A stretch of 64,000 nt of DNA, taken from positions 248,001-312,000 of the forward strand of contig JBFLJU010000001.1 of NCBI GenBank assembly GCA_040743155.1, written 5' to 3'. The stretch comes from Cycloclasticus sp. (GTDB taxonomy: Bacteria; Pseudomonadota; Gammaproteobacteria; Methylococcales; Cycloclasticaceae). The position numbers were made by a program, and so were the translations under genes. The notes beneath the pieces are model-generated. The model worked only from the letters and a program-made list of their open reading frames with translations. It did no database searches and had not been told where the DNA came from. Below are positions 1 through 64,000 of the stretch, piece by piece. Positions within the stretch are counted from its first letter, which is position 1. Every line of letters begins with the position of its first letter.

Positions 1-596
1 AACAGGGCACGCCTGTGCAGATATCAGAAATGGTGTCACAAGGTAAAGTTGATTTAGCTATTGCGACAGAGGCTATCGAGCTTTTTGATAACTTGATTAT
101 GCTTCCTTGTTATTCGTGGGATCGTTGTATTTTGGTGCCAAAAGGGCATGAACTCACAAAAATTAATCGTTTATCTCTACGGGAGGTTGCCCAGCACCCT
201 TTAATTACTTATGTATTTGGTTTTACCGGCCGCTCTAAACTTGATGATGCATTTAAGGCTGAAAACCTTAGCCCAAATGTCGCGTTAACAGCCGTTGATG
301 CTGATGTGATTAAAACCTATGTGCGGCTTGGATTGGGTGTGGGAATTGTTGCTCGTATGGCATATGACGAGAAATTGGATGAAGATTTGGTAGCCCTTGA
401 TGCGAGCCACTTATTTGGTAAAAGCGTGACCAAGATAGGTATCCGTAAAGATACCTTTTTAAGGGGCTATATGTATGAATTTATTCGTTTATTTGCGCCT
501 CATTTAACACAAGATGTCATTAATACGGCAATGCAACTAAAAGAGCAAACGGCGATTAATGCGTTATTTGATGACGTTAGCTTGCCGCATTACTAG
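1..596 (+). CDS. cysB: CysB, LysR-family regulator of cysteine biosynthesis (3' part only)
   Basis: The reading frame is open from the window edge (codons in phase from base 3) to TAG at 594-596, so the N-terminal helix-turn-helix lies outside the window. The remaining ~198 residues match the C-terminal half of a LysR effector domain, starting at the QGTP...Q-I-SEMV stretch typical of CysB, followed by DLAIATEAI and a VLGVGIVAR-like segment. CysB senses O- or N-acetylserine and activates sulfate assimilation genes. It faces cysH tail to tail with 3 bp between the stop codons, which fits a sulfur-assimilation locus. The GTG at 15 is an internal codon, not the start. The related regulator Cbl cannot be excluded without the N-terminus. 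Confidence 0.85.
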   Translation, partial: QGTPVQISEMVSQGKVDLAIATEAIELFDNLIMLPCYSWDRCILVPKGHELTKINRLSLREVAQHPLITYVFGFTGRSKLDDAFKAENLSPNVALTAVDADVIKTYVRLGLGVGIVARMAYDEKLDEDLVALDASHLFGKSVTKIGIRKDTFLRGYMYEFIRLFAPHLTQDVINTAMQLKEQTAINALFDDVSLPHY

Positions 597-599
597 TCA

Positions 600-1316
600 T
601 TAACTTGGTTTTGTTAAACTAGAATGTAGGCCGCATTCTTTACTATCGGCTTCTTCCCACCACCAGCGACCTTCTCTGGGATCTTGGTGGGGCAGAGTTG
701 GGCGCGTGCATGGCTCGCAACCAATGCTAATAAATCCCTTGTTGTGTAATGGGTTAAATGGTACTTCAAGTGCACGGATATACGACCATACCTCTTCAGA
801 ACTCCAGTGACACAAGGGGTTAAACTTTAGTAGTTCACCTTCTATGCCTTCAAACGCAGAATCTATTTCTACAATAGGGAGGCTATCACGAGTAGCCTTA
901 CTTTGATCTCGGCGTTGCCCTGTAATCCAACCGGATAAAGTCGTTAGATGCCGCTTTAGAGGTTCTACCTTTCTAATGCCACAACATTCCTTATGGCCGT
1001 CTTGATAAAAGCTAAATAAACCTTTCTCTGCGGTCATCTTTTCTAAGCTAACTTGGTTTGGCGATAGTACGGTTATTTGAATCTTGTAATGATCCATCAC
1101 AGTTTGAATGAACTGGTATGTTTCTGGGTGTAGGCGCCCTGTATCTAAGGTGAAGACACTTGGCTCTAGCCCAAGTTTACACGCCATATCTATTAGTACG
1201 ACATCTTCGGCGCCACTGAATGAAATAGCTAGGTTGTTATTACTAGCGTAAATTGTCTTAAGAATCTCTCGGGGTTGTTTATTATCGAGTTGATCTTGCA
1301 GTGTTTGAATGTTCAT
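600..1316 (-). CDS. cysH: Adenylylsulfate (APS) reductase, CysH family, [4Fe-4S] type
   Basis: The 238-residue protein belongs to the CysH family, which reduces activated sulfate to sulfite using thioredoxin. Two paired cysteines, C111-C112 and C200-x-x-C203, are the [4Fe-4S] ligands that distinguish APS reductases from PAPS reductases; enterobacterial CysH lacks them. The catalytic Cys lies in the C-terminal ECGLH motif (C228), and the SFSGAEDVV loop at about 32-40 is the nucleotide-binding region. The enzyme is therefore expected to use APS directly, without APS kinase. It is convergent with cysB. The start is ATG at 1316, and no strong Shine-Dalgarno is visible. The AT-rich 134 bp between it and gshA presumably hold its promoter. 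Confidence 0.9.
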
Positions 1317-1450
1317 GCCATTGATTACAGTATTTTTGTTGGATTAAGTGTAACAAACATCGTATATTTCAAAAATTCTAAATTGAGATATCAATAGAAG
1401 TAATGGTGCTCAGCAGTAGTAAAGTGGATGTGTTAATTACTCGGTAATTG

Positions 1451-3022
1451 TTAGGTTTGAGAGAAGTAGTGTTGTAGGAACTGATCAAAGTCTATCGTGT
1501 CGCTTTCTTCTATAAGGCGTTGTTCTTTGATTGATTGTTGGCTAGCTTGTTCAAAACACCGCTGTTGTTCATCCGCTAAGTTTCTTTTGTTAAAGAGTTC
1601 ATGATGCTTATTTGCTTGCTGCATAGCGAACTTGAAGAAGGGCAGGTTCTGTTCCTTCATGGATTTTAAAACCATTGCAGATGGGGTGAGTTCTACATTA
1701 TTTAATTTGGCTATTTGCGCATTAAGGGATGCTGTGTAGGGTTTCGATGTATCGTCTGCATCAAGAATATTGCAGAGATCTAGCATTTCTTGGCAGATCT
1801 CTAAGCCCCAAGTTTTCAAACTAGCAGACTCTCCTTGACGACGCAGTAATAAACCATCTTTACGTCCTTCTGATGCGACCAGTGTTAGATTTTTATCAAC
1901 GCAGGCTTTATCCTCAGCTGATAGTGACGGGCTGTCTGTTAATAAACAGAAAATCATAAAGGCTTCTAAAAAGCACAGTTGTTGTTCACTGATGCCGGCA
2001 GGGTCAAAAGGGTTTAAGTCAACTGAGCGTAATTCAACATAACGAACGCCTCGTTTTTTTAATGCTTCACTAGGGCGTTCACCTGATTTAGTCAGCTGTT
2101 TTGGTCGTACGTTGCTGTAATACTCGTTTTCAATTTGTAAAATATTGGCGTTAAGCTGTTGGTGTTGCCCAGCATTATCTTTGATGCCTAATTTTTCATA
2201 GTCAGCGGTAGGTGTTTGTGTTGCGGCCACTAATCGGCTGAGATAATCATCAAGGCTGTTATATGAAATATTGATGTCGGATTGACTGTCGTTCTTATAG
2301 CCAATATCGCTCATTCTTAAAGACGTGCAGTAGGGCTTATAGAGCGTTCCTTGGTCAAATTCCTCAAATAAGTGGCTCTGCCCTTTAACGAATGATTTAC
2401 AAATTGCAGGTGATGCTCCAAACAGGTATAAAACCAACCAGCCATAACGGTGTAGGTTGCGGGTCATATCCATGTAGGATTGAGAAATGAAATCTTGTTC
2501 AGTCTGTGTATCTTGTTCAATTGACTGATAAATTGGCCAAAATTTTTCCGGTAAGGAATAATTAAAATGTATACCAGCAATCGCTTGCATACTTCTGCCA
2601 TAGCGGTGCCATAAGCCAATGCGATATACGTGTTTCATCTTTCCGATATTTGAATCACCGTAATTCGCGATTGGGATACTCATGTCGCCGTCAACAAGGC
2701 ACGGCATGCTCGTTCCCCAAAGCATTTCATCACCCAAATGTTGATAGGTATAAGAATGCACGGCTTCCATGAAATTTAATGTTTCAGCTGCCTTACTAAA
2801 AGGCGGTGTAATAAACTCAAGTAATGCTTCTGAGTAATCGGTGGTGATGTAGGGGTTTGTTAGTGCCGAACCAAGCCCTTTAGGGTGGGGTGTTTGAGAA
2901 ATTTTTCCTTGAGGGTTTACGCGTAAACTTTCCTTTTCAATACCTTTTAAACCACCGCACAGTACGCTGCTTTGTTGGTTATTTATGAAGTTTTTGAGCC
3001 TGTTTCGTATGCGCGAGTACAA
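1451..3022 (-). CDS. gshA: Glutamate-cysteine ligase (glutathione synthesis step 1)
   Basis: The 523-residue product matches the proteobacterial GshA family, which joins L-glutamate and L-cysteine with ATP. Recognisable segments are GIEKESLRV near the N-terminus, the ITTDYSEALLEFITPP substrate/metal-site block at about 60-75, and YVELRSVDLNPFDP at about 327-340. Length is usual for the family (about 520). The start is a TTG at 3022. No ATG lies between it and the conserved GIEKESLRV region, and a GGTAGG Shine-Dalgarno sits 6 nt upstream, so TTG is probably real. The second enzyme, gshB, is not in the window. The gene is divergent from the nuclease gene at 3114. Confidence 0.93.
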   Translation of the reverse strand: MYSRIRNRLKNFINNQQSSVLCGGLKGIEKESLRVNPQGKISQTPHPKGLGSALTNPYITTDYSEALLEFITPPFSKAAETLNFMEAVHSYTYQHLGDEMLWGTSMPCLVDGDMSIPIANYGDSNIGKMKHVYRIGLWHRYGRSMQAIAGIHFNYSLPEKFWPIYQSIEQDTQTEQDFISQSYMDMTRNLHRYGWLVLYLFGASPAICKSFVKGQSHLFEEFDQGTLYKPYCTSLRMSDIGYKNDSQSDINISYNSLDDYLSRLVAATQTPTADYEKLGIKDNAGQHQQLNANILQIENEYYSNVRPKQLTKSGERPSEALKKRGVRYVELRSVDLNPFDPAGISEQQLCFLEAFMIFCLLTDSPSLSAEDKACVDKNLTLVASEGRKDGLLLRRQGESASLKTWGLEICQEMLDLCNILDADDTSKPYTASLNAQIAKLNNVELTPSAMVLKSMKEQNLPFFKFAMQQANKHHELFNKRNLADEQQRCFEQASQQSIKEQRLIEESDTIDFDQFLQHYFSQT

Positions 3023-3113
3023 CGTAAACCTACCTGTTATGATTAAGCGTAAAAAATAATGGCTATGGATACCACTATAGCGGCGTTAATTATAGGCTAA
3101 CGAATGGCGCAAC

Positions 3114-3908
3114 ATGTTAATTGATCAGGTTAAAAAACAAATAATAGTAAGGCAGAGTGATCGAACTCACGTAAATGGATTCTTGCTCCTGATGTTTTTA
3201 TTGTTGGCTTTTGGGCATAACTCCAATGCATATGCTAAAAAATTAATTAAAGTTGTTAGCGTTATTGATGGTGATACCGTCGTTTTATTGGGTGGACAGA
3301 AAGTTCGTTTCTTGGGTATTAATACGCCGGAAATAGGTTATCGCGGTAAGCCAAGTGAAGCCGGAGCAGTGACTGCAAAAGAGTACTTAAAGACACTAGT
3401 TCTACATAAAAAGGTTTATATAGAGCGAGATATTGAAAGAGAAGACCATTATGGGCGAACGCTGGCATATATCTTTTTAGAAGATGGGCTAAATATTAAT
3501 TTAGCGCTGGTTCGTCGTGGTGTGGCTACCTTAAGTCTTCACCCGCCAAACCTTAAATACGCAAAGAGTCTCCAGTTCGCTCAACATCAAGCTGAAGAAA
3601 GTCGGCTAGGGCTTTGGGCGCTAGAGGCTTATCAGGCTAAGAAAGTGGAGCTTATTGCAGATAAGAAACTAACAACATGGGGGCGGTTTTATGCGCGAGT
3701 TCAGAAAGTATCGCACTCAAAGAAAGGCAGTAAACTGTGGCTGAATACAACAACATATGTTTGGATTAGTGTGGCTAATAAGCGGTATTTTCCTGAACTT
3801 GCCCGTTATAAAGGGCGGCGGGTTGAAATTCGGGGCTGGCCAAGAAAGAGGGGAAAGAATTGGTCAATCAGCGCCATTCATTCAAGTCAATTATTGATAA
3901 AACCTTAA
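3114..3908 (+). CDS. Secreted thermonuclease-like (SNase-fold) protein
   Basis: A hydrophobic segment at about residues 22-40 ending in NAYA looks like a signal or anchor sequence, so the protein is probably exported. Residues about 45-168 form a staphylococcal-nuclease-type domain. DGDT supplies a calcium-ligand Asp, the arginine in KVRFLGINTPE and its final Glu match the catalytic Arg35/Glu43, and DHYGRTLAYI matches the Arg87 region. The residue equivalent to Asp40 is Asn (GINTPE), a common family variant. A basic C-terminal ~90 residues resembles a second OB-like nucleic-acid-binding fold. Substrate is unknown; extracellular DNA or RNA degradation is plausible. Start uncertain: another Met lies further in (M27). 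Confidence 0.75.
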   Translation: MLIDQVKKQIIVRQSDRTHVNGFLLLMFLLLAFGHNSNAYAKKLIKVVSVIDGDTVVLLGGQKVRFLGINTPEIGYRGKPSEAGAVTAKEYLKTLVLHKKVYIERDIEREDHYGRTLAYIFLEDGLNINLALVRRGVATLSLHPPNLKYAKSLQFAQHQAEESRLGLWALEAYQAKKVELIADKKLTTWGRFYARVQKVSHSKKGSKLWLNTTTYVWISVANKRYFPELARYKGRRVEIRGWPRKRGKNWSISAIHSSQLLIKP

Positions 3909-3956
3909 AGCAGGCTAGTCAAGCTTGAATCAAAGTAACTGCGTGAGTTGGCGGTA

Positions 3957-5225
3957 TCAGAAGAGTGCGGAAAAGGGTTGTACTTGCACCCATTCACCTT
4001 CTTTGATGGATGATCGTTCGTGTTCGAGAATGATAAAGGCGTTGGCGTCACTCATGGATTTTAAAATTCCCGAGCCCTGTTGGCCAGTTGTGCTAACTTG
4101 CCATTCGTCGTCAATCCCTTTTGATAAAATGCCGCGTTGAAATTCTGTGCGACCTGAAATTTTACGAATCGACTGAGTACACTTAGCCTTAATCATTGGC
4201 GCTATCAAAGGTGTTGTTAGCCCCATCATTTTTTGTAAGCACGGCAAAGCAAACTGATAAAAGGTGACCATGACGGCAACCGGGTTGCCGGGTAAACCAA
4301 AGAATATTGCGTCGCCAATGTTGCCAAAGGCGATGGGCCGTCCCGGTTTCATCGCAACTTTCCAAAAGTTAATTGAGCCGGCCTCTGACAGCACTTGTTT
4401 GGTGTAATCAGCTTCACCAACCGAGACCCCACCAGAGGTAAAAATGACATCGGCGCTTTTTGATGCCAGCTCAAATGCGTTGCGTAATTTATCAGGCTCA
4501 TCAGCGATGACCCCCATGTCTAAAACGCTGCAACCTATTTTCTTTAATGCCGACATGATGCTGTAGCGATTACTGTCGTAGATACAACCTTCGCGTGGCG
4601 CATCACCAATACTCAGCACTTCATCGCCGGTTGAAAAGACGGCGACGACTAAGGGTGTTTTCACCTGAAATTCTGCGATACCCAGTGATGCTATTAAGCC
4701 AATTTGCGGTGGCGTTAATTTGGTGCCGGCTTGTAAAATTGTTTGACCGCTTTGGATATCTTCACCTGCTTGCCGAACGTTTTGACCGGCATTATGACGA
4801 GCATCGATATGAATTTTGTTGCCGTGAACTTCCACGTGTTCTTGCATAATGACCGTATCGGCCAAGTCGGGCATTTGGGCACCGGTCATTATCTGAATAC
4901 AATCGCCTGCTTGTAAATCGCCTTTATGGGGGTGGCCAGCAACGACGCGGCCAACAATGCTCAGCCTAGCTATTTCGCCGCTCGCCGGTAGGTCTGCTTG
5001 CATCATGGCATATCCATCAACCGCTGCATTACGATGCGAAGGGACGTTGATGGGTGAAACGATGGATTTGTCGAGAACTCTATCAACGGCAGTTGTTAAG
5101 TGAACCTGTTCACCGCCGGTTCGTTCTGATACGGCGCTTAACATATGGTGTAGGGCGTTTTCGACCGTTAATGTGCCTTGCTCATTTTCATCGTCGCAAC
5201 TGTTTTGTACGTTTAAGGTGGTCAT
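3957..5225 (-). CDS. moeA: Molybdopterin molybdenumtransferase MoeA
   Basis: The 422-residue protein has the full MoeA layout: VPSHRNAAVDGYAM near residue 65, QIMTGAQMP near 110, the MogA-like domain with FSTGDEVL and FTSGGVSVGEADY, then PGRPIAFG and FGLPGNPVAVMVTF, and a C-terminal beta-barrel. MoeA inserts molybdate (or tungstate) into adenylylated molybdopterin. It is the last gene of a tight operon with tupABC: its ATG lies 1 bp after the tupC stop. This pairing suggests it handles tungstate brought in by that transporter, although MoeA serves molybdenum enzymes in most bacteria. No other cofactor-synthesis gene is in the window. Confidence 0.93.
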   Translation of the reverse strand: MTTLNVQNSCDDENEQGTLTVENALHHMLSAVSERTGGEQVHLTTAVDRVLDKSIVSPINVPSHRNAAVDGYAMMQADLPASGEIARLSIVGRVVAGHPHKGDLQAGDCIQIMTGAQMPDLADTVIMQEHVEVHGNKIHIDARHNAGQNVRQAGEDIQSGQTILQAGTKLTPPQIGLIASLGIAEFQVKTPLVVAVFSTGDEVLSIGDAPREGCIYDSNRYSIMSALKKIGCSVLDMGVIADEPDKLRNAFELASKSADVIFTSGGVSVGEADYTKQVLSEAGSINFWKVAMKPGRPIAFGNIGDAIFFGLPGNPVAVMVTFYQFALPCLQKMMGLTTPLIAPMIKAKCTQSIRKISGRTEFQRGILSKGIDDEWQVSTTGQQGSGILKSMSDANAFIILEHERSSIKEGEWVQVQPFSALF

Positions 5226-5226
5226 C

Positions 5227-5937
5227 TTATGAGTTGTTCTTTGCTGGATTTAATATGGTCACTTTATCTGAATGAGTAGGGCGTTTAATGACGTTGATTT
5301 GGCCATTTTCAATGTGCAAGTGGCGGTCGGCAATATGCTCCACAGTATGTGTTTCGTGACTGCTGATCATAATCGTAATGCCTTCGGCTTTGAGTCGTTG
5401 TAATAAGAGGCTAGTTTGCTGTTTTGCATCGGTATCCATGCTAGCGGTTGGCTCGTCAAGTAATAAGAGCCGCGGCGATAAAATACGCGCGCGAGTGAGC
5501 GCAACGCGTTGCTTTTCACCGCCCGATAATTTTTTTGCTGGACGGTGGGCAAGGTGCGATAGGTCGGCCCAATCTAAGGCTTGCATCACTTTTTGGTGAG
5601 CGTTCGCTTTGTTTTCACCCGACCGGTATAAGCCGTAAGCAATGTTATCGGCGACACTGGCATCAAACAAATAGGGTTGTTGATGTAAATAAATAATATC
5701 TTTTTGGATATAGGGTTTAGCTTGTTGCCAAGACATATCCAAACCCTGGTAATGAATGTGGGTAGATTTCGGCTTTAATAGGCCGCTCATAATCTTGAAT
5801 AAGGTGGTTTTGCCCGAGCCATTTTTACCTGTTAGCAAGGTGCATTGATGGGCCTGCACGGTTAGGTGGTCGATGTCTAGAATCGATTTTCCTGACAAAG
5901 TAATCGTGATGTTCTTATAGTCGATTAAGTTGCTCAT
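5227..5937 (-). CDS. tupC: Tungstate ABC transporter ATP-binding protein
   Basis: This 236-residue ABC ATPase has Walker A (LTGKNGSGKTTLFK, about 35-48), the signature KLSGGEKQR (about 138), Walker B LLLLDEPTASMD and an H-loop SSHETH. It energises uptake through the TupB permease. The gene lies between tupB (2 bp away) and moeA (1 bp away) in the same direction, so translation is probably coupled. Assignment to tungstate rather than molybdate rests on the neighbouring TupA-type binding protein, not on this ATPase itself. Confidence 0.88.
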   Translation of the reverse strand: MSNLIDYKNITITLSGKSILDIDHLTVQAHQCTLLTGKNGSGKTTLFKIMSGLLKPKSTHIHYQGLDMSWQQAKPYIQKDIIYLHQQPYLFDASVADNIAYGLYRSGENKANAHQKVMQALDWADLSHLAHRPAKKLSGGEKQRVALTRARILSPRLLLLDEPTASMDTDAKQQTSLLLQRLKAEGITIMISSHETHTVEHIADRHLHIENGQINVIKRPTHSDKVTILNPAKNNS

Positions 5938-5939
5938 GC

Positions 5940-6635
5940 TTACAGTTCGCCCTTACCTTGAAAGATGGATACACCGGCATTCAAACTTAAGGATAGCACG
6001 AGTAAGACCATGCCCAGAGCAATGCCTTGAGCAAACTCGCCTTTGCTTGTTTCTAAGGCAATGGCGGTGGGAATGTTGCGCGTTGCGTGAAGGATATTTC
6101 CACCAACCATCATAGACGAGCCGATTTCAGCCACTACTCGCCCAAAACCCGCAACAACAGCGGCAATTAACCCAAAGCGCACTTCATGCATCAGCGTAAA
6201 AAAGGCTCTCCAAGGCTTCGCACCTAAGGTAATGGCGGTCTCCCATGCGCGTCGATCGGCTGCTTGAAAAGAGGCGTGGGCCATGGCAACCAATAAGGGG
6301 AAACTCAGCATAACTTGTCCAATGATCATGGCTTTGCTGGTAAATAAAAGTCTTAAATCCCCCAGCGGGCCACTGCGAGATAAAATCAGGTACAGCGTTA
6401 AGCCGATGATCACGGCTGGGATTGACATAAATGTATTGAATAAAGAAATGATGGCCCTGCGAAATGGGAATTGGAAAAAAGCGAGAAAAAAAGCAATGAT
6501 CAAGGCAATCGGTGTCGCTATTAAAATGGCCGAAAACGAGACGCCAAAAGATAACGAGATGATTTCCCAAATATCACTATTACCACTGAGCAATAATTGA
6601 AAGGCGGATACGCTGGCCTGGCTTAGGTCATTCAT
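5940..6635 (-). CDS. tupB: Tungstate ABC transporter permease
   Basis: The 231-residue inner-membrane protein has about five hydrophobic helices and the binding-protein-dependent permease EAA-type loop (ITLGAKPWRAFFTLMHEVRFGLIAAVVAGFGR, about 137-168) that contacts the ATPase. TupB/WtpB-family permeases show the same IGxxLYLxLSRSGPLG segment (about 77-92). It overlaps the 3' end of tupA by 8 nt and is 2 bp upstream of tupC. Confidence 0.87.
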   Translation of the reverse strand: MNDLSQASVSAFQLLLSGNSDIWEIISLSFGVSFSAILIATPIALIIAFFLAFFQFPFRRAIISLFNTFMSIPAVIIGLTLYLILSRSGPLGDLRLLFTSKAMIIGQVMLSFPLLVAMAHASFQAADRRAWETAITLGAKPWRAFFTLMHEVRFGLIAAVVAGFGRVVAEIGSSMMVGGNILHATRNIPTAIALETSKGEFAQGIALGMVLLVLSLSLNAGVSIFQGKGEL

Positions 6636-7464
6636 TGCTTATGACGTCTTTAATGGCCGTTGGGTAAAACAGGCGTTGCCCACTCTTTTGGAAAGTATCG
6701 ATTAGAGACTGCCCAACAGGTGAGGTTATCCAAGCGATTAAAGCCATGGCTTTAATGTACTGAATGTCTTTATGCAAGGCTGGGTTAACAGCAATAATGC
6801 CATAAGGGTTTTTTAGTAGTACGCCGCCATCATTAAGAATTTTAAGCGATAGTTTGTCTTTATAGGCTAACCATGTGCCGCGGTCAGTTAACGTGTAGGC
6901 GCCTAGCTCGTTAGCCATTAATAATACTTTACCCATGCCTTGGCCTACTTCTTTGTACCAGTCACCACTAGGTTGTATGTTGGCATGTTTCCAAATTGAC
7001 CGTTCTTTTTTGTGGGTGCCAGAATTGTCGCCACGAGAAATAAAGGTCGCTTGATGAGCTGCAATCTTTTTAAGTGCGCCGAGTGTGCTTTTTTTACCGT
7101 TAATGTTGGCAGGATCGTTTGCCGGACCGATGATGACGAAGTCATTTTCCATGACGTCACGCCGGTTAACACCAAAGCCTTCCGCAATAAAAACATCTTC
7201 GGCTTGTCTTGCATGAACCATCACGACATCGGTATCACCACTTCTTGCTATTTGTAATGCCTTGCCTGTACCAACGGCAATAACGTCGACATTAATCCCC
7301 GTGTGTTTGCTGAAGGCCGGCAACAGTTCGGCTAATAAGCCGCTATTTTCGGTACTGGTCGTGGTGGCAAGTCGTAAGGGCTCATCGGCATGAATTGAGG
7401 TGCTAAGCACTAGCGATAGCAGGGCGGTAAATAAAAGCTGTGTTTTCACTAAAATACTATTCAT
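6628..7464 (-). CDS. tupA: Tungstate-binding periplasmic protein TupA
   Basis: From the ATG at 7464 the protein starts with a clean signal peptide ending near SIHA-DEP, followed at residues 34-37 by the TTTS motif (then TENSGLL) characteristic of TupA tungstate-binding proteins. Later blocks DVVMVHARQAEDVFIAEGFG, FISRGDNSGTHKKE and GAYTLTDRGTW are family hallmarks. TupA is known for very tight, tungstate-selective binding. An alternative TTG start at 7506 has an AGAAGG box 8 nt upstream and would add 14 residues before the signal peptide; the sequence does not settle the choice. First gene of tupABC-moeA, divergent from acuI. Confidence 0.88.
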   Translation of the reverse strand: MNSILVKTQLLFTALLSLVLSTSIHADEPLRLATTTSTENSGLLAELLPAFSKHTGINVDVIAVGTGKALQIARSGDTDVVMVHARQAEDVFIAEGFGVNRRDVMENDFVIIGPANDPANINGKKSTLGALKKIAAHQATFISRGDNSGTHKKERSIWKHANIQPSGDWYKEVGQGMGKVLLMANELGAYTLTDRGTWLAYKDKLSLKILNDGGVLLKNPYGIIAVNPALHKDIQYIKAMALIAWITSPVGQSLIDTFQKSGQRLFYPTAIKDVISNE

Positions 7465-7562
7465 ATTGAAAAAATTAATGTTAACGTTGAGCCGCTTAAC
7501 GAGCAAGCAAAAAGCCTTCTTTTATAGCCGAGTTATTAAGCGGTGTGGCTTGTTCGATGAAA

Positions 7563-7583
7563 CTTATCCTGTATAAGGATGAG
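7563..7583. promoter_or_regulatory. Imperfect dyad between tupA and acuI
   Basis: CTTATCC and GGATGAG arms (6 of 7 paired bases) flank a 7-nt spacer in the divergent intergenic region. A TACAAT -10-like box follows at 7586-7591 pointing towards acuI, without a convincing -35. It could be an operator for either gene. The match is short and may be chance. Confidence 0.25.
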
Positions 7584-7621
7584 TGTACAATAATAGAAAA
7601 AATTTAAAGGAGAATAAGGCA

Positions 7622-8614
7622 ATGTCTGAAAGATTTAATGCAATAGTAGCGACTAAGGTTGAGGGCAAAACGAAAGGTCAATTACAACAGTTAACGCTGG
7701 CGGATTTACCCGATGAAGATGTGTTAATTGACGTAGCCTATTCGTCCTTAAATTTCAAAGATGGTTTGGCCGTGTCCGGTAAAAGCCCTATTTGCAAGCG
7801 CTTGCCAATGGTATGTGGCATAGATTTAGCTGGTACGGTACTGGAGTCGACATCTGATAAATACGCAGTGGGCGATTTAGTGTTGGCGAATGGCTATGGA
7901 CTCGGTGAAAAGCATTGGGGTGGTTATAGTCAAAAGGCACGCGTTAATTCTAATTTTCTCGTTAAAGTACCCGCAGAGTTTACGTTGCAAGAAACGATGG
8001 CGATTGGGACGGCGGGCTATACAGCAATGTTATCGGTGTTGATGCTTGAAAGACAGGGTATTAAACCCAGTGATGGCGAAGTACTGGTTACTGGCGCAGC
8101 GGGCGGCGTCGGCTCGGTTGCTATAACGTTATTATCTGGTTTAGGGTATGAGGTTGTTGCGTCAACTGGTCGACCTGAAACACATGCCTATTTGAGTGAT
8201 TTGGGTGCGAGTAGTTTTATAGACCGCGAGGCCTTATCTGTGAAAGGCGAGCCATTAGCAGCAGAAAGATGGGCGGGCGCAGTGGATACAGTAGGTTCGC
8301 AAACGTTAGCAAATGTTATCGCGCAAACTCGTCGAGGTGGTTGTGTTGCTGCTTGTGGTCTTGCGAGTGGTTTTGATTTGCCATCATCCGTTTTCCCCTT
8401 TATTTTGCGGGGTGTAATTTTAGCGGGTATTGATTCTGTGATGGCGAGTATGGATCTACGCGTTCAAGCGTGGGCAAGGTTGGCAACTGATTTACCGAAA
8501 GAAAAAATCAATAATATAAGTCGAGTAGAACCAATGTCTACGATCCCTGCATTAGCTGAACAAATTGTGACAGGGAATATTCGTGGTCGCGTTGTTGTGG
8601 ATGTTAACGCGTGA
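7622..8614 (+). CDS. acuI: Acrylyl-CoA reductase (AcuI/YhdH family), zinc-free MDR oxidoreductase
   Basis: The 330-residue protein is a medium-chain dehydrogenase/reductase of the YhdH/AcuI type. It has SSLNFKDGLAVSGK near the N-terminus, GIDLAGTV, the nucleotide-binding VTGAAGGVGSVAITLL at about 148-163, and the C-terminal NISRVEPMSTIPALAEQIVTGNIRGRVVVDV. AcuI reduces toxic acryloyl-CoA to propionyl-CoA with NADPH, in DMSP or 3-hydroxypropionate metabolism or as a detoxifier. The start at 7622 is set by AAAGGAG 8 nt upstream; the in-frame codon at 7583 has no ribosome site. It stands alone, divergent from tupA. Confidence 0.87.
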   Translation: MSERFNAIVATKVEGKTKGQLQQLTLADLPDEDVLIDVAYSSLNFKDGLAVSGKSPICKRLPMVCGIDLAGTVLESTSDKYAVGDLVLANGYGLGEKHWGGYSQKARVNSNFLVKVPAEFTLQETMAIGTAGYTAMLSVLMLERQGIKPSDGEVLVTGAAGGVGSVAITLLSGLGYEVVASTGRPETHAYLSDLGASSFIDREALSVKGEPLAAERWAGAVDTVGSQTLANVIAQTRRGGCVAACGLASGFDLPSSVFPFILRGVILAGIDSVMASMDLRVQAWARLATDLPKEKINNISRVEPMSTIPALAEQIVTGNIRGRVVVDVNA

Positions 8615-8654
8615 TTCGTATAACGAGAGTTAGCAAGGCCGTTAGAATGCGTTT

Positions 8655-9023
8655 ATGCGCACATATGAACGACAATATGTAAGAGTTGAGTATCCTCGAG
8701 AGGTTCAGCTGACAACAGCTGATAATCTCAAGTTAATAGTGCATTGTGAAAATATTTCTGCCGGTGGTCTGAGTATCAGGTGTGATCAAATAACCGCCGC
8801 AGCGATGATGCCGTTGGGCTACCAGTTAAACCCTAGTAATCCGCTGCTATTATCGATTGAGCTTTGCTTGGATGACGCTAAGTTAGAAGCAACTTGTGGT
8901 ATAAAAAATAGTTACCGTTCAGCCGAAAATTCGTTTTGTTTTAATTTAAAGTTTATAGCGTTTGAAAAAAACAGTCAGCAATGCTTAGACAACTTTATGA
9001 AGAAGCAAAAATTTGATGTATGA
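8655..9023 (+). CDS. PilZ-domain protein (c-di-GMP receptor candidate)
   Basis: A single PilZ domain fills the 122 residues. The R6-x3-R10 motif near the N-terminus and N33-x-S35-x2-G38 are the two c-di-GMP contact motifs; the usual Asp of the second motif is Asn here. Such proteins tie c-di-GMP level to motility, exopolysaccharide or other outputs, but nothing in the context names the target. Its stop overlaps the start of the alkyltransferase-like gene by 4 nt (ATGA), implying co-translation. Confidence 0.8.
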   Translation: MRTYERQYVRVEYPREVQLTTADNLKLIVHCENISAGGLSIRCDQITAAAMMPLGYQLNPSNPLLLSIELCLDDAKLEATCGIKNSYRSAENSFCFNLKFIAFEKNSQQCLDNFMKKQKFDV

Positions 9024-9358
9024 GCGTTAACCCTAAGCACCAAAAAATTTGGTCGGTCGTCGGTCGTATTCCAAGAGGGTCTGTTTCAACATACGGCGAT
9101 GTTGCAAAGTTTGCCGGCTACCCAAGTTGTGCTCGACTGGTCGGCGCTGCATTACGTGCAGCGCCGGCTTCGTTGAACTTGCCTTGGTATCGAGTTATTA
9201 ACGCTCAAGGTAAACTATCATTTCCCGCAGGAGGGATCAAAGCGCAAGAGCAAAAAGAATCGTTGGAGGCAGAAGGCGTGGTCTTTTTGTCCGGCGTTGT
9301 GAGCCTAAAGCATTATGCTTGGGCTGGTTTCTTGGACAGGGATTTGTGGCAGATGTAA
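9020..9358 (+). CDS. Alkyltransferase-like protein (ATL), MGMT homologue without active Cys
   Basis: The 112-residue protein aligns with the C-terminal DNA-binding domain of O6-methylguanine-DNA methyltransferase: IPRGSVSTYGDVAKFAG, helix-turn-helix CARLVGAALR, and N-GKLSFPAGG. The catalytic PCHR motif is replaced by PWYR (W56), so it cannot accept an alkyl group. ATL proteins (E. coli YbaZ/Atl1 family) bind alkylated guanine, flip it and direct the lesion to nucleotide excision repair. Coupled to the PilZ gene by a 4-nt overlap, although no functional link is known. Confidence 0.88.
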   Translation: MSVNPKHQKIWSVVGRIPRGSVSTYGDVAKFAGYPSCARLVGAALRAAPASLNLPWYRVINAQGKLSFPAGGIKAQEQKESLEAEGVVFLSGVVSLKHYAWAGFLDRDLWQM

Positions 9359-9461
9359 GCGAGTGTTAACGCCCGCGAGCGGAGCGGGTTTGGCAAAGCA
9401 AACAAAACAAAACTAGAAATATCCCCTATACTCTTTTTAGACATTTAAATAGGGAGTTTCG

Positions 9462-12400
9462 ATGGCGCTTGAATCAAAGGAAAAAGAGCAAATTTTCACA
9501 CAGCTCGAAAAGATTATTAATGATCGCTTTGAGGAAAAAGAAGCGCCCATTATTAATGCTTTTATTCAAGAATATTACCGTGATGTTACATGGGAAAGCC
9601 TTGCTGAAAGGGAGATAGAGGATATCTATGGTGCCGCTATTGCACATTGGAATTTAGCGCAATGTAGGCAGCCAGAAGAATCTAAAATCAATGTCTATAA
9701 CCCCGATTTCGAAACACATGGCTGGCAATCAGCGTATAGCGTTATAGAAATTGTTACAACGGACATGCCTTTTTTGCTGGGTTCGTTAACGATGAATTTA
9801 AATGAAAGGGGCTTAACGTATCACTTAGTTGTACACCCGGTTATCGATGTTGGGCGTGATGGTCGCGGTACCTTGCAGCAGCTAGGCAGTAAAACCAAGC
9901 TGATAAGTGAGTCGATGATCCGTTTAGAAGTTGATCGACAACCCTCAGATGGTGCTGCGCTGAAGATGTTAGGCGAACAAATGGCCAAGGTCATTGAGTA
10001 CAACACTGCAGTGACGGCAGACTGGAAGGGGTGCATTAATAAATTGCATCAATCTGTGACAGCGCTAAAAAAACATTCACCAAAAGATAAAAACCAAGAT
10101 ATTACAGAAGCGACCGCTTTTTTAAGTTGGCTTGGAGATGATAATTTTCTTTTTCTTGGCTGTAGAGAATATGAGCTGGTTAAAGGAAAAGAATCGGATG
10201 GTTTTAAAATTGTAGAGGGCTCTGGCCAGGGTGTTTTAAGGGATGAGCTAGCAACTATCCCTCATATTGATGTTATACCGATGACGGATAAAGCATGCGA
10301 CTTTATGAGTGAGCCGTGTCCCCTAATCGTGACGAAAGCCACAACGAAGTCACTTGTTCATCGACCCGCTTATATGGATTATGTGGGGGTAAAGAAATTT
10401 AATACGAAAGGGGAGGTGGTTGGTGAATACCGTTTCCTTGGCTTGTATACGTCATCAGCATACCTTGTTCGAGTCGATGAACTACCGCTAATACGTAAAA
10501 AAGTGAGTAAGGTTTTTGCTCAATCAAACTTTAAGGAAAACAGCCATAACGGTAAATTGTTGATGAATGTATTGGAGGGCTTGCCACGTGATGAGCTGTT
10601 CCACTCAAATGATGAGCAGCTACTGAATTTAGCGATGGGGGTTTTGAAGTTAAGAGAGCGCCAACGTATATGTGTGTTTGCAAGAAGTGATGCGTATGGG
10701 CAGTTCGTCTCCATGCTCATCTACGTGCCGAGGGATCACTATAACACCGGCGTTAGAAAGAAGATGGAAGGCGTTATATATCACAAGCTACAGGCCGATA
10801 GCGTTGATTTTAATGTTCAATTCAGTGAGTCTATTTTTGCACGTGTTCATTTTATGGTGCACACCCGCAGCGATTGGGATGGTGAGTTCGATGCCTGTGA
10901 TGTGGAAAATGAAATCGTTGAAATCCTTAGGGACTGGAAAGACGATTTATTGTCGGCCTTAGTTCACCAGTATGGAGAAGCAGCGGGGACGGAGTTATAT
11001 AATTGCTATGGCGATGGTTTTACAGCGGCCTACAAAGATAGTTATCCGGCGAGATTTGCGGTGGCGGATATAGAAAAGGCAGAGCTGTTAAAAGCGAGTG
11101 TCGAGCAAGATATACAGATGTCGCTGTATCAACCCCTAGAGTCACACGGTAAAGGCTTGCAATTTAAGCTTATTAATAAATGTGTTCCAGCGCCTTTGTC
11201 GCAAACATTGCCAGTATTAGAAAATATGGGGGTCACCGTTTTTGATGAGCACCCATTCGAAATAACTGACACTGCATCAGGTGCAACGTATTGGGTTCAT
11301 GATTTTGGTTTGGTTTATAACGCCGAACTGCCTGGCGTTGAAAGCATTAAAGAAAATTTTCAATCGGTGTTTGAAAAAGTATGGCTCGGGCAGGTAGAAA
11401 ATGATGGCTTTAATCAGCTCGTCATAAAAGCAAACCTTGATTGGAAGAAAATCATGTTGCTTCGTGCCTATTATCTATATTTGCGTCAAGCGGGCGCAAC
11501 ATTTAGCCAGACGTATGTTGAACAAACGCTGCAAGCTAACCCCATTATTGTCGGTCAATTGGTGCGTTTATTTGAACTTAAATTTGACCCATCTGTTAAA
11601 GCGAAAACAACCCGGTTGGCGCAGCAAGAAGTAGAAATTATTGCAGGCATTGAGAAAGTGGTGTCGTTAGACGAAGATCGAATTTTGCGTCGCTACTTAA
11701 ATTTAATTCAAGCCACTTTGCGTACCAATTACTACCAATCAAGCGTTGATGCGAAAGGCATACCTTACCTGGCCTTTAAACTAAATCCTGAGGAGATTAC
11801 AGGGCTTCCTTCGCCTAGACCAAAGTTTGAAATCTTTGTTTATTCGCCTCGTATTGAAGGTGTGCATTTAAGAGGTGGCTCGGTTGCGCGTGGTGGTTTA
11901 CGCTGGTCAGATCGAAAAGAAGACTTCAGAACAGAGATTTTGGGCTTAATGAAGGCGCAAATGTCGAAAAATGCGGTGATTGTTCCAACGGGAGCGAAAG
12001 GCGGTTTCATTGTGAAACGTTCTCTTGAAGGCTTGTCTCGTGATGAGATGATGGAAGAGGTGATTGAATGCTATAGCATTTTTATTGGTGCCCTCTTGGA
12101 TATTACGGATAACTTAAAAGCTGAAAAAGTCATTCCGCCAGCTAATGTTGTCCGTTATGACGCTGATGACCCTTATTTGGTAGTGGCGGCGGATAAAGGG
12201 ACAGCAACGTTCTCTGATATTGCTAATGGCATTGCGATTGATCACGGTTTTTGGTTAGGAGATGCATTTGCATCAGGCGGCTCAGTGGGCTATGACCATA
12301 AGAAAATGGGGATTACCGCAAAAGGTGCATGGGAGTCGGTTAAACGTCACTTTAGGGAAATTGGCGTTGATACTCAAACGACTCCTTTCGATGTGATGGG

Positions 12401-14294
12401 CATTGGCGATATGGCGGGTGATGTATTTGGCAACGGTATGCTGTTATCTGAAAAGATTCGTTTAGTGGGTGCATTCAACCATATGCACATCTTTTTAGAT
12501 CCTAACCCCGATACAGACAAATCATTTAAAGAGCGTGAACGATTATTTAATCTACCTCGCTCAACTTGGGGTGATTATCAAAAGGAGCTTATTTCAAAAG
12601 GCGGTGGTATTTTCTCAAGGGCTGACAAATCGATCAGCTTGACGTCTCAAGTTCAGCAGATGCTAGATATCACCGATGAAGCGTTAACACCGAATGAACT
12701 TATTCGTGCGATGTTAAAGGCGCCAGTTGATTTGCTTTGGAACGGTGGTATTGGAACGTACGTAAAGTCGAATAGTGAAACGGATGCCGATGTGGGTGAT
12801 AGGGCAAACGACTCGGTGAGGATTAATAGTGTTGATTTACGTTGTAAGGTGATGGGTGAGGGCGGTAATTTGGGCTTTACGCAATTAGGCCGAATTGAAT
12901 ATGCCGCGAAAGGGCGCATTAATACAGATGCTATTGACAATGCGGCGGGTGTGGACTGTTCTGATCACGAGGTAAATATCAAAATTTTGCTCAATAAACT
13001 GGTTGAGCAAGGCGACATGACAGACAAGCAACGAGATGCTCTGTTAGCAGAAATGACCAATGAAGTGGGTGAGTTAGTCCTTCGAAATAACTACTTACAA
13101 ACACAGGCCATTACCATGGTTGAGGGTCAATCAGCCGCTATGCTAGAAGTTCATGCACGGTTAATTAACCAGCTCGAACAAGAAGGTCGCCTAGACAGGG
13201 TGGTTGAGTTTTTGCCTAGTCAAGAAGAAATAGATGAACGCAAAGTCAAAGGGATTGGCTTGTATAGACCTGAGTTAGCCGTGGTCTTTGCGTACAGTAA
13301 ACTGCGGCTGAAGGATTTGATGAGTGGTTCCTCACTTATTAAAGACAAAGGTTTTAAGCAAGACTTGTTAGCTTACTTTCCATCTGCGCTGAATCGTAAA
13401 TTCGTAAAACCCATTGAAGAGCATCGGTTAAGCGATGATATTATTATCAACCAGATTGTTAACAGCATGGTGAACCGCGTAGGCCCATCGTTTGCATTTC
13501 GAATGAGGGACGAGACTGGGGCAAGTATTGATGAGGTGATAAAGAACTATAAAATTGCCTGTGAAATCTTTAATGCGGCGACAACTTGGGATGAAATCGA
13601 GGCGTTGGATAATATAGTGTCACCCGATATTCAAAGAGACATGTTGATGGGTGTGCGCAAACTTATTGAACGCACAATGTATTGGTTACAACGTAATCGC
13701 TCACATATGACCTCCATTGAAGAGGTTATTAGCGAATTTTCTAGCAGCCTTGTTTATATCAACAAGCAAATGCTACGTTTTGTATCGGTTACTGAAAAAG
13801 AGCGCATTAATGAGCGTCGGTTGAGGTTTCAATCAGCCGGTGTAGGTGAGGCGCTAGCATTAAAAATCAGTAGCCTTGAGCAAGAGTTTATCGGGCTTGA
13901 TATTATTGCCGTTCACGGTGTCGTGAAACAAGGCAAGGACGATGTGTTACCGGTGTATTTTGCTGTGACCGAAGAGCTTAAACTGAACTGGTTATATGAG
14001 TGGATAAGCAAGTTGTCACGTAAGAATTATTGGCAGTCATTGGCTCGTGCAGCTTTGCGAGATGATTTGCACGCGGAAGTTCGGGAACTTTTATCATTGA
14101 TCCTTCAGCAATCAAGTGATCAATCAACGCCAGACAATCTTGTGAGTGATTGGTGCGATAAAAATCGCATTGAGGTGGACCGCTATTTGCGTTTAGTCTT
14201 GTTGATCCAATCTGAAAATGAAATGGAGATTGAGCAGCTGTCTGTTATTTTGAAAGAACTTCATAGGGTTGTGGAGAAGAGTAAAGCGACGTAA
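9462..14294 (+). CDS. gdhB: NAD-specific glutamate dehydrogenase, large (GDH-180) type
   Basis: At 1610 residues this matches the GDH-180 family known from Streptomyces and Pseudomonas, which oxidatively deaminates glutamate to 2-oxoglutarate with NAD+. The N-terminal ~700 residues hold ACT-like regulatory regions. The catalytic part begins near residue 800 with ARGGLRWSDRKEDFRTE and PTGAKGGF (about 808-850), then DVMGIGDMAGDVFGNGML (~985) and LWNGGIGTYVK (~1090). The C-terminal ~500 residues are the family-specific helical extension. AGGGAGT lies just before the ATG. It stands alone: a short GC-rich hairpin at 9372-9388 precedes it and a strong terminator follows. The role is probably catabolic. 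Confidence 0.95.
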   Translation: MALESKEKEQIFTQLEKIINDRFEEKEAPIINAFIQEYYRDVTWESLAEREIEDIYGAAIAHWNLAQCRQPEESKINVYNPDFETHGWQSAYSVIEIVTTDMPFLLGSLTMNLNERGLTYHLVVHPVIDVGRDGRGTLQQLGSKTKLISESMIRLEVDRQPSDGAALKMLGEQMAKVIEYNTAVTADWKGCINKLHQSVTALKKHSPKDKNQDITEATAFLSWLGDDNFLFLGCREYELVKGKESDGFKIVEGSGQGVLRDELATIPHIDVIPMTDKACDFMSEPCPLIVTKATTKSLVHRPAYMDYVGVKKFNTKGEVVGEYRFLGLYTSSAYLVRVDELPLIRKKVSKVFAQSNFKENSHNGKLLMNVLEGLPRDELFHSNDEQLLNLAMGVLKLRERQRICVFARSDAYGQFVSMLIYVPRDHYNTGVRKKMEGVIYHKLQADSVDFNVQFSESIFARVHFMVHTRSDWDGEFDACDVENEIVEILRDWKDDLLSALVHQYGEAAGTELYNCYGDGFTAAYKDSYPARFAVADIEKAELLKASVEQDIQMSLYQPLESHGKGLQFKLINKCVPAPLSQTLPVLENMGVTVFDEHPFEITDTASGATYWVHDFGLVYNAELPGVESIKENFQSVFEKVWLGQVENDGFNQLVIKANLDWKKIMLLRAYYLYLRQAGATFSQTYVEQTLQANPIIVGQLVRLFELKFDPSVKAKTTRLAQQEVEIIAGIEKVVSLDEDRILRRYLNLIQATLRTNYYQSSVDAKGIPYLAFKLNPEEITGLPSPRPKFEIFVYSPRIEGVHLRGGSVARGGLRWSDRKEDFRTEILGLMKAQMSKNAVIVPTGAKGGFIVKRSLEGLSRDEMMEEVIECYSIFIGALLDITDNLKAEKVIPPANVVRYDADDPYLVVAADKGTATFSDIANGIAIDHGFWLGDAFASGGSVGYDHKKMGITAKGAWESVKRHFREIGVDTQTTPFDVMGIGDMAGDVFGNGMLLSEKIRLVGAFNHMHIFLDPNPDTDKSFKERERLFNLPRSTWGDYQKELISKGGGIFSRADKSISLTSQVQQMLDITDEALTPNELIRAMLKAPVDLLWNGGIGTYVKSNSETDADVGDRANDSVRINSVDLRCKVMGEGGNLGFTQLGRIEYAAKGRINTDAIDNAAGVDCSDHEVNIKILLNKLVEQGDMTDKQRDALLAEMTNEVGELVLRNNYLQTQAITMVEGQSAAMLEVHARLINQLEQEGRLDRVVEFLPSQEEIDERKVKGIGLYRPELAVVFAYSKLRLKDLMSGSSLIKDKGFKQDLLAYFPSALNRKFVKPIEEHRLSDDIIINQIVNSMVNRVGPSFAFRMRDETGASIDEVIKNYKIACEIFNAATTWDEIEALDNIVSPDIQRDMLMGVRKLIERTMYWLQRNRSHMTSIEEVISEFSSSLVYINKQMLRFVSVTEKERINERRLRFQSAGVGEALALKISSLEQEFIGLDIIAVHGVVKQGKDDVLPVYFAVTEELKLNWLYEWISKLSRKNYWQSLARAALRDDLHAEVRELLSLILQQSSDQSTPDNLVSDWCDKNRIEVDRYLRLVLLIQSENEMEIEQLSVILKELHRVVEKSKAT

Positions 14295-14318
14295 ATTAGT
14301 TAAGGCGTGCTTTAAATA

Positions 14319-14355
14319 CCAATAAAAAGGGCGAGTAACTCGCCCTTTTTATTGG
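14319..14355. terminator. Bidirectional rho-independent terminator between gdhB and the hydrolase gene
   Basis: A perfect 17-bp stem (arms at 14319-14335 and 14339-14355) closes a 3-nt loop. GGGCGAG/CTCGCCC at the tip is flanked by A-runs on one side and T-runs on the other, so either strand gives a hairpin followed by U-rich sequence. It sits between the convergent 3' ends of gdhB and the alpha/beta hydrolase gene. Confidence 0.93.
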
Positions 14356-14365
14356 TTTCGTTTGG

Positions 14366-15187
14366 CTAATTAGGTGTTAATGCCTGTTCTTCAAGCCAGT
14401 TATTAATAGTGTCGGCACTTTCGTGCCAATGTGCGTCAATCATCATCGTGTGGCCGGTTTTTTTCATATTGATGTAATCAGCGTTATAAGCTTTGGCTGT
14501 TTTTTTGATGTGCGCCGGTCTAAAGAAGGTATCTTCATCCGCACTGAGGGCCAACATCGGAATCTCAAAAGGATTTTTGTAAGTGGGTAGGCCAAGCCAC
14601 AGGGTGTCCAACAAGGCTTTGGGCGAACCTTGCTGCATTTCTGCGCAATAACGAATGACGACTTCATCGTTAACATGGCCAGAAAAAACAGATTTACGAG
14701 TAACGTCAACGGGTGAAAACCAGGTGCCCATGAGTTCGCTCAGGTTCATTTGCATATAAAAAGTAGGGGTTAACGCCAAATCGATGATAGATGGGATCAG
14801 GCCATCAACGGGTACGCTAGCCATGAGTATGCATGCGGGGACAGTTTTATTTTCAATATACTTTTGAATGATGAGCCCGCCCAATGAATGACCGACAAGA
14901 ATAGGTGGTTCGCCAATTTCATCAATAACTCGTTGAATGTCAGTAACATAGTCAGCAATGCTGTTTGAAGCAAGCATGGCGCTGCCGCCACTTTGGCCAT
15001 GCCCACGTAAGTTAATGGCATAGGTAGGGTGCCCAAGGTCAGCGAAGAAAGGCATAAAGTATTCATTCCAGCACCAAGCAGACATATTGGCGCCATGAAT
15101 AAATAAAATAGGCTTGCGAGTTGCTTTATTAGGGTGTCGCTCGATGACTTCTAGTGCAGGGTTGGCTGCTGAATATTTAATTTTCAT
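14366..15187 (-). CDS. Alpha/beta hydrolase
   Basis: The 273-residue protein has the alpha/beta hydrolase fold: oxyanion-hole region FIHGANMSAWCW (~30), NLRGHGQSGG (~60), nucleophile elbow VGHSLGG (~105), a probable acid in LALSADEDTFF (~222) and the catalytic His in KKTGHTMMIDAHW (~250). No signal peptide is present, so it is cytoplasmic. It could be an esterase, lipase or ring-fission-product hydrolase; the sequence does not give the substrate. Stand-alone gene, with the AT-rich region at 15188-15281 upstream of it. Confidence 0.75.
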   Translation of the reverse strand: MKIKYSAANPALEVIERHPNKATRKPILFIHGANMSAWCWNEYFMPFFADLGHPTYAINLRGHGQSGGSAMLASNSIADYVTDIQRVIDEIGEPPILVGHSLGGLIIQKYIENKTVPACILMASVPVDGLIPSIIDLALTPTFYMQMNLSELMGTWFSPVDVTRKSVFSGHVNDEVVIRYCAEMQQGSPKALLDTLWLGLPTYKNPFEIPMLALSADEDTFFRPAHIKKTAKAYNADYINMKKTGHTMMIDAHWHESADTINNWLEEQALTPN

Positions 15188-15281
15188 TGGCTGTTTTGAT
15201 TTTCTCTTTTAAATGGATTATTTTTATTTTATTAATTTCAATGAGTTGGATAGATGTTGATTGAAATCTTTAGAATGAGTC

Positions 15282-15310
15282 TTGACAAATGGTGCGGAGC
15301 AATATATCAT
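15282..15310 (+). promoter_or_regulatory. Near-consensus sigma70 promoter
   Basis: TTGACA (15282-15287, a perfect -35) and TATCAT (15305-15310, 5 of 6 to consensus) are separated by exactly 17 bp. The expected transcription start is near 15317. No coding frame follows before the terminator at 15379-15406. Confidence 0.7.
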
Positions 15311-15316
15311 GTGGTT

Positions 15317-15406
15317 TCATTGTTACTGCAATACTGTTCTCAGTTTATTGCGCAATGTAATAATGTTCTCCTCCTCTTGGCGACTCTTTATGGGTCGCTT
15401 TTTTTT
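15317..15406 (+). ncRNA. Candidate ~90-nt small RNA with anti-Shine-Dalgarno segment
   Basis: Transcription from the promoter at 15282-15310 would give about 90 nt. The first part folds into a hairpin at 15319-15364: outer stem of 8 pairs (15319-15326 with 15357-15364), an inner 6-pair stem, and a large loop. A single-stranded CU-rich stretch follows (15365-15378, containing CTCCTCCTC, complementary to Shine-Dalgarno sequences), then the terminator hairpin. This three-part layout is typical of trans-acting sRNAs. It might instead be an attenuated leader of the gene at 15552. I do not recognise it as a known family. Confidence 0.5.
15379..15406 (+). terminator. Rho-independent terminator of the candidate small RNA
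   Basis: GCGAC (15380-15384) pairs with GTCGC (15394-15398). G-T and further pairs extend the stem to about 8 bp around a 5-nt loop. An uninterrupted T8 run follows at 15399-15406. Confidence 0.8.
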
Positions 15407-15551
15407 GCCTTGTATTCTAAACTCTAAACTCACTTAAGGCTGTGTTTTAATCTAAATAATATTAGAAATGAATTAAGATGAGCTTTTGAAGGGCGTTATC
15501 TTTTTTATGTGATTCATCATGAGTTAATAGATTAGAGGGTATGTTTAAGAG

Positions 15552-16733
15552 ATGAAAGGTATTTTAATAGTACAACGTTTGGTTTTGTGCTCATGTTGGT
15601 TGATAACAGGCTACTCTAGCGGTGTTTTTGCGGACAGCGTTAGCGTTAAAATGGGTTTCTTAACCGAGCAAACACCAACGCCACCTGCGCTATCTAATCT
15701 TGATTCAATTCTAACCGATGAAGGTATTCAGGGCGCTGTTTTAGGCATTAGCGATAACAATAGAACAGGGCAGTTTACTGGGCACGACTATCATTTGAAG
15801 CACGAATCGGTGCCGGTTGGTGGAAATGTCTTACAGGCATTTGATCGACTACTAAGAGAGGGCTATCAATACGTGATTGCTGATGTGCGGGCGTCAACGT
15901 TGAAAAAGTTATCGCCGATTGCACTGGCGAACAAGGTCTTATTATTTAATGCGTCATCTACGGACGTTGAACTGAGAAATGCCAGTTGTGGCGCAAATAC
16001 TTTTCATATGATTCCAAGTGATGCGATGAAGGCTGATGCGCTCGCGCAATTTATGTTCAAAAAACGCTGGAAGAAGTGGTACATGGTGAGAGGAAAAGAT
16101 GAAAAGGATCTCAACTTTACCCGTGCTATTAAACGAGCCGCAAAACGTTTTGGCATTAACGTTGTAGAAGAAAAGGTCTGGAATTTTGATCATGATGCTC
16201 GGCGAACGGCTCAGGCAGACATTCCGGTTTTTACCCAAGGTAGCGATTATGATGTTTTAGTAGTAGCAGATGTGAAAGGGCTGTTTGGTGAGTATTTGGC
16301 GATGAACACTTGGCTACCGAGACCTATTATTGGCACGCAGGGCTTGGTGCCGAGAGCGTGGCACAGAACACACGAACGTTGGGGCGCTGTGCAAATGCAA
16401 AATAGGTTTTATGAGCAAGCCGGCCGTTGGATGAACGATGTGGATTATTCGTCTTGGCTCGCGGTACGCGCGGTGGGTGAAGCTGTAACACGGACGGAGA
16501 ATACAACCCCAAAAGAGGTGAAGGCTTTTTTGCTGGGCGACGAATTTAGTTTAGCGGGTTTTAAAGGGGTAAAGCTGACGTTTAGAGGCTGGAATCATCA
16601 GTTACGACAGCCTATATTATTAGCAATGCCACGGTCTATTGTGTCGGTGATGCCACATAAAGAGTTTCTACATCCGCGTACTTATTTAGATACGCTGGGG
16701 TATGATAAGCCCGAATCTAAATGCCAGTTTTAA
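15552..16733 (+). CDS. ABC transporter substrate-binding protein of the PQQ-alcohol-dehydrogenase-associated system
   Basis: The 393-residue protein has an N-terminal signal sequence (hydrophobic to about residue 25, ending near VFA-DSV) and a periplasmic binding fold of the branched-chain amino acid/leucine-binding type. It corresponds to the family named for PQQ-dependent alcohol dehydrogenase systems (TIGR03863, from memory), called PedA1-like in Pseudomonas putida. It is first of four genes with a beta-propeller, an ABC ATPase and an ABC-2 permease. The ligand is unknown. An importer-style binding protein beside an exporter-style permease is typical of this cluster but unexplained. Confidence 0.8.
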   Translation: MKGILIVQRLVLCSCWLITGYSSGVFADSVSVKMGFLTEQTPTPPALSNLDSILTDEGIQGAVLGISDNNRTGQFTGHDYHLKHESVPVGGNVLQAFDRLLREGYQYVIADVRASTLKKLSPIALANKVLLFNASSTDVELRNASCGANTFHMIPSDAMKADALAQFMFKKRWKKWYMVRGKDEKDLNFTRAIKRAAKRFGINVVEEKVWNFDHDARRTAQADIPVFTQGSDYDVLVVADVKGLFGEYLAMNTWLPRPIIGTQGLVPRAWHRTHERWGAVQMQNRFYEQAGRWMNDVDYSSWLAVRAVGEAVTRTENTTPKEVKAFLLGDEFSLAGFKGVKLTFRGWNHQLRQPILLAMPRSIVSVMPHKEFLHPRTYLDTLGYDKPESKCQF

Positions 16734-16754
16734 TCAAATACATAGACAACTAAA

Positions 16755-17717
16755 ATGATGAATAAATACTTTTTACTGCTGCTATTGACGGCTTTTTCCA
16801 CAACGAGTTTGGCCGATACGTTGTATATCACGTTAGAAAAAGATAATGCGTTAGCCGTCGTTGACGGAGAAACAGGGAAGCTTTTGAAAACCGTGCCACT
16901 GGGTCAGCGCCCGAGAGGCATTGAGTTAAACAAAGATCAAACACTGTTGTATGTTGCTGCCAGTGATGACGATACGATCCAAATCCTAGAGGTGGCAACG
17001 TTAGAGATAGTAGGGAACTTGCCATCAGGTGAAGACCCTGAGTTGTTTAGAATCCACCCAAATGGTCGTCTGTTATATGCCTCCAACGAAGATGACAACG
17101 AAGTGACGGTGGTTGATTTACACAGTAAAAAGGCGATTGCTAAGATTTCTGTGGGTGTTGAGCCAGAGGGTATTGCGATTAGCCGTGATGGAAAGTGGGT
17201 GGTGAATACGTCTGAAACGACGAATATGGTGCATTGGATAGACCCTGTTACTCAAACAATCAAAGCCAACACGTTAGTGGGTGCGCGTCCCAGAGCCGCC
17301 GCTTTTTCCCCCGATGGAGGTGCTTTGTATGTGACGTCAGAAATCGCAGGTTCCTTATCCAGATTGGACACGGCAACTAAACAAATTGAAACGACGATGA
17401 GTTTTAAAATACCAGGGGTTGGTCAAGAACTTATCCAACCGGTTGGCATATTAGTTCACCCGAATAATAAAATTCTATTTGTCGCGCTAGGGCCTGCTAA
17501 TCGAGTGGCGGTGGTGGATATTGAAACGATGACAGTCATAAAGTACTTATTGGTTGGGCAGCGTGTTTGGAACCTAGCCTTTTCACCTGATTTGACGCGA
17601 CTATATACAACTAACGGTGTCAGCAATGATGTTTCAATCATCGATGTGGCCGACCTAAAAGTCAAAAAATCTGTGCGCGTGGGTCATTATCCGTGGGGCA
17701 TAGCGGTAAAGGAATGA
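16755..17717 (+). CDS. Periplasmic YVTN-type beta-propeller protein of the PQQ-associated cluster
   Basis: A signal peptide (ending SLA-DTL, about residue 20) precedes seven or so ~42-residue repeats of the YVTN/NHL-like kind, for example LLYVAASDDDTIQILE and LYVTSEIAGSLSRLDTA. This gives a seven-bladed propeller of the PQQ-dependent-catabolism-associated type (TIGR03866, from memory). It may sense or bind a periplasmic partner; no catalytic residues are evident. The stop overlaps the ATPase start by 4 nt. Confidence 0.82.
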   Translation: MMNKYFLLLLLTAFSTTSLADTLYITLEKDNALAVVDGETGKLLKTVPLGQRPRGIELNKDQTLLYVAASDDDTIQILEVATLEIVGNLPSGEDPELFRIHPNGRLLYASNEDDNEVTVVDLHSKKAIAKISVGVEPEGIAISRDGKWVVNTSETTNMVHWIDPVTQTIKANTLVGARPRAAAFSPDGGALYVTSEIAGSLSRLDTATKQIETTMSFKIPGVGQELIQPVGILVHPNNKILFVALGPANRVAVVDIETMTVIKYLLVGQRVWNLAFSPDLTRLYTTNGVSNDVSIIDVADLKVKKSVRVGHYPWGIAVKE

Positions 17718-18460
17718 ACCCGTTATCCGATTTTTCTTTAACGGTTAAAGCACTCAGTTATGCGTATGGCAAAAAAGCGGCGCTAACGGACATTAATTTT
17801 TCGATAGCAGCTGGTGAATGTACGATCTTGCTAGGGCCTAACGGTGCGGGAAAATCGACGCTTTTTTCGTTGATTACGCACTTGTACGATAGCCGCGATG
17901 GTGAAATATTGATCAAAGGCGTAGAGCTTAAAAAAGACCCTTTTCGGTCGTTAGCTAACTTGGGCGTTGTGTTTCAACAAACGACACTGGATATGGATTT
18001 AAGCGTTTTGCAAAACCTGCATTATCACGCGTCCTTACACGGTATGACGAGGAAGCAAGCGTCAATTCGTATTGTAGAAGAGCTGGAAAGGCAAGGTATG
18101 TTGGCCCGTAAAGATGAGAAGGTACGTCAGCTCAATGGGGGTCATCGCCGGCGTGTTGAAATAGCCAGAGCGTTGCTGCATAAGCCCTCATTATTGCTGT
18201 TGGATGAGCCAACGGTCGGCTTAGATGTGCCGAGCCGCCAAGGCATAGTGGATCACGTTCATTCTCTATGTGAGAGCGATAATTTATCGGTGTTATGGGC
18301 GACCCATCTTATCGATGAAATCCATCCGAACGATAAGTTACTTGTGTTACATCAAGGCGCGATCCAAGCGCAAGGCTCGGTGAGTAGTGTGTGTGGGGGC
18401 GAGTCGGCAGATGATATTTCAAGAGCCTTTAAGCAACTAACTCAGGCCAAGTCATCATGA
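17714..18460 (+). CDS. ABC transporter ATP-binding protein of the PQQ-associated cluster
   Basis: The 248-residue ATPase has Walker [11 protein letters not shown], a Q-loop FQQTTLD, signature-like RQLNGGHRRRVEIARAL (LNGGH in place of LSGGQ, characteristic of this subfamily), Walker B LLLLDEPTVGLD and H-loop WATHLIDE. It resembles the CcmA/NodI-type exporter ATPases and the P. putida PedB family. The start at 17714 is chosen because the ATG overlaps the previous stop (ATGA). A GTG at 17693 would add seven residues without support. Confidence 0.85.
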   Translation: MNPLSDFSLTVKALSYAYGKKAALTDINFSIAAGECTILLGPNGAGKSTLFSLITHLYDSRDGEILIKGVELKKDPFRSLANLGVVFQQTTLDMDLSVLQNLHYHASLHGMTRKQASIRIVEELERQGMLARKDEKVRQLNGGHRRRVEIARALLHKPSLLLLDEPTVGLDVPSRQGIVDHVHSLCESDNLSVLWATHLIDEIHPNDKLLVLHQGAIQAQGSVSSVCGGESADDISRAFKQLTQAKSS

Positions 18461-19266
18461 AGCTAGCACATGCGGCGATTGCGTTGAAAGGCATTATAAA
18501 ACGTGAACTATGGCGTTTTTTGCTTCAGCGTGAGCGTTTTGTCGCGGCGTTAGTTAGGCCGTTGGTGTGGCTATTTGTATTTGCGGCAGGTTTTCGCTCA
18601 ACACTGGGTATTGCGATAATTCCGCCGTACGAAACGTATATCTTGTATGAAGTGTATATTGCCGCTGGTTTGATTGGCATGATTCAATTATTTAACGGCA
18701 TGCAAAGCTCTTTATCGATGGTGTACGACCGTGAAATGGGCAGTATGAAAACATTATTGGTCAGCCCATTACCGCGTTGGTTTTTATTGATGGGTAAATT
18801 GATGGCGGGAACGTTTGTTTCAATTCTCCAAGCGTACGTGTTTTTGTTGGTGGCCTGGTTTTATGATATTCAAGCGCCGTGGTTGGGTTACGTAACATTA
18901 TTCCCCGCATTAATATTGGCGGGGCTTATGCTGGGGGCGTTAGGGATGCTGTTATCGTCGTTTATTAAACAGTTAGAAAATTTTGCCGGTGTGATGAACT
19001 TCGTCATTTTTCCAATGTTTTTTATGTCTACAGCCTTGTATCCATTATGGAAAATCAAAGAATCAAGTGAGTTGTTGTATAACTTAGCGAGTTATAACCC
19101 ATTTTCACAAGCGGTGGAGCTACTGCGTTTTGCACTGTATGGGCAGTTTAATTTATACGCATTTCTTTACACGCTAGCGGCATTTATTGTGTTTATGGCG
19201 ATTGCTGTGTGGGGCTATAACCCTTCAAAAGGCATGATGGTGAGAAAAGGTGGTGGGCCGAGTTGA
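18457..19266 (+). CDS. ABC-2 type permease of the PQQ-associated cluster
   Basis: The 269-residue membrane protein has six predicted helices and the ABC-2 exporter signature region (MSTALYPLWKIKESSELLYNLASYNPFSQAVELLRFALYG, about 190-230). Its family is the PedC-like alcohol ABC transporter permease (TIGR03861, from memory). The start overlaps the ATPase stop by 4 nt, so the two subunits are translationally coupled. The system probably exports something linked to periplasmic alcohol oxidation. No PQQ dehydrogenase or pqq synthesis gene lies within the window. Confidence 0.83.
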   Translation: MKLAHAAIALKGIIKRELWRFLLQRERFVAALVRPLVWLFVFAAGFRSTLGIAIIPPYETYILYEVYIAAGLIGMIQLFNGMQSSLSMVYDREMGSMKTLLVSPLPRWFLLMGKLMAGTFVSILQAYVFLLVAWFYDIQAPWLGYVTLFPALILAGLMLGALGMLLSSFIKQLENFAGVMNFVIFPMFFMSTALYPLWKIKESSELLYNLASYNPFSQAVELLRFALYGQFNLYAFLYTLAAFIVFMAIAVWGYNPSKGMMVRKGGGPS

Positions 19267-19294
19267 GTCAACACCCCTCGCCGTGCGTTAAAGT

Positions 19295-19312
19295 TGAAAG
19301 AGTTTTCTTTCA
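19295..19312 (+). terminator. Weak hairpin after the ABC permease gene
   Basis: TGAAAGA (19295-19301) and TCTTTCA (19306-19312) pair around a GTTT loop, followed by GTTTTA. It is AU-rich, so termination would be inefficient. It may separate the PQQ-associated cluster from miaB. Confidence 0.3.
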
Positions 19313-19324
19313 GTTTTATGAAAC

Positions 19325-19343
19325 TTGTGCTCTTTGGGTATAA
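19325..19343 (+). repeat. Dispersed palindrome copy upstream of miaB
   Basis: TTGTGCT-N5-GGTATAA is a degenerate copy of the TTATRCC-N5-GGTATAA element also found at 32647 and 37059. The 12-base core CTTTGGGTATAA is identical to the copy at 37066-37077, and similarity extends to 24 of 27 bases. It ends 12 bp before the miaB ATG. TATAAAAT inside it could also act as a -10 box, but this would leave a leader of only about 4 nt. Confidence 0.45.
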
Positions 19344-19355
19344 AATACGCGATAT

Positions 19356-20729
19356 ATGACTAAGAAACTTTTTATACGCACGCATGGTTGTCAGATGAAT
19401 GAATATGATTCTGAGAAGATGGCTGACGTGCTTGCCGCCTCCCATGATCTAGAGTTAACCGATAATGAGAAGGAAGCGGACGTGTTGCTGCTCAACACCT
19501 GTTCGATTCGTGAAAAAGCGCAAGAACGCGTTTTTCATCAGCTGGGTCGTTGGCGTCCATTAAAAGAAAAGAACCCCGAACTGCTCATTGGCGTGGGCGG
19601 TTGTGTTGCCAGTCAAGAAGGTAAAGTTATTCGCCGCAGAGCGCCGTATGTTGATGTGGTATTCGGTCCGCAGACATTGCACCGTCTACCAGCGATGTTG
19701 AAAGAGGCGCAAACGAAAAAGAAATTGGTGATGGATATCTCTTTTCCAGAGATTGAAAAATTCGATAATTTACCAGAACCTCGCGCCGAAGGGCCAAAAG
19801 CGTTTGTCTCGGTAATGGAAGGGTGCAGTAAGTATTGCACTTTCTGTGTGGTGCCGTACACACGTGGAGAGGAAGTCAGTCGACCTTTGGACGATGTGAT
19901 CGCTGAGGTGTCAAGTTTGGCGGCTCAGGGCGTGCGAGAGGTCAACTTGTTGGGCCAAAATGTTAATGCCTATCGTGGTGAACTGGCCGATGGAGACGTT
20001 GCAGATTTTGCTTTATTGCTGCATTACGTGGCGGCTATTGACGGTATTGACCGTATTCGTTACACCACATCGCACCCAAAAGAGTTTTCAGAAAGCTTGA
20101 TTCAAGCCTATGAAGATATTCCTGAATTAGTTGACCACCTGCATTTGCCAGTACAAAGTGGCAGTAATAGCGTGCTGGCGAGAATGAAGCGCGGGCATGA
20201 GATTGATATGTATATTGAAAAACTGGCGCGACTTAAAAAGATTCGTCCAAATATGAGTTTTTCATCGGATTTCATTATTGGTTTTCCGCAAGAAACCGAT
20301 GAAGAATTTGAAGAGACCATCGGCTTGATCGAAAAGATTGGCTTTGACTTTTCATTTAGTTTTATTTTTAGTGCGCGACCTGGAACGCCAGCGGCAGACA
20401 TGGCAGATGATGTCGACATGGCGGTTAAAAAACGACGTCTCGAGCGGCTACAAAACATCATCACCCAGCAAACGGCCGAGATATCAGAAAAAATGGTCGG
20501 TACTACCCAAAGGTTATTAGTTGAAGGTGAGTCAAAGAAGAACTCCTTGCAAATGACCGGGCGTACTGAAAATAACCGGGTGGTGAATTTTGCCGGTCCA
20601 TCACGCTTAGCAGGTCAATTCGTTGATGTGTTAATTACCGAAGCATTACCGTACTCGCTGCGTGGACGAATGGTCAAAGCAAAGTTGGCGACAGCTGTAG
20701 CGCCTAACGTGAGGCAGTCAGTTTCCTAA
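19356..20729 (+). CDS. miaB: tRNA-2-methylthio-N6-dimethylallyladenosine synthase MiaB
   Basis: The 457-residue radical-SAM methylthiotransferase adds the 2-methylthio group to i6A37 of tRNA. Visible are the UPF0004 domain with its three cluster cysteines ([29 protein letters not shown]), the radical-SAM [15 protein letters not shown] motif near residue 153, and a C-terminal TRAM domain (RLLVEGES...[13 protein letters not shown], about 385-440). It leads the conserved miaB-phoH-ybeY-corC-lnt run. No Shine-Dalgarno is evident before the ATG. Confidence 0.96.
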
Positions 20730-20742
20730 ATTGAGTAGTCTG

Positions 20743-21693
20743 ATGATAACCGTTGATGTTAGTTTAGAACCCGCCAACAATAGGCGCTTGGCGAGTTTGT
20801 GTGGCCAATTTAACGAGCACCTTGCGCAATTAGAGCGGCGTTTAAAGGTAGAGATAAAGAATCGTGGCAACCACTTTAGTGTTAGTGGTGAAGGTGATCG
20901 CGTTACTACAGCGATTGCAGCGCTTAAAAATTTGTATAAAAGCACAGAAAGTGATCAATTAACGCCTGAAAAGGTGCATCTATTAATGCAGGAGACTCAA
21001 ATGCAGGTAAATCAACCGGTTGATATGGAAGATTTTGCTGTTATTCACACGCGAAAAAAAATCATTAAACCGAGAGGTGGCAATCAGCAGGCTTATGTTA
21101 AAAGCATTCCTGATAATGATATTGTTTTTGGTATAGGACCGGCGGGTACGGGTAAAACCTATCTTGCGGTGGCTTGTGCGGTAGAGGCGTTAGAGTCTGA
21201 AAAGGTGGCGCGGATAATTTTGGCACGACCAGCCGTTGAGGCCGGAGAGCGTTTGGGTTTTCTACCCGGTGACTTGAGTGAAAAAATCAATCCGTATTTG
21301 CGGCCTTTGTACGATGCCCTGTATGAAATGTTGGGTGTTGAACGGGTAGAAAAACTGATTGAGAAAAATATCATTGAGATTGCTCCGCTTGCTTTTATGC
21401 GAGGCAGAACGTTGAGTGAGGCTTTTATCATTTTGGATGAAGCGCAGAATACAACGCCAGAACAAATAAAAATGTTCTTAACACGGATCGGTTATGGTTC
21501 AACGGTAGTTGTTACCGGTGATATCACGCAGATAGATTTACCCGGCCATACCGAGTCAGGATTGAAGTTAGTGACAAAAATTCTAAAAAATATTCCAGAT
21601 ATAAGCTTTACACATTTCACAGGAAGCGATGTTGTGCGGCACCCAATTGTGCAGAAAATCGTTTCAGCGTATGAGAAATACGATAAATCATGA
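20743..21693 (+). CDS. ybeZ: PhoH family ATPase/RNA helicase-like protein (YbeZ)
   Basis: The ~316-residue protein has an N-terminal KH-like segment, then the PhoH P-loop domain: FGIGPAGTGKTYLAVACAV, LARPAVEAGERLGFLPGDL, and the Walker B region AFIILDEAQNTTPEQIKMFLTRIG. YbeZ works with the YbeY endoribonuclease in 16S rRNA processing and ribosome quality control. A TTG at 20731, 1 bp after the miaB stop, is an alternative start; the ATG at 20743 is preferred. The stop overlaps ybeY by 4 nt. Confidence 0.93.
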   Translation: MITVDVSLEPANNRRLASLCGQFNEHLAQLERRLKVEIKNRGNHFSVSGEGDRVTTAIAALKNLYKSTESDQLTPEKVHLLMQETQMQVNQPVDMEDFAVIHTRKKIIKPRGGNQQAYVKSIPDNDIVFGIGPAGTGKTYLAVACAVEALESEKVARIILARPAVEAGERLGFLPGDLSEKINPYLRPLYDALYEMLGVERVEKLIEKNIIEIAPLAFMRGRTLSEAFIILDEAQNTTPEQIKMFLTRIGYGSTVVVTGDITQIDLPGHTESGLKLVTKILKNIPDISFTHFTGSDVVRHPIVQKIVSAYEKYDKS

Positions 21694-22163
21694 CGCTTGA
21701 TGTGCAAATTGCAACAGATTGTATTGAGTTGCCCGACAGTAACTCGTTGAGTTTGTGGGTTGAACTGGCGATTGAGTCGGCTCATGAAGGCGCTGAAGTG
21801 GTTATTAGGGTGGTTGACGAAGCAGAATCTGCGGAATTAAATAAGACGTATCGTAAAAAGAATGGGCCAACGAATGTATTGAGTTTCCCGTTTGAAATGC
21901 CGGAGGGTTTGCCAGAAGAAGCGTTATCGGTTGATACCTTAGGTGATTTAGTTATTTGTGCCCCCGTTGTTCTAAAGGAAGCTGCCGAGCAAGGTAAGGA
22001 CTCTTTGGCACATTGGGCGCATATGGTGATCCACGGCTGTTTGCATTTACAAGGGTACGATCATATTGAGGCGCAAGAGGCACAGGTGATGGAAGCGTTA
22101 GAGATAAAACTATTGAAGAGTATCGGGATTAATAACCCTTATGAAGGACAAGCACTAACATGA
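21690..22163 (+). CDS. ybeY: Endoribonuclease YbeY (rRNA maturation)
   Basis: The 157-residue metalloprotein carries the zinc-binding motif HGCLHLQGYDH (about 115-125) that defines YbeY/UPF0054, plus the NVLSFPFE segment. YbeY processes the 16S rRNA 3' end and takes part in ribosome quality control. It is coupled to ybeZ and to the CBS-domain gene by ATGA overlaps on both sides. Confidence 0.95.
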   Translation: MTLDVQIATDCIELPDSNSLSLWVELAIESAHEGAEVVIRVVDEAESAELNKTYRKKNGPTNVLSFPFEMPEGLPEEALSVDTLGDLVICAPVVLKEAAEQGKDSLAHWAHMVIHGCLHLQGYDHIEAQEAQVMEALEIKLLKSIGINNPYEGQALT

Positions 22164-23020
22164 CTCCATCGCACGTTGATAAAGTAGAAAACCGTTCGTG
22201 GATAGAGCGACTAGGCCAAGCGCTGATGGGCGAGCCAAAAGATCGTGAAGACCTTGTGCAATTGATGCGAGACGCCGAAAAAAGAGACCTGTTGGGGCAT
22301 GATGCGTTGGCGATGATTGAAGGCGTGCTGCAGGTATCGGAGTTGCAGGTGCGAGATATTATGATTCCTCGCTCGAAAATTGTTTTTATCCCGAAAGATG
22401 CGGAGCTAAAAGATATCTTTCCGCGTGTCACCCAGTCGGCCCACTCACGCTTTCCGGTCCAAGATGAAGAAACCTCGCAAGTAGCGGGTATTTTGCTAGC
22501 TAAAGACCTGTTGAGTTATGTTGTTGCGGAGAAAAGCCCCAAATTTGATGTTAAAGACGTGATGCGTCAGGCGATTTTTGTACCTGAAAGCAAACGCTTA
22601 AACGTGATGCTGCACGAGTTTCGTGCAAACCGAAATCATATGGCCATTGTGATTGATGAATATGGCTCTGTTGCCGGCCTGATTACGATTGAGGACGTGC
22701 TGGAACAAATAGTCGGCGAGATTGAAGACGAGCATGACTTTGAAGAAGAGGCGTTTATTCTTCAACGTAATGAGCGCGAATACAATATTAAAGCGTTAAC
22801 CGACATAGATGACTTTAACGAACGTTTTGAAACAAGTTTTTCGGGCGATGAGGTCGATACGGTTGGCGGTTTGGTCGTAAAAAGCTTTGGACACGTGCCG
22901 CAGCACGGTGAAAAAACACAAATAGACAAGTTTCTTTTTGAGGTGCTAAGAGCCGATAAGCGACGTGTGCACTTGCTTCGGATGACAATTCCGGCTTCTT
23001 ATGAAGAGACGTCTGTGTAG
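22160..23020 (+). CDS. corC: CorC/YbeX family CBS-domain protein
   Basis: The 286-residue soluble protein contains two CBS domains (VRDIMIPRSKIVFIP... and VKDVMRQAIFVPE...FRANRNHMAIVIDEYGSVAGLITIEDVLEQIVGEIEDEHD) and a C-terminal CorC/HlyC transporter-associated domain. It has no membrane helices, as expected for CorC/YbeX rather than full-length hemolysin-type transporters. E. coli YbeX has been linked to magnesium/cobalt resistance and to ribosome metabolism; its exact role is debated. ATGA overlap with ybeY. Confidence 0.9.
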   Translation: MTPSHVDKVENRSWIERLGQALMGEPKDREDLVQLMRDAEKRDLLGHDALAMIEGVLQVSELQVRDIMIPRSKIVFIPKDAELKDIFPRVTQSAHSRFPVQDEETSQVAGILLAKDLLSYVVAEKSPKFDVKDVMRQAIFVPESKRLNVMLHEFRANRNHMAIVIDEYGSVAGLITIEDVLEQIVGEIEDEHDFEEEAFILQRNEREYNIKALTDIDDFNERFETSFSGDEVDTVGGLVVKSFGHVPQHGEKTQIDKFLFEVLRADKRRVHLLRMTIPASYEETSV

Positions 23021-23032
23021 CTACACCTTCAA

Positions 23033-24547
23033 ATGGCAGCCGAGAAGTATCAGCCGGTAACAACGCTTGTCTTGGGGGGTTTCCTAGGTGCACTTCTTCC
23101 CTTGGCATTTGCACCTTACGATTTACCTTTTATAGCGTTATTATCGCTGGCGCTTTTTCTACTGATACTGCGTCCATTGAGCGCACCAAGAGCCGCCGCC
23201 GTTGGCTATGCGTTTGGTTGGGGCTATTTTGCCCATGGTGTGTATTGGGTTTATTTCAGTATTCATCATTTTGGTCACGCGCCTTTATGGTTAGCCATTA
23301 TTATTATGCTCGGTATGGTGGCGATTCTTGCGCTTTACGTAGCGCTGTTTGCATACCTATTAAATCGGTTTTTCAATCAACATATTGCGGTTCGCTACTT
23401 GCTCGCTTTTCCTAGTATGTGGGTCGGGTTAGAAGCGTTGCGGGGTATATTATTTACTGGGTTCCCTTGGCTATCGCTGGGCTATAGTCAGGTAGACACT
23501 TGGTTGGCGGGTTGGGCACCTATTGTTGGTGTGTTGGGTGTTTCTTGGTTAGTGGTGTTAACGACAGGGGCGATTTTATGCTTCATAAGTGCCGTAGAAA
23601 AAAAGCATAAATTACTGGCAGCTGTTGTGATGCTTTTAGTTTGGCCTAGCGCCTTATTGCTGGCTGAGGTCAGTTGGACTAAACCGATTGGCGAGACGAT
23701 TAAAGTCGCCCTATTACAAGGCAATGTTCCGCAAGAGATAAAGTGGTTAAGGTCCTTTCGCCAAACGAATAACGATATTTATATGCAAATGACGAGACAG
23801 CAACGTGATGTCGATTTGGTTGTATGGCCTGAAACAGCCGTTCCTGCCTTTTTTCATCGGGTGGAAAACACGCTAATCTCTGCGTTAAAGCGCGAGGCGG
23901 AAACTCGGCATATAGATGTTGTTCTTGGCTTGCCGGTGATGCCGGAAGGAGAGAGCAATTATTATAATGGGTTGCACAGTGTTCGATATTCTAATGACTT
24001 TTACCTAAAACGCCATTTAGTGCCTTTGGGTGAGTATCTGCCGCTGAAGCCTATGTCGACTATTATTTTGGATTTTTTAAAGATCCCCATGTCTGACTTC
24101 TCAGCGGGTGATGGTGAACAGCCGCTGTTAAAAGGCGCGGGTTACCCGTTTGCATCGTCGATCTGTTATGAAGATGTCTTCCAGCAAACGTCCATAGATG
24201 GTTTGCCGGAAGCTGCCTATTTGGTGAATGTGAGTAACGATACTTGGTTTGGCGACACCATTGCGCCGTATCAACACCTTCAGATGGCTAGAATGAGAGC
24301 GTTAGAAAGTGGTCGCTACTTACTGCGTTCCACTAACACCGGTTTAACTGCTATCGTGGATCCGAAAGGTCATATAACTGGAATAGCCCCCATGTTTAAA
24401 CGGTTTTCTTTAACCGGTGAAATAACACCCTTAACGGGTGCAACGCCTTTTGTACGAGGAGGCTGGTGGCTGATCTTTGTTTTGACGTTTACTATGGTGC
24501 TGATCAGTTTTTTAAAACGTGACGTTAAAAGAAAAGGCGAGGAATGA
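23033..24547 (+). CDS. lnt: Apolipoprotein N-acyltransferase
   Basis: The 504-residue inner-membrane enzyme adds the third acyl chain to lipoproteins. It has about six N-terminal transmembrane helices (to ~200), then a periplasmic nitrilase-like domain with the Glu-Lys-Cys triad: WPETAVPAFF, LKRHLVPLGEYLPL and ASICYEDVF. A last helix closes the C-terminus (WWLIFVLTFTMVLISF). Its substrates in this window would include LptE, the OmpA-like lipoprotein and the small lipoprotein at 37148. Overlaps the DUF1329 gene by 4 nt. Confidence 0.95.
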   Translation: MAAEKYQPVTTLVLGGFLGALLPLAFAPYDLPFIALLSLALFLLILRPLSAPRAAAVGYAFGWGYFAHGVYWVYFSIHHFGHAPLWLAIIIMLGMVAILALYVALFAYLLNRFFNQHIAVRYLLAFPSMWVGLEALRGILFTGFPWLSLGYSQVDTWLAGWAPIVGVLGVSWLVVLTTGAILCFISAVEKKHKLLAAVVMLLVWPSALLLAEVSWTKPIGETIKVALLQGNVPQEIKWLRSFRQTNNDIYMQMTRQQRDVDLVVWPETAVPAFFHRVENTLISALKREAETRHIDVVLGLPVMPEGESNYYNGLHSVRYSNDFYLKRHLVPLGEYLPLKPMSTIILDFLKIPMSDFSAGDGEQPLLKGAGYPFASSICYEDVFQQTSIDGLPEAAYLVNVSNDTWFGDTIAPYQHLQMARMRALESGRYLLRSTNTGLTAIVDPKGHITGIAPMFKRFSLTGEITPLTGATPFVRGGWWLIFVLTFTMVLISFLKRDVKRKGEE

Positions 24548-25950
24548 TCAGCTTAAGAGCGTGTATTGTTGGGTTTTTATTGTTTTTCGCTGTGTTTGCA
24601 AATGCGGAGACAAATCGCGGCATAGAGAACTGGGCGCTGTTTGCCGAAAGTTCTGGGAAGGTTGAACATAAAAAATGGTTGGAAGCTATTAGCGATCCAC
24701 GGGCTATTGCACTAGCGAAACGTTGGAAAGAGTTGCGCGGCTTTGATGCCTATGATGTGTTGGATAAATACCAGTTGCCCAAGGAGCTAAAACCGGGGCT
24801 GGTCATTAATAAAGCTAATATCGATCAATTCCCTTGGTTAGAAGAGTACCTGCCTAGAGACTACCTTAATGGCCTAAAGGATGATAATGGCTTTGTGCGA
24901 GAAATTAACATTGTGCCCACTAATACCTATTATATGAATGAGGGCGTGTTGAATGCCACGCTGGCTATTCAAGGGAAGAATTTAACCCCAACGACGGATG
25001 AGAATAGTACCTTGGTTAACCCAGACGGTAGCGTCACCTTACTGAATGATGAAACGGCAAGCGCCATCCCCTATCTTCACCCTAAGAATGGCTTGGAGTT
25101 GAATTGGTCTTTTATCGCCAACGGGGTTGGCACAGAAACATTAATATTTGACCCAATGATTTCGAATTCTTGTGACGGAGAGGGTCGATTAGACGTGCAG
25201 TACAGAGGATTTATTTGGTGGCAAAAATTTCATGGCCGTCAAACCATTAAACCGTTAGGTAGCCTAGACGACAAAGAGAAGTTTATTGAAGGAGGCTCTT
25301 TATTAGTCGTTTCACCAGCTGATGTGGCGGGCATAGCGGCGGTTAGGCAGCGCGCCGCGAGAGGTAATGATAGGGATGATTTTAAGGTCTTTATTCCCAG
25401 TTTGCGACGTACGCGAATACTATCAGGCAATGATGCGCAAGACCCAATGTATTATGGCTTAGAAGTAACCTGGGATGATTGGCGGGCTTATTGGGCTAAG
25501 ACGGATCTGGAAACGTTTGACTATCGCTTGGTGGGTGAACGATTAATATTGGCGTCACCAGAAACAGGCTATATATACCGATCGGCGACCATGGATGAGA
25601 GCCAATGTGCTTGGCTTAATATGGAAATGGAGCTAAGGCCGGTCTGGGTGCTCGAGGTGGAGGACAAAAAAGGCTTATATCAGTATAAAAAGCGAACAAT
25701 TTATATCGACCAAGAAATGTATTATGCACAATATCAGGAAATGTCGGATAAACGTGGTGAGCCCTATAGAACATGGGATGACAGCCGAGCTTGGCGACCC
25801 TTTGACGGGGATGCGCAATGGGACCACATTACTGTGCACAATGAATTTAATAAACGCCTGAATATCATAACCGTGACCCCAGACTGGGAAGACCGTGGCG
25901 ATAAAGTGACGGATGAGTACTTCGATGTTGACCAGTTAAGGGATCTGTAG
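24544..25950 (+). CDS. DUF1329 family periplasmic/outer-membrane-associated protein
   Basis: The 468-residue protein has a signal peptide (cleavage near FANA-ETN). Its later part follows the DUF1329 pattern, a LolA-like fold: KVFIPSLRRTRILSGNDAQD (~280), YRLVGERLILASPETGYIY (~330) and the TIYIDQEMYYAQYQEMSDKRGE segment (~395). DUF1329 proteins usually sit with DUF1302 porin-like proteins and RND/MMPL transporters in outer-membrane lipid or hydrophobic-compound transport. Here the gene is instead coupled to lnt by a 4-nt overlap, with none of those partners nearby. No lipobox. Function unknown. Confidence 0.65.
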   Translation: MISLRACIVGFLLFFAVFANAETNRGIENWALFAESSGKVEHKKWLEAISDPRAIALAKRWKELRGFDAYDVLDKYQLPKELKPGLVINKANIDQFPWLEEYLPRDYLNGLKDDNGFVREINIVPTNTYYMNEGVLNATLAIQGKNLTPTTDENSTLVNPDGSVTLLNDETASAIPYLHPKNGLELNWSFIANGVGTETLIFDPMISNSCDGEGRLDVQYRGFIWWQKFHGRQTIKPLGSLDDKEKFIEGGSLLVVSPADVAGIAAVRQRAARGNDRDDFKVFIPSLRRTRILSGNDAQDPMYYGLEVTWDDWRAYWAKTDLETFDYRLVGERLILASPETGYIYRSATMDESQCAWLNMEMELRPVWVLEVEDKKGLYQYKKRTIYIDQEMYYAQYQEMSDKRGEPYRTWDDSRAWRPFDGDAQWDHITVHNEFNKRLNIITVTPDWEDRGDKVTDEYFDVDQLRDL

Positions 25951-25953
25951 GAA

Positions 25954-27024
25954 TTAGTTATCTAGTTGCCTAGAATCTAAAAATTTATCGTAATGAATGT
26001 TATCTAGGCTGATATTGGATTCTTCAAGTTTTAGCAACGTCGCGTCGATCATTCCTGGTGGGCCGCACAAATATGCATGGCTATCAGAAATAGAGAAGCC
26101 GGCTGTTTCATCGTTAAGGTAATCGGTCACTAAACCACGTTTCCCTACCCAATCAGAGCCTTCCGGCTCTTCCGATAACACGGGGACGAATTTAAAGATA
26201 TTTGGCCACTTTTCTTCAAGCGTTTTCATTTCATCCAAGCAATATAAGTCGCGTTGGGCGCGAGCACCAAATAAGTACGTTACAGGCCTATTAATGCCCT
26301 TAGCTAGCGCGTCGTCCAAAATGGACTTAAGGGGTGCCATGCCGCTACCGCCGGCCACAGCAAGAATTGCTGCGTCGGCTGTCCGTAACCAAAATGCGCC
26401 ACTGGGACCGTGTAATTCAAACGCTTCACCTACACGGTCTTTCTCAAACAGCCACTGCGTGTAATCACCACCGGGTACGTTCCTCACGTGGAAACTCAGC
26501 GTCTTTTGGCCATCAGTATTAGGTGCGCTGGCAAATGAGTAACTACGGTGGCGGGTAAAGCCTTCTAAGCCAATATCAGCAAATTGACCGGCACTAAAGG
26601 TAATGGCGCGGTCAAGCTCAACGGTAACCTCCATAATGTCGTGCGTGTGCATATGGGTACCGGTGATAGTGCCTTTAAAGGTATCGACGGGGTGATCCGG
26701 CTGGTTTGTATCGGCTTCAAGCTCAATGACAACGTTTGATTTCAACAAGCTTTGGCAAGCGAGGATGTAGCCATCGTCTATTTCTGATTCGGATAAGGTA
26801 TATGAAAAGTCCATAATGGCTTTAACGTCACCTTCTACCAATTTGCAGCGACAATTTCCGCAGGTGCCGACGGTGCAATGATAAGGGAAGTTAACACCTT
26901 CACTTAGAGCAGTTTGCAGTAAAGTATTGTTTTTTGGAACTTCAAATGACGTGCCTATTGGCTGAATCGTCGCCGTTAATGGCTCTTTCTTTGATTTGCC
27001 AAATAGTCCAAATAGTTTTTTCAT
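25954..27024 (-). CDS. NAD(P)H-dependent reductase with 2Fe-2S ferredoxin domain (oxygenase-reductase type)
   Basis: The 356-residue protein has an N-terminal plant-type ferredoxin domain (cysteines in HCTVGTCGNCRCKL near 50-60 plus ILACQS near 88), then an FAD domain (RHRSYSFAS, ~160) and a NAD-binding domain (AVAGGSGMAPLKSIL ~222, YLCGPPGMID ~325). This is the layout of reductase components of phenol/toluene monooxygenases, methane monooxygenase and CDP-6-deoxyglucoseen reductase. No oxygenase gene is adjacent, so the electron acceptor is unknown. It converges on the DUF1329 gene with a 3-bp gap. Confidence 0.82.
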   Translation of the reverse strand: MKKLFGLFGKSKKEPLTATIQPIGTSFEVPKNNTLLQTALSEGVNFPYHCTVGTCGNCRCKLVEGDVKAIMDFSYTLSESEIDDGYILACQSLLKSNVVIELEADTNQPDHPVDTFKGTITGTHMHTHDIMEVTVELDRAITFSAGQFADIGLEGFTRHRSYSFASAPNTDGQKTLSFHVRNVPGGDYTQWLFEKDRVGEAFELHGPSGAFWLRTADAAILAVAGGSGMAPLKSILDDALAKGINRPVTYLFGARAQRDLYCLDEMKTLEEKWPNIFKFVPVLSEEPEGSDWVGKRGLVTDYLNDETAGFSISDSHAYLCGPPGMIDATLLKLEESNISLDNIHYDKFLDSRQLDN

Positions 27025-27136
27025 GGTGATTTATATAATATTTTAGTGTCTAGCTAGCTATCGGTTTATCGAGTTTTTCTTTCAAGCTAACTTGATGCCA
27101 TTAAAAGAATTAGCCTAGTCTAATATATAAATGCAA

Positions 27137-27904
27137 TTATGTTGTCTTTAATTCTTTATAAAGGTTTTTGAATTCTTCTGTGACTTTGTGTGTTGGTGCA
27201 TATTGGATCATTGGTTGGCTAGCACTGTGTGATTCTCTAATTTTCACAGACGATGAAATCTTCGTTTTAAAGAGTTTTAGTTTATCGTCGATGAGTTCAT
27301 CAACGAGTTGTGTTGGTAACTTCGCGCGTTGTTGGAATTGGTTTACGACGATTCCTTCAATCGATAGCTCAGGATTATGGTCAGCCTTTACTTCATCGAC
27401 CGTGTCGAGCAAAGAGTATAAGGCTTGCTTGGAGAAGATATCGCAATCAAACGGTATAATGCATTTATCTGCGGCTATCAGCGCCGATCGTGTGTAGAAA
27501 TTCAAAGCGGGTGGCGTGTCTATGAAAATGTTATCAAAATCATCCATGGCATCTATGGCTTCTTTTAACTTGTAGATTTTGTAACGCGATTCTAACTTTG
27601 CATGTAGGTTGTCCATCTCGGCGTGAGAGGGCATCACGTATAAATTAGGTACCTCGGTTTCGTAAATGAATTCGTTAAAGTCCTTTGGGAATAAACTAAC
27701 GCTGAGTGTGTCGGTGTAAAAATCGGCCAGAGTCGATTCGAGCTCATCTGTTCGATAGCCTAATAAATAATGGGTTGAATTACCCTGCGTATCAAGGTCA
27801 ATAACTAAGGTTTTTTTGCCTTTCGAGGCACTAATAGCCGCTAAATTACAGGTAATAGTAGATTTTCCCACGCCGCCTTTTCTATTAAAAATAACTCGAT
27901 TCAT
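27137..27904 (-). CDS. ParA/MinD-family ATPase without ParB
   Basis: The 255-residue protein has the deviant Walker A motif KGGVGKST (residues 9-16) typical of ParA/Soj, a switch region DLDTQGNSTHYLLGY, and Walker B-like NIFIDTPPALNF. ParA-type ATPases position DNA, chemoreceptors or other cargo by ATP-driven dimerisation on surfaces. No parB or parS-like sites accompany it. The start overlaps the 3' end of the zinc-ribbon gene by 4 nt, so the two are co-translated and may share a cargo role. The chromosomal parAB copy would be elsewhere. Confidence 0.85.
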   Translation of the reverse strand: MNRVIFNRKGGVGKSTITCNLAAISASKGKKTLVIDLDTQGNSTHYLLGYRTDELESTLADFYTDTLSVSLFPKDFNEFIYETEVPNLYVMPSHAEMDNLHAKLESRYKIYKLKEAIDAMDDFDNIFIDTPPALNFYTRSALIAADKCIIPFDCDIFSKQALYSLLDTVDEVKADHNPELSIEGIVVNQFQQRAKLPTQLVDELIDDKLKLFKTKISSSVKIRESHSASQPMIQYAPTHKVTEEFKNLYKELKTT

Positions 27905-28425
27905 TTTTTAGTTGCCTTCTTACTATGACGTTTAAATTCTGTTTTGTGACATTTTGGGCAAGGAGGGATGTGGCCAGTCTTTTTAAAATGTAATGTTTGC
28001 TCACAATTAACGCAATCCAACGTTCCGGGCCCAGTGACCTCGCCGGAGTGATACAGTTGGCTCTTGATAGCGTCTAAGCTTAGCTTGTCCCATTCTAATT
28101 TGGTTTTGTCGGCAACCGAGTTGATCCAGTCGCCAATTTTCCCTTCTACCAAGACGGATTCAAATGACAGCCATTCAGAGAATTCCTCTTGGGTTTCTTG
28201 CAAATAAGCAGAGACATCTTCTAAATCTCGCTTTAAATAGCCAGCGACTTTGCTCGCTTCCTCACGTGTGAGTTCGCCTAATTCAATAGCCTTCTCTTGC
28301 GCCTGCTTTAGATTGTCGTCGATAGTTGGAATGGCTAGCTTTTCAGCCCGTTCCACGGCGTCATGAAGACGTTTAACCATCGTGTCATAGGCGTGCAATA
28401 ATTTGTCTTGTATGGGGTTGCTCAT
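27901..28425 (-). CDS. Zinc-ribbon protein of the DUF1451/YbeL type
   Basis: The 174-residue protein is mostly charged helix (residues about 5-125, likely coiled-coil), followed by a C-terminal zinc ribbon with C138-x2-C141 and C156-x2-C159. This is the layout of DUF1451 (E. coli YbeL, likewise located near leuS). Function is not known. It is upstream of and overlaps the ParA-like gene, and is divergent from leuS. Confidence 0.75.
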   Translation of the reverse strand: MSNPIQDKLLHAYDTMVKRLHDAVERAEKLAIPTIDDNLKQAQEKAIELGELTREEASKVAGYLKRDLEDVSAYLQETQEEFSEWLSFESVLVEGKIGDWINSVADKTKLEWDKLSLDAIKSQLYHSGEVTGPGTLDCVNCEQTLHFKKTGHIPPCPKCHKTEFKRHSKKATKK

Positions 28426-28524
28426 CTAATCTCCTTCCGTAAAGCCTGTGTCTGCTCGAAAAAGTATAAATGTCTCGAGGAAAAGGGTTAAGGCCTGTTG
28501 TTCTCAATTCAACTTTAGATTTAG

Positions 28525-31027
<2,503 letters not shown>

Positions 31028-31038
31028 CGGATTTAAAC

Positions 31039-31569
31039 ATGATAAAAAATCGAAATCACTCTTTTGCTAGATTGCGCGTAATAGCTATGCTTTGTCTGCT
31101 GGCTGCTGTATTGACGGCTTGTGGCTTTAAATTACGCGGCTCATTGGAGCTGCCAGATCAATTGCAAAAAATCTATGTTGCTGGTTCACAAGGTAGTGAT
31201 TTGGTGAAAGAGTTGAAGGCAATTATCGCCTACTCAGCCGATCTAGTTAGCAAACGTTCGCAGGCTGATGCTGTGTTGATGATTAATAAGGAAGAGTCGG
31301 AAGACAGAACCTTGAGTGTGGATTCTAGAGGTAAAGTTCGTGAATCTGAGATGCAGTATTCAGTTGTTTATAGTTTAGTCACATCTGATGGTGAAATTTT
31401 ATTAGATCAAGAAGGCTTATTGCTTGTTCGAGATTTTATCAATGATGAAAATGACATTATTGGTCGTACCAACGAGTCGGCGGTTATTGCGCGTGACTTA
31501 AAGCGCGACGCTGCACAGCAAATTTTAAGACGCATACAAGCGTTAAAAATAAGCCCCGCTGCCAATTAA
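31039..31569 (+). CDS. lptE: LPS-assembly lipoprotein LptE
   Basis: The 176-residue protein has a lipoprotein signal with lipobox LTAC (Cys about 28) followed by GFKLRGSLELP, the typical LptE start. LptE plugs the LptD barrel in the outer membrane and helps insert LPS. It sits between leuS (11-bp gap) and holA as in E. coli and Pseudomonas. Other Lpt components (lptC, lptA, lptB) are also in this window. Confidence 0.93.
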   Translation: MIKNRNHSFARLRVIAMLCLLAAVLTACGFKLRGSLELPDQLQKIYVAGSQGSDLVKELKAIIAYSADLVSKRSQADAVLMINKEESEDRTLSVDSRGKVRESEMQYSVVYSLVTSDGEILLDQEGLLLVRDFINDENDIIGRTNESAVIARDLKRDAAQQILRRIQALKISPAAN

Positions 31570-31603
31570 TTCAATATAGCTAGCTTGTATAGAGCTGGAA
31601 CGC

Positions 31604-32641
31604 ATGCAATTAGACGCTCAACAATTATCTTCCTCCATCGAGAAAGAACTGGCTTCAGTGTATTTGGTGTCAGGCGATGAGCCTTTGCAGCAAGGTGAGG
31701 CCGTCGATTTAATTCGTCAACAAGCTCGAGATGCTGGTTTCCTCAATCGGGAGGTTTTCCACGTAGAAGGGCAGTTCGATTGGAATCAGTTGTTTGCTGC
31801 TTGCTTAAGTCAGTCGTTATTTGCCGAGAAGAACTTAATAGAACTAAACCTACCGACGGCAAAGCCGGGTCGGGAGGGTTCTCAAGCGATTGAAAAAGTG
31901 ATTGCACAGTTGTCGCAAGATAATGTGCTGATTATTATTGCAGGCAAATTAGACGCAAAGGCAAAAAACACAAAGTGGTTTAAGTCGATAGACCAACACG
32001 GCGTTGTGGTGCAAGTTTGGCCGCTGCTAGGTGGAAAATTATTACAGTGGTTAAAGCATCGCCTTCAACGAAAAGGCTTAAGTAGTAGTCAACAAGGCAT
32101 CAAGTTGTTGGCTGATAGCGTAGAGGGTAACTTGCTGGCGGCCGATCAAGAGATTGAAAAGCTGCATATACTTTTTGGCCCTGTAGAGCTATCTGAGGAT
32201 GATATTTTAAATGCTGTCGCCGATAATGCGCGGTATGACGTTTTCAAGCTGACCGATAGCTTGTTGGCTGGCAATTCAACTAGAGCCGTTCACGTATTGA
32301 AGGGCTTGGTGGGTGAGAAGTTGGCAGCCCCCGTTCTTTTGTGGGCGTTAATGCGTGAACTGCGCATTCTAGCTGGGTTAAGTTTTGAAAAAAAAACAAC
32401 GGGTCGAACTGAGATGACATTCAAGAAACATCGAGTTTGGGATTCAAAAAAAAGTGCCTATTTAAAAGCGCTTTCTCGTGGAAGTTTGAAACAATGGCAG
32501 GCGTTGGTACAAGCTTGCGCGAAAGCAGAGCGGGTTACTAAAGGCGTTGAAGCGGGTAATGAAATACTGATTATTGAGCAGATCTGTTTGGCTTTTTGTG
32601 AGCCAAGACGATTAAAACAATATGGTTTGATCGCGGTATAA
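31604..32641 (+). CDS. holA: DNA polymerase III delta subunit
   Basis: The 345-residue protein matches HolA, the clamp-loader subunit that opens the beta clamp. Seen are VYLVSGDEPLQQGEAVDLIR at the N-terminus, the IIAGKLDAKAKNTKWFKSI segment, and the C-terminal helical collar domain. Position after lptE is conserved. Its last bases (32635-32641) also form a GGTATAA half-site of the palindromic element described separately. Confidence 0.94.
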   Translation: MQLDAQQLSSSIEKELASVYLVSGDEPLQQGEAVDLIRQQARDAGFLNREVFHVEGQFDWNQLFAACLSQSLFAEKNLIELNLPTAKPGREGSQAIEKVIAQLSQDNVLIIIAGKLDAKAKNTKWFKSIDQHGVVVQVWPLLGGKLLQWLKHRLQRKGLSSSQQGIKLLADSVEGNLLAADQEIEKLHILFGPVELSEDDILNAVADNARYDVFKLTDSLLAGNSTRAVHVLKGLVGEKLAAPVLLWALMRELRILAGLSFEKKTTGRTEMTFKKHRVWDSKKSAYLKALSRGSLKQWQALVQACAKAERVTKGVEAGNEILIIEQICLAFCEPRRLKQYGLIAV

Positions 32642-32665
32642 TCCATTTATACCTCTTGGGTATAA
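32635..32665 (+). repeat. Triple half-site palindromic element between holA and proA
   Basis: Three 7-bp half-sites alternate in orientation with exact 5-bp spacers: GGTATAA (32635-32641), TTATACC (32647-32653) and GGTATAA (32659-32665). The period is 12 bp. The central arm is perfectly complementary to both neighbours, so two alternative hairpins or overlapping dimer sites are possible. It begins at the holA stop codon and ends 75 bp before proA. Confidence 0.55.
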
Positions 32666-32740
32666 GCTTTATTGAACCGGAAGACGAACGCCACCGGTTA
32701 ACGCAACGTTATAAACATAGACTTTTTTACAGGTAAGAGA

Positions 32741-34000
32741 ATGAGTGAATTAATCGAATACATGCAAGGCTTGGGTGAGCGCGCTAAAAGTGCAGCTCGT
32801 GTTATTGCGAATGCTGATACCGGCGTTAAAAATAAAGCACTAGAGGCGATAGCGGAAGAAATTGAAGCGCAGCAAGCGGCTATTTTGAAAGCGAATGAGC
32901 TGGATATGAAAGCGGGTCGTGAAAACGGTCTTGATGCAGCGTTATTAGACCGTCTAGAACTGAATGAAGAACGGGTCGTTGCGATGGCTGAAGGGTTGCG
33001 GCAGATAGTGGCCTTACCAGACCCCGCTGGCGAAATCAGTCAAATTAATTCACGCCCATCGGGCATTAAAGTTGGTCAAATGCGGGTTCCTTTAGGCGTT
33101 ATTGGGATCATTTACGAATCTCGCCCTAATGTAACGGCTGATGCGGCGGCTTTGTGCCTTAAATCCGGCAATGCAAGCATTCTGCGTGGTGGTTCTGAAG
33201 CAAAGCACTCTAATCAAGCGATTGCCGATTGTATTACTAAAGGTTTAGAAGAAGCGAACCTACCTGCTGAGGTGGTGCAAGTGATCGAAACAACCGACCG
33301 TAATGCAGTGGGTGAATTGATTCGTATGGAAAGCTTTGTGGATGTCATTATTCCACGGGGCGGCAAAGGTTTAATTGAACGCATCAGCAAAGAAGCGCGT
33401 GTTCCTGTTATTAAGCATTTGCATGGTGTTTGTCACGTTTATATCGATGATTTAGCCGATAAAGAAATGGCAAAATCAATTGCATTTAATGCTAAAACAC
33501 AGCGTTATGGAACCTGTAATACGATGGAAACATTGCTGGTTGCTGAAGCGGTTGCTGCGGATATTCTGCCAGAACTGGCCGAATTATATGGCACAAAACA
33601 AGTTGAGTTGCGCGGCTGTGCAAGAACCTGCCAAATATTACCTGACTGCGTTAAAGCGGTAGATGCGGATTGGGATGAAGAATACTTAGCGCCAATTTTA
33701 TCAATTCGTGTTGTTGATGATATGGAAGCAGCTATGGATCACATCCATCATCACGGTTCTGGACACACCGAGTCGATTGTAACGAGTGATTATTCAAAAG
33801 CCATGCGTTTTTTGCGTGAGGTGGATTCCAGCTCTGTTATGGTGAATGCATCGACACGCTTTGCAGATGGTTTTGAATATGGTTTGGGTGGTGAAATTGG
33901 TATCAGTACCAATAAGTTACACGCCCGCGGTCCTGTTGGCTTGATCGGCTTGACGACACAAAAATACATTGTGTTAGGCGAAGGGCATATTCGTCAATAG
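32741..34000 (+). CDS. proA: Gamma-glutamyl phosphate reductase (proline synthesis)
   Basis: The 419-residue protein reduces glutamyl 5-phosphate to the semialdehyde with NADPH. Hallmarks are [36 protein letters not shown] (~112-148), [11 protein letters not shown] (~203) and the catalytic-Cys region [16 protein letters not shown] (~250-265). A Shine-Dalgarno AGGTAAGAG precedes the ATG. The proA-nadD-rsfS-rlmH order is shared with Pseudomonas. proB is not in the window. Confidence 0.97.
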
Positions 34001-34042
34001 CGGCAAATCGCTGACCCCATTATTTTTCGCATGTAGCTGATA

Positions 34043-34681
34043 ATGAAAGCAAAATTTGTTGGCTTGTACGGTGGTACGTTTGATCCGATTCATCTTGGGC
34101 ATTTAACCGCTGCGAGCGACGTTCAGCAAAAAATCGGCTTGGATGAAGTTAGAATGGTGTTGTCCGCAAGCCCTCCGCATAGATCTGTGCCGACTCTTTC
34201 GGCGGCTGAGCGATTTTCCTTGTTGGCACTAGCGGTTAATGACTTTCATGCGTTAGTGGCGGATGACTGTGAAATGGCAAGAAAGGGCCCTAGCTATATG
34301 GTAGATACCTTGCTTGATTTTCGCCAGCGAAGCCCTACTAGCTCGCTTGTGTTGATTTTAGGCATGGAGGCTTTTAATGGATTACCATCATGGTATCGCT
34401 GGCAAGAAATTATTGGTCTCGCGCATATTGTGGTGACCGACCGCGCAGGGTTTGATAATCGCTTTGAACAAGAAGTGGCTGACTACATGGCTCCTTTTTT
34501 AACCTTGGATAAGTCACAGCTAAAGCAGCAAACACATGGTAAAATCTACATTCAGCCTGTTACCGCGGTCGATATTTCTGCAACCCAGATTAGGCAACGG
34601 ATTAAGGCTAAAAAAACCGTAAAGCATATGCTGACGAATGAGTGCTTGGATGCAATCAGTAAATCCGGTTATTACACATAA
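34043..34681 (+). CDS. nadD: Nicotinate-nucleotide adenylyltransferase
   Basis: The 212-residue protein has the nucleotidyltransferase motif GGTFDPIHLGHL near the N-terminus and the C-terminal ISATQIRQRI motif. It converts nicotinate mononucleotide to deamido-NAD in NAD synthesis. Gene position between proA and rsfS is conserved. Confidence 0.95.
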   Translation: MKAKFVGLYGGTFDPIHLGHLTAASDVQQKIGLDEVRMVLSASPPHRSVPTLSAAERFSLLALAVNDFHALVADDCEMARKGPSYMVDTLLDFRQRSPTSSLVLILGMEAFNGLPSWYRWQEIIGLAHIVVTDRAGFDNRFEQEVADYMAPFLTLDKSQLKQQTHGKIYIQPVTAVDISATQIRQRIKAKKTVKHMLTNECLDAISKSGYYT

Positions 34682-34714
34682 TTAAATTTTAATAGAACAT
34701 AAGGTATAAAAGAT

Positions 34715-35044
34715 ATGGCTGAGCAGTTGCTAACAAAGATCACAGAAACGCTTGACGATAAAAAAGCTCAGCACATTGACGTGATTGATGTACGAGATAA
34801 GTGCTCGTTTGCAGATCACATTGTGATTGCAACAGGTTCATCGAGTCGACATGTTAAATCATTGGCGAACGAAGTCTCCATGTTGTCGAAAAGAAGTGGC
34901 TTAATTCCGTTGGGTGTTGAGGGTATGGATGCCGGAGAGTGGGTGCTTATTGATTTGGGTGATACGGTTGTTCATGTCATGCAAGCCAGCATTCGCGAGT
35001 TTTACCAGCTCGAAAAGTTATGGGCTGTTGACGCGGAGGTTTAA
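34715..35044 (+). CDS. rsfS: Ribosomal silencing factor RsfS
   Basis: The 109-residue protein matches the RsfS/Iojap family (DKKAQHIDVIDVRDKCSFADHIVIATG and DAGEWVLIDLGDTVVHVMQ). It binds ribosomal protein uL14 and blocks subunit joining during starvation. In related genomes rlmH follows directly; here an OmpA-like gene lies between them. Confidence 0.95.
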   Translation: MAEQLLTKITETLDDKKAQHIDVIDVRDKCSFADHIVIATGSSSRHVKSLANEVSMLSKRSGLIPLGVEGMDAGEWVLIDLGDTVVHVMQASIREFYQLEKLWAVDAEV

Positions 35045-35098
35045 CGGCTTAATAAGTTCATTGTTTGTTCATCTAAGTCATTTAAGATGTGAAACAAA

Positions 35099-35125
35099 TT
35101 GATTGGATTTAAATTATTTTATAAT
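35099..35125 (+). promoter_or_regulatory. Probable promoter of the OmpA-like lipoprotein gene
   Basis: A perfect TATAAT (35120-35125) lies 57 bp before the chosen start, with TTGATT at 35099-35104 giving a short 15-bp spacer. The -35 match is imperfect, so the call rests mainly on the -10. Confidence 0.4.
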
Positions 35126-35181
35126 TAAGCTCACCGGCTTGGTACTGAATGACGGTGAAGGCTAATAACAGGGAGAATATG

Positions 35182-35841
35182 ATGAATAATAGAAAACTAG
35201 TAACTGGGATTACAGCAGGTTTACTGTTCACATTAGCGGGTTGTACAACCATTAACCCATACACGGAAGAGCAACAAACCAGCAATGTCGCAAAAGGCGC
35301 AGGTATTGGTGCGGTAACGGGCGCGATCATTGGTGCAATGAAAGGTGATAGAAAAACAGCGTTGAAAGGTGCGGTATTGGGTGCGGCAGCAGGTGGTGGC
35401 ATTGGCTACTACATGGATGTTCAAGAAGCGAAATTACGTCAACGGCTCAGGGGAACAGGGGTTAGCGTCAGTCGTGTAGGCAATAACCTGATTTTGAATA
35501 TGCCTGGCAATGTTACTTTTAAGACCGCTAGTTCGAATATTAATGCGGGCTTCTACCAAGTGCTAGACTCTGTGGCTATTATTCTTAAAGAGTACTCAGA
35601 CACCACGGTGACGGTTGTTGGGCATACCGATAGTGTTGGCGATGCGATGTATAACCAAGGGCTGTCTGAGCAACGGGCGCAAAGTGTTGCTGGATATTTA
35701 CGTTCACAAGGTGTGGCTGGCCAACGTTTTAATACGATGGGTTATGGTGAGCAAAGCCCAGTTGCAAGCAATGCAACGAAAGAGGGGCGCGCACAAAACA
35801 GACGTGTTGAAATAACCTTAACACCGATCAATGTTAGATAA
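35182..35841 (+). CDS. OmpA-family lipoprotein with glycine-zipper segment
   Basis: From the ATG at 35182 (GGGAG 6 nt upstream) the ~219-residue protein has a lipoprotein signal with lipobox LAGC, then a Gly/Ala-rich zipper (GAGIGAVTGAIIGAMKG... GAVLGAAAGGGIGYYMD) and a C-terminal OmpA domain with VVGHTDSVGD, LSEQRAQSVAGYL and NRRVEITL. Such YiaD-like proteins are anchored in the outer membrane and bind peptidoglycan non-covalently. It has its own promoter candidate and terminator, so it is an independent unit inserted between rsfS and rlmH. Confidence 0.88.
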   Translation: MNNRKLVTGITAGLLFTLAGCTTINPYTEEQQTSNVAKGAGIGAVTGAIIGAMKGDRKTALKGAVLGAAAGGGIGYYMDVQEAKLRQRLRGTGVSVSRVGNNLILNMPGNVTFKTASSNINAGFYQVLDSVAIILKEYSDTTVTVVGHTDSVGDAMYNQGLSEQRAQSVAGYLRSQGVAGQRFNTMGYGEQSPVASNATKEGRAQNRRVEITLTPINVR

Positions 35842-35933
35842 CGCTGACTGACATCGATAGGTTATAGAGTTTCGATTAATGAGGCTTATAACAAGCGGAA
35901 TAAACCACCGTTGCTGTAACTAAAAACAACATT

Positions 35934-35962
35934 AAAGGCGACTCAATTGAGTCGCCTTTTTT
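35934..35962 (+). terminator. Rho-independent terminator after the OmpA-like gene
   Basis: A perfect self-complementary 26-base palindrome (arms of 13 at 35934-35946 and 35947-35959) ends in a run of six T. The GC-rich part of the stem is GGCGACTC/GAGTCGCC. It lies 92 bp after the OmpA-like stop and 17 bp before rlmH, which therefore needs read-through or its own promoter. Confidence 0.9.
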
Positions 35963-35978
35963 ATAAAAAAGGATTTAA

Positions 35979-36449
35979 ATGAAGCTGAAGATCTTAGCGG
36001 TAGGGTTAAAAATGCCGAGCTGGGTGAGTACTGGTTATCAAGAGTACGCGAAGCGTATGCCCCGTGAATGTTCACTTGAGCTGATTGAAATAGCCCCGGC
36101 TAAAAGAACCAAACAAAGCAATCTGCTGAAAGTAGTGGAAGATGAAGGTAAGAAAATTTTATCGTCGATAAAAGATACTGATCATGTGGTTGCACTAGAG
36201 GTGAAAGGGAAGCAATGGTCAACTGGAGATGTAGCGAAGAAGCTTGCCAGTTGGCAAGGTATCCACCCATCCATTGTTTTTATCATCGGTGGCCCAGATG
36301 GTTTATCTGAGGCCTGTCTAAAAAGAGCAAATGAACAGTGGTGTTTATCGTTATTAACATTCCCTCACCCCTTGGTGAGGGTTGTTTTGGCCGAACAGTT
36401 ATATAGAGGGTGGAGTTTAATGAATAACCACCCTTATCACAGAGAGTAG
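35979..36449 (+). CDS. rlmH: 23S rRNA (pseudouridine1915-N3)-methyltransferase RlmH
   Basis: The 156-residue SPOUT-family protein matches RlmH: MKLKILAVGLKMPSWV at the start, VFIIGGPDGLSE in the SAM-binding knot, and the C-terminal LTFPHPLVRVVLAEQLYRGWSLMNNHPYHRE. It methylates pseudouridine 1915 of 23S rRNA. It starts 17 bp after a strong terminator. maf follows 8 bp later. Confidence 0.96.
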   Translation: MKLKILAVGLKMPSWVSTGYQEYAKRMPRECSLELIEIAPAKRTKQSNLLKVVEDEGKKILSSIKDTDHVVALEVKGKQWSTGDVAKKLASWQGIHPSIVFIIGGPDGLSEACLKRANEQWCLSLLTFPHPLVRVVLAEQLYRGWSLMNNHPYHRE

Positions 36450-36457
36450 AGTTGATT

Positions 36458-37027
36458 ATGCGGTTAATACTGGCCTCTGCTTCACCTCGACGGGCAGAAT
36501 TACTTCACCAAATAGGTGTTGAGTTTGATACAAAATCAGTCGACATAGACGAAACTCCTTTAGCTGGCGAACTGGCATATGACTATGTCAAACGTTTAGC
36601 TATTGAGAAAGCGAGAACGGCAAAAGTGTTTTATCCGCAAAGTGATGTTTTGATCTTGGGTTCTGACACGACGGTTGTACTGGATGGAGAAATCTTAGGG
36701 AAACCAGATAGTAAAGAACACGCTTTTACGATGCTAAAAAAATTATCGGGGAAGTGCCATAAGGTGCTGACATCGGTTGCGATTCTAGGTCAGCAGGAGC
36801 TCTGTACTGTGAGCGAAAGTGAGGTGAGGTTTGCAAACATTAGTGAACAAGAGCTCGAATGGTATTGGGCAACGGGTGAGCCGAAAGATAAGGCGGGTGC
36901 CTACGCGATACAGGGCAACGCGGCAGTATTTATCAGTCGCCTAGAGGGTAGTTTTTCAGGTGTTATGGGCCTGCCTTTGTATGAAACAAGGCAAATGCTT
37001 CAGCAACATGGTTTTTTCACACTTTAA
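36458..37027 (+). CDS. maf: Maf-family nucleoside triphosphate pyrophosphatase
   Basis: The ~189-residue protein has MRLILASASPRRAELL, the classic Maf N-terminus, then SDTTVVLDGEILGKP and the C-terminal GDKAGAYAIQG-like motif (PKDKAGAYAIQGNAAVFI). Maf proteins hydrolyse modified or canonical dNTP/NTPs to monophosphates; the dTTP/UTP (YhdE) type is probable. The ATG at 36458 is preferred to the TTG at 36452. maf-rng-yhdP order is conserved in gammaproteobacteria. Confidence 0.93.
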   Translation: MRLILASASPRRAELLHQIGVEFDTKSVDIDETPLAGELAYDYVKRLAIEKARTAKVFYPQSDVLILGSDTTVVLDGEILGKPDSKEHAFTMLKKLSGKCHKVLTSVAILGQQELCTVSESEVRFANISEQELEWYWATGEPKDKAGAYAIQGNAAVFISRLEGSFSGVMGLPLYETRQMLQQHGFFTL

Positions 37028-37125
37028 AGTCGAATTAAGCCTACGGATTCCATGAGACTTATGCCCTTTGGGTATAAAGTCGAATTAAGCCTACGGATTC
37101 CATGAGACTTATGCCCTTTGGGTGT
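37026..37125 (+). repeat. Two tandem copies of a 50-bp unit
   Basis: Units at 37026-37075 and 37076-37125 differ at only one base (A to G at 37124). Each contains the palindrome TTATGCC-N5-GGTATAA (37059-37077; the second copy, 37109-37127, reads GGTGTAA). The first unit begins within the maf stop codon, and the second ends 22 bp before the 3' end of the small lipoprotein gene on the other strand. Confidence 0.9.
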
Positions 37126-37147
37126 AAATTTGAATGGTTTTCTGTAT

Positions 37148-37396
37148 TTACTTTTGAGGAGCTAAATTCTCGACTTTGTTTTTTATATAAAGATCTTTGG
37201 CTATTGGCGAAAAACTTTGGTTGATGCCATCTTTGCAAAGCACGGAGGTACTGACCCCAGCATAGATATTGATACTGGCAACACCTTGGTTATTTTTGCA
37301 CTTCTCATTAGCAATTTTAATGTCTATTTCATCAACAGATTGATAAATACAGCCTTGCAATAAGAGTAAAATCGCAGCAGGTAAAAGTGTTTTCAT
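37148..37396 (-). CDS. Small hypothetical lipoprotein
   Basis: From the ATG at 37396 an 82-residue protein is encoded with a lipoprotein signal (KTLLPAAILLLLQGC, Cys at about 17), followed by a short hydrophilic domain with two further cysteines (NEKCKNN and SVLCKDG) that could form a disulfide. I recognise no family. It is divergent from rng; a longer frame reaching 37516 would run into rng and is unlikely. Confidence 0.55.
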   Translation of the reverse strand: MKTLLPAAILLLLQGCIYQSVDEIDIKIANEKCKNNQGVASINIYAGVSTSVLCKDGINQSFSPIAKDLYIKNKVENLAPQK

Positions 37397-37463
37397 AGTA
37401 GAGTGATCTACGTGATAAAAAGTTAATTTATCATAACTAAATAACGGATAGTTTGGAAATAAA

Positions 37464-38915
37464 ATGAGCGATGAAATTCTGATTAACATTACGCCGCCGG
37501 AAACAAGGGTGGCCATTTTGGAAAATGGCGTATTGCAGGAGCTGATTATTGAGCGCCAACGTAAACGCGATATTGTTGGGAATTTATACCGCGGTGAAGT
37601 CTGTCGTGTGATGCCGGGTATTCAAGCGGCTTTTGTAGAGATTGGCATGGATAGAGCGGGCTTTTTACACGCCTCTGACGTCCTAATTAATGGTGAAACG
37701 CCATCCGATGAAAAAGGAATTGAACGTTTTTTACAACAGGGCCAGCAGGTTGTTGTGCAGGTATTAAAGGCACCCATTGGTACCAAGGGGCCTCGATTAA
37801 CAATGAGTATTTCTATTCCTTCTCGCTACCAAGTATTTTTACCCTACTCTGAAAAACTCGCGCTATCTCAACAATTAGAAGATGAGACAGAACGCGAAAG
37901 GCTACTAGCGTGTATGGAGGTTTTTAAAGAGCAAGGTTATGCAGGTGGGTATATTGCAAGAACGGCTTCAGAAGGCGTTAGCGAAGATAGCATCCGTGCC
38001 GACATGTTGTTTCTTAATAAGCTTTGGGACGTGATAAGCCTGCAAATAAAGGAGGTGCCGCTGGGGCTTATTTATGAAGATCTACCGCTTGCGTTAAGGA
38101 TATTGAGGGATTGGTATCAATCCTCGGTGACTAAAATAGTGATTGATTCGAAAACAAATTTTGATCGAATGATAGATTTTTCGACGAAATTCATGCCAGA
38201 AGTTGAAGCATTGTTGGAACTGTATAAGGGTGGTCGGCCACTTTTTGATATGTACAACATTGAAAGTGATATTAAAGCAGCGTTAGAAAGAAAAGTAAGC
38301 TTAAAGTCCGGTGGGCATTTGGTGTTCGATCAAACAGAAGCAATGACGACCGTTGATGTGAATACGGGTAGTTATTTGGGCCGTAGCAACCAAGAGCAAA
38401 CAGTTTTTAAGACCAATATGGAAGCGGCTCAAGCGACGGCGCGTCAGTTACGGCTGAGGAACTTGGGTGGTATTATCATTATCGACTTTATAGATATGCA
38501 GGATGAAGGTCATAAAGAATCGGTGTTGAATGCGTTAGAAAAGGCCATGAATAACGATCATGCGAAATATACGATTAGTAGCGTTTCTGAATTAGGCTTG
38601 GTTGAAATGACGCGTAAGCGGACTAGGGAAAGTTTGGAGCGGGTGATGTGTGAACCATGTTCTATTTGTTCTGGGGGGGGCATGGTGCGAACACCTGAAA
38701 CGACATGTTATGAAATTTTCCGAGAAATCATACGCGATGCCCGTCAATATGAGGCAAAAGAACTATTAGTGCTGGCGTCCAATGAAGTCGTTGAAATGCT
38801 GCTCGATGAAGAGTCTACGACACTGGCTGATTTAGAGTCCTTCGTCGGTATTCGTATTCGATTTAGAGCGGAGAACCAATATACCCAAGAACAATATGAT
38901 GTCGTACTGGTGTAG
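37464..38915 (+). CDS. rng: Ribonuclease G
   Basis: The 483-residue endoribonuclease has an N-terminal S1 domain (GNLYRGEVCRVMPGIQAAFVEIG), the RNase E/G catalytic region with MTTVDVNTGSY and GGIIIIDFIDM (the latter Asp ligating magnesium), and the zinc-link CEPCSICSGGG near residue 400. It lacks the long C-terminal scaffold of RNase E, so RNase G is the better call. It acts on 16S rRNA 5' ends and selected mRNAs. maf is upstream and yhdP downstream. Confidence 0.95.
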   Translation: MSDEILINITPPETRVAILENGVLQELIIERQRKRDIVGNLYRGEVCRVMPGIQAAFVEIGMDRAGFLHASDVLINGETPSDEKGIERFLQQGQQVVVQVLKAPIGTKGPRLTMSISIPSRYQVFLPYSEKLALSQQLEDETERERLLACMEVFKEQGYAGGYIARTASEGVSEDSIRADMLFLNKLWDVISLQIKEVPLGLIYEDLPLALRILRDWYQSSVTKIVIDSKTNFDRMIDFSTKFMPEVEALLELYKGGRPLFDMYNIESDIKAALERKVSLKSGGHLVFDQTEAMTTVDVNTGSYLGRSNQEQTVFKTNMEAAQATARQLRLRNLGGIIIIDFIDMQDEGHKESVLNALEKAMNNDHAKYTISSVSELGLVEMTRKRTRESLERVMCEPCSICSGGGMVRTPETTCYEIFREIIRDARQYEAKELLVLASNEVVEMLLDEESTTLADLESFVGIRIRFRAENQYTQEQYDVVLV

Positions 38916-38932
38916 TGTTAGGGCAATAACTA

Positions 38933-41900
38933 ATGAGTAAAGTACGCTTATTTGGGCATTCCCTGCTATGGCTTTTTACGGTCAGCATAGCTGTCCTTGC
39001 GGTATTAGTCGTTGGTGTACGGTTTGTCTTAACAGACGTAGCATCGTACAAAAATGACCTTGAAGTTTATCTGAGTCAACAGCTTGGTGGACAAGTTCAT
39101 CTGCAAGACATGTCCGCCAAAATGGACGGTTTTAAACCACAGCTGAGTTTAACGGGTATCACATTAGACGAACTGAATAAGCCAGCAAAAACACTCAGTA
39201 TTGGAGAAATCCGCGTCTCGTTTAATCCGCTTGGGTTTATAACGGGGCACATTGTGCCAAGCCAAATAATCATCGTTAATACCAGCATTAAGATAAAGCG
39301 GTTTGCTGATGGGCATGTGTCGATCGATGGTTTATCGAGTGATAAAAAAGATGAAAACACCTCTGGTGATTTTTCCTGGCTACTAGAGGGGGAGAAATTT
39401 GAGGTCGTCAATAGTCAGATTACTTGGCAAGATGATATGTTAGATTTGCCTGATGTTAGCTTAAACAGCGCACATATCATCTTTCAAAATAATGGCCAAG
39501 AACATGCGTTAAAAGTGACGGCTAAGCTGCCAGAAGAAACAGGGGGCGAGTTTGTTTTAGCAATTAATTTGATGGGCGATGTTTTGTCGACTAACGATTG
39601 GCAAGCTAAAGGCTACTTTAAAGGAAAAGGTATCGATGTTGCGAAACACTTGTCGCGATTAAAAATAGATGGGCTGTCTATTAATCAAGGTGAGGGTGAT
39701 ATTGAGTTATGGAGTACTTGGGAAGCGGCGCGGTTATCGCAAGTAAAAGGTAATGTGTTAGTACGAAAAGCACACCTTAAACAAGATGGGAAGGAGCTTG
39801 ATGTAACAAACGTCACGGGTAACTTTGACTGGCAGAAAACATTAAATGGCTGGAAGATAAAGGCGCAAGACTTTGCCTATGAAACAAAAGCTAACACGCA
39901 AGAAAAGAGTCAATTTAGCGCGAAATATAGTGCAGGAAAAGATGGCGACTTATCGATTAAAGCATCGGCTCAAGGAATCGACTTGGCAGCCATCTCAGAC
40001 CTCTTACAGCATTCAACAATTTTAGGAAGTGAGCCTGCCACATTACTTGATGAGCTTAATGTAAGAGGCTTGTTAAAAGAACTAAACGTTTCTATCAATA
40101 GTAATGCCGATTCAATGCTATGGGCAGCTTGCGGGGCGTTACAAGGGTTTTCGAGTGATGTTCATAAAACAGTTCCGGCCATTAATAATTTTACTGGAGA
40201 GGGCTGTTCTACTCAAGATGAAGGGTGGTTAAGTATTGATACCAATAAGGGCTCTGCGCACTTTAAGAACTTATTTCGCGAGCCTATCCTCGTTGATAAA
40301 ATGGCGGGTCAGCTGACATGGACGCATAATAACGATGCTTGGGTAATAAACTCTGACTATATCAGTTTGAACTCACCACATATTAGTACACAGCTGCGTA
40401 TAAATATGCGGTTCCCGGAAGGGGGGCAGTCGCCAACCATCGATTTGCAGTCGATTTTTGGTCAGGCCGATGCTCGCTTCACGTCTCTTTATTTACCAGT
40501 GGGTATCATGAATAAAGGCCTAGTTGATTGGCTTGGTGCTGCCTTCGTAGAGGGTCAAACAAAAGGCGGTGGATTGCTCTTAAAAGGCCAATTATCTGAT
40601 TTTCCATATCGTCAAAAAGCGGGGCTTTTTCAGGTTTTATTCAGTACAAAAGGTGTTCAATTACACTACGCAGATCAGTGGCCAGATGTCATGGGTGCGG
40701 CGGCTAATATTGAATTTAAAAATGAAGGCATGAGTATTATTGGTAGCCAAGGCATTATTTCGGGTAACAAAACTGATTATGTGCTGGTCGATATTGCAGA
40801 CTTTAAAAGAAATAAGTATTTAAATATTTCGGGCAAAATTGATGGTGATATTAGCGGCTTATATACCTTTTTTAAACAGTCACCAATAAAAGAACATGTC
40901 GGTACGCTATTGGATCATAGTGCCGTTTCAGGCCCAGCCATAATAGACCTCAATATTCAGGTTCCTTTGGAAAAGAAACTTAATACTAAAGTTAGTGCAA
41001 CGGCGCGGATATTAGGAGGTGCACTATCACTCCCAGACGTGGATCTTGTTATTAGTCATATTCAAGGTGAATTTAACTATGGGGCAGAGGGCTTAAGTGG
41101 GCAATCTATTAAAGCCCAGTTATTGGAGCAAAAGCTAGAGGTCGACATTACAGATAAAAAAAACAGCACGGTTATTTTAGCTAAGGGCCAGATGCATGTG
41201 GCGAGTGTAGCCAAAAAATATCCGTCTGACCTATGGCAGTATATTAGTGGCAACAGTTTAGCTAATATAAAAGTTAGTCTTCCACACAGTGGTTTGACAG
41301 GCGGTGGCTCATCGACGATTACTGTTAATAGCAACCTCAAGGGAATAGCCGTCGATTTGCCGGAGCCGGCCGGCAAGCAAAAAAATACGATAATACCTTC
41401 TAAAGTTGAGATTTCGCTAGGCGAAAAATCGTTGCCTATTAAGGTGTCGTATGGCAATGAGATAAAAGCTAAAATTCAATTTTCTGAGAGCTCTTCTCAG
41501 AAGCTTTCGTTTGAAAAAGCGGATATTCACTTCGGTAAAACAGAGGCAAGTTTGCCTGCAACGCCGGGTGTTAGCCTGTCTGGAACACTGGATAAATTGG
41601 ACGTGAAATCTTGGATAAACGTGATAAGTGCCGAACAAAAAAGCTCGGTGAGTCCAACTATCTTTAATCAGTTTAAGCTTCATATTAAAAAATTAAATTG
41701 GCTGGATGCAGCATTTGATGAGTTGCGTGTGATGGGGCGGCATAAAGACTCAGCTTGGTCAGGAGAAGTGGGCAGTCCCTTAGTTGTAGGTCGATATCAC
41801 GTGCCCGATAATTTGACTGCTGGGAATAAGATTAGCCTTGAATTGGAAACATTGACCATACCGTCTAATGAAGAGCAAACATTGAGCAATAAGGAATCGC

Positions 41901-42832
41901 CCGTGAGCCCTAGCGATGTGCCAAACATCGACATTACAAGTAAGCAGTTTTTCATCGGTGAGTCAGAACTCGGTCAATTAGAGTTACGGTTACGTCAAAA
42001 AGAGAATGGAATGATTATTGAGTCATTATCTTTAAAATCAGATCGTGATGATTTCCAAGCTGATGGCGCGTGGGAAGTAAGCGGGAAGCAGAGCGCAACT
42101 GCTTTAAAGGGCCGGCTAAACAGTCAATCCTTGGGCTTACTGTTAAAAGATACGGAGCTTACAAGCAAGCTTAAAGATGCCCCTGTGGATATTTATTTCG
42201 ATTTGAATTGGCCGGGCGAACCGCAAGCTTTTTCAAAAGAACATTTAAATGGCTATGCAGAGGCAACGTCAGGTCAGGGGCGTTTGTTAGATGTGGAGCC
42301 GGGTATTGGGCGAATCTTCGGGCTGCTTAGTTTAAGTACTCTACAAAGACGTTTGCAACTTGATTTTAGTGATTTGGTACAAAAAGGTTTGAGCTTTGAC
42401 AAGATAAAAGGACGGGTTGTTATCTTAGATGGTGAAGCGCAAACCAACCGTTTTTATTTAGAAAGCCCGTCCGCACGGTTAGATTTTCAGGGTAAGGTTA
42501 GCTTGGCTAATGAAGAATTAGATCAAATTATCACAGTGACACCTAAAACAACGGAAAGTTTGCCATTAGCGGGTGCTATTGCGGGCGGTCCTTTAGTGGG
42601 TGCAGCGGTGTTTATTGCACAAAAAATAGCGGGTAAAACAGTCAATAAACTGGTGGGCTATCAGTACCGCGTAACAGGACCTTGGAAGGACCCTAAAATA
42701 AAACAAATTAGTCAGCCGGGGGGTAAAATATTCGGCATGATGGATAATGTGCTATCCCCTGTGTTTAACGCGGCGGTAGGTCAACTACCCTTTTCAAAAC
42801 CAGTCTTAGCTGTTGATACAGGCAATGATTAA
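38933..42832 (+). CDS. yhdP: YhdP family AsmA-like envelope protein
   Basis: The 1299-residue protein has one N-terminal transmembrane helix (SLLWLFTVSIAVLAVLVVGVRFVL), then a long beta-rich periplasmic region with repeated AsmA/DUF3971-type segments. The C-terminal part has GRLLDVEPGIGRIFGLLSLSTLQRRLQLDF and PLAGAIAGGPLVGAAVFIAQKIAGK. In E. coli YhdP, with TamB and YdbH, bridges the inner and outer membranes to move phospholipids. Length (about 1260-1290 usual) and position after rng are conserved. Overlaps the amidase gene by 8 nt. Confidence 0.92.
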   Translation: MSKVRLFGHSLLWLFTVSIAVLAVLVVGVRFVLTDVASYKNDLEVYLSQQLGGQVHLQDMSAKMDGFKPQLSLTGITLDELNKPAKTLSIGEIRVSFNPLGFITGHIVPSQIIIVNTSIKIKRFADGHVSIDGLSSDKKDENTSGDFSWLLEGEKFEVVNSQITWQDDMLDLPDVSLNSAHIIFQNNGQEHALKVTAKLPEETGGEFVLAINLMGDVLSTNDWQAKGYFKGKGIDVAKHLSRLKIDGLSINQGEGDIELWSTWEAARLSQVKGNVLVRKAHLKQDGKELDVTNVTGNFDWQKTLNGWKIKAQDFAYETKANTQEKSQFSAKYSAGKDGDLSIKASAQGIDLAAISDLLQHSTILGSEPATLLDELNVRGLLKELNVSINSNADSMLWAACGALQGFSSDVHKTVPAINNFTGEGCSTQDEGWLSIDTNKGSAHFKNLFREPILVDKMAGQLTWTHNNDAWVINSDYISLNSPHISTQLRINMRFPEGGQSPTIDLQSIFGQADARFTSLYLPVGIMNKGLVDWLGAAFVEGQTKGGGLLLKGQLSDFPYRQKAGLFQVLFSTKGVQLHYADQWPDVMGAAANIEFKNEGMSIIGSQGIISGNKTDYVLVDIADFKRNKYLNISGKIDGDISGLYTFFKQSPIKEHVGTLLDHSAVSGPAIIDLNIQVPLEKKLNTKVSATARILGGALSLPDVDLVISHIQGEFNYGAEGLSGQSIKAQLLEQKLEVDITDKKNSTVILAKGQMHVASVAKKYPSDLWQYISGNSLANIKVSLPHSGLTGGGSSTITVNSNLKGIAVDLPEPAGKQKNTIIPSKVEISLGEKSLPIKVSYGNEIKAKIQFSESSSQKLSFEKADIHFGKTEASLPATPGVSLSGTLDKLDVKSWINVISAEQKSSVSPTIFNQFKLHIKKLNWLDAAFDELRVMGRHKDSAWSGEVGSPLVVGRYHVPDNLTAGNKISLELETLTIPSNEEQTLSNKESPVSPSDVPNIDITSKQFFIGESELGQLELRLRQKENGMIIESLSLKSDRDDFQADGAWEVSGKQSATALKGRLNSQSLGLLLKDTELTSKLKDAPVDIYFDLNWPGEPQAFSKEHLNGYAEATSGQGRLLDVEPGIGRIFGLLSLSTLQRRLQLDFSDLVQKGLSFDKIKGRVVILDGEAQTNRFYLESPSARLDFQGKVSLANEELDQIITVTPKTTESLPLAGAIAGGPLVGAAVFIAQKIAGKTVNKLVGYQYRVTGPWKDPKIKQISQPGGKIFGMMDNVLSPVFNAAVGQLPFSKPVLAVDTGND

Positions 42833-43661
42833 AGATGAGTGGGTTGTTGCTGCTATTCAGATGGTTTCATCTGATCGAGTGGATGAGAACTTAAGGGCAG
42901 TAGAACAACAGGTCAGTCAGGCCGCTGCTAATGGTGCTGAGATGGTCGTCTTGCCGGAAAACTTTGCGTTAATGGCGCGCTATTCAGAACAGCTTTTATC
43001 GATAGCAGAGAACTTGGGCGTGGGTGCGATACAGACCTTCTTGGCTGAGTTGTCTGCACGCTACGGTTGTTGGGTAGTGGCAGGTTCTTTACCGATAAAG
43101 TCCCCCCTCAGCGACAAAGTGTATGCCACATGCCTAGTGTATAATGCGAGTGGTGAGCAGGTAGCTGTTTACTACAAGATGCACCTGTTTGATGTGGATA
43201 TAGCGGATGGTAAAGGCCGTTATAGAGAATCTGATACCTTTTTAGCAGGTGATAAGCCTATAGTGGTTGATACGCCTTTTGGCGTGATGGGTTTATCGAT
43301 TTGTTATGACTTGCGGTTCCCCGAACTGTATCGAGAGTTATTACAACAAGGTGCTGAATTTATGGTGGCGCCGTCAGCGTTCACCGAATTGACCGGCCGC
43401 GCGCACTGGTCATTGTTATGCCGAGCAAGGGCTGTTGAGAACAGCTGTTACCTGATCGCGGCGAACCAAGGTGGTGTGCATATAAATGGTCGTGCAACCT
43501 ACGGACATAGTATGATTGTGGACCCTTGGGGTGATGTGCTTTCAGAGCTCGATACACACGCGGGTATAGCCCTTGCAACCATCAAAAGGTCTGAACTCAA
43601 CAAAGTAAGAACAAGTCTACCCGCCATCCAGCATCGGCGTTTTTCAATAAAGAGAGATTAA
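42825..43661 (+). CDS. Nitrilase-family amidase (Nit1/deaminated glutathione amidase type)
   Basis: The 278-residue protein has the Glu-Lys-Cys triad of carbon-nitrogen hydrolases: E45 in LPENFALM, K118 in [10 protein letters not shown] and C160 in [14 protein letters not shown]. The sequence [13 protein letters not shown] and position between yhdP and tldD suggest deaminated glutathione amidase or omega-amidase repair activity. Substrate is inferred from family only. The ATG at 42825 is chosen; a TTG at 42813 is possible. The stop and the tldD start share one base. Confidence 0.87.
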
Positions 43662-45103
43662 TGAACGATTTAATTCAGCAAGCGGAAAGCTTAATTCTTA
43701 AGCCAGTCGGTTTATCTATAAACGATATAGATCAAGTGATGGGTCAGTTACTATCGAATCATATTGATCAGGCAGACATCTATTTTCAGTCCTCTCGCAG
43801 TGAGTCGTGGGTGCTTGAAGATGGCATTGTAAAGGATGGTAATTACAATATTGAACAAGGCGTGGGGCTACGGGCGGTAAGTGGTGAGAAGACCGGGTTT
43901 GCCTACAGTGAGGAATTGGCATTACCGAACCTCTTGGATGCAGCAAAGAGTGTGAAGTCGATTGCGAGCCTAGGTCAAACAGGCATTATAAAGCCCAAAT
44001 CGTTTAATACATTGCCTGCTCTATACGCGCCTTTAGACCCACTAGACACCCTAAGCACAGAAGAAAAAATAGCCTTACTAAAGAGTGTTGACCAACAAAC
44101 CCGTCAACTTGACTCGCGTATTGAACAGGTCGTGGTTAGTCTTGTCGGTGTTTATGAAGTGGTGCTGGTTGCAACAGAAGACGGCGGTCTAAGTAGTGAT
44201 ATTCGACCATTGGTGAGAATGAATGTTTCAGTGATCGTAGAAGAAAATGGACGCCGGGAACAAGGTGGCTCTGGTGGCGGTGCTCGTCGCGGTTATGAAT
44301 ATTTTCTAGAAAATGATCGGGCAATGGACTATGGCCGTGAAGCGCTGCGACTCGCATTAGTAAATTTAGAAGCGGTAGACGCGCCTGCCGGTACTATGAC
44401 CGTTGTTCTGGGCCCAGGCTGGCCAGGGATTTTATTACATGAAGCGATAGGGCATGGTTTAGAGGGTGACTTTAACCGCAAAGGCAGTTCGGCCTTTAGT
44501 GGGCAAATTGGTGAAAAAGTAGCCTCATCATTGTGTACGGTTGTTGATGATGGCACGTTAGAAAATAGACGTGGCTCGTTATCTGTTGATGACGAAGGAA
44601 CCAAAACCGAATGCACAACCTTGATCGAAAACGGTGTTTTAAAAGGCTATATGCACGACAAAATGAATGCACGATTGATGGGGCACGCCGCGACGGGAAA
44701 TGGTCGTCGTGAATCATACGCCCACTTACCAATGCCGAGAATGACAAACACTTATATGTTGGCCGGTAAAAGCGACCCGGGTGATATTTTAGCGTCAGTA
44801 AAAAATGGTTTATACGCGGTGAATTTTGCGGGTGGTCAGGTAGATATCACCTCCGGTAAGTTCGTGTTTTCTGCCAGTGAAGCCTATTTGATCGAAAATG
44901 GAAAAATTACCGTACCGGTTAAAGGCGCTACCTTGATCGGCAATGGCCCCGATGTGTTAACTAAAGTGAGCATGGTGGGTAATGACTTGGCACTAGACCA
45001 GGGCGTAGGGACGTGTGGTAAAGAAGGACAAAGTGTTCCGGTAGGCGTTGGCCAGCCAACATTAAAAATTGATGGGCTGACTGTAGGAGGCACAAATGCC
45101 TAA
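43661..45103 (+). CDS. tldD: Metalloprotease TldD
   Basis: The 480-residue protein has the zinc-binding [11 protein letters not shown] motif (H260, E261, H264), followed by the DDEG and C-terminal glycine-rich blocks of TldD. TldD and TldE (PmbA) form a heterodimeric protease that degrades unfolded peptides and matures some modified peptides. The start overlaps the amidase stop by 1 nt and the 3' end overlaps pmbA by 8 nt, so both halves of the protease are made together. Confidence 0.96.
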
Positions 45104-46451
45104 GTCGATAAGAACATCATCTATTGGTGAGCAAGAAACTGATCGATTGAAAAATATTGCATCGGATATATTAATAGAAGCTAAAAAACAAGGCGCAGAT
45201 CAAGTAGAAACAGCTGTTAGCGTCGGTCAAGGCCTCTCTGTCAATGCGAGGCTAGGTGAGGTGGAAACGATTGAGCATCACCGAGATCAAGGTGTTGGCA
45301 TTACCGTTTACAAGGGCAAAAAGAAGGGTTCGGCGAGCTCAACAAAACTCGATTCATCGTCCATAAAAGAAATGGTGTCCGCCGCTTGCGCGATTGCTCA
45401 ATACGCGGAAGAGGATCCTTTTTCAGGTTTGCCGGAGGAAAAATTGTTAGCGACTGATTTCCCTGACTTATCGTTGCATTACCCCTGGCAGATTAGTTCC
45501 GAGCAAGCTATTGAAATGGCGATTACTTGTGAAAACGCAGCGCGTTTTTATGATAAAAAAATAACCAACTCGGAAGGTGCCAGCATACAAACATTTGAGG
45601 GTACGCGTGTATTAGCAAATAGCCTTGGGTTTAACCACGGTTACCCCGCCAGTCGTCACAGCATGAGTTGTTCTGTTATTGGTGAATCAAAGGGCACCAT
45701 GCAACGCGATTATTGGTATACCGTTGCTCGCAAAGCGAGTGATATGGAAGGTGCTGTGAAGGTGGGTGAGATGGCGTCAAAGCGTACAGTTAAGCGTTTG
45801 GGGGCAAAATCAATCAGCACTAGAAAGTGCCCAGTGATGTTTGCCGCAGAAGTTAGTAGCGGCTTTATCGGTCATTTTATTTCAGCGATCAGAGGTGGGA
45901 ACCTGTATCGAAAATCATCTTTTTTACTGGACAGTCTGGGGCAGCAAGTGTTTCCATCATTTATAAATATTTACGAGCAACCGTTGTTGCCGCAAGCGCT
46001 GGGGAGTACGGCGTATGACTCAGAAGGTGTGGCAACGTCATTAAGAAATATTGTAAAAGCGGGCGTTGTAGAGGGCTATGTACTGAGTAGCTATTCAGCG
46101 CGAAAACTGGGTTTAAAAAGTACTGCTAACGCGGGTGGCGTGCATAACTTGACCGTTGAGTCTGGTGAGTTAGATTTTACCGGCATGTTAAAACAGATGT
46201 ATACAGGCTTGTTGGTGACAGAGCTGATTGGTCAAGGCGTTAATACGATGACGGGTGACTACTCAAGAGGTGCTGCGGGTTATTGGGTTGAAAATGGCGA
46301 GATCCAATATCCGGTTGAAGAGGTGACAATTGCAGGCAATTTAAACGATATGTTTAAATCGATCGTGGCGGTGGGAAGTGATGTGGATTTAAGAGGGAAT
46401 ACTCGCACTGGCTCAATTTTGGTCAGTGAAATGACGTTAGCGGGGACTTAA
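45096..46451 (+). CDS. pmbA: Metalloprotease PmbA (TldE)
   Basis: The 451-residue protein is the non-zinc partner of TldD: it keeps the fold ([64 protein letters not shown] region near the C-terminus) but lacks HExxxH. It is needed for activity of the TldD/E complex. In Pseudomonas yjgA usually lies between tldD and pmbA; here they overlap directly. Convergent with mgtE. Confidence 0.94.
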
Positions 46452-46467
46452 TTTTAGGCTTTTTAGC

Positions 46468-47826
46468 TTACGTTAAGAAGACGGTTGCTAGGCCTAAAAA
46501 AGAAAAGAAACCAATCACGTCAGTCACCGTCGTTAAGATCACGCCACCGGCGATAGCGGGGTCAATATTCATTCGCTTTAAGGTGAGTGGGATAGTAGCG
46601 CCAGCAAGTGCGGCGAAGATGAGGTTAATAATCAGAGCGGCACCAATCAAAAGGCCAAGTGATTGACTTTGAAACCAAAGACCCGTGATGACCGCGACCA
46701 CGCAGGCCCATAGAATGCCGTTTAAGGTACCTACGGATAATTCTTTCCAAAGTAGCCAACGCGAATTTGTTTTACCAATTTGGTTTAATGCGATGCCGCG
46801 AATCACTAGCATTAGCGTTTGACTGCCGGCAATACCACCCATGCTTGCGACAATCGGCATTAGCACAGCGAGAGCCACAATTTGTTCGATGGTCGCAGCA
46901 AAAAGGCCAATCACCCAAGCGGCTAAAAAAGCGGTAAATAAGTTGATGCCGAGCCATACTGCGCGACGTTTGGCGCTTCTAATGACCGGTGCAAACATAT
47001 CGTCATCTTCATCCAGACCGGCGAGGCTTAAAAGAGAACGGTCAGCTTCGTCGCGGATAACGTCGACCACGTCATCAACGGTGATACGACCCAGCAGTCG
47101 ATTATTTTCATCAACAACGGGCGCAGAGACAAGGTTGTAATCTTCAAAAAACAAGGCGACGTCATTGTCGGACAAGGTGGGCGGTAAGGCCTTTTGATCG
47201 GTGAGCATGGTATCGCTTACGGATTCTTTTTTACTCTTTGTGAGTAAGTCAGAGATATTAAGCACGCCGAGGTATCGATCATCTCTATCCACAACAAACA
47301 ATTTGTCGGTATTAGCTGGAAGCTCGCCTCGCTGTCGGAGGTACCTTAAAACCACATCAAGCTCGACATTAGGACGAATGGTGACCATATCGGGGTTCAT
47401 TAAACCGCCAGCACTGTCTTCATCATACGACATAACGGACTGCAAGCGCCGCCTGTCTTGGTTTGACATGGAGCGTACGACTTCATGTAAAACGGCTTTT
47501 GGAAGGTCTTCAAAGATATCGGCCAGGTCATCCGTTTCTAAGGAAACGGCCGCGGTAATAAGGTCTTCTTCGTCGGTTTGTTCAATGAGACCCAAACGCA
47601 CTTCATCGTTAACCTCAACTAAAATATCCCCCGCTAATGCTGGGTTTATTAGCTCCCAAACGATACGCCTATTTTGGAGCGGTAACGACTCAAGAAGGTT
47701 GGCTATTTCAGCAGGATGGAGTTCGTTAACCTGTGCTTCGATTTGCGAAAGCGCACCACTATCAAGGTTACCCGCGAGTAAACGTAGGTGCTCATGGGTG
47801 TTCTCGTGTTGTGGAGAGACTGACAT
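46468..47826 (-). CDS. mgtE: Magnesium transporter MgtE
   Basis: The 452-residue protein has the full MgtE layout: an N-terminal superhelical domain with EEDLITAAVSLETDDLADIFEDLPK, tandem CBS domains (~130-260), and five C-terminal membrane helices including the conserved PIVASMGGIAGSQTLMLVIRGIAL pore region. Cytoplasmic magnesium gates such channels. It follows rapZ in the same direction after 96 bp, where no terminator or Mg-riboswitch-like structure was recognised. Confidence 0.95.
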   Translation of the reverse strand: MSVSPQHENTHEHLRLLAGNLDSGALSQIEAQVNELHPAEIANLLESLPLQNRRIVWELINPALAGDILVEVNDEVRLGLIEQTDEEDLITAAVSLETDDLADIFEDLPKAVLHEVVRSMSNQDRRRLQSVMSYDEDSAGGLMNPDMVTIRPNVELDVVLRYLRQRGELPANTDKLFVVDRDDRYLGVLNISDLLTKSKKESVSDTMLTDQKALPPTLSDNDVALFFEDYNLVSAPVVDENNRLLGRITVDDVVDVIRDEADRSLLSLAGLDEDDDMFAPVIRSAKRRAVWLGINLFTAFLAAWVIGLFAATIEQIVALAVLMPIVASMGGIAGSQTLMLVIRGIALNQIGKTNSRWLLWKELSVGTLNGILWACVVAVITGLWFQSQSLGLLIGAALIINLIFAALAGATIPLTLKRMNIDPAIAGGVILTTVTDVIGFFSFLGLATVFLT

Positions 47827-47922
47827 ATCGATAATAAAATCAGGTGCTGTAAACGCAAACCATTCTAGCTTAATCCATTGCCGACTGCTTTGTTATTTAT
47901 AGGCTGGGAGGTGTTTGGCTAG

Positions 47923-48780
47923 TTAAGCGATTTCGCGGTGGCGGGTAATAATGTTGAGGCCTTGTGTTGTTAGGTGATGTGCTAATTTTTCTGTGAGATA
48001 AACGGATCGATGTTGACCGCCTGTGCAGCCGATGGCGATGGATAAATAGTTCCGGTTTGTGTTGATAAATTCTGGAATCCAACGGGTTAAGAACTGTGCA
48101 GTGTCCTCTAAATAGTCCTGAACAAGCTTTTTTTCATCAAGAAATTCAATAACGGCTGCATCTCTACCAGTAAATTTACGTAAGCTTGGCTCCCAATACG
48201 GGTTTGGAAGGCAGCGGGCATCAAACACAAAGTCGACATCGTTCGGTGCGCCGTGTTTATAGCCAAATGACATGATCTGAAGTGACAGGCCGGTGTCTTT
48301 ATCAAGGCTCACGCGCTCACGTATAATGCTGCGTAACTGGTGTACGTTAGTGTGAGTGGTGTCGATCTGTATGCTGGCATGGCTGGCAATTAAGCTAAGT
48401 CGCTCAAGTTCAAGATCAAGGGCTTCGTCTAACGATGTGTTCTCATCAGACAAAGGATGCTTGCGTCGAGTTTCACTGAAGCGCTTTAATAAACTTTCTT
48501 TACTGGCCCTGAGGAAAATAACGTCGTAGTCGATGTTATTGTGTTTTAGCTGTTCAATGAATGCGCCAAATTGACTTAATGAAGATTGGTCATTGCGTGC
48601 ATCAATGCCGACAGCCGCTTTGCTAAATAATGTTTTTTCTGAATCAGTGAGTAGTGTTGAGAAGTCCGGTAATAAAGCAACCGGTAAGTTGTCTGTGCAA
48701 TAAAAGCCGGCGTCTTCTAAGGTGTCTAAGGTGACACTTTTTCCCGACCCGGATAAGCCGCTTACTATGATGAGTTTCAT
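47923..48780 (-). CDS. rapZ: RapZ/YvcJ family RNase adapter, P-loop protein
   Basis: The 285-residue protein has Walker A GLSGSGKS (8-15), DDAGFYCTDNLP-like LEDAGFYCTDNLPVALL, and the C-terminal SFGYKHGAPNDVDFVFDARCLPNPYW and AIGCTGGQHRSVYL blocks. E. coli RapZ binds GlmZ sRNA and guides RNase E to it, controlling glucosamine-6-phosphate synthesis. Whether the GlmY/GlmZ circuit exists here cannot be seen. The usual upstream ptsN is missing; a terminator lies between hpf and this gene. Confidence 0.95.
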   Translation of the reverse strand: MKLIIVSGLSGSGKSVTLDTLEDAGFYCTDNLPVALLPDFSTLLTDSEKTLFSKAAVGIDARNDQSSLSQFGAFIEQLKHNNIDYDVIFLRASKESLLKRFSETRRKHPLSDENTSLDEALDLELERLSLIASHASIQIDTTHTNVHQLRSIIRERVSLDKDTGLSLQIMSFGYKHGAPNDVDFVFDARCLPNPYWEPSLRKFTGRDAAVIEFLDEKKLVQDYLEDTAQFLTRWIPEFINTNRNYLSIAIGCTGGQHRSVYLTEKLAHHLTTQGLNIITRHREIA

Positions 48781-48789
48781 GATTGCAGT

Positions 48790-48814
48790 AAAAAGGCCGG
48801 CGATAACGCCGGCC
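48790..48814 (-). terminator. Rho-independent terminator between hpf and rapZ
   Basis: GGCCGGCG (48795-48802) and CGCCGGCC (48807-48814) make a perfect 8-bp GC stem with a 4-nt loop. Read on the minus strand it is followed by five T (48794-48790). It lies after the hpf stop and before the rapZ ATG at 48780, so rapZ depends on read-through or a promoter inside hpf. Confidence 0.88.
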
Positions 48815-48822
48815 TCGAATGC

Positions 48823-49113
48823 TTAACGATGAGCTTTCGTTTTTTCTTTATGTTTTAGGACTTGCCTGTCTAACTTGTCAACCAATGTGTCGATGGCTGC
48901 GTACATATTTTCTTGAGTATCCTCGGCAAAGATTTTTGTCCCATTTAATTGGATAGTTGCTTCTGCTTTTTGTTCCAGTTTCTCAACGGATAGAACAACA
49001 TGGACGTCGATGACCTTATCAAAGTGGCGCTTGATCTTGCCAAATTTTGAATTAGTATATTCCCGAATAGCATCAGTGATATCAACATGGTGTCCAGATA
49101 GATCTAATTGCAT
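48823..49113 (-). CDS. hpf: Ribosome hibernation promoting factor (short form)
   Basis: The 96-residue protein matches the short HPF/YfiA family (MQLDLSGHHVDITDAIREYTNSKFGKIKRHFDKVIDVHVVLSVEK...). Short HPF helps form 100S ribosome dimers together with RMF in gammaproteobacteria. It follows rpoN by 30 bp, the conserved order, and is closed by a terminator. Confidence 0.95.
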   Translation of the reverse strand: MQLDLSGHHVDITDAIREYTNSKFGKIKRHFDKVIDVHVVLSVEKLEQKAEATIQLNGTKIFAEDTQENMYAAIDTLVDKLDRQVLKHKEKTKAHR

Positions 49114-49143
49114 ATTACTCTCCTGTTGTGGTGACGAAAAATG

Positions 49144-50592
49144 TCAAAGGATTCGTTTCCTCTGACTAGAAGGGGGTATCGAGATGGATTCGCGGTATTT
49201 AGCGATCGTTCGTCTCGCTACGTTAATGCCTTTATCCCCTAGTATAGCGGCAATTTTGTTATCGCTGAGAGGCTTTTTAGGGTTTTCATTATTCACGAGT
49301 TCTTTGATAAAGGCTCTGATGGCAGTGGCTGAACATTCACCCCCACTATCAGTTGAAACATGACTGGAAAAGAAGTGTTTAAGCTCAAAAATACCATTTG
49401 GCGTATGCATATATTTATTGGTAGTGACGCGAGATATTGTTGATTCATGCATTTCAACAGTGTCGGCAATATCACGAAGCACCATGGGTTTCATAGCAAT
49501 TGCGCCATGCTCAAGAAACTCTTGCTGTCGGTTAACAATTTCCTGTGAGACTAACATTAAGGTCTCGTTGCGACTTTGCAAACTTTTTAAGAACCAGCGA
49601 GCTTCTTGTAAGTGGTTCTTCATTGTTTGGGTATCAGTGCTCTTGTCGCCTTTCTTGATGAGCGTTTGGTAGTAAGGGTTAATACGAATATTAGTGGCTA
49701 TTTCACCATTGATGGAGACCTGCCATTTACCTTTTAATTTGGCAACGTAAACATCAGGTGTGACGTATTCAGTGCTTGTTTCTTCGACGCCAGAGCCAGG
49801 TCGAGGGTTTAGCTGCTGGATAAGAGAAATGATTTGCCCGAGAGTTTCTTCATCTACTCCTAGCTGGCGCTTTAATTTAGTACTATCTTGAGAGCCAAGT
49901 GCAGGCATGTAGTCACTAACCAACTCCATGGCCAAAGGCAAAAGCTTCGTATCGTCAGGCAGTTGCCTGAGTTGGATTAGAAGGCAGTCTTGTAAATCAA
50001 CGGCACCAACGCCTAGCGGGTCGAACGATTGTACCTTGTGTAAAACAGCAATGACTTCATCAAGGTCTAGGTCATCTAAATGCTCTGAAAGGTGTTGATG
50101 GAGGAGTTCGGTGGTTGAATTTAAGTAACCATTGTCATCAATACTATCGATAATGGCGGTCGCGATAACGCGGTCGGTGTCTGAAAAATTGGTTAATTCC
50201 ATTTGCCAGGTAAGGTGGTCGTGTAGCGTCTGTTTGGCAGAGTTTATGCTACCTGGGTCTGGCGGTGTGGTATCGGATGGTTGATTAAGTCCTGGTGATG
50301 GCGCTAAATCGTAAATATCATCCCATGAAGTGTCGACAGCTAACTCATCAGGCAGCTGGTCTTGCGAGCCTTCACTGGTTTTCTCGTCAGCAGGCGTCGT
50401 TTTTTTATCCGTCTCTTCTTGGTTGGTTTGAGATTCTTCATCTGGAACCTCCAACATCATATTGCCATCCAATACGATTTGAATTTCTTGTTGCAGTTCG
50501 AGGGTGGACAGTTGTAACAGGCGAATGGCTTGTTGGAGTTGTGGCGTCATGGTCAAGTGCTGACCAATTCGAAGCTGTAAAGACTGCCTCAT
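49144..50592 (-). CDS. rpoN: RNA polymerase sigma-54 factor RpoN
   Basis: The 482-residue protein has region I (LRIGQHLTMTPQLQQAIRLLQLSTLELQQEIQ), an acidic region II (~50-120), the core-binding domain, helix-turn-helix near 385-405 (RDIADTVEMHESTISRVTTNKYM) and the RpoN box ARRTIAKYRE near the C-terminus. It directs transcription from -24/-12 promoters with enhancer-binding proteins. A 100-bp gap to lptB may hold its promoter. Confidence 0.97.
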   Translation of the reverse strand: MRQSLQLRIGQHLTMTPQLQQAIRLLQLSTLELQQEIQIVLDGNMMLEVPDEESQTNQEETDKKTTPADEKTSEGSQDQLPDELAVDTSWDDIYDLAPSPGLNQPSDTTPPDPGSINSAKQTLHDHLTWQMELTNFSDTDRVIATAIIDSIDDNGYLNSTTELLHQHLSEHLDDLDLDEVIAVLHKVQSFDPLGVGAVDLQDCLLIQLRQLPDDTKLLPLAMELVSDYMPALGSQDSTKLKRQLGVDEETLGQIISLIQQLNPRPGSGVEETSTEYVTPDVYVAKLKGKWQVSINGEIATNIRINPYYQTLIKKGDKSTDTQTMKNHLQEARWFLKSLQSRNETLMLVSQEIVNRQQEFLEHGAIAMKPMVLRDIADTVEMHESTISRVTTNKYMHTPNGIFELKHFFSSHVSTDSGGECSATAIRAFIKELVNNENPKKPLSDNKIAAILGDKGINVARRTIAKYRESISIPPSSQRKRIL

Positions 50593-50692
50593 TATTTGTA
50601 CTGCCCGATTATTGAAGGAATTAAAACTTGCTTACATCTCATAATCTCAAGTTTAGCCCATATTTTACAAAGGAGAGTGATTTTAATTAGAA

Positions 50693-51418
50693 TTACATGC
50701 GAAAGTCGTGCCCTAAATAAACATCGCGTACTTCACGGTGCCCTAGGATTTCTTCGGCGGAACCTTCAGTGATCACAGAGCCGTTGTTTAAGATGTATGC
50801 TCGGTCGCAGGTTCCCAATGTTTCTCTAACATTGTGATCGGTAATGAGCACACCAATATCGCGTTCGGTTAGGTGGTGAATGATTTTCTGAATATCAATA
50901 ACAGAGATGGGGTCAACACCAGCGAAAGGTTCGTCTAGTAGCACAAAACGTGGTTCAGTCGCGAGGGAGCGCGCTATTTCAAGACGCCGCCTTTCACCGC
51001 CTGACAGTGCTAAAGCGCTTTGTGACCGTAAGTGATTAATTGAAAACTCACCGAGTAATTCGTCAAGGGCAAGCTCTTGTTGTCCTGGAGATAGCTCCTG
51101 ACGGGTTTGTAACACAGCGCGAATATTATCTTCCACGCTTAACTTTCTAAAAACAGAGGCCTCTTGCGGTAAATAGCCGAGGCCTTGCTTTGCTCTGACG
51201 TGCATAGGGCTTAGTGTGATGTCTTGTTCGTCGAGAAAAATTTTGCCACTATCAGGTTTTATTAAACCGACGGTGATATAAAAGCTGGTGGTTTTACCGG
51301 CACCATTGGGTCCTAATAAGCCAACAACTTCGCCGCTTTTTACGTTGATGCTGACGTTATCAACAACCTTTCGGCCGTTGAATTGTTTGCAGATATTGTC
51401 TGTACGTAGGATGCTCAT
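50693..51418 (-). CDS. lptB: LPS export ABC transporter ATPase LptB
   Basis: The 241-residue ATPase has Walker [15 protein letters not shown], signature [15 protein letters not shown], Walker [16 protein letters not shown] and the LptB-typical [17 protein letters not shown]. It drives LPS extraction with LptF/G and LptC; lptFG are not in this window. The start shares one base with the lptA stop. Confidence 0.96.
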
Positions 51419-51921
51419 TATTTCTTGGCCGGCTCTAATGTGATCTTGACGCGTTTCGAGCCACTCTTTTTATCGCCAGCTTTAATCACGGATCGCTTGC
51501 TGTCGTACTCAATTCGGTCGCTGGTAAATGTGCTGCCGTCCTGCCATAAGGTTGCTTTGTCGATTAGAATCAAGGTGTCCCTAGTAACTAGGTAGTCGAA
51601 GCGATTAGCCTCTCCTCGAATAAGGCCTTGGCTGCCGTCTGGTTGTTGTTTGAATTTGACTGGGTTACCAATAGCAATCACTTTATCTGTCGTGCCGCGA
51701 GCACCATAAATGGTGACTTTTTCGGCCATGATTTCCATGCTGCCTTGCGTAATAATAACGTTGCCTGAATAGATGGTGATTTTTTTCGCATCATCTAAGT
51801 TAAAGCTGTCGGCCTCAACTTCTACCGGCTTTTGTTTGTCAGAGCTCAATGCCCATAATGGCGTTGAGAGTGAGATTAAGATGAAGGCAAAAAAAACAGT
51901 TTTCCAATTAATTAATTTCAT
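51418..51921 (-). CDS. lptA: LPS transport periplasmic bridge protein LptA
   Basis: A signal peptide ([15 protein letters not shown]) precedes an OstA-type beta-jellyroll: [42 protein letters not shown]. LptA polymers bridge LptC and LptD across the periplasm. 167 residues, usual length. Its 5' end overlaps lptC by 14 nt. Confidence 0.93.
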
Positions 51922-52465
51922 GCAGGCCTCGTGCTTTCTCTAGTATTTTGATGTTGATAGGTTCGCGAAAATGCGCACGCAAACCAATTCCTTGTATGGT
52001 GTTTTCACCAGATTTAATCTTAACGAATTCGTCTGTTTCAGCAAAGTCGTTTGGTAATTGAATGCGGAGGTTATGAGTGTCGATTTCAAGCGGTGCAATA
52101 TTTTTCAGTGCGTCTCGTTTGATTTTGACGGCCCCGTTAAGCAGAATGAGTTCGCCATCAGAAGAGATGTATCCGGTTTCTGAGTTAATATGTAAGTCAG
52201 GTTTGTCTGGCGAATACATGGTCATAATGGGCTGGGTCATTTCGGTGCTGTCATCATCGACGAAATGCTGCATATACTCCGCCTGTATCCGTTGTTTTGG
52301 CTTGCCACCTAAGGTCATGCTCAGTACTTCAAAGTTTTTTAAAAAGTAATCAATTTTGTGGCCGGGTTTTATTGTCTGTTGCTCAACCTCTGGCTCTTCT
52401 GTAAATGCTAGCCACCAAGTACTGGCGGCGAGAATGGCTAAGGCGGTTATTTTTAGATATTTCAT
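51908..52465 (-). CDS. lptC: LPS export protein LptC
   Basis: The 185-residue protein has a single N-terminal helix (ITALAILAASTWWLAF) and a periplasmic LptA-like fold (MTLGGKPKQRIQAEYMQHFVDDDSTEMTQPIMTMY...). LptC hands LPS from LptBFG to LptA. It lies between kdsC and lptA as usual. Confidence 0.9.
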   Translation of the reverse strand: MKYLKITALAILAASTWWLAFTEEPEVEQQTIKPGHKIDYFLKNFEVLSMTLGGKPKQRIQAEYMQHFVDDDSTEMTQPIMTMYSPDKPDLHINSETGYISSDGELILLNGAVKIKRDALKNIAPLEIDTHNLRIQLPNDFAETDEFVKIKSGENTIQGIGLRAHFREPINIKILEKARGLHEIN

Positions 52466-52476
52466 CAGCTTAAAGC

Positions 52477-53016
52477 TTAAGCGTCGGTGAAAATCTGAAT
52501 GGCGATAGCCAGTTTTTTTTGAGCAGTCAAAATGGCGTCACACACTTCACGCGCAGCTCCTTGTCCGCCTGGGCGAGTTGTTTGGCCTTGGCAATACGGC
52601 AAGATAGACGGGTTGGCATCTTGAACAGCAATAGCGAGGCGAGCTCGGGTCATTAGTGCCAAGTCGGGCAGGTCGTCGCCAACGTGTGCCACTTGATCGG
52701 GACGAAGGCTTAATTTGTCGAGTAAATCATTAAAAGCGGCTATTTTGTTCTCTTGTCCCTGATAAACGTGTTTAACGCCAAGACTTTTCATGCGCCGCTC
52801 AACAATGGGTGATGAGCGACCGGAAATAACGGCAACTTCAATGCCATTTTGTTGTAGTAGTTTTAACCCCTGGCCGTCTTGCGCGTGGAATGATTTGTAT
52901 TCTTGACCGCTTAGGTCGAAAAATAATTTCCCATCGGTGAGTACGCCGTCTACGTCAAAAATAACACATTCGATGTCTTGTGCGCGTTGTTGAAAGTCGT
53001 CATTTAGCTCAATCAC
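52477..53016 (-). CDS. kdsC: KDO-8-phosphate phosphatase KdsC
   Basis: The 179-residue HAD phosphatase has the DVDGVLTDG nucleophile motif (Asp about 20), SGRSSPIVERR motif, and HVGDDLPDLALM metal-site motif. It removes phosphate from KDO-8-phosphate in LPS inner-core synthesis. Overlaps kdsD by 4 nt. Confidence 0.95.
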   Translation of the reverse strand: MIELNDDFQQRAQDIECVIFDVDGVLTDGKLFFDLSGQEYKSFHAQDGQGLKLLQQNGIEVAVISGRSSPIVERRMKSLGVKHVYQGQENKIAAFNDLLDKLSLRPDQVAHVGDDLPDLALMTRARLAIAVQDANPSILPYCQGQTTRPGGQGAAREVCDAILTAQKKLAIAIQIFTDA

Positions 53017-53996
53017 GATAATCCAGCCTTCAGCATATCGTGCATATTCAACGCACCAACTAATTTATTGTTGTCGGTCACGAGTAAAGCGTTAATTTTC
53101 TTGTCTTGCATTAATTGTAAGGCCTCAACAGCTAGTTTTTCTGGGCTAATAGTGGCGCCACCTTGAGTCATTACTCGTTGAACTTCGGTGTTATGTACAT
53201 CGATATTACCTTCGAGCATACGTCGTAAATCACCGTCAGTAAAAATACCGGTTAAGGTGCCCTGTTTATTGGTGATGGCGGTCATGCCTAATTTTTTTTC
53301 AGTCATTTCGAGTAAGGCGGTGCTAACGAGCGCTGTTTCTTCAATGACAGGAATATCACTGCCTTTATGCATGACATCGTTAACGTGAAGCAGTAAGCGC
53401 CTGCCAAGACTACCACCAGGGTGTGATAATGCAAAATCGGCTTCGGTGAAACCACGAGCTTCAAGCAGTGCGATCGCTAATGCGTCCCCCATTACCAAGG
53501 CAGCGGTAGTGCTTGACGTGGGTGCCAGTCCTAATGGACAAGCTTCTTTGTCTACGCTGGAATTAATGGGTGCGTCAGACATGGTGGCTAGGGTTGAGCT
53601 CGGGTTGCCAGTGATAGAAATTAGTGGGATTCCAAGGCGCTTTAAGATAGGTAAAATGGTTAGTACTTCGCCCGTTTCGCCAGAGTTTGATAGCGCTAAG
53701 GCAACGTCACTTTTGGTAATCATGCCTAAGTCGCCATGGCTGGCTTCGCCTGGGTGGACGAAGAAGGCGGGTGTACCGGTGCTTGCAAGTGTGGCAGCAA
53801 TTTTATTACCAACGTGCCCAGATTTCCCCATGCCGATAACAACTATTTTTCCTTCGCACTGGAGCATTAGCTCACAAGCATCGATAAAATGTTCGTTAAT
53901 GTGTTGGGTGAGGTTTGAAATGGCCTCGGCTTCAGTTTTTATAACGGCTAAACCGAGTCGTTTTAGTTGTTCTCGATGACTATTTTTATTGGGCAT
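53013..53996 (-). CDS. kdsD: Arabinose-5-phosphate isomerase KdsD
   Basis: The 327-residue protein has a SIS sugar-isomerase domain (GMGKSGHVGNKIAATLASTGTPAFFVHPGEASHGDLGM) followed by two CBS domains from about residue 210. It makes arabinose-5-phosphate, the KDO precursor. Adjacent to kdsC, the later step of the same path. Confidence 0.95.
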   Translation of the reverse strand: MPNKNSHREQLKRLGLAVIKTEAEAISNLTQHINEHFIDACELMLQCEGKIVVIGMGKSGHVGNKIAATLASTGTPAFFVHPGEASHGDLGMITKSDVALALSNSGETGEVLTILPILKRLGIPLISITGNPSSTLATMSDAPINSSVDKEACPLGLAPTSSTTAALVMGDALAIALLEARGFTEADFALSHPGGSLGRRLLLHVNDVMHKGSDIPVIEETALVSTALLEMTEKKLGMTAITNKQGTLTGIFTDGDLRRMLEGNIDVHNTEVQRVMTQGGATISPEKLAVEALQLMQDKKINALLVTDNNKLVGALNMHDMLKAGLS

Positions 53997-54017
53997 GCGT
54001 GGGCAGTCTTTGTTTAG

Positions 54018-54995
54018 CTAAATTCCAATGGTGTCTAAGTATACCTTGCTGAGGTAGGCGATAAAAAATATCATAAAAATCCCGCCTTTAAAACGGCTGA
54101 TCTCTGGTTTGCCTTTGAAACTATAGGAGAAAAAGAACAGACATAACGTAATACCAAGCATAACTGGGAAGTCACGTGAAATGAGTTGTGCGTCTACTGC
54201 GCCAGGGTGAATAAGCCCCGGTAAACAAAAAACAGCCAATAAATTAAAAGCATTTGAGCCGATAATGTTACCAACGGCAAGGTCGGGTTCTTTCTTGATA
54301 ACACTCATGATGGAGGCAGCCAGTTCAGGCAGGCTAGTACCAATGGCGATGATGGTTAAGCCAATTACTAGGTCGCTAACACCAAAGATGATTGCAATGT
54401 TAACAGCGGCCCAGACAAGCAGCTTTGAACTTGCGATCAGCCCAATGAGCCCGATTATTGCGTAGAGACTGGCTGCCTTATTACTGATATCAGTTGGGAT
54501 TTCGTCGTCGAATTCAGTGGCCAATGCATCGGCCTTTTGCTGTTTGCTTTGTTGTGCGCTACGTAGCAACCAATATAGAAAAGCAAATAAGCCAGCGATT
54601 AAAATAAGGCCATCTAATTGCGATAAATCGCCATCAATGACTAATAAATAACTCGCGATTGAAATGGCCAACAAAATGGGCAGTTCACGTTTAAGTAAGG
54701 ATGATTGTATTAGGATAGGAGTTACAAGCGCAGTCGCCCCTAACACTAAACCGATATTAGCGATATTTGAGCCAATTGCATTTCCTGTTGCTAATCCAGT
54801 GTTACCTTGAATTGAAGCCATTCCAGCGACTAACATTTCCGGGGCAGAGGTGCCTAAGCCGACAATGGTCAGGCCGATAATTAAGGGTGAGATACCCAAG
54901 TTGCGAGCGATAGCCGATGTGCCTTTGACAAAGGAATCGGCAGAAAATATTAAAAACAAAAAGCCTGCAAAAAGGGCAGCTGAAAATAAAAGCAT
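54018..54995 (-). CDS. yrbG: Calcium/sodium antiporter of the YrbG family
   Basis: The 325-residue membrane protein has about ten helices and the two inverted alpha-repeats of Na+/Ca2+ exchangers: IVGLGTSAPEMLVAGMASIQGNTGLATGNAIGSNIANIGLVLG and IAIGTSLPELAASIMSVIKKEPDLAVGNIIGSNAFNLLAV. Homologous to E. coli YrbG. It heads the kds-lpt cluster and is divergent from mlaF. Confidence 0.93.
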   Translation of the reverse strand: MLLFSAALFAGFLFLIFSADSFVKGTSAIARNLGISPLIIGLTIVGLGTSAPEMLVAGMASIQGNTGLATGNAIGSNIANIGLVLGATALVTPILIQSSLLKRELPILLAISIASYLLVIDGDLSQLDGLILIAGLFAFLYWLLRSAQQSKQQKADALATEFDDEIPTDISNKAASLYAIIGLIGLIASSKLLVWAAVNIAIIFGVSDLVIGLTIIAIGTSLPELAASIMSVIKKEPDLAVGNIIGSNAFNLLAVFCLPGLIHPGAVDAQLISRDFPVMLGITLCLFFFSYSFKGKPEISRFKGGIFMIFFIAYLSKVYLDTIGI

Positions 54996-55134
54996 AAAGA
55001 ATAAGCTGGATTAGGTTTGGTTAAAGCAAAGATTTATTGTCGCATAGAATGATTGCCTGCAAATAGCCTTAGCGGTGAATCAAGGGACTTAAATTATTTT
55101 TTATGTAATTTCTCGTAAATATTGGAAGTTCAGA

Positions 55135-55163
55135 TTGACGTGCAATACTAAGGTAAGGACAAT
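55135..55163 (+). promoter_or_regulatory. Probable sigma70 promoter of the mla operon
   Basis: TTGACG (55135-55140, 5 of 6 to -35) and GACAAT (55158-55163, 4 of 6 to -10) are spaced by 17 bp in the 237-bp divergent yrbG-mlaF region. It would give a leader of about 60 nt before mlaF. Confidence 0.45.
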
Positions 55164-55232
55164 GCTTGATCTATTTTATATAGTAAGTATTAGAGCATTA
55201 AATAAAAGTGGCAAGAAACTAGGTAAACGGAA

Positions 55233-56042
55233 TTGACGGAAATAGCCCCATTAATAAAAATTAGAGATGTCCATTTTTCTCGCGGATCAAAAGTTATTTT
55301 TGACGGCGTGAATATGGATATTCAGCGCGGAAAAGTAACAGCTATTATGGGCCCGAGTGGAACAGGTAAAACCACGTTGCTAAAGCTGATTGGTGGGCAG
55401 TTGAGGCCCACGGCTGGCACGGTTGAAGTGGATGGGCAAAATATTCATCAATTAAGGCATAAAGAACTTTATCAGTTGCGCAAAAAGATGGGTATGCTAT
55501 TCCAAAGTGGTGCGCTGCTAACGGATATTTCCGTGTTTGATAATGTCGCGTTTCCGCTGCGCGAACACACTCAGCTGCCGGAGTCGATGATTCGTCACCT
55601 AGTGCTTATGAAGCTGCATGCGGTTGGTTTGCGTGGGGCACGAGATTTAATGCCATCAGAACTGTCGGGTGGTATGGCGAGACGGGTTGCGTTAGCTCGG
55701 GCGATTGCGTTAGACCCGATGATGATTATGTACGATGAGCCGTTTACGGGGCAGGACCCTATTTCAATGGGTGTTTTAGTGCAGCTTATTCGGTTGTTAA
55801 ATGACGCTTTAGGCTTGTCGAGTATTGTTGTATCGCACGATGTGAAAGAGACGTGTGCAATTGCAGATTACGTGTATTTGGTGTCAGCTGGCAAGGTGAT
55901 TGAACACGGTTCGCCAGAACAGCTTGCGCTATCAGATTCAGAATGGTCGCAACAGTTTATGCAGGGAATGGCTGATGGTCCGGTTCCCTTTCATTATGAG
56001 GCGAAAGAGTACGCAAAAGATTTATTAGGTTTAGAGGCATGA
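55233..56042 (+). CDS. mlaF: Phospholipid ABC transporter ATPase MlaF
   Basis: The 269-residue ATPase has Walker A GPSGTGKTTLLKLIGG, MlaF-type FQSGALLTDISVFDNVAFPLREH, signature LSGGMARRVALARAI and Walker B MIMYDEPFTGQDP. It powers phospholipid movement between membranes with MlaE, MlaD and MlaB. The start is TTG at 55233: an in-frame stop lies three codons upstream and no ATG occurs before the first conserved strand. Only a weak AGG is placed 9 nt before it. Confidence 0.93.
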   Translation: MTEIAPLIKIRDVHFSRGSKVIFDGVNMDIQRGKVTAIMGPSGTGKTTLLKLIGGQLRPTAGTVEVDGQNIHQLRHKELYQLRKKMGMLFQSGALLTDISVFDNVAFPLREHTQLPESMIRHLVLMKLHAVGLRGARDLMPSELSGGMARRVALARAIALDPMMIMYDEPFTGQDPISMGVLVQLIRLLNDALGLSSIVVSHDVKETCAIADYVYLVSAGKVIEHGSPEQLALSDSEWSQQFMQGMADGPVPFHYEAKEYAKDLLGLEA

Positions 56043-56061
56043 ATATGAAAGTGGGTTTACC

Positions 56062-56844
56062 ATGCTAGATTATTTTCAACGGTTAGGTGCTAGCTCGCTG
56101 GGCATGTTTGAGCGCTTGGGCCGTGGTTCGTTGTTCTTCGTCAATGTTTTACTCAGTATACCGAGTGTTATTATTAGACCGCGCTTGTTAATCAGCCAGA
56201 TACACTCAGTGGGTGTGTTGAGTTTTGCGTTGATTGTTATTTCAGGTCTGTTCGTTGGTATGGTGCTCGCGTTGCAAGGTTTTTACACCTTGTCAGACTT
56301 TGGCGCCGAGGGCATGTTGGGTGTTATGGTTTCGGCGTCATTGATTAGAGAGCTGGGACCGGTTGTAGCCGCGCTATTATTCGCGGGTCGTGCAGGGTCA
56401 GCGTTAACGGCTGAAATTGGCCTGATGAAGGCGACAGAGCAATTATCCGGTATGGAAATGATGGCGGTTGACCCTGTGGCGAGAATTATGGCGCCACGTT
56501 TCTTGGCGGGGTTGATCTCTATGCCTATCTTAGCGACCATATTTAGCGCAGTGGGTATTCTAGGCGGCTATTTCATTGGGGTTGGATTGCTGGGTATCGA
56601 TGAAGGCGGCTATTGGTCTCAAATGCAGGCCAAAATAGATTTCGATCAGGACGTCATTAATGGCCTGATCAAAAGTGTTGTATTTGGTTGGGTGGTGACT
56701 TGGATCGCTATTTTTGAGGGCTACGATGCTATACCAACCTCTGAAGGTGTGAGTCGTGCGACAACGAGAACCGTTGTCCATTCTGCGTTTGCTATTTTAT
56801 TGTTAGATTTTATTTTAACTGCATTGATGTTTGGAGATATCTAA
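56062..56844 (+). CDS. mlaE: Phospholipid ABC transporter permease MlaE
   Basis: The 260-residue MlaE/YrbE permease has FVGMVLALQGFYTLSDFGAEGMLGVMVSASLIRELGPVVAALLFAGRAGSALTAEIGLMKATEQ, the family core, and about six helices. It forms the membrane channel of the Mla complex. It follows mlaF by 19 bp and is followed by mlaD. Confidence 0.95.
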   Translation: MLDYFQRLGASSLGMFERLGRGSLFFVNVLLSIPSVIIRPRLLISQIHSVGVLSFALIVISGLFVGMVLALQGFYTLSDFGAEGMLGVMVSASLIRELGPVVAALLFAGRAGSALTAEIGLMKATEQLSGMEMMAVDPVARIMAPRFLAGLISMPILATIFSAVGILGGYFIGVGLLGIDEGGYWSQMQAKIDFDQDVINGLIKSVVFGWVVTWIAIFEGYDAIPTSEGVSRATTRTVVHSAFAILLLDFILTALMFGDI

Positions 56845-56845
56845 T

Positions 56846-57313
56846 ATGCATATATCGAGATCGATTGAGGTTTTAGTGGGTTTTTTCGTGGCAATTGGTT
56901 TTGTGGCGATGTTCTTTTTATCCATGGAAGTGAGTAACTTAAGCAGTGCCAATGGTGATGGTGGTTATGATATAACGGCGAGTTTTGAGAATGTCGGTAG
57001 CTTGAAAGTGCGCGCACCTGTGGCAATGGCGGGCGTTAATGTTGGTAGGGTGACCGCTATTAATTTTGACCCAGAGTCATTTGAAGCAGTGGTGACGATG
57101 AGTATAGAGGCGAAATATAATCAATTGCCCTCAGATAGTAATGCAAGTATTTTAACGGCTGGGTTATTGGGTGAGCAGTACATTGGCCTAGAGCCTGGCG
57201 GTGAAGAAGAGGTGTTGATGAATGGAAGTGTGCTGGAGTTGACGCAATCAGCTTTAGTGCTGGAGCAGATCATAGGTCAATTCCTCTTCAGTAGTGATTC
57301 AGCAGAAGAGTAG
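56846..57313 (+). CDS. mlaD: MCE-domain phospholipid transporter subunit MlaD
   Basis: From the ATG at 56846 (GGAG 9 nt upstream) the 155-residue protein has one N-terminal helix and a single MCE domain (ASFENVGSLKVRAPVAMAGVNVGRVTAINF). The C-terminal ALVLEQIIGQFLF helix lines the hexamer pore. MlaD passes lipid to or from MlaC. Here no mlaC follows: only 33 bp separate it from mlaB. Confidence 0.93.
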   Translation: MHISRSIEVLVGFFVAIGFVAMFFLSMEVSNLSSANGDGGYDITASFENVGSLKVRAPVAMAGVNVGRVTAINFDPESFEAVVTMSIEAKYNQLPSDSNASILTAGLLGEQYIGLEPGGEEEVLMNGSVLELTQSALVLEQIIGQFLFSSDSAEE

Positions 57314-57346
57314 AGTAATGATGGTTATTGAAGAGAGGTTTCAACG

Positions 57347-57646
57347 ATGAGCATGGCGGAACTAAAGCAAAATGGTGCGGGTGTCATAGATGTTTCAGGT
57401 ACCTTGGGGTTTGGCTTGGTTGTTGATTTATTGAACAGTTCTCGGCGCTTTTTTTCTAGCCAAACGGACTTAGTGTTTGATCTCAGTGGTGTTGAAAAAA
57501 CAGACAGTGCTGGCTTAGCGTTAATGGTTGAGTGGATGGTGAGGGCGCAGGAATCTGGCCAGACGATTTCCTTTCGAGAGGTTCCCAAGCAAATGCTCGA
57601 CATAGCACGTGTCAGCGGCCTTGACGGAGTTTTACCGATCGTTTAG
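57347..57646 (+). CDS. mlaB: STAS-domain protein MlaB
   Basis: The 99-residue STAS-domain protein has the DLSGVEKTDSAGLALMVEWM block, in which the DSAG Ser is the conserved STAS residue. MlaB binds MlaF and stabilises the ABC complex. GAGAGG lies 8 nt before the ATG. In E. coli and Pseudomonas mlaC precedes it and a BolA-like gene follows; both are absent here. Confidence 0.87.
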   Translation: MSMAELKQNGAGVIDVSGTLGFGLVVDLLNSSRRFFSSQTDLVFDLSGVEKTDSAGLALMVEWMVRAQESGQTISFREVPKQMLDIARVSGLDGVLPIV

Positions 57647-57683
57647 CGGTATTAAAAATGAAAAAATTAGGTGTATAAAATAA

Positions 57684-58949
<1,266 letters not shown>

Positions 58950-58955
58950 ATACCT

Positions 58956-59585
58956 ATGTTAACAATTGCAATATCAAAAGGAAGAATCTTAAAAGATACG
59001 CTACCGCTATTGGCAGAAGCAGGCATTGAGCCATCTGAAGATTTATCTAAAACACGAAAATTGATTGTTCCCAGTGTGTGTGGCAACGTTAATTTGGTGA
59101 TTATCCGAGCCACCGATGTGCCAACATTTGTTGAATATGGCGCTGCCGATGTGGGTATTACGGGTAAAGACACTTTGGTCGAACACGGTAGTGATAACCT
59201 TTATGAGCCTCTGGATTTAAATATCGCAAAGTGTCGTTTAATGACGGCGATTGTAACTGGGAAAGAATTACCGTCCGGTAAAATTCGGGTGGCATCAAAA
59301 TATGTGTCGCTAACAGAGCAATATTTTGCGAAGCAAGGTCAACAAGTAGAGATTATTAAGTTGTATGGTTCTATGGAGTTGGCGCCCATCGTGGGTTTAG
59401 CAGACTGCATCGTTGATTTAGTCGACACCGGTAACACCCTGAAAGCAAATGGTATGGAGCCGTTGGACCTTATTATGAACATCAGTTCAAGATTGGTGAT
59501 TAATAAGGCTTCGATGAAGATGAAGCATCAGCAGATTAAAGAGCTTGTTAAAAAGCTAGAAGTAGCGGTTGAAAATAGGCGTTAG
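58956..59585 (+). CDS. hisG: ATP phosphoribosyltransferase HisG, short form
   Basis: The 209-residue protein is the short HisG, which lacks the C-terminal regulatory domain and normally needs HisZ for activity. Motifs include [21 protein letters not shown] and the PRPP-binding [18 protein letters not shown] near 150-167. It catalyses the first step of histidine synthesis. hisZ is not in this window. murA-hisG-hisD-hisC order is as in Pseudomonas. Confidence 0.96.
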
Positions 59586-59588
59586 AGT

Positions 59589-60887
59589 ATGAATATAACG
59601 ACTCTAGATGCATCTAGTGCCGATTTCGATCAAGAACTTGATGGCCTGTTGAAGTGGGATGAAACGCAGGATGCGTCGATATCGCAAACTGTTTCAAGCA
59701 TCATCGAGGCGGTGCGACAACAAGGCGATTCGGCTTTATTGTCTTATACCCAGCAGTTTGATCAGTGGAGTGAGTCATCCGATGACTTGCTGCTTAGTCG
59801 TGAACAGTTAGAGCCAGCATGGAAGCAACTGCCAGAGGAGCAATCGAGGGCGCTAACCACGGCGGCAGATAGGATCCGTGCGTATGCTGAGCACCAAAAG
59901 ATGCAGTCGTGGGATTTTGTTGATGAATTTGGTAATACCCTCGGTCAGAAAGTCACTCCTTTAGAACGCGTTGGTGTGTACGTGCCAGGCGGGAAGGCGG
60001 CATACCCTTCATCTGTTTTGATGAATGTTATTCCCGCAAAAGTAGCTGGTGTTGCTGAAATTGTGATGGTGACGCCAACCCCTAAAGGTGAATTGAATCA
60101 ATTGGTGTTAGCGGCTGCTTTCTTAGCAGGCGTTGATAAAGTCATTAGAGTGGGCGGCGCACAAGCGGTAGCGGCGCTGGCTTATGGTACCGAAGTTGTG
60201 CCAGCGGTTGATAAAATCGTTGGGCCGGGCAATATTTTTGTCGCCACAGCTAAGAAGCAAGTTTTTGGTCAGGTCGGTATTGATATGGTGGCTGGGCCAT
60301 CTGAAATTCTTATTATTTGTGATGGCAAGACAAACCCAGATTGGATAGCGATGGACTTGTTTTCACAAGCGGAGCACGATGAAAATGCTCAGTCGATACT
60401 TATTTCGCTGGATGCAGGGTTTATTGATGCGGTCAAGAAAAGTATGGATAGATTGCTGTCAACAATGGAACGGTCAAACGTCATTAAAGCATCGTTGGAA
60501 AGTAGAGGTGGATTTATTTATGCCGCTACCAGCGAGCAAGCGATTGAAATCGCAAATAAAATAGCGCCTGAGCATTTAGAACTGTCAGTGGATAATGCTG
60601 AAGCATGGGTGTCCCAGATCAAGCATGCAGGTGCTATCTTTATGGGGCGATATACCCCGGAAGCCTTAGGTGATTATTGTGCAGGCCCTAATCATGTATT
60701 GCCAACGTCTGGAACGGCGAGATTTTCATCGCCATTAGGCGTTTACGACTTTCAAAAGCGTAGCAGTATTATCAACTGCAGCCAGTCGGGCGCATCTGAT
60801 TTGTCTGCTACAGCGTCTATTTTGGCGCGTGGTGAGGCGTTAACGGCCCACGCTAGATCCGCAGAATACCGTAAACTTGGTGACTAA
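59589..60887 (+). CDS. hisD: Histidinol dehydrogenase
   Basis: The 432-residue zinc enzyme has [52 protein letters not shown], and zinc-ligand regions [16 protein letters not shown] and [23 protein letters not shown]. It oxidises histidinol to histidine in two NAD+ steps. It starts 3 bp after the hisG stop. Confidence 0.97.
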
Positions 60888-60889
60888 CA

Positions 60890-61969
60890 TTGTCTAAAAA
60901 ACAGATGAATTTACAGAACTTAATTCGCCCAGAAATACAAAAAATGACGGCATATCAAGTGCCAGAATCCACAGGTTTAGTGAAGTTGGACGCAATGGAG
61001 AACCCATTTGCATGGCCAGACGAAATGAAGGCCGAGTGGTTGGAATTACTGTCAACAGCTGAGCCGAATAGATACCCTGACCCATCTGCAAAGGAATTAG
61101 TGACGAGTCTGCGTGAGTGCTTTGGCGTTTCCGCTGAATTGGGCGTAGTGTTGGGCAATGGTTCGGATGAATTGATCCAGCTTATCTTGATGGCAATGAA
61201 TCATAATGCTTGTGTAATGGCTCCCACGCCAAGCTTTGTTATGTACCAACACATTGCAAACTCGTTGGGCTTGCCGTTTATTGGGATACCATTAAGTAAG
61301 GACTTTAGTTTAGACATGCCAGCGATGCTGGCGGCGATAAAGAAAGATGACCCAGCCGTAATTTTCTTGGCTTACCCTAATAATCCAACGGCAAACTTAT
61401 TTAGTGATGATGATTTGCTTGCAATTCTAGATGCTTCAAATGGCATCGTGGTGATTGATGAGGCGTATCAGCCTTTTGCACATAAAACATTCTTAAACCG
61501 GGTGCGGGATTTTGAGCAATTGTTAGTGATGCGGACGGTATCAAAGCTTGGTCTTGCAGGCTTGCGCCTTGGTTTTGTTGTCGGGCATAAAAACTTAACC
61601 GGTCAACTAGAGAAGGTAAGGTTACCGTATAACATCAATGTGTTTACGCAGTTAACGGCAAGATTTGCTTTTAAGCACATTGACGTGCTGGACTCTCAAG
61701 CTGCCATTATTTGTGAACAACGCGAGCGATTGCTTGAAAGTCTTTCGTCATTTGATGGGCTTAATGTTTTCCCAAGCGAAGCTAACTTTATATTATTTTC
61801 ACTGCGATCGGATTCTGCTGAGCGTGTTTTTGATGCGTTAAAGCAAGCAGGTGTATTGATTAAAAAAATGGGTAAGGTGCAAGGCTTACCCGCTGAATGC
61901 TTACGCGTAACAGTCGGTTCAGATTCAGAAAATAAGTTATTTCTCGAAAAAATCCATTCAATACTCTAA
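60890..61969 (+). CDS. hisC: Histidinol-phosphate aminotransferase
   Basis: The 359-residue PLP enzyme has AMENPFAWP, GNGSDELIQLI, YPNNPTANLF, VIDEAYQPF and the PLP-lysine motif TVSKLGLAGLRLGFVVG. A TTG at 60890 with GGTGA 6 nt upstream is taken as the start. The ATG at 60905 would remove five residues and has no ribosome site. Last gene of the his group. Confidence 0.95.
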   Translation: MSKKQMNLQNLIRPEIQKMTAYQVPESTGLVKLDAMENPFAWPDEMKAEWLELLSTAEPNRYPDPSAKELVTSLRECFGVSAELGVVLGNGSDELIQLILMAMNHNACVMAPTPSFVMYQHIANSLGLPFIGIPLSKDFSLDMPAMLAAIKKDDPAVIFLAYPNNPTANLFSDDDLLAILDASNGIVVIDEAYQPFAHKTFLNRVRDFEQLLVMRTVSKLGLAGLRLGFVVGHKNLTGQLEKVRLPYNINVFTQLTARFAFKHIDVLDSQAAIICEQRERLLESLSSFDGLNVFPSEANFILFSLRSDSAERVFDALKQAGVLIKKMGKVQGLPAECLRVTVGSDSENKLFLEKIHSIL

Positions 61970-62020
61970 TCTTCGTTAGAAAAATATTCGTTTCATAAGA
62001 TATCTAGCTTTAAAGCATGG

Positions 62021-62050
62021 TTGCGGGCATCAAAAGTATAAAATTATGCT
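62021..62050 (+). promoter_or_regulatory. Possible petABC promoter
   Basis: TTGCGG (62021-62026) and TATGCT (62045-62050) are spaced by 18 bp in the 149-bp gap between hisC and petA. A GGAG ribosome site sits 6 nt before the petA ATG. Confidence 0.35.
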
Positions 62051-62118
62051 AAAATTTCGCAGATAAGTGCTGTGCAAAAATTGTATACGCAATTTACGAT
62101 GATTTTATGGAGATTTAG

Positions 62119-62712
62119 ATGAGCGAACAGGTAGTAGATAAGCGCAGACGCCTTTTTTTAACGGCTGCAGCTACTGCGGTAACGGGTGTTGGTGCGGCTT
62201 ATGTGGCAGTTCCATTCTTAGCGTCAATGAACCCAAGCGATCGTGCGAAAGCAGCGGGTGCTCCCGTTGAAGCTGATATTGCGAAGCTAGAACCAGGCCA
62301 GTTAATTCGTGTTGAATGGCGTGGAAAACCAGTTTGGATTTTAAAGCGTACAAAAGAAATATTAGCTCAACTGGAAGAAATGACGGAGAAATTAAGAGAC
62401 CCTGGTTCTAATGAATCCGAACAACCAGAATCATGTAAAAATGTTTCTCGTTCACTCAAGCCGGAAGTTTTTTTAGCGGTTGGTATCTGTACTCACCTAG
62501 GTTGCTCTCCTACCTTTAGACCTGATGTAGCCCCAGAAGATTTAGGCCCTGATTGGCAAGGTGGTTTTTTCTGCCCGTGTCATGGATCTCGTTTTGATCT
62601 GTCTGGTCGTGTATATGCTGGCGTGCCGGCACCATTGAACTTGGTTGTACCACCACACCAGTATTTAACAGATACCAGAATATTAATTGGTTCAGACGGA
62701 GGGCAAGCATAA
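62119..62712 (+). CDS. petA: Ubiquinol-cytochrome c reductase Rieske iron-sulfur subunit
   Basis: The 197-residue protein has a twin-arginine-type N-terminus ([16 protein letters not shown]) anchoring it in the membrane, and the 2Fe-2S ligands in CTHLGC (C124, H126) and CPCHGS (C152, H155), plus the disulfide pair C129/C154. It takes electrons from ubiquinol in the bc1 complex. The stop shares one base with the petB start. Confidence 0.97.
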
Positions 62713-63938
62713 TGAGTGGCTTTTTGAAAAATGCATTAGGTTGGGTGGATGATCGTTTTCCGCTAACTAAAGTATGGAATGAACACCTTGCAGAATACTA
62801 TGCGCCGAAAAACTTCAACTGGATGTATTACTTCGGTTCGTTGGCGATGTTGGTATTGGTAAACCAGATTATTACGGGTATTTTCTTAACGATTAACTAC
62901 AAACCCGATGCGAAGTTAGCGTTTGATTCTGTTGAATACATCATGCGTGATGTTGAATGGGGTTGGTTAATCCGTTATATGCATTCGACCGGCGCATCAG
63001 CGTTTTTTATTGTGGTCTATTTGCATATGTTCCGTGGCTTAGTTTATGGCTCGTTTAAAAAACCTCGTGAATTAGTTTGGACATTTGGCATGATCATTTA
63101 TGTGGCGCTAATGGCTGAAGCATTCATGGGCTACTTACTGCCTTGGGGTCAGATGTCTTATTGGGGCGCGCAAGTTATTGTGTCCTTATTCGGTGCCATT
63201 CCATACGTGGGCGAAGACCTTGCACTATGGTTACGTGGCGATTACGTTATTTCTGATGCGACACTAAACCGCTTCTTTGCTTTCCACGTTATTGCTATCC
63301 CATTAGTGTTGGTTATATTGGTCTTTATGCACATTGTGGCCTTGCATGCTGTGGGTTCAAATAACCCAGAAGGTATTGAGATTAAAAAACACAAGGATGA
63401 TAAAGGGGTGCCTTTAGACGGTATTCCTTTCCACCCATATTATTCAGTTAAAGATTTAGTGGGTGTCGCAGTATTCTTGTTCATTTTTGCACTCATTATT
63501 TTCTATGTACCTGAAATGGGTGGTTACTTCTTGGAGCACGCAAACTTTATTCCTGCTGACCCACTAAAGACGCCAGAACACATTGCGCCAGTTTGGTACT
63601 TCACACCTTTCTATGCGGTATTGAGAGCGGTGCCTGATAAGTTCTTGGGCGTTGTTGCAATGGCGGGTGCGATTATTGTTTTATTCTTATTGCCTTGGCT
63701 AGACAGAGGGGTGAATAAATCTATACGTTATAGAGGCCCTGTGTTTAAAGCAGCTATTGTGGCATTTTGTATCAGCTTCATAGGTTTAGGCTACTTTGGG
63801 ATGCAACCAGTTACAACCGTGGGAACATGGTTCTCTAGGTTCTTCTCACTTGTTTATTTTGCATTCTTCTTATTGATGCCTTTTTATTCAAATATTGGCC
63901 AAGATAAATATGTTCCAGAGAGGGTAGAAGAGAAATGA
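62712..63938 (+). CDS. petB: Cytochrome b of the bc1 complex
   Basis: The 408-residue membrane protein has two haem-ligand helices with His pairs (HSTGASAFFIVVYLHMFRG and HVIAIPLVLVILVFMHIVALH). The quinol-oxidation loop reads PVWY (V294) in place of the more common PEWY, a natural variant reported in beta- and gammaproteobacteria. Length and the single-chain form fit a proteobacterial cytochrome b. It overlaps petC by 4 nt. Confidence 0.97.
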   Translation: MSGFLKNALGWVDDRFPLTKVWNEHLAEYYAPKNFNWMYYFGSLAMLVLVNQIITGIFLTINYKPDAKLAFDSVEYIMRDVEWGWLIRYMHSTGASAFFIVVYLHMFRGLVYGSFKKPRELVWTFGMIIYVALMAEAFMGYLLPWGQMSYWGAQVIVSLFGAIPYVGEDLALWLRGDYVISDATLNRFFAFHVIAIPLVLVILVFMHIVALHAVGSNNPEGIEIKKHKDDKGVPLDGIPFHPYYSVKDLVGVAVFLFIFALIIFYVPEMGGYFLEHANFIPADPLKTPEHIAPVWYFTPFYAVLRAVPDKFLGVVAMAGAIIVLFLLPWLDRGVNKSIRYRGPVFKAAIVAFCISFIGLGYFGMQPVTTVGTWFSRFFSLVYFAFFLLMPFYSNIGQDKYVPERVEEK

Positions 63939-64000
63939 GAAAACTAAGTATAGTTTTATTGGTATTGTTCTCGTCGCAGTTATATGCGGCTGGTGGACAT
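63935..64000 (+). CDS. petC: Cytochrome c1 (5' end only)
   Basis: The frame starts with an ATG overlapping the petB stop (ATGA) and encodes a signal peptide (RKLSIVLLVLFSSQLYA-AGGH) before the window ends. The haem motif is outside. The identity rests on the petABC order and the signal sequence. Confidence 0.85.
   Translation, partial: MRKLSIVLLVLFSSQLYAAGGH

Follow-up and report, generated by a model that had tools for sequence, protein, structure and literature searches.

The locus at positions 15282 to 15406 of the window (the whole stretch of 64,000 nucleotides that was analysed) is, in our assessment, quite likely to be an independent gene for a trans-acting anti-Shine-Dalgarno small RNA (sRNA) of ~90 nt, which has a sponge-like partner RNA elsewhere in the order. 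What the sequences themselves show is the gene anatomy, its conservation, covariation and spread, and a partner that is complementary to the sRNA and linked to it convergently. The order, very probably the Methylococcales of GTDB, includes methane oxidisers and hydrocarbon degraders, and Cycloclasticus is its marine, oil-degrading member considered here.

The host genome is complete (2.56 Mb) and carries a single copy of the sRNA gene. The element is flanked by an alpha/beta-hydrolase gene (14366-15187, minus strand), which is divergent from it, and by the gene at 15552-16733, which encodes a periplasmic binding-like protein and leads a cluster that also encodes a YncE-type beta-propeller and an ABC transporter. 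The relatives of this binding-protein gene include proteins of ~40% identity in Grimontia and Enterovibrio. The layout of promoter, hairpin, CU-rich stretch and terminator that was proposed in the initial annotation is present in all its parts, from TTGACA-17-TATCAT to the run of eight T. The promoter is of the sigma-70 type (15282-15310, plus strand; promoter scan and genus alignment), with TTGACA at 15282-15287 as the -35 and TATCAT at 15305-15310 as the -10 element, separated by 17 nt. It matches 11 of 12 consensus positions and is the top promoter-like site in 2.6 kb. An overlapping TATA element (15303-15308, plus strand) is also kept in the genus, the promoters of which include TTGAC in 15 of 16 sequences and TAT-A at the -10 region in all 16. 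The promoter spacer contains the conserved dyad ATNNTGCNNNGCANTAT (15289-15305, no strand assigned), which the genus alignment marks as a likely transcription-factor site and candidate operator. Its core, TGC-N3-GCA, is intact in 14 of the 16 genus promoters, the symmetric positions are 88-100% kept, and the outline of the dyad is present between the promoter hexamers in every genus member; within the window, 15289-15305 is the sole perfect match to ATNNTGCNNNGCANTAT. A similar element, TGCNNNGCA, is visible in sequences of family f7.

Based on promoter, fold, terminator and conservation, a transcript of ~90 nt is predicted at about 15317-15406 on the plus strand. It would begin with a 5' hairpin (SL1; 15318-15365), supported by the fold and by compensatory changes; the hairpin had been recognised before, and its length is corrected here from 46 to 48 nt. 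The lower stem of SL1, CAUUGUUAC/GUAAUAAUG, is conserved, and its apical part is variable yet paired. The hairpin is followed by the unpaired CU-rich segment UUCUCCUCCUCUU (15366-15378, plus strand), the proposed anti-Shine-Dalgarno seed, which is characterized by its identity and unpaired probability, and by an intrinsic terminator (15379-15406, plus strand; fold and covariation) with the stem GGCGACUC/GGGUCGCU and 8 T, comprising a GC hairpin at 15379-15399 and a T-run at 15399-15406. The reading frames that overlap the sRNA are chance ones, the longest having 57 codons and a start upstream of the promoter. Of the features by which a trans-acting sRNA is generally recognised, the locus has a promoter and an intrinsic terminator to itself, the lack of a conserved reading frame, and a conserved fold with an unpaired seed.

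The predicted minimum free energy of the 101-nt stretch is -29.8 kcal/mol, as compared with -14.7 +/- 2.5 kcal/mol for 200 shuffled sequences (z = -6.1), none of which was as stable as the native one. The results from BLAST analyses place the sRNA gene in 15 of 17 other Cycloclasticus genomes, and the two genomes that lack a match are incomplete. Among the 16 genus sequences the mean pairwise identity is 93% for the CU segment, 87-90% for the arms of SL1 and 86% for the terminator, so that within the sRNA conservation is highest in the CU segment, while the apical part of SL1 (46%) and the spacer to the gene at 15552 (33%) are the less conserved parts of the locus. In all 16 homologues the CU segment is predicted to be unpaired, with a mean probability of 0.78-0.99. 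The stems covary, 97% of the alignment cells being paired (92-98% in SL1 and 99% in the terminator), and seven pairs show changes on both sides; none of 500 shuffles reached the observed values, and structures slid along the alignment fell far below them. Thus both stems and the CU segment pass the comparison with relatives that had been suggested, and fold, promoter and conservation agree with the plan of a trans-acting sRNA with an exposed anti-Shine-Dalgarno segment. On these comparative grounds the locus is confirmed as real, beyond chance, because it is present genus-wide, its stems carry compensatory changes, and the CU segment is conserved far above the spacer.

A covariance model built on the 3' module of the sRNA (R1) also finds terminator-only matches elsewhere in the genomes, which speaks for reading the element as no more than a terminator that is conserved along with its CU-rich approach, and not as a functional small RNA. 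We hold this to be very improbable. The element has its own promoter, the covariation of SL1 contradicts such a reading, the upstream gene is divergent and so provides no transcript to be terminated there, and the conservation of the CU segment exceeds that of the terminator.

The sRNA is not restricted to the genus. BLAST analysis with its 3' half reached other families too, with matches in seven more genomes of the order, and in the alignment TTCTCCTCCTC is retained amid variable surroundings. Of 251 genomes of the order, 133 have a match to R1 at a cut-off of E 0.01 or better, and 37 of 48 genera are represented among them; this count is an upper estimate, because the matches are strong in families f1 (that of Cycloclasticus), f4, f6 and f7 while f8 contributes many weak ones (25-36 bits), which are partly terminator-only. 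The f8 forms include UAUCCUUCUC or AUCCUCCUC in place of UCUCCUCCUC, and several f8 genomes harbour tandem copies ~200 bp apart (L070, L071, L072, L073, L074, L075), in the manner of sibling sRNAs. A second UCCUCCUC is present in the 5' part of many f8 copies. In the genome of the window a second R1 match (C1:1422325) was rejected as an sRNA copy, since its CU motif is degenerate and only its terminator is good. Among 370 genomes sampled from the class, 22 matched R1 with E values up to 0.001, and 18 of the 22 lie outside the order. Two of these genomes (G432 and G589; L106-L110), from family f156 of another order, have 2-4 copies each of the look-alike UCUCCUCCUCUUGGCCGACC...GGUCGGC-T8, and these may be either homologous to the sRNA of the order or convergent with it; the remaining matches outside the order look like terminators.

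A search of Rfam with the sRNA gave no match at the gathering score and chance-level matches only below it. RF01404 (PinT) scored 17.9 bits (E value 0.29) against a gathering score of 60 bits, and the RF02278 model did not match the sRNA of the window even at E 10. The suggestion that the RNA may be new is in line with these results, and, as far as Rfam and the literature search show, the family is probably undescribed. Sequence analysis of the same genome also pointed to a second candidate sRNA (L199; G000 C1 ~2532173, plus strand of the contig) beside an apparent polA gene; the candidate consists of the hairpin CUUGCUCA-N-UGAGCAAG with a UCUCCCCCUCCCCUU loop, and a GCCCUAGG terminator with T8. 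This candidate recalls sX13 of Xanthomonas, which is located downstream of polA.

Among known RNAs, NmsRA and NmsRB of Neisseria meningitidis (PMC5362039) likewise have an exposed UC-rich anti-Shine-Dalgarno stretch after the first hairpin and an intrinsic terminator, and their CU-rich seeds are established to act on ribosome-binding sites. They have three stem-loops, two anti-Shine-Dalgarno motifs and two tandem copies, whereas the Cycloclasticus sRNA is single-copy, with two hairpins and one CU segment, and here the tandem siblings have a counterpart in f8 only. The likeness is one of architecture, and the sRNA lacks the features that define an NmsR. Support for the same mode of action exists for the double-hairpin RNAs of Burkholderia (PMC5688073). 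The betaproteobacterial 'toxic small RNAs' of RF02278 described there (57-92 nt) share with our sRNA two hairpins and unpaired CU-rich stretches complementary to ribosome-binding sites, and are present in several copies per genome, as are the f8 sRNAs. The Xanthomonas sX13 (PMC3771888) also employs C-rich unpaired motifs, which act on G-rich sites near translation starts, but it differs in having three C-rich apical loops, in its location downstream of polA and in its restriction to the Xanthomonadaceae.

The location of the gene bears on the alternative, raised in the initial annotation, of an attenuated leader for the PQQ-associated cluster that starts at 15552, in which most transcripts would end at the T8 hairpin and some would read through under a signal. 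The sRNA does precede a homologous substrate-binding-protein gene of this cluster in f1, in f7 and in two members of f4, and the plus strand of 15407-15551 yielded no promoter-like site. However, a cis-acting leader would keep a constant place ahead of the operon that it regulates, and the location of the module differs among families: it has a TonB-receptor gene upstream in f6, and unrelated genes beside it in the other f4 members and in f8. In two f4 loci (L062, L068) an opposite-strand RNA with its own terminator separates the module from the cluster. Moreover, the 146-nt spacer in Cycloclasticus is variable in length as well as in sequence, and there is no conserved alternative antiterminator pairing. 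We therefore regard the attenuator as improbable. An autonomous gene fits all the location data, as judged from the varied neighbours, the intervening transcription unit in f4 and the unconserved spacer.

We infer that the sRNA pairs with mRNAs. A target analysis covered the 61 translation starts of the window, i.e., ~2% of the genome, with orthologues in up to five relatives and letter-shuffled seeds for comparison. As a group, these starts were no better partners for the CU segment than for the shuffled seeds; since only 2% of the genome was covered, this does not rule out targets. The ribosome site of acuI (AGGAGAA), which had been proposed as a target, ranked 7th of 61 by pairing energy; acuI is present in only three of the compared genomes and is unremarkable as a target. 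In the whole genome no 12-nt match to the CU segment was found besides the sRNA gene itself, and the remaining matches were mostly coding or due to chance; targets, if any, would thus pair over shorter stretches. Four near matches to the 12-mer among long complements were set aside because all are in or beside coding sequence, complements of 11 nt with wobbles allowed gave nothing sponge-like, and AGAGGGGGAGAA at 39385-39396 of the window, considered as a sponge site, is inside a reading frame of 1299 codons. Compared with the initial annotation, the case from conservation is stronger, and both the acuI proposal and the leader alternative are weaker.

A second RNA was seen on scanning the sRNA-flanking DNA of relatives. 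It carries CAAAGAGGAGGAG on the opposite strand and is complementary to the CU segment. It belongs to a conserved transcription unit whose features are two boxes, one TTGGACA-like and one TAGACT, two hairpins, the first of them with an A-N-GGA loop, the unpaired GAGGAGGA, AAYAAY repeats and a GCCCGC-GCGGGC terminator; the unit has no conserved reading frame, and there is no family for it in Rfam. Of the 251 genomes of the order, 75 hold this single-copy RNA by the model R2, made from sequence only, and 94 by R3, which includes the first hairpin; the R3 matches fall in 31 of 48 genera. The families concerned are f2, f4, f5, f6, f7 and f8 (L142-L171, L172-L176, L237-L268). In the class sample R3 matched members of the order only, with none of 365 genomes outside it. 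In 18 Cycloclasticus genomes neither model found the partner under permissive filters, the only matches being antisense of the sRNA or coding, and the genus seems to be without it. Of the 29 genomes tabulated for f4, f6 and f7, 24 have the partner convergent with the sRNA gene and no more than 300 bp away; in f7 it lies next to the sRNA gene but is divergent from it, and in f8 it is unlinked.

The complementary run covers the CU segment together with the 5' arm of the terminator stem in the sRNA, the proposed pairing segments being CUCCUCCUC/GAGGAGGAG. It amounts to 16 pairs in f6, 8-20 in f4, 18 in f7 and about 9-15 in f8, where a lower estimate gives about 9-10 with wobbles and one genome (G182) has a perfect match of 14 nt; the runs in f4, f6 and f7 mostly exceed those of letter shuffles. 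The partner therefore has the extended complementarity to a seed, within an unpaired region, that is characteristic of sponges. By pairing energy, own sRNA-partner pairs were better than permutations made across the families (0 of 20000). Over swaps within a family they had no advantage, given that the GGA core does not vary. The energy test was therefore not accepted as proof of coevolution, as family structure explains the signal and f8 sRNAs pair equally well with f4 partners. A compensatory-looking change, UAAUCC/GGAUUA versus UUAUCC/GGAUAA in genus g37, is one case only and was likewise set aside. Direct pairing between the two RNAs is nevertheless strongly suggested by the length, conservation and linkage of the complementary segments.

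In nearly all members, SL1 of the partner displays the A-N-GGA loop; an additional GGAGGA faces the CU segment. The partner resembles CsrA/RsmA-binding RNAs. It is conceivable that mRNAs are not what the CU segment acts on, and that its ancestral and main role is antisense pairing with the partner, which the sRNA would regulate and which bears hairpins of the CsrA/RsmA type with GGA in the loop. The GGA loop and the facing GGAGGA are consistent with this, as are the convergent linkage, the long complementarity and the lack of target enrichment in the window, yet we consider it unlikely: the CU segment is held at its high identity in Cycloclasticus though no partner was found there, and f8 genomes have several sRNA copies per single partner.

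Returning to the anti-Shine-Dalgarno sRNA with a sponge-like partner, we infer transcription, Hfq binding, mRNA repression and sponge action as follows. A regulated sigma-70 promoter would start the sRNA, the 5' hairpin would shield its end, and the terminator hairpin with its U-tail would serve as the handle for Hfq, which is encoded in the genome. The unpaired UUCUCCUCCUCUU would pair with purine-rich ribosome-binding sites and block translation. In most other families the partner, which has CAAAGAGGAGGAG and AAYAAY repeats of the Hfq type and is equipped with a separate promoter and terminator, may titrate the sRNA as a sponge, masking the CU segment and invading the terminator stem. Sponges of sibling sRNAs have been established for CrfA-Sis (PMC12559287) and QrrX-Qrr (cited in PMC12559287). 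In both CrfA with SisA-D of Caulobacter and QrrX with the Qrr RNAs of Vibrio a dedicated RNA masks the mRNA-pairing site of sibling sRNAs, as the candidate sponge would do; unlike these, the candidate, whose action is putative, is usually convergent beside the sRNA gene and is conserved through the order.

If this is true, a regulator that targets ribosome-binding sites and is retained across the order would exert control at a global level. What is new here is a single-copy partner RNA of the order that is complementary to the CU segment. Somewhat short of probable, but worth proposing tentatively, is an order-wide duo in which CU-rich sRNAs of the anti-Shine-Dalgarno kind are accompanied, usually tail-to-tail, by a single-copy sponge dedicated to them. 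Through GGA hairpins of the CsrA type and AAY repeats of the Hfq type this sponge could connect the networks of Hfq and Csr, and Cycloclasticus would have kept the sRNA of the duo and lost the sponge. A co-encoded sponge in the other families, together with a genus that is naturally sponge-free, would offer a ready comparison for the purpose of sRNA sponges.
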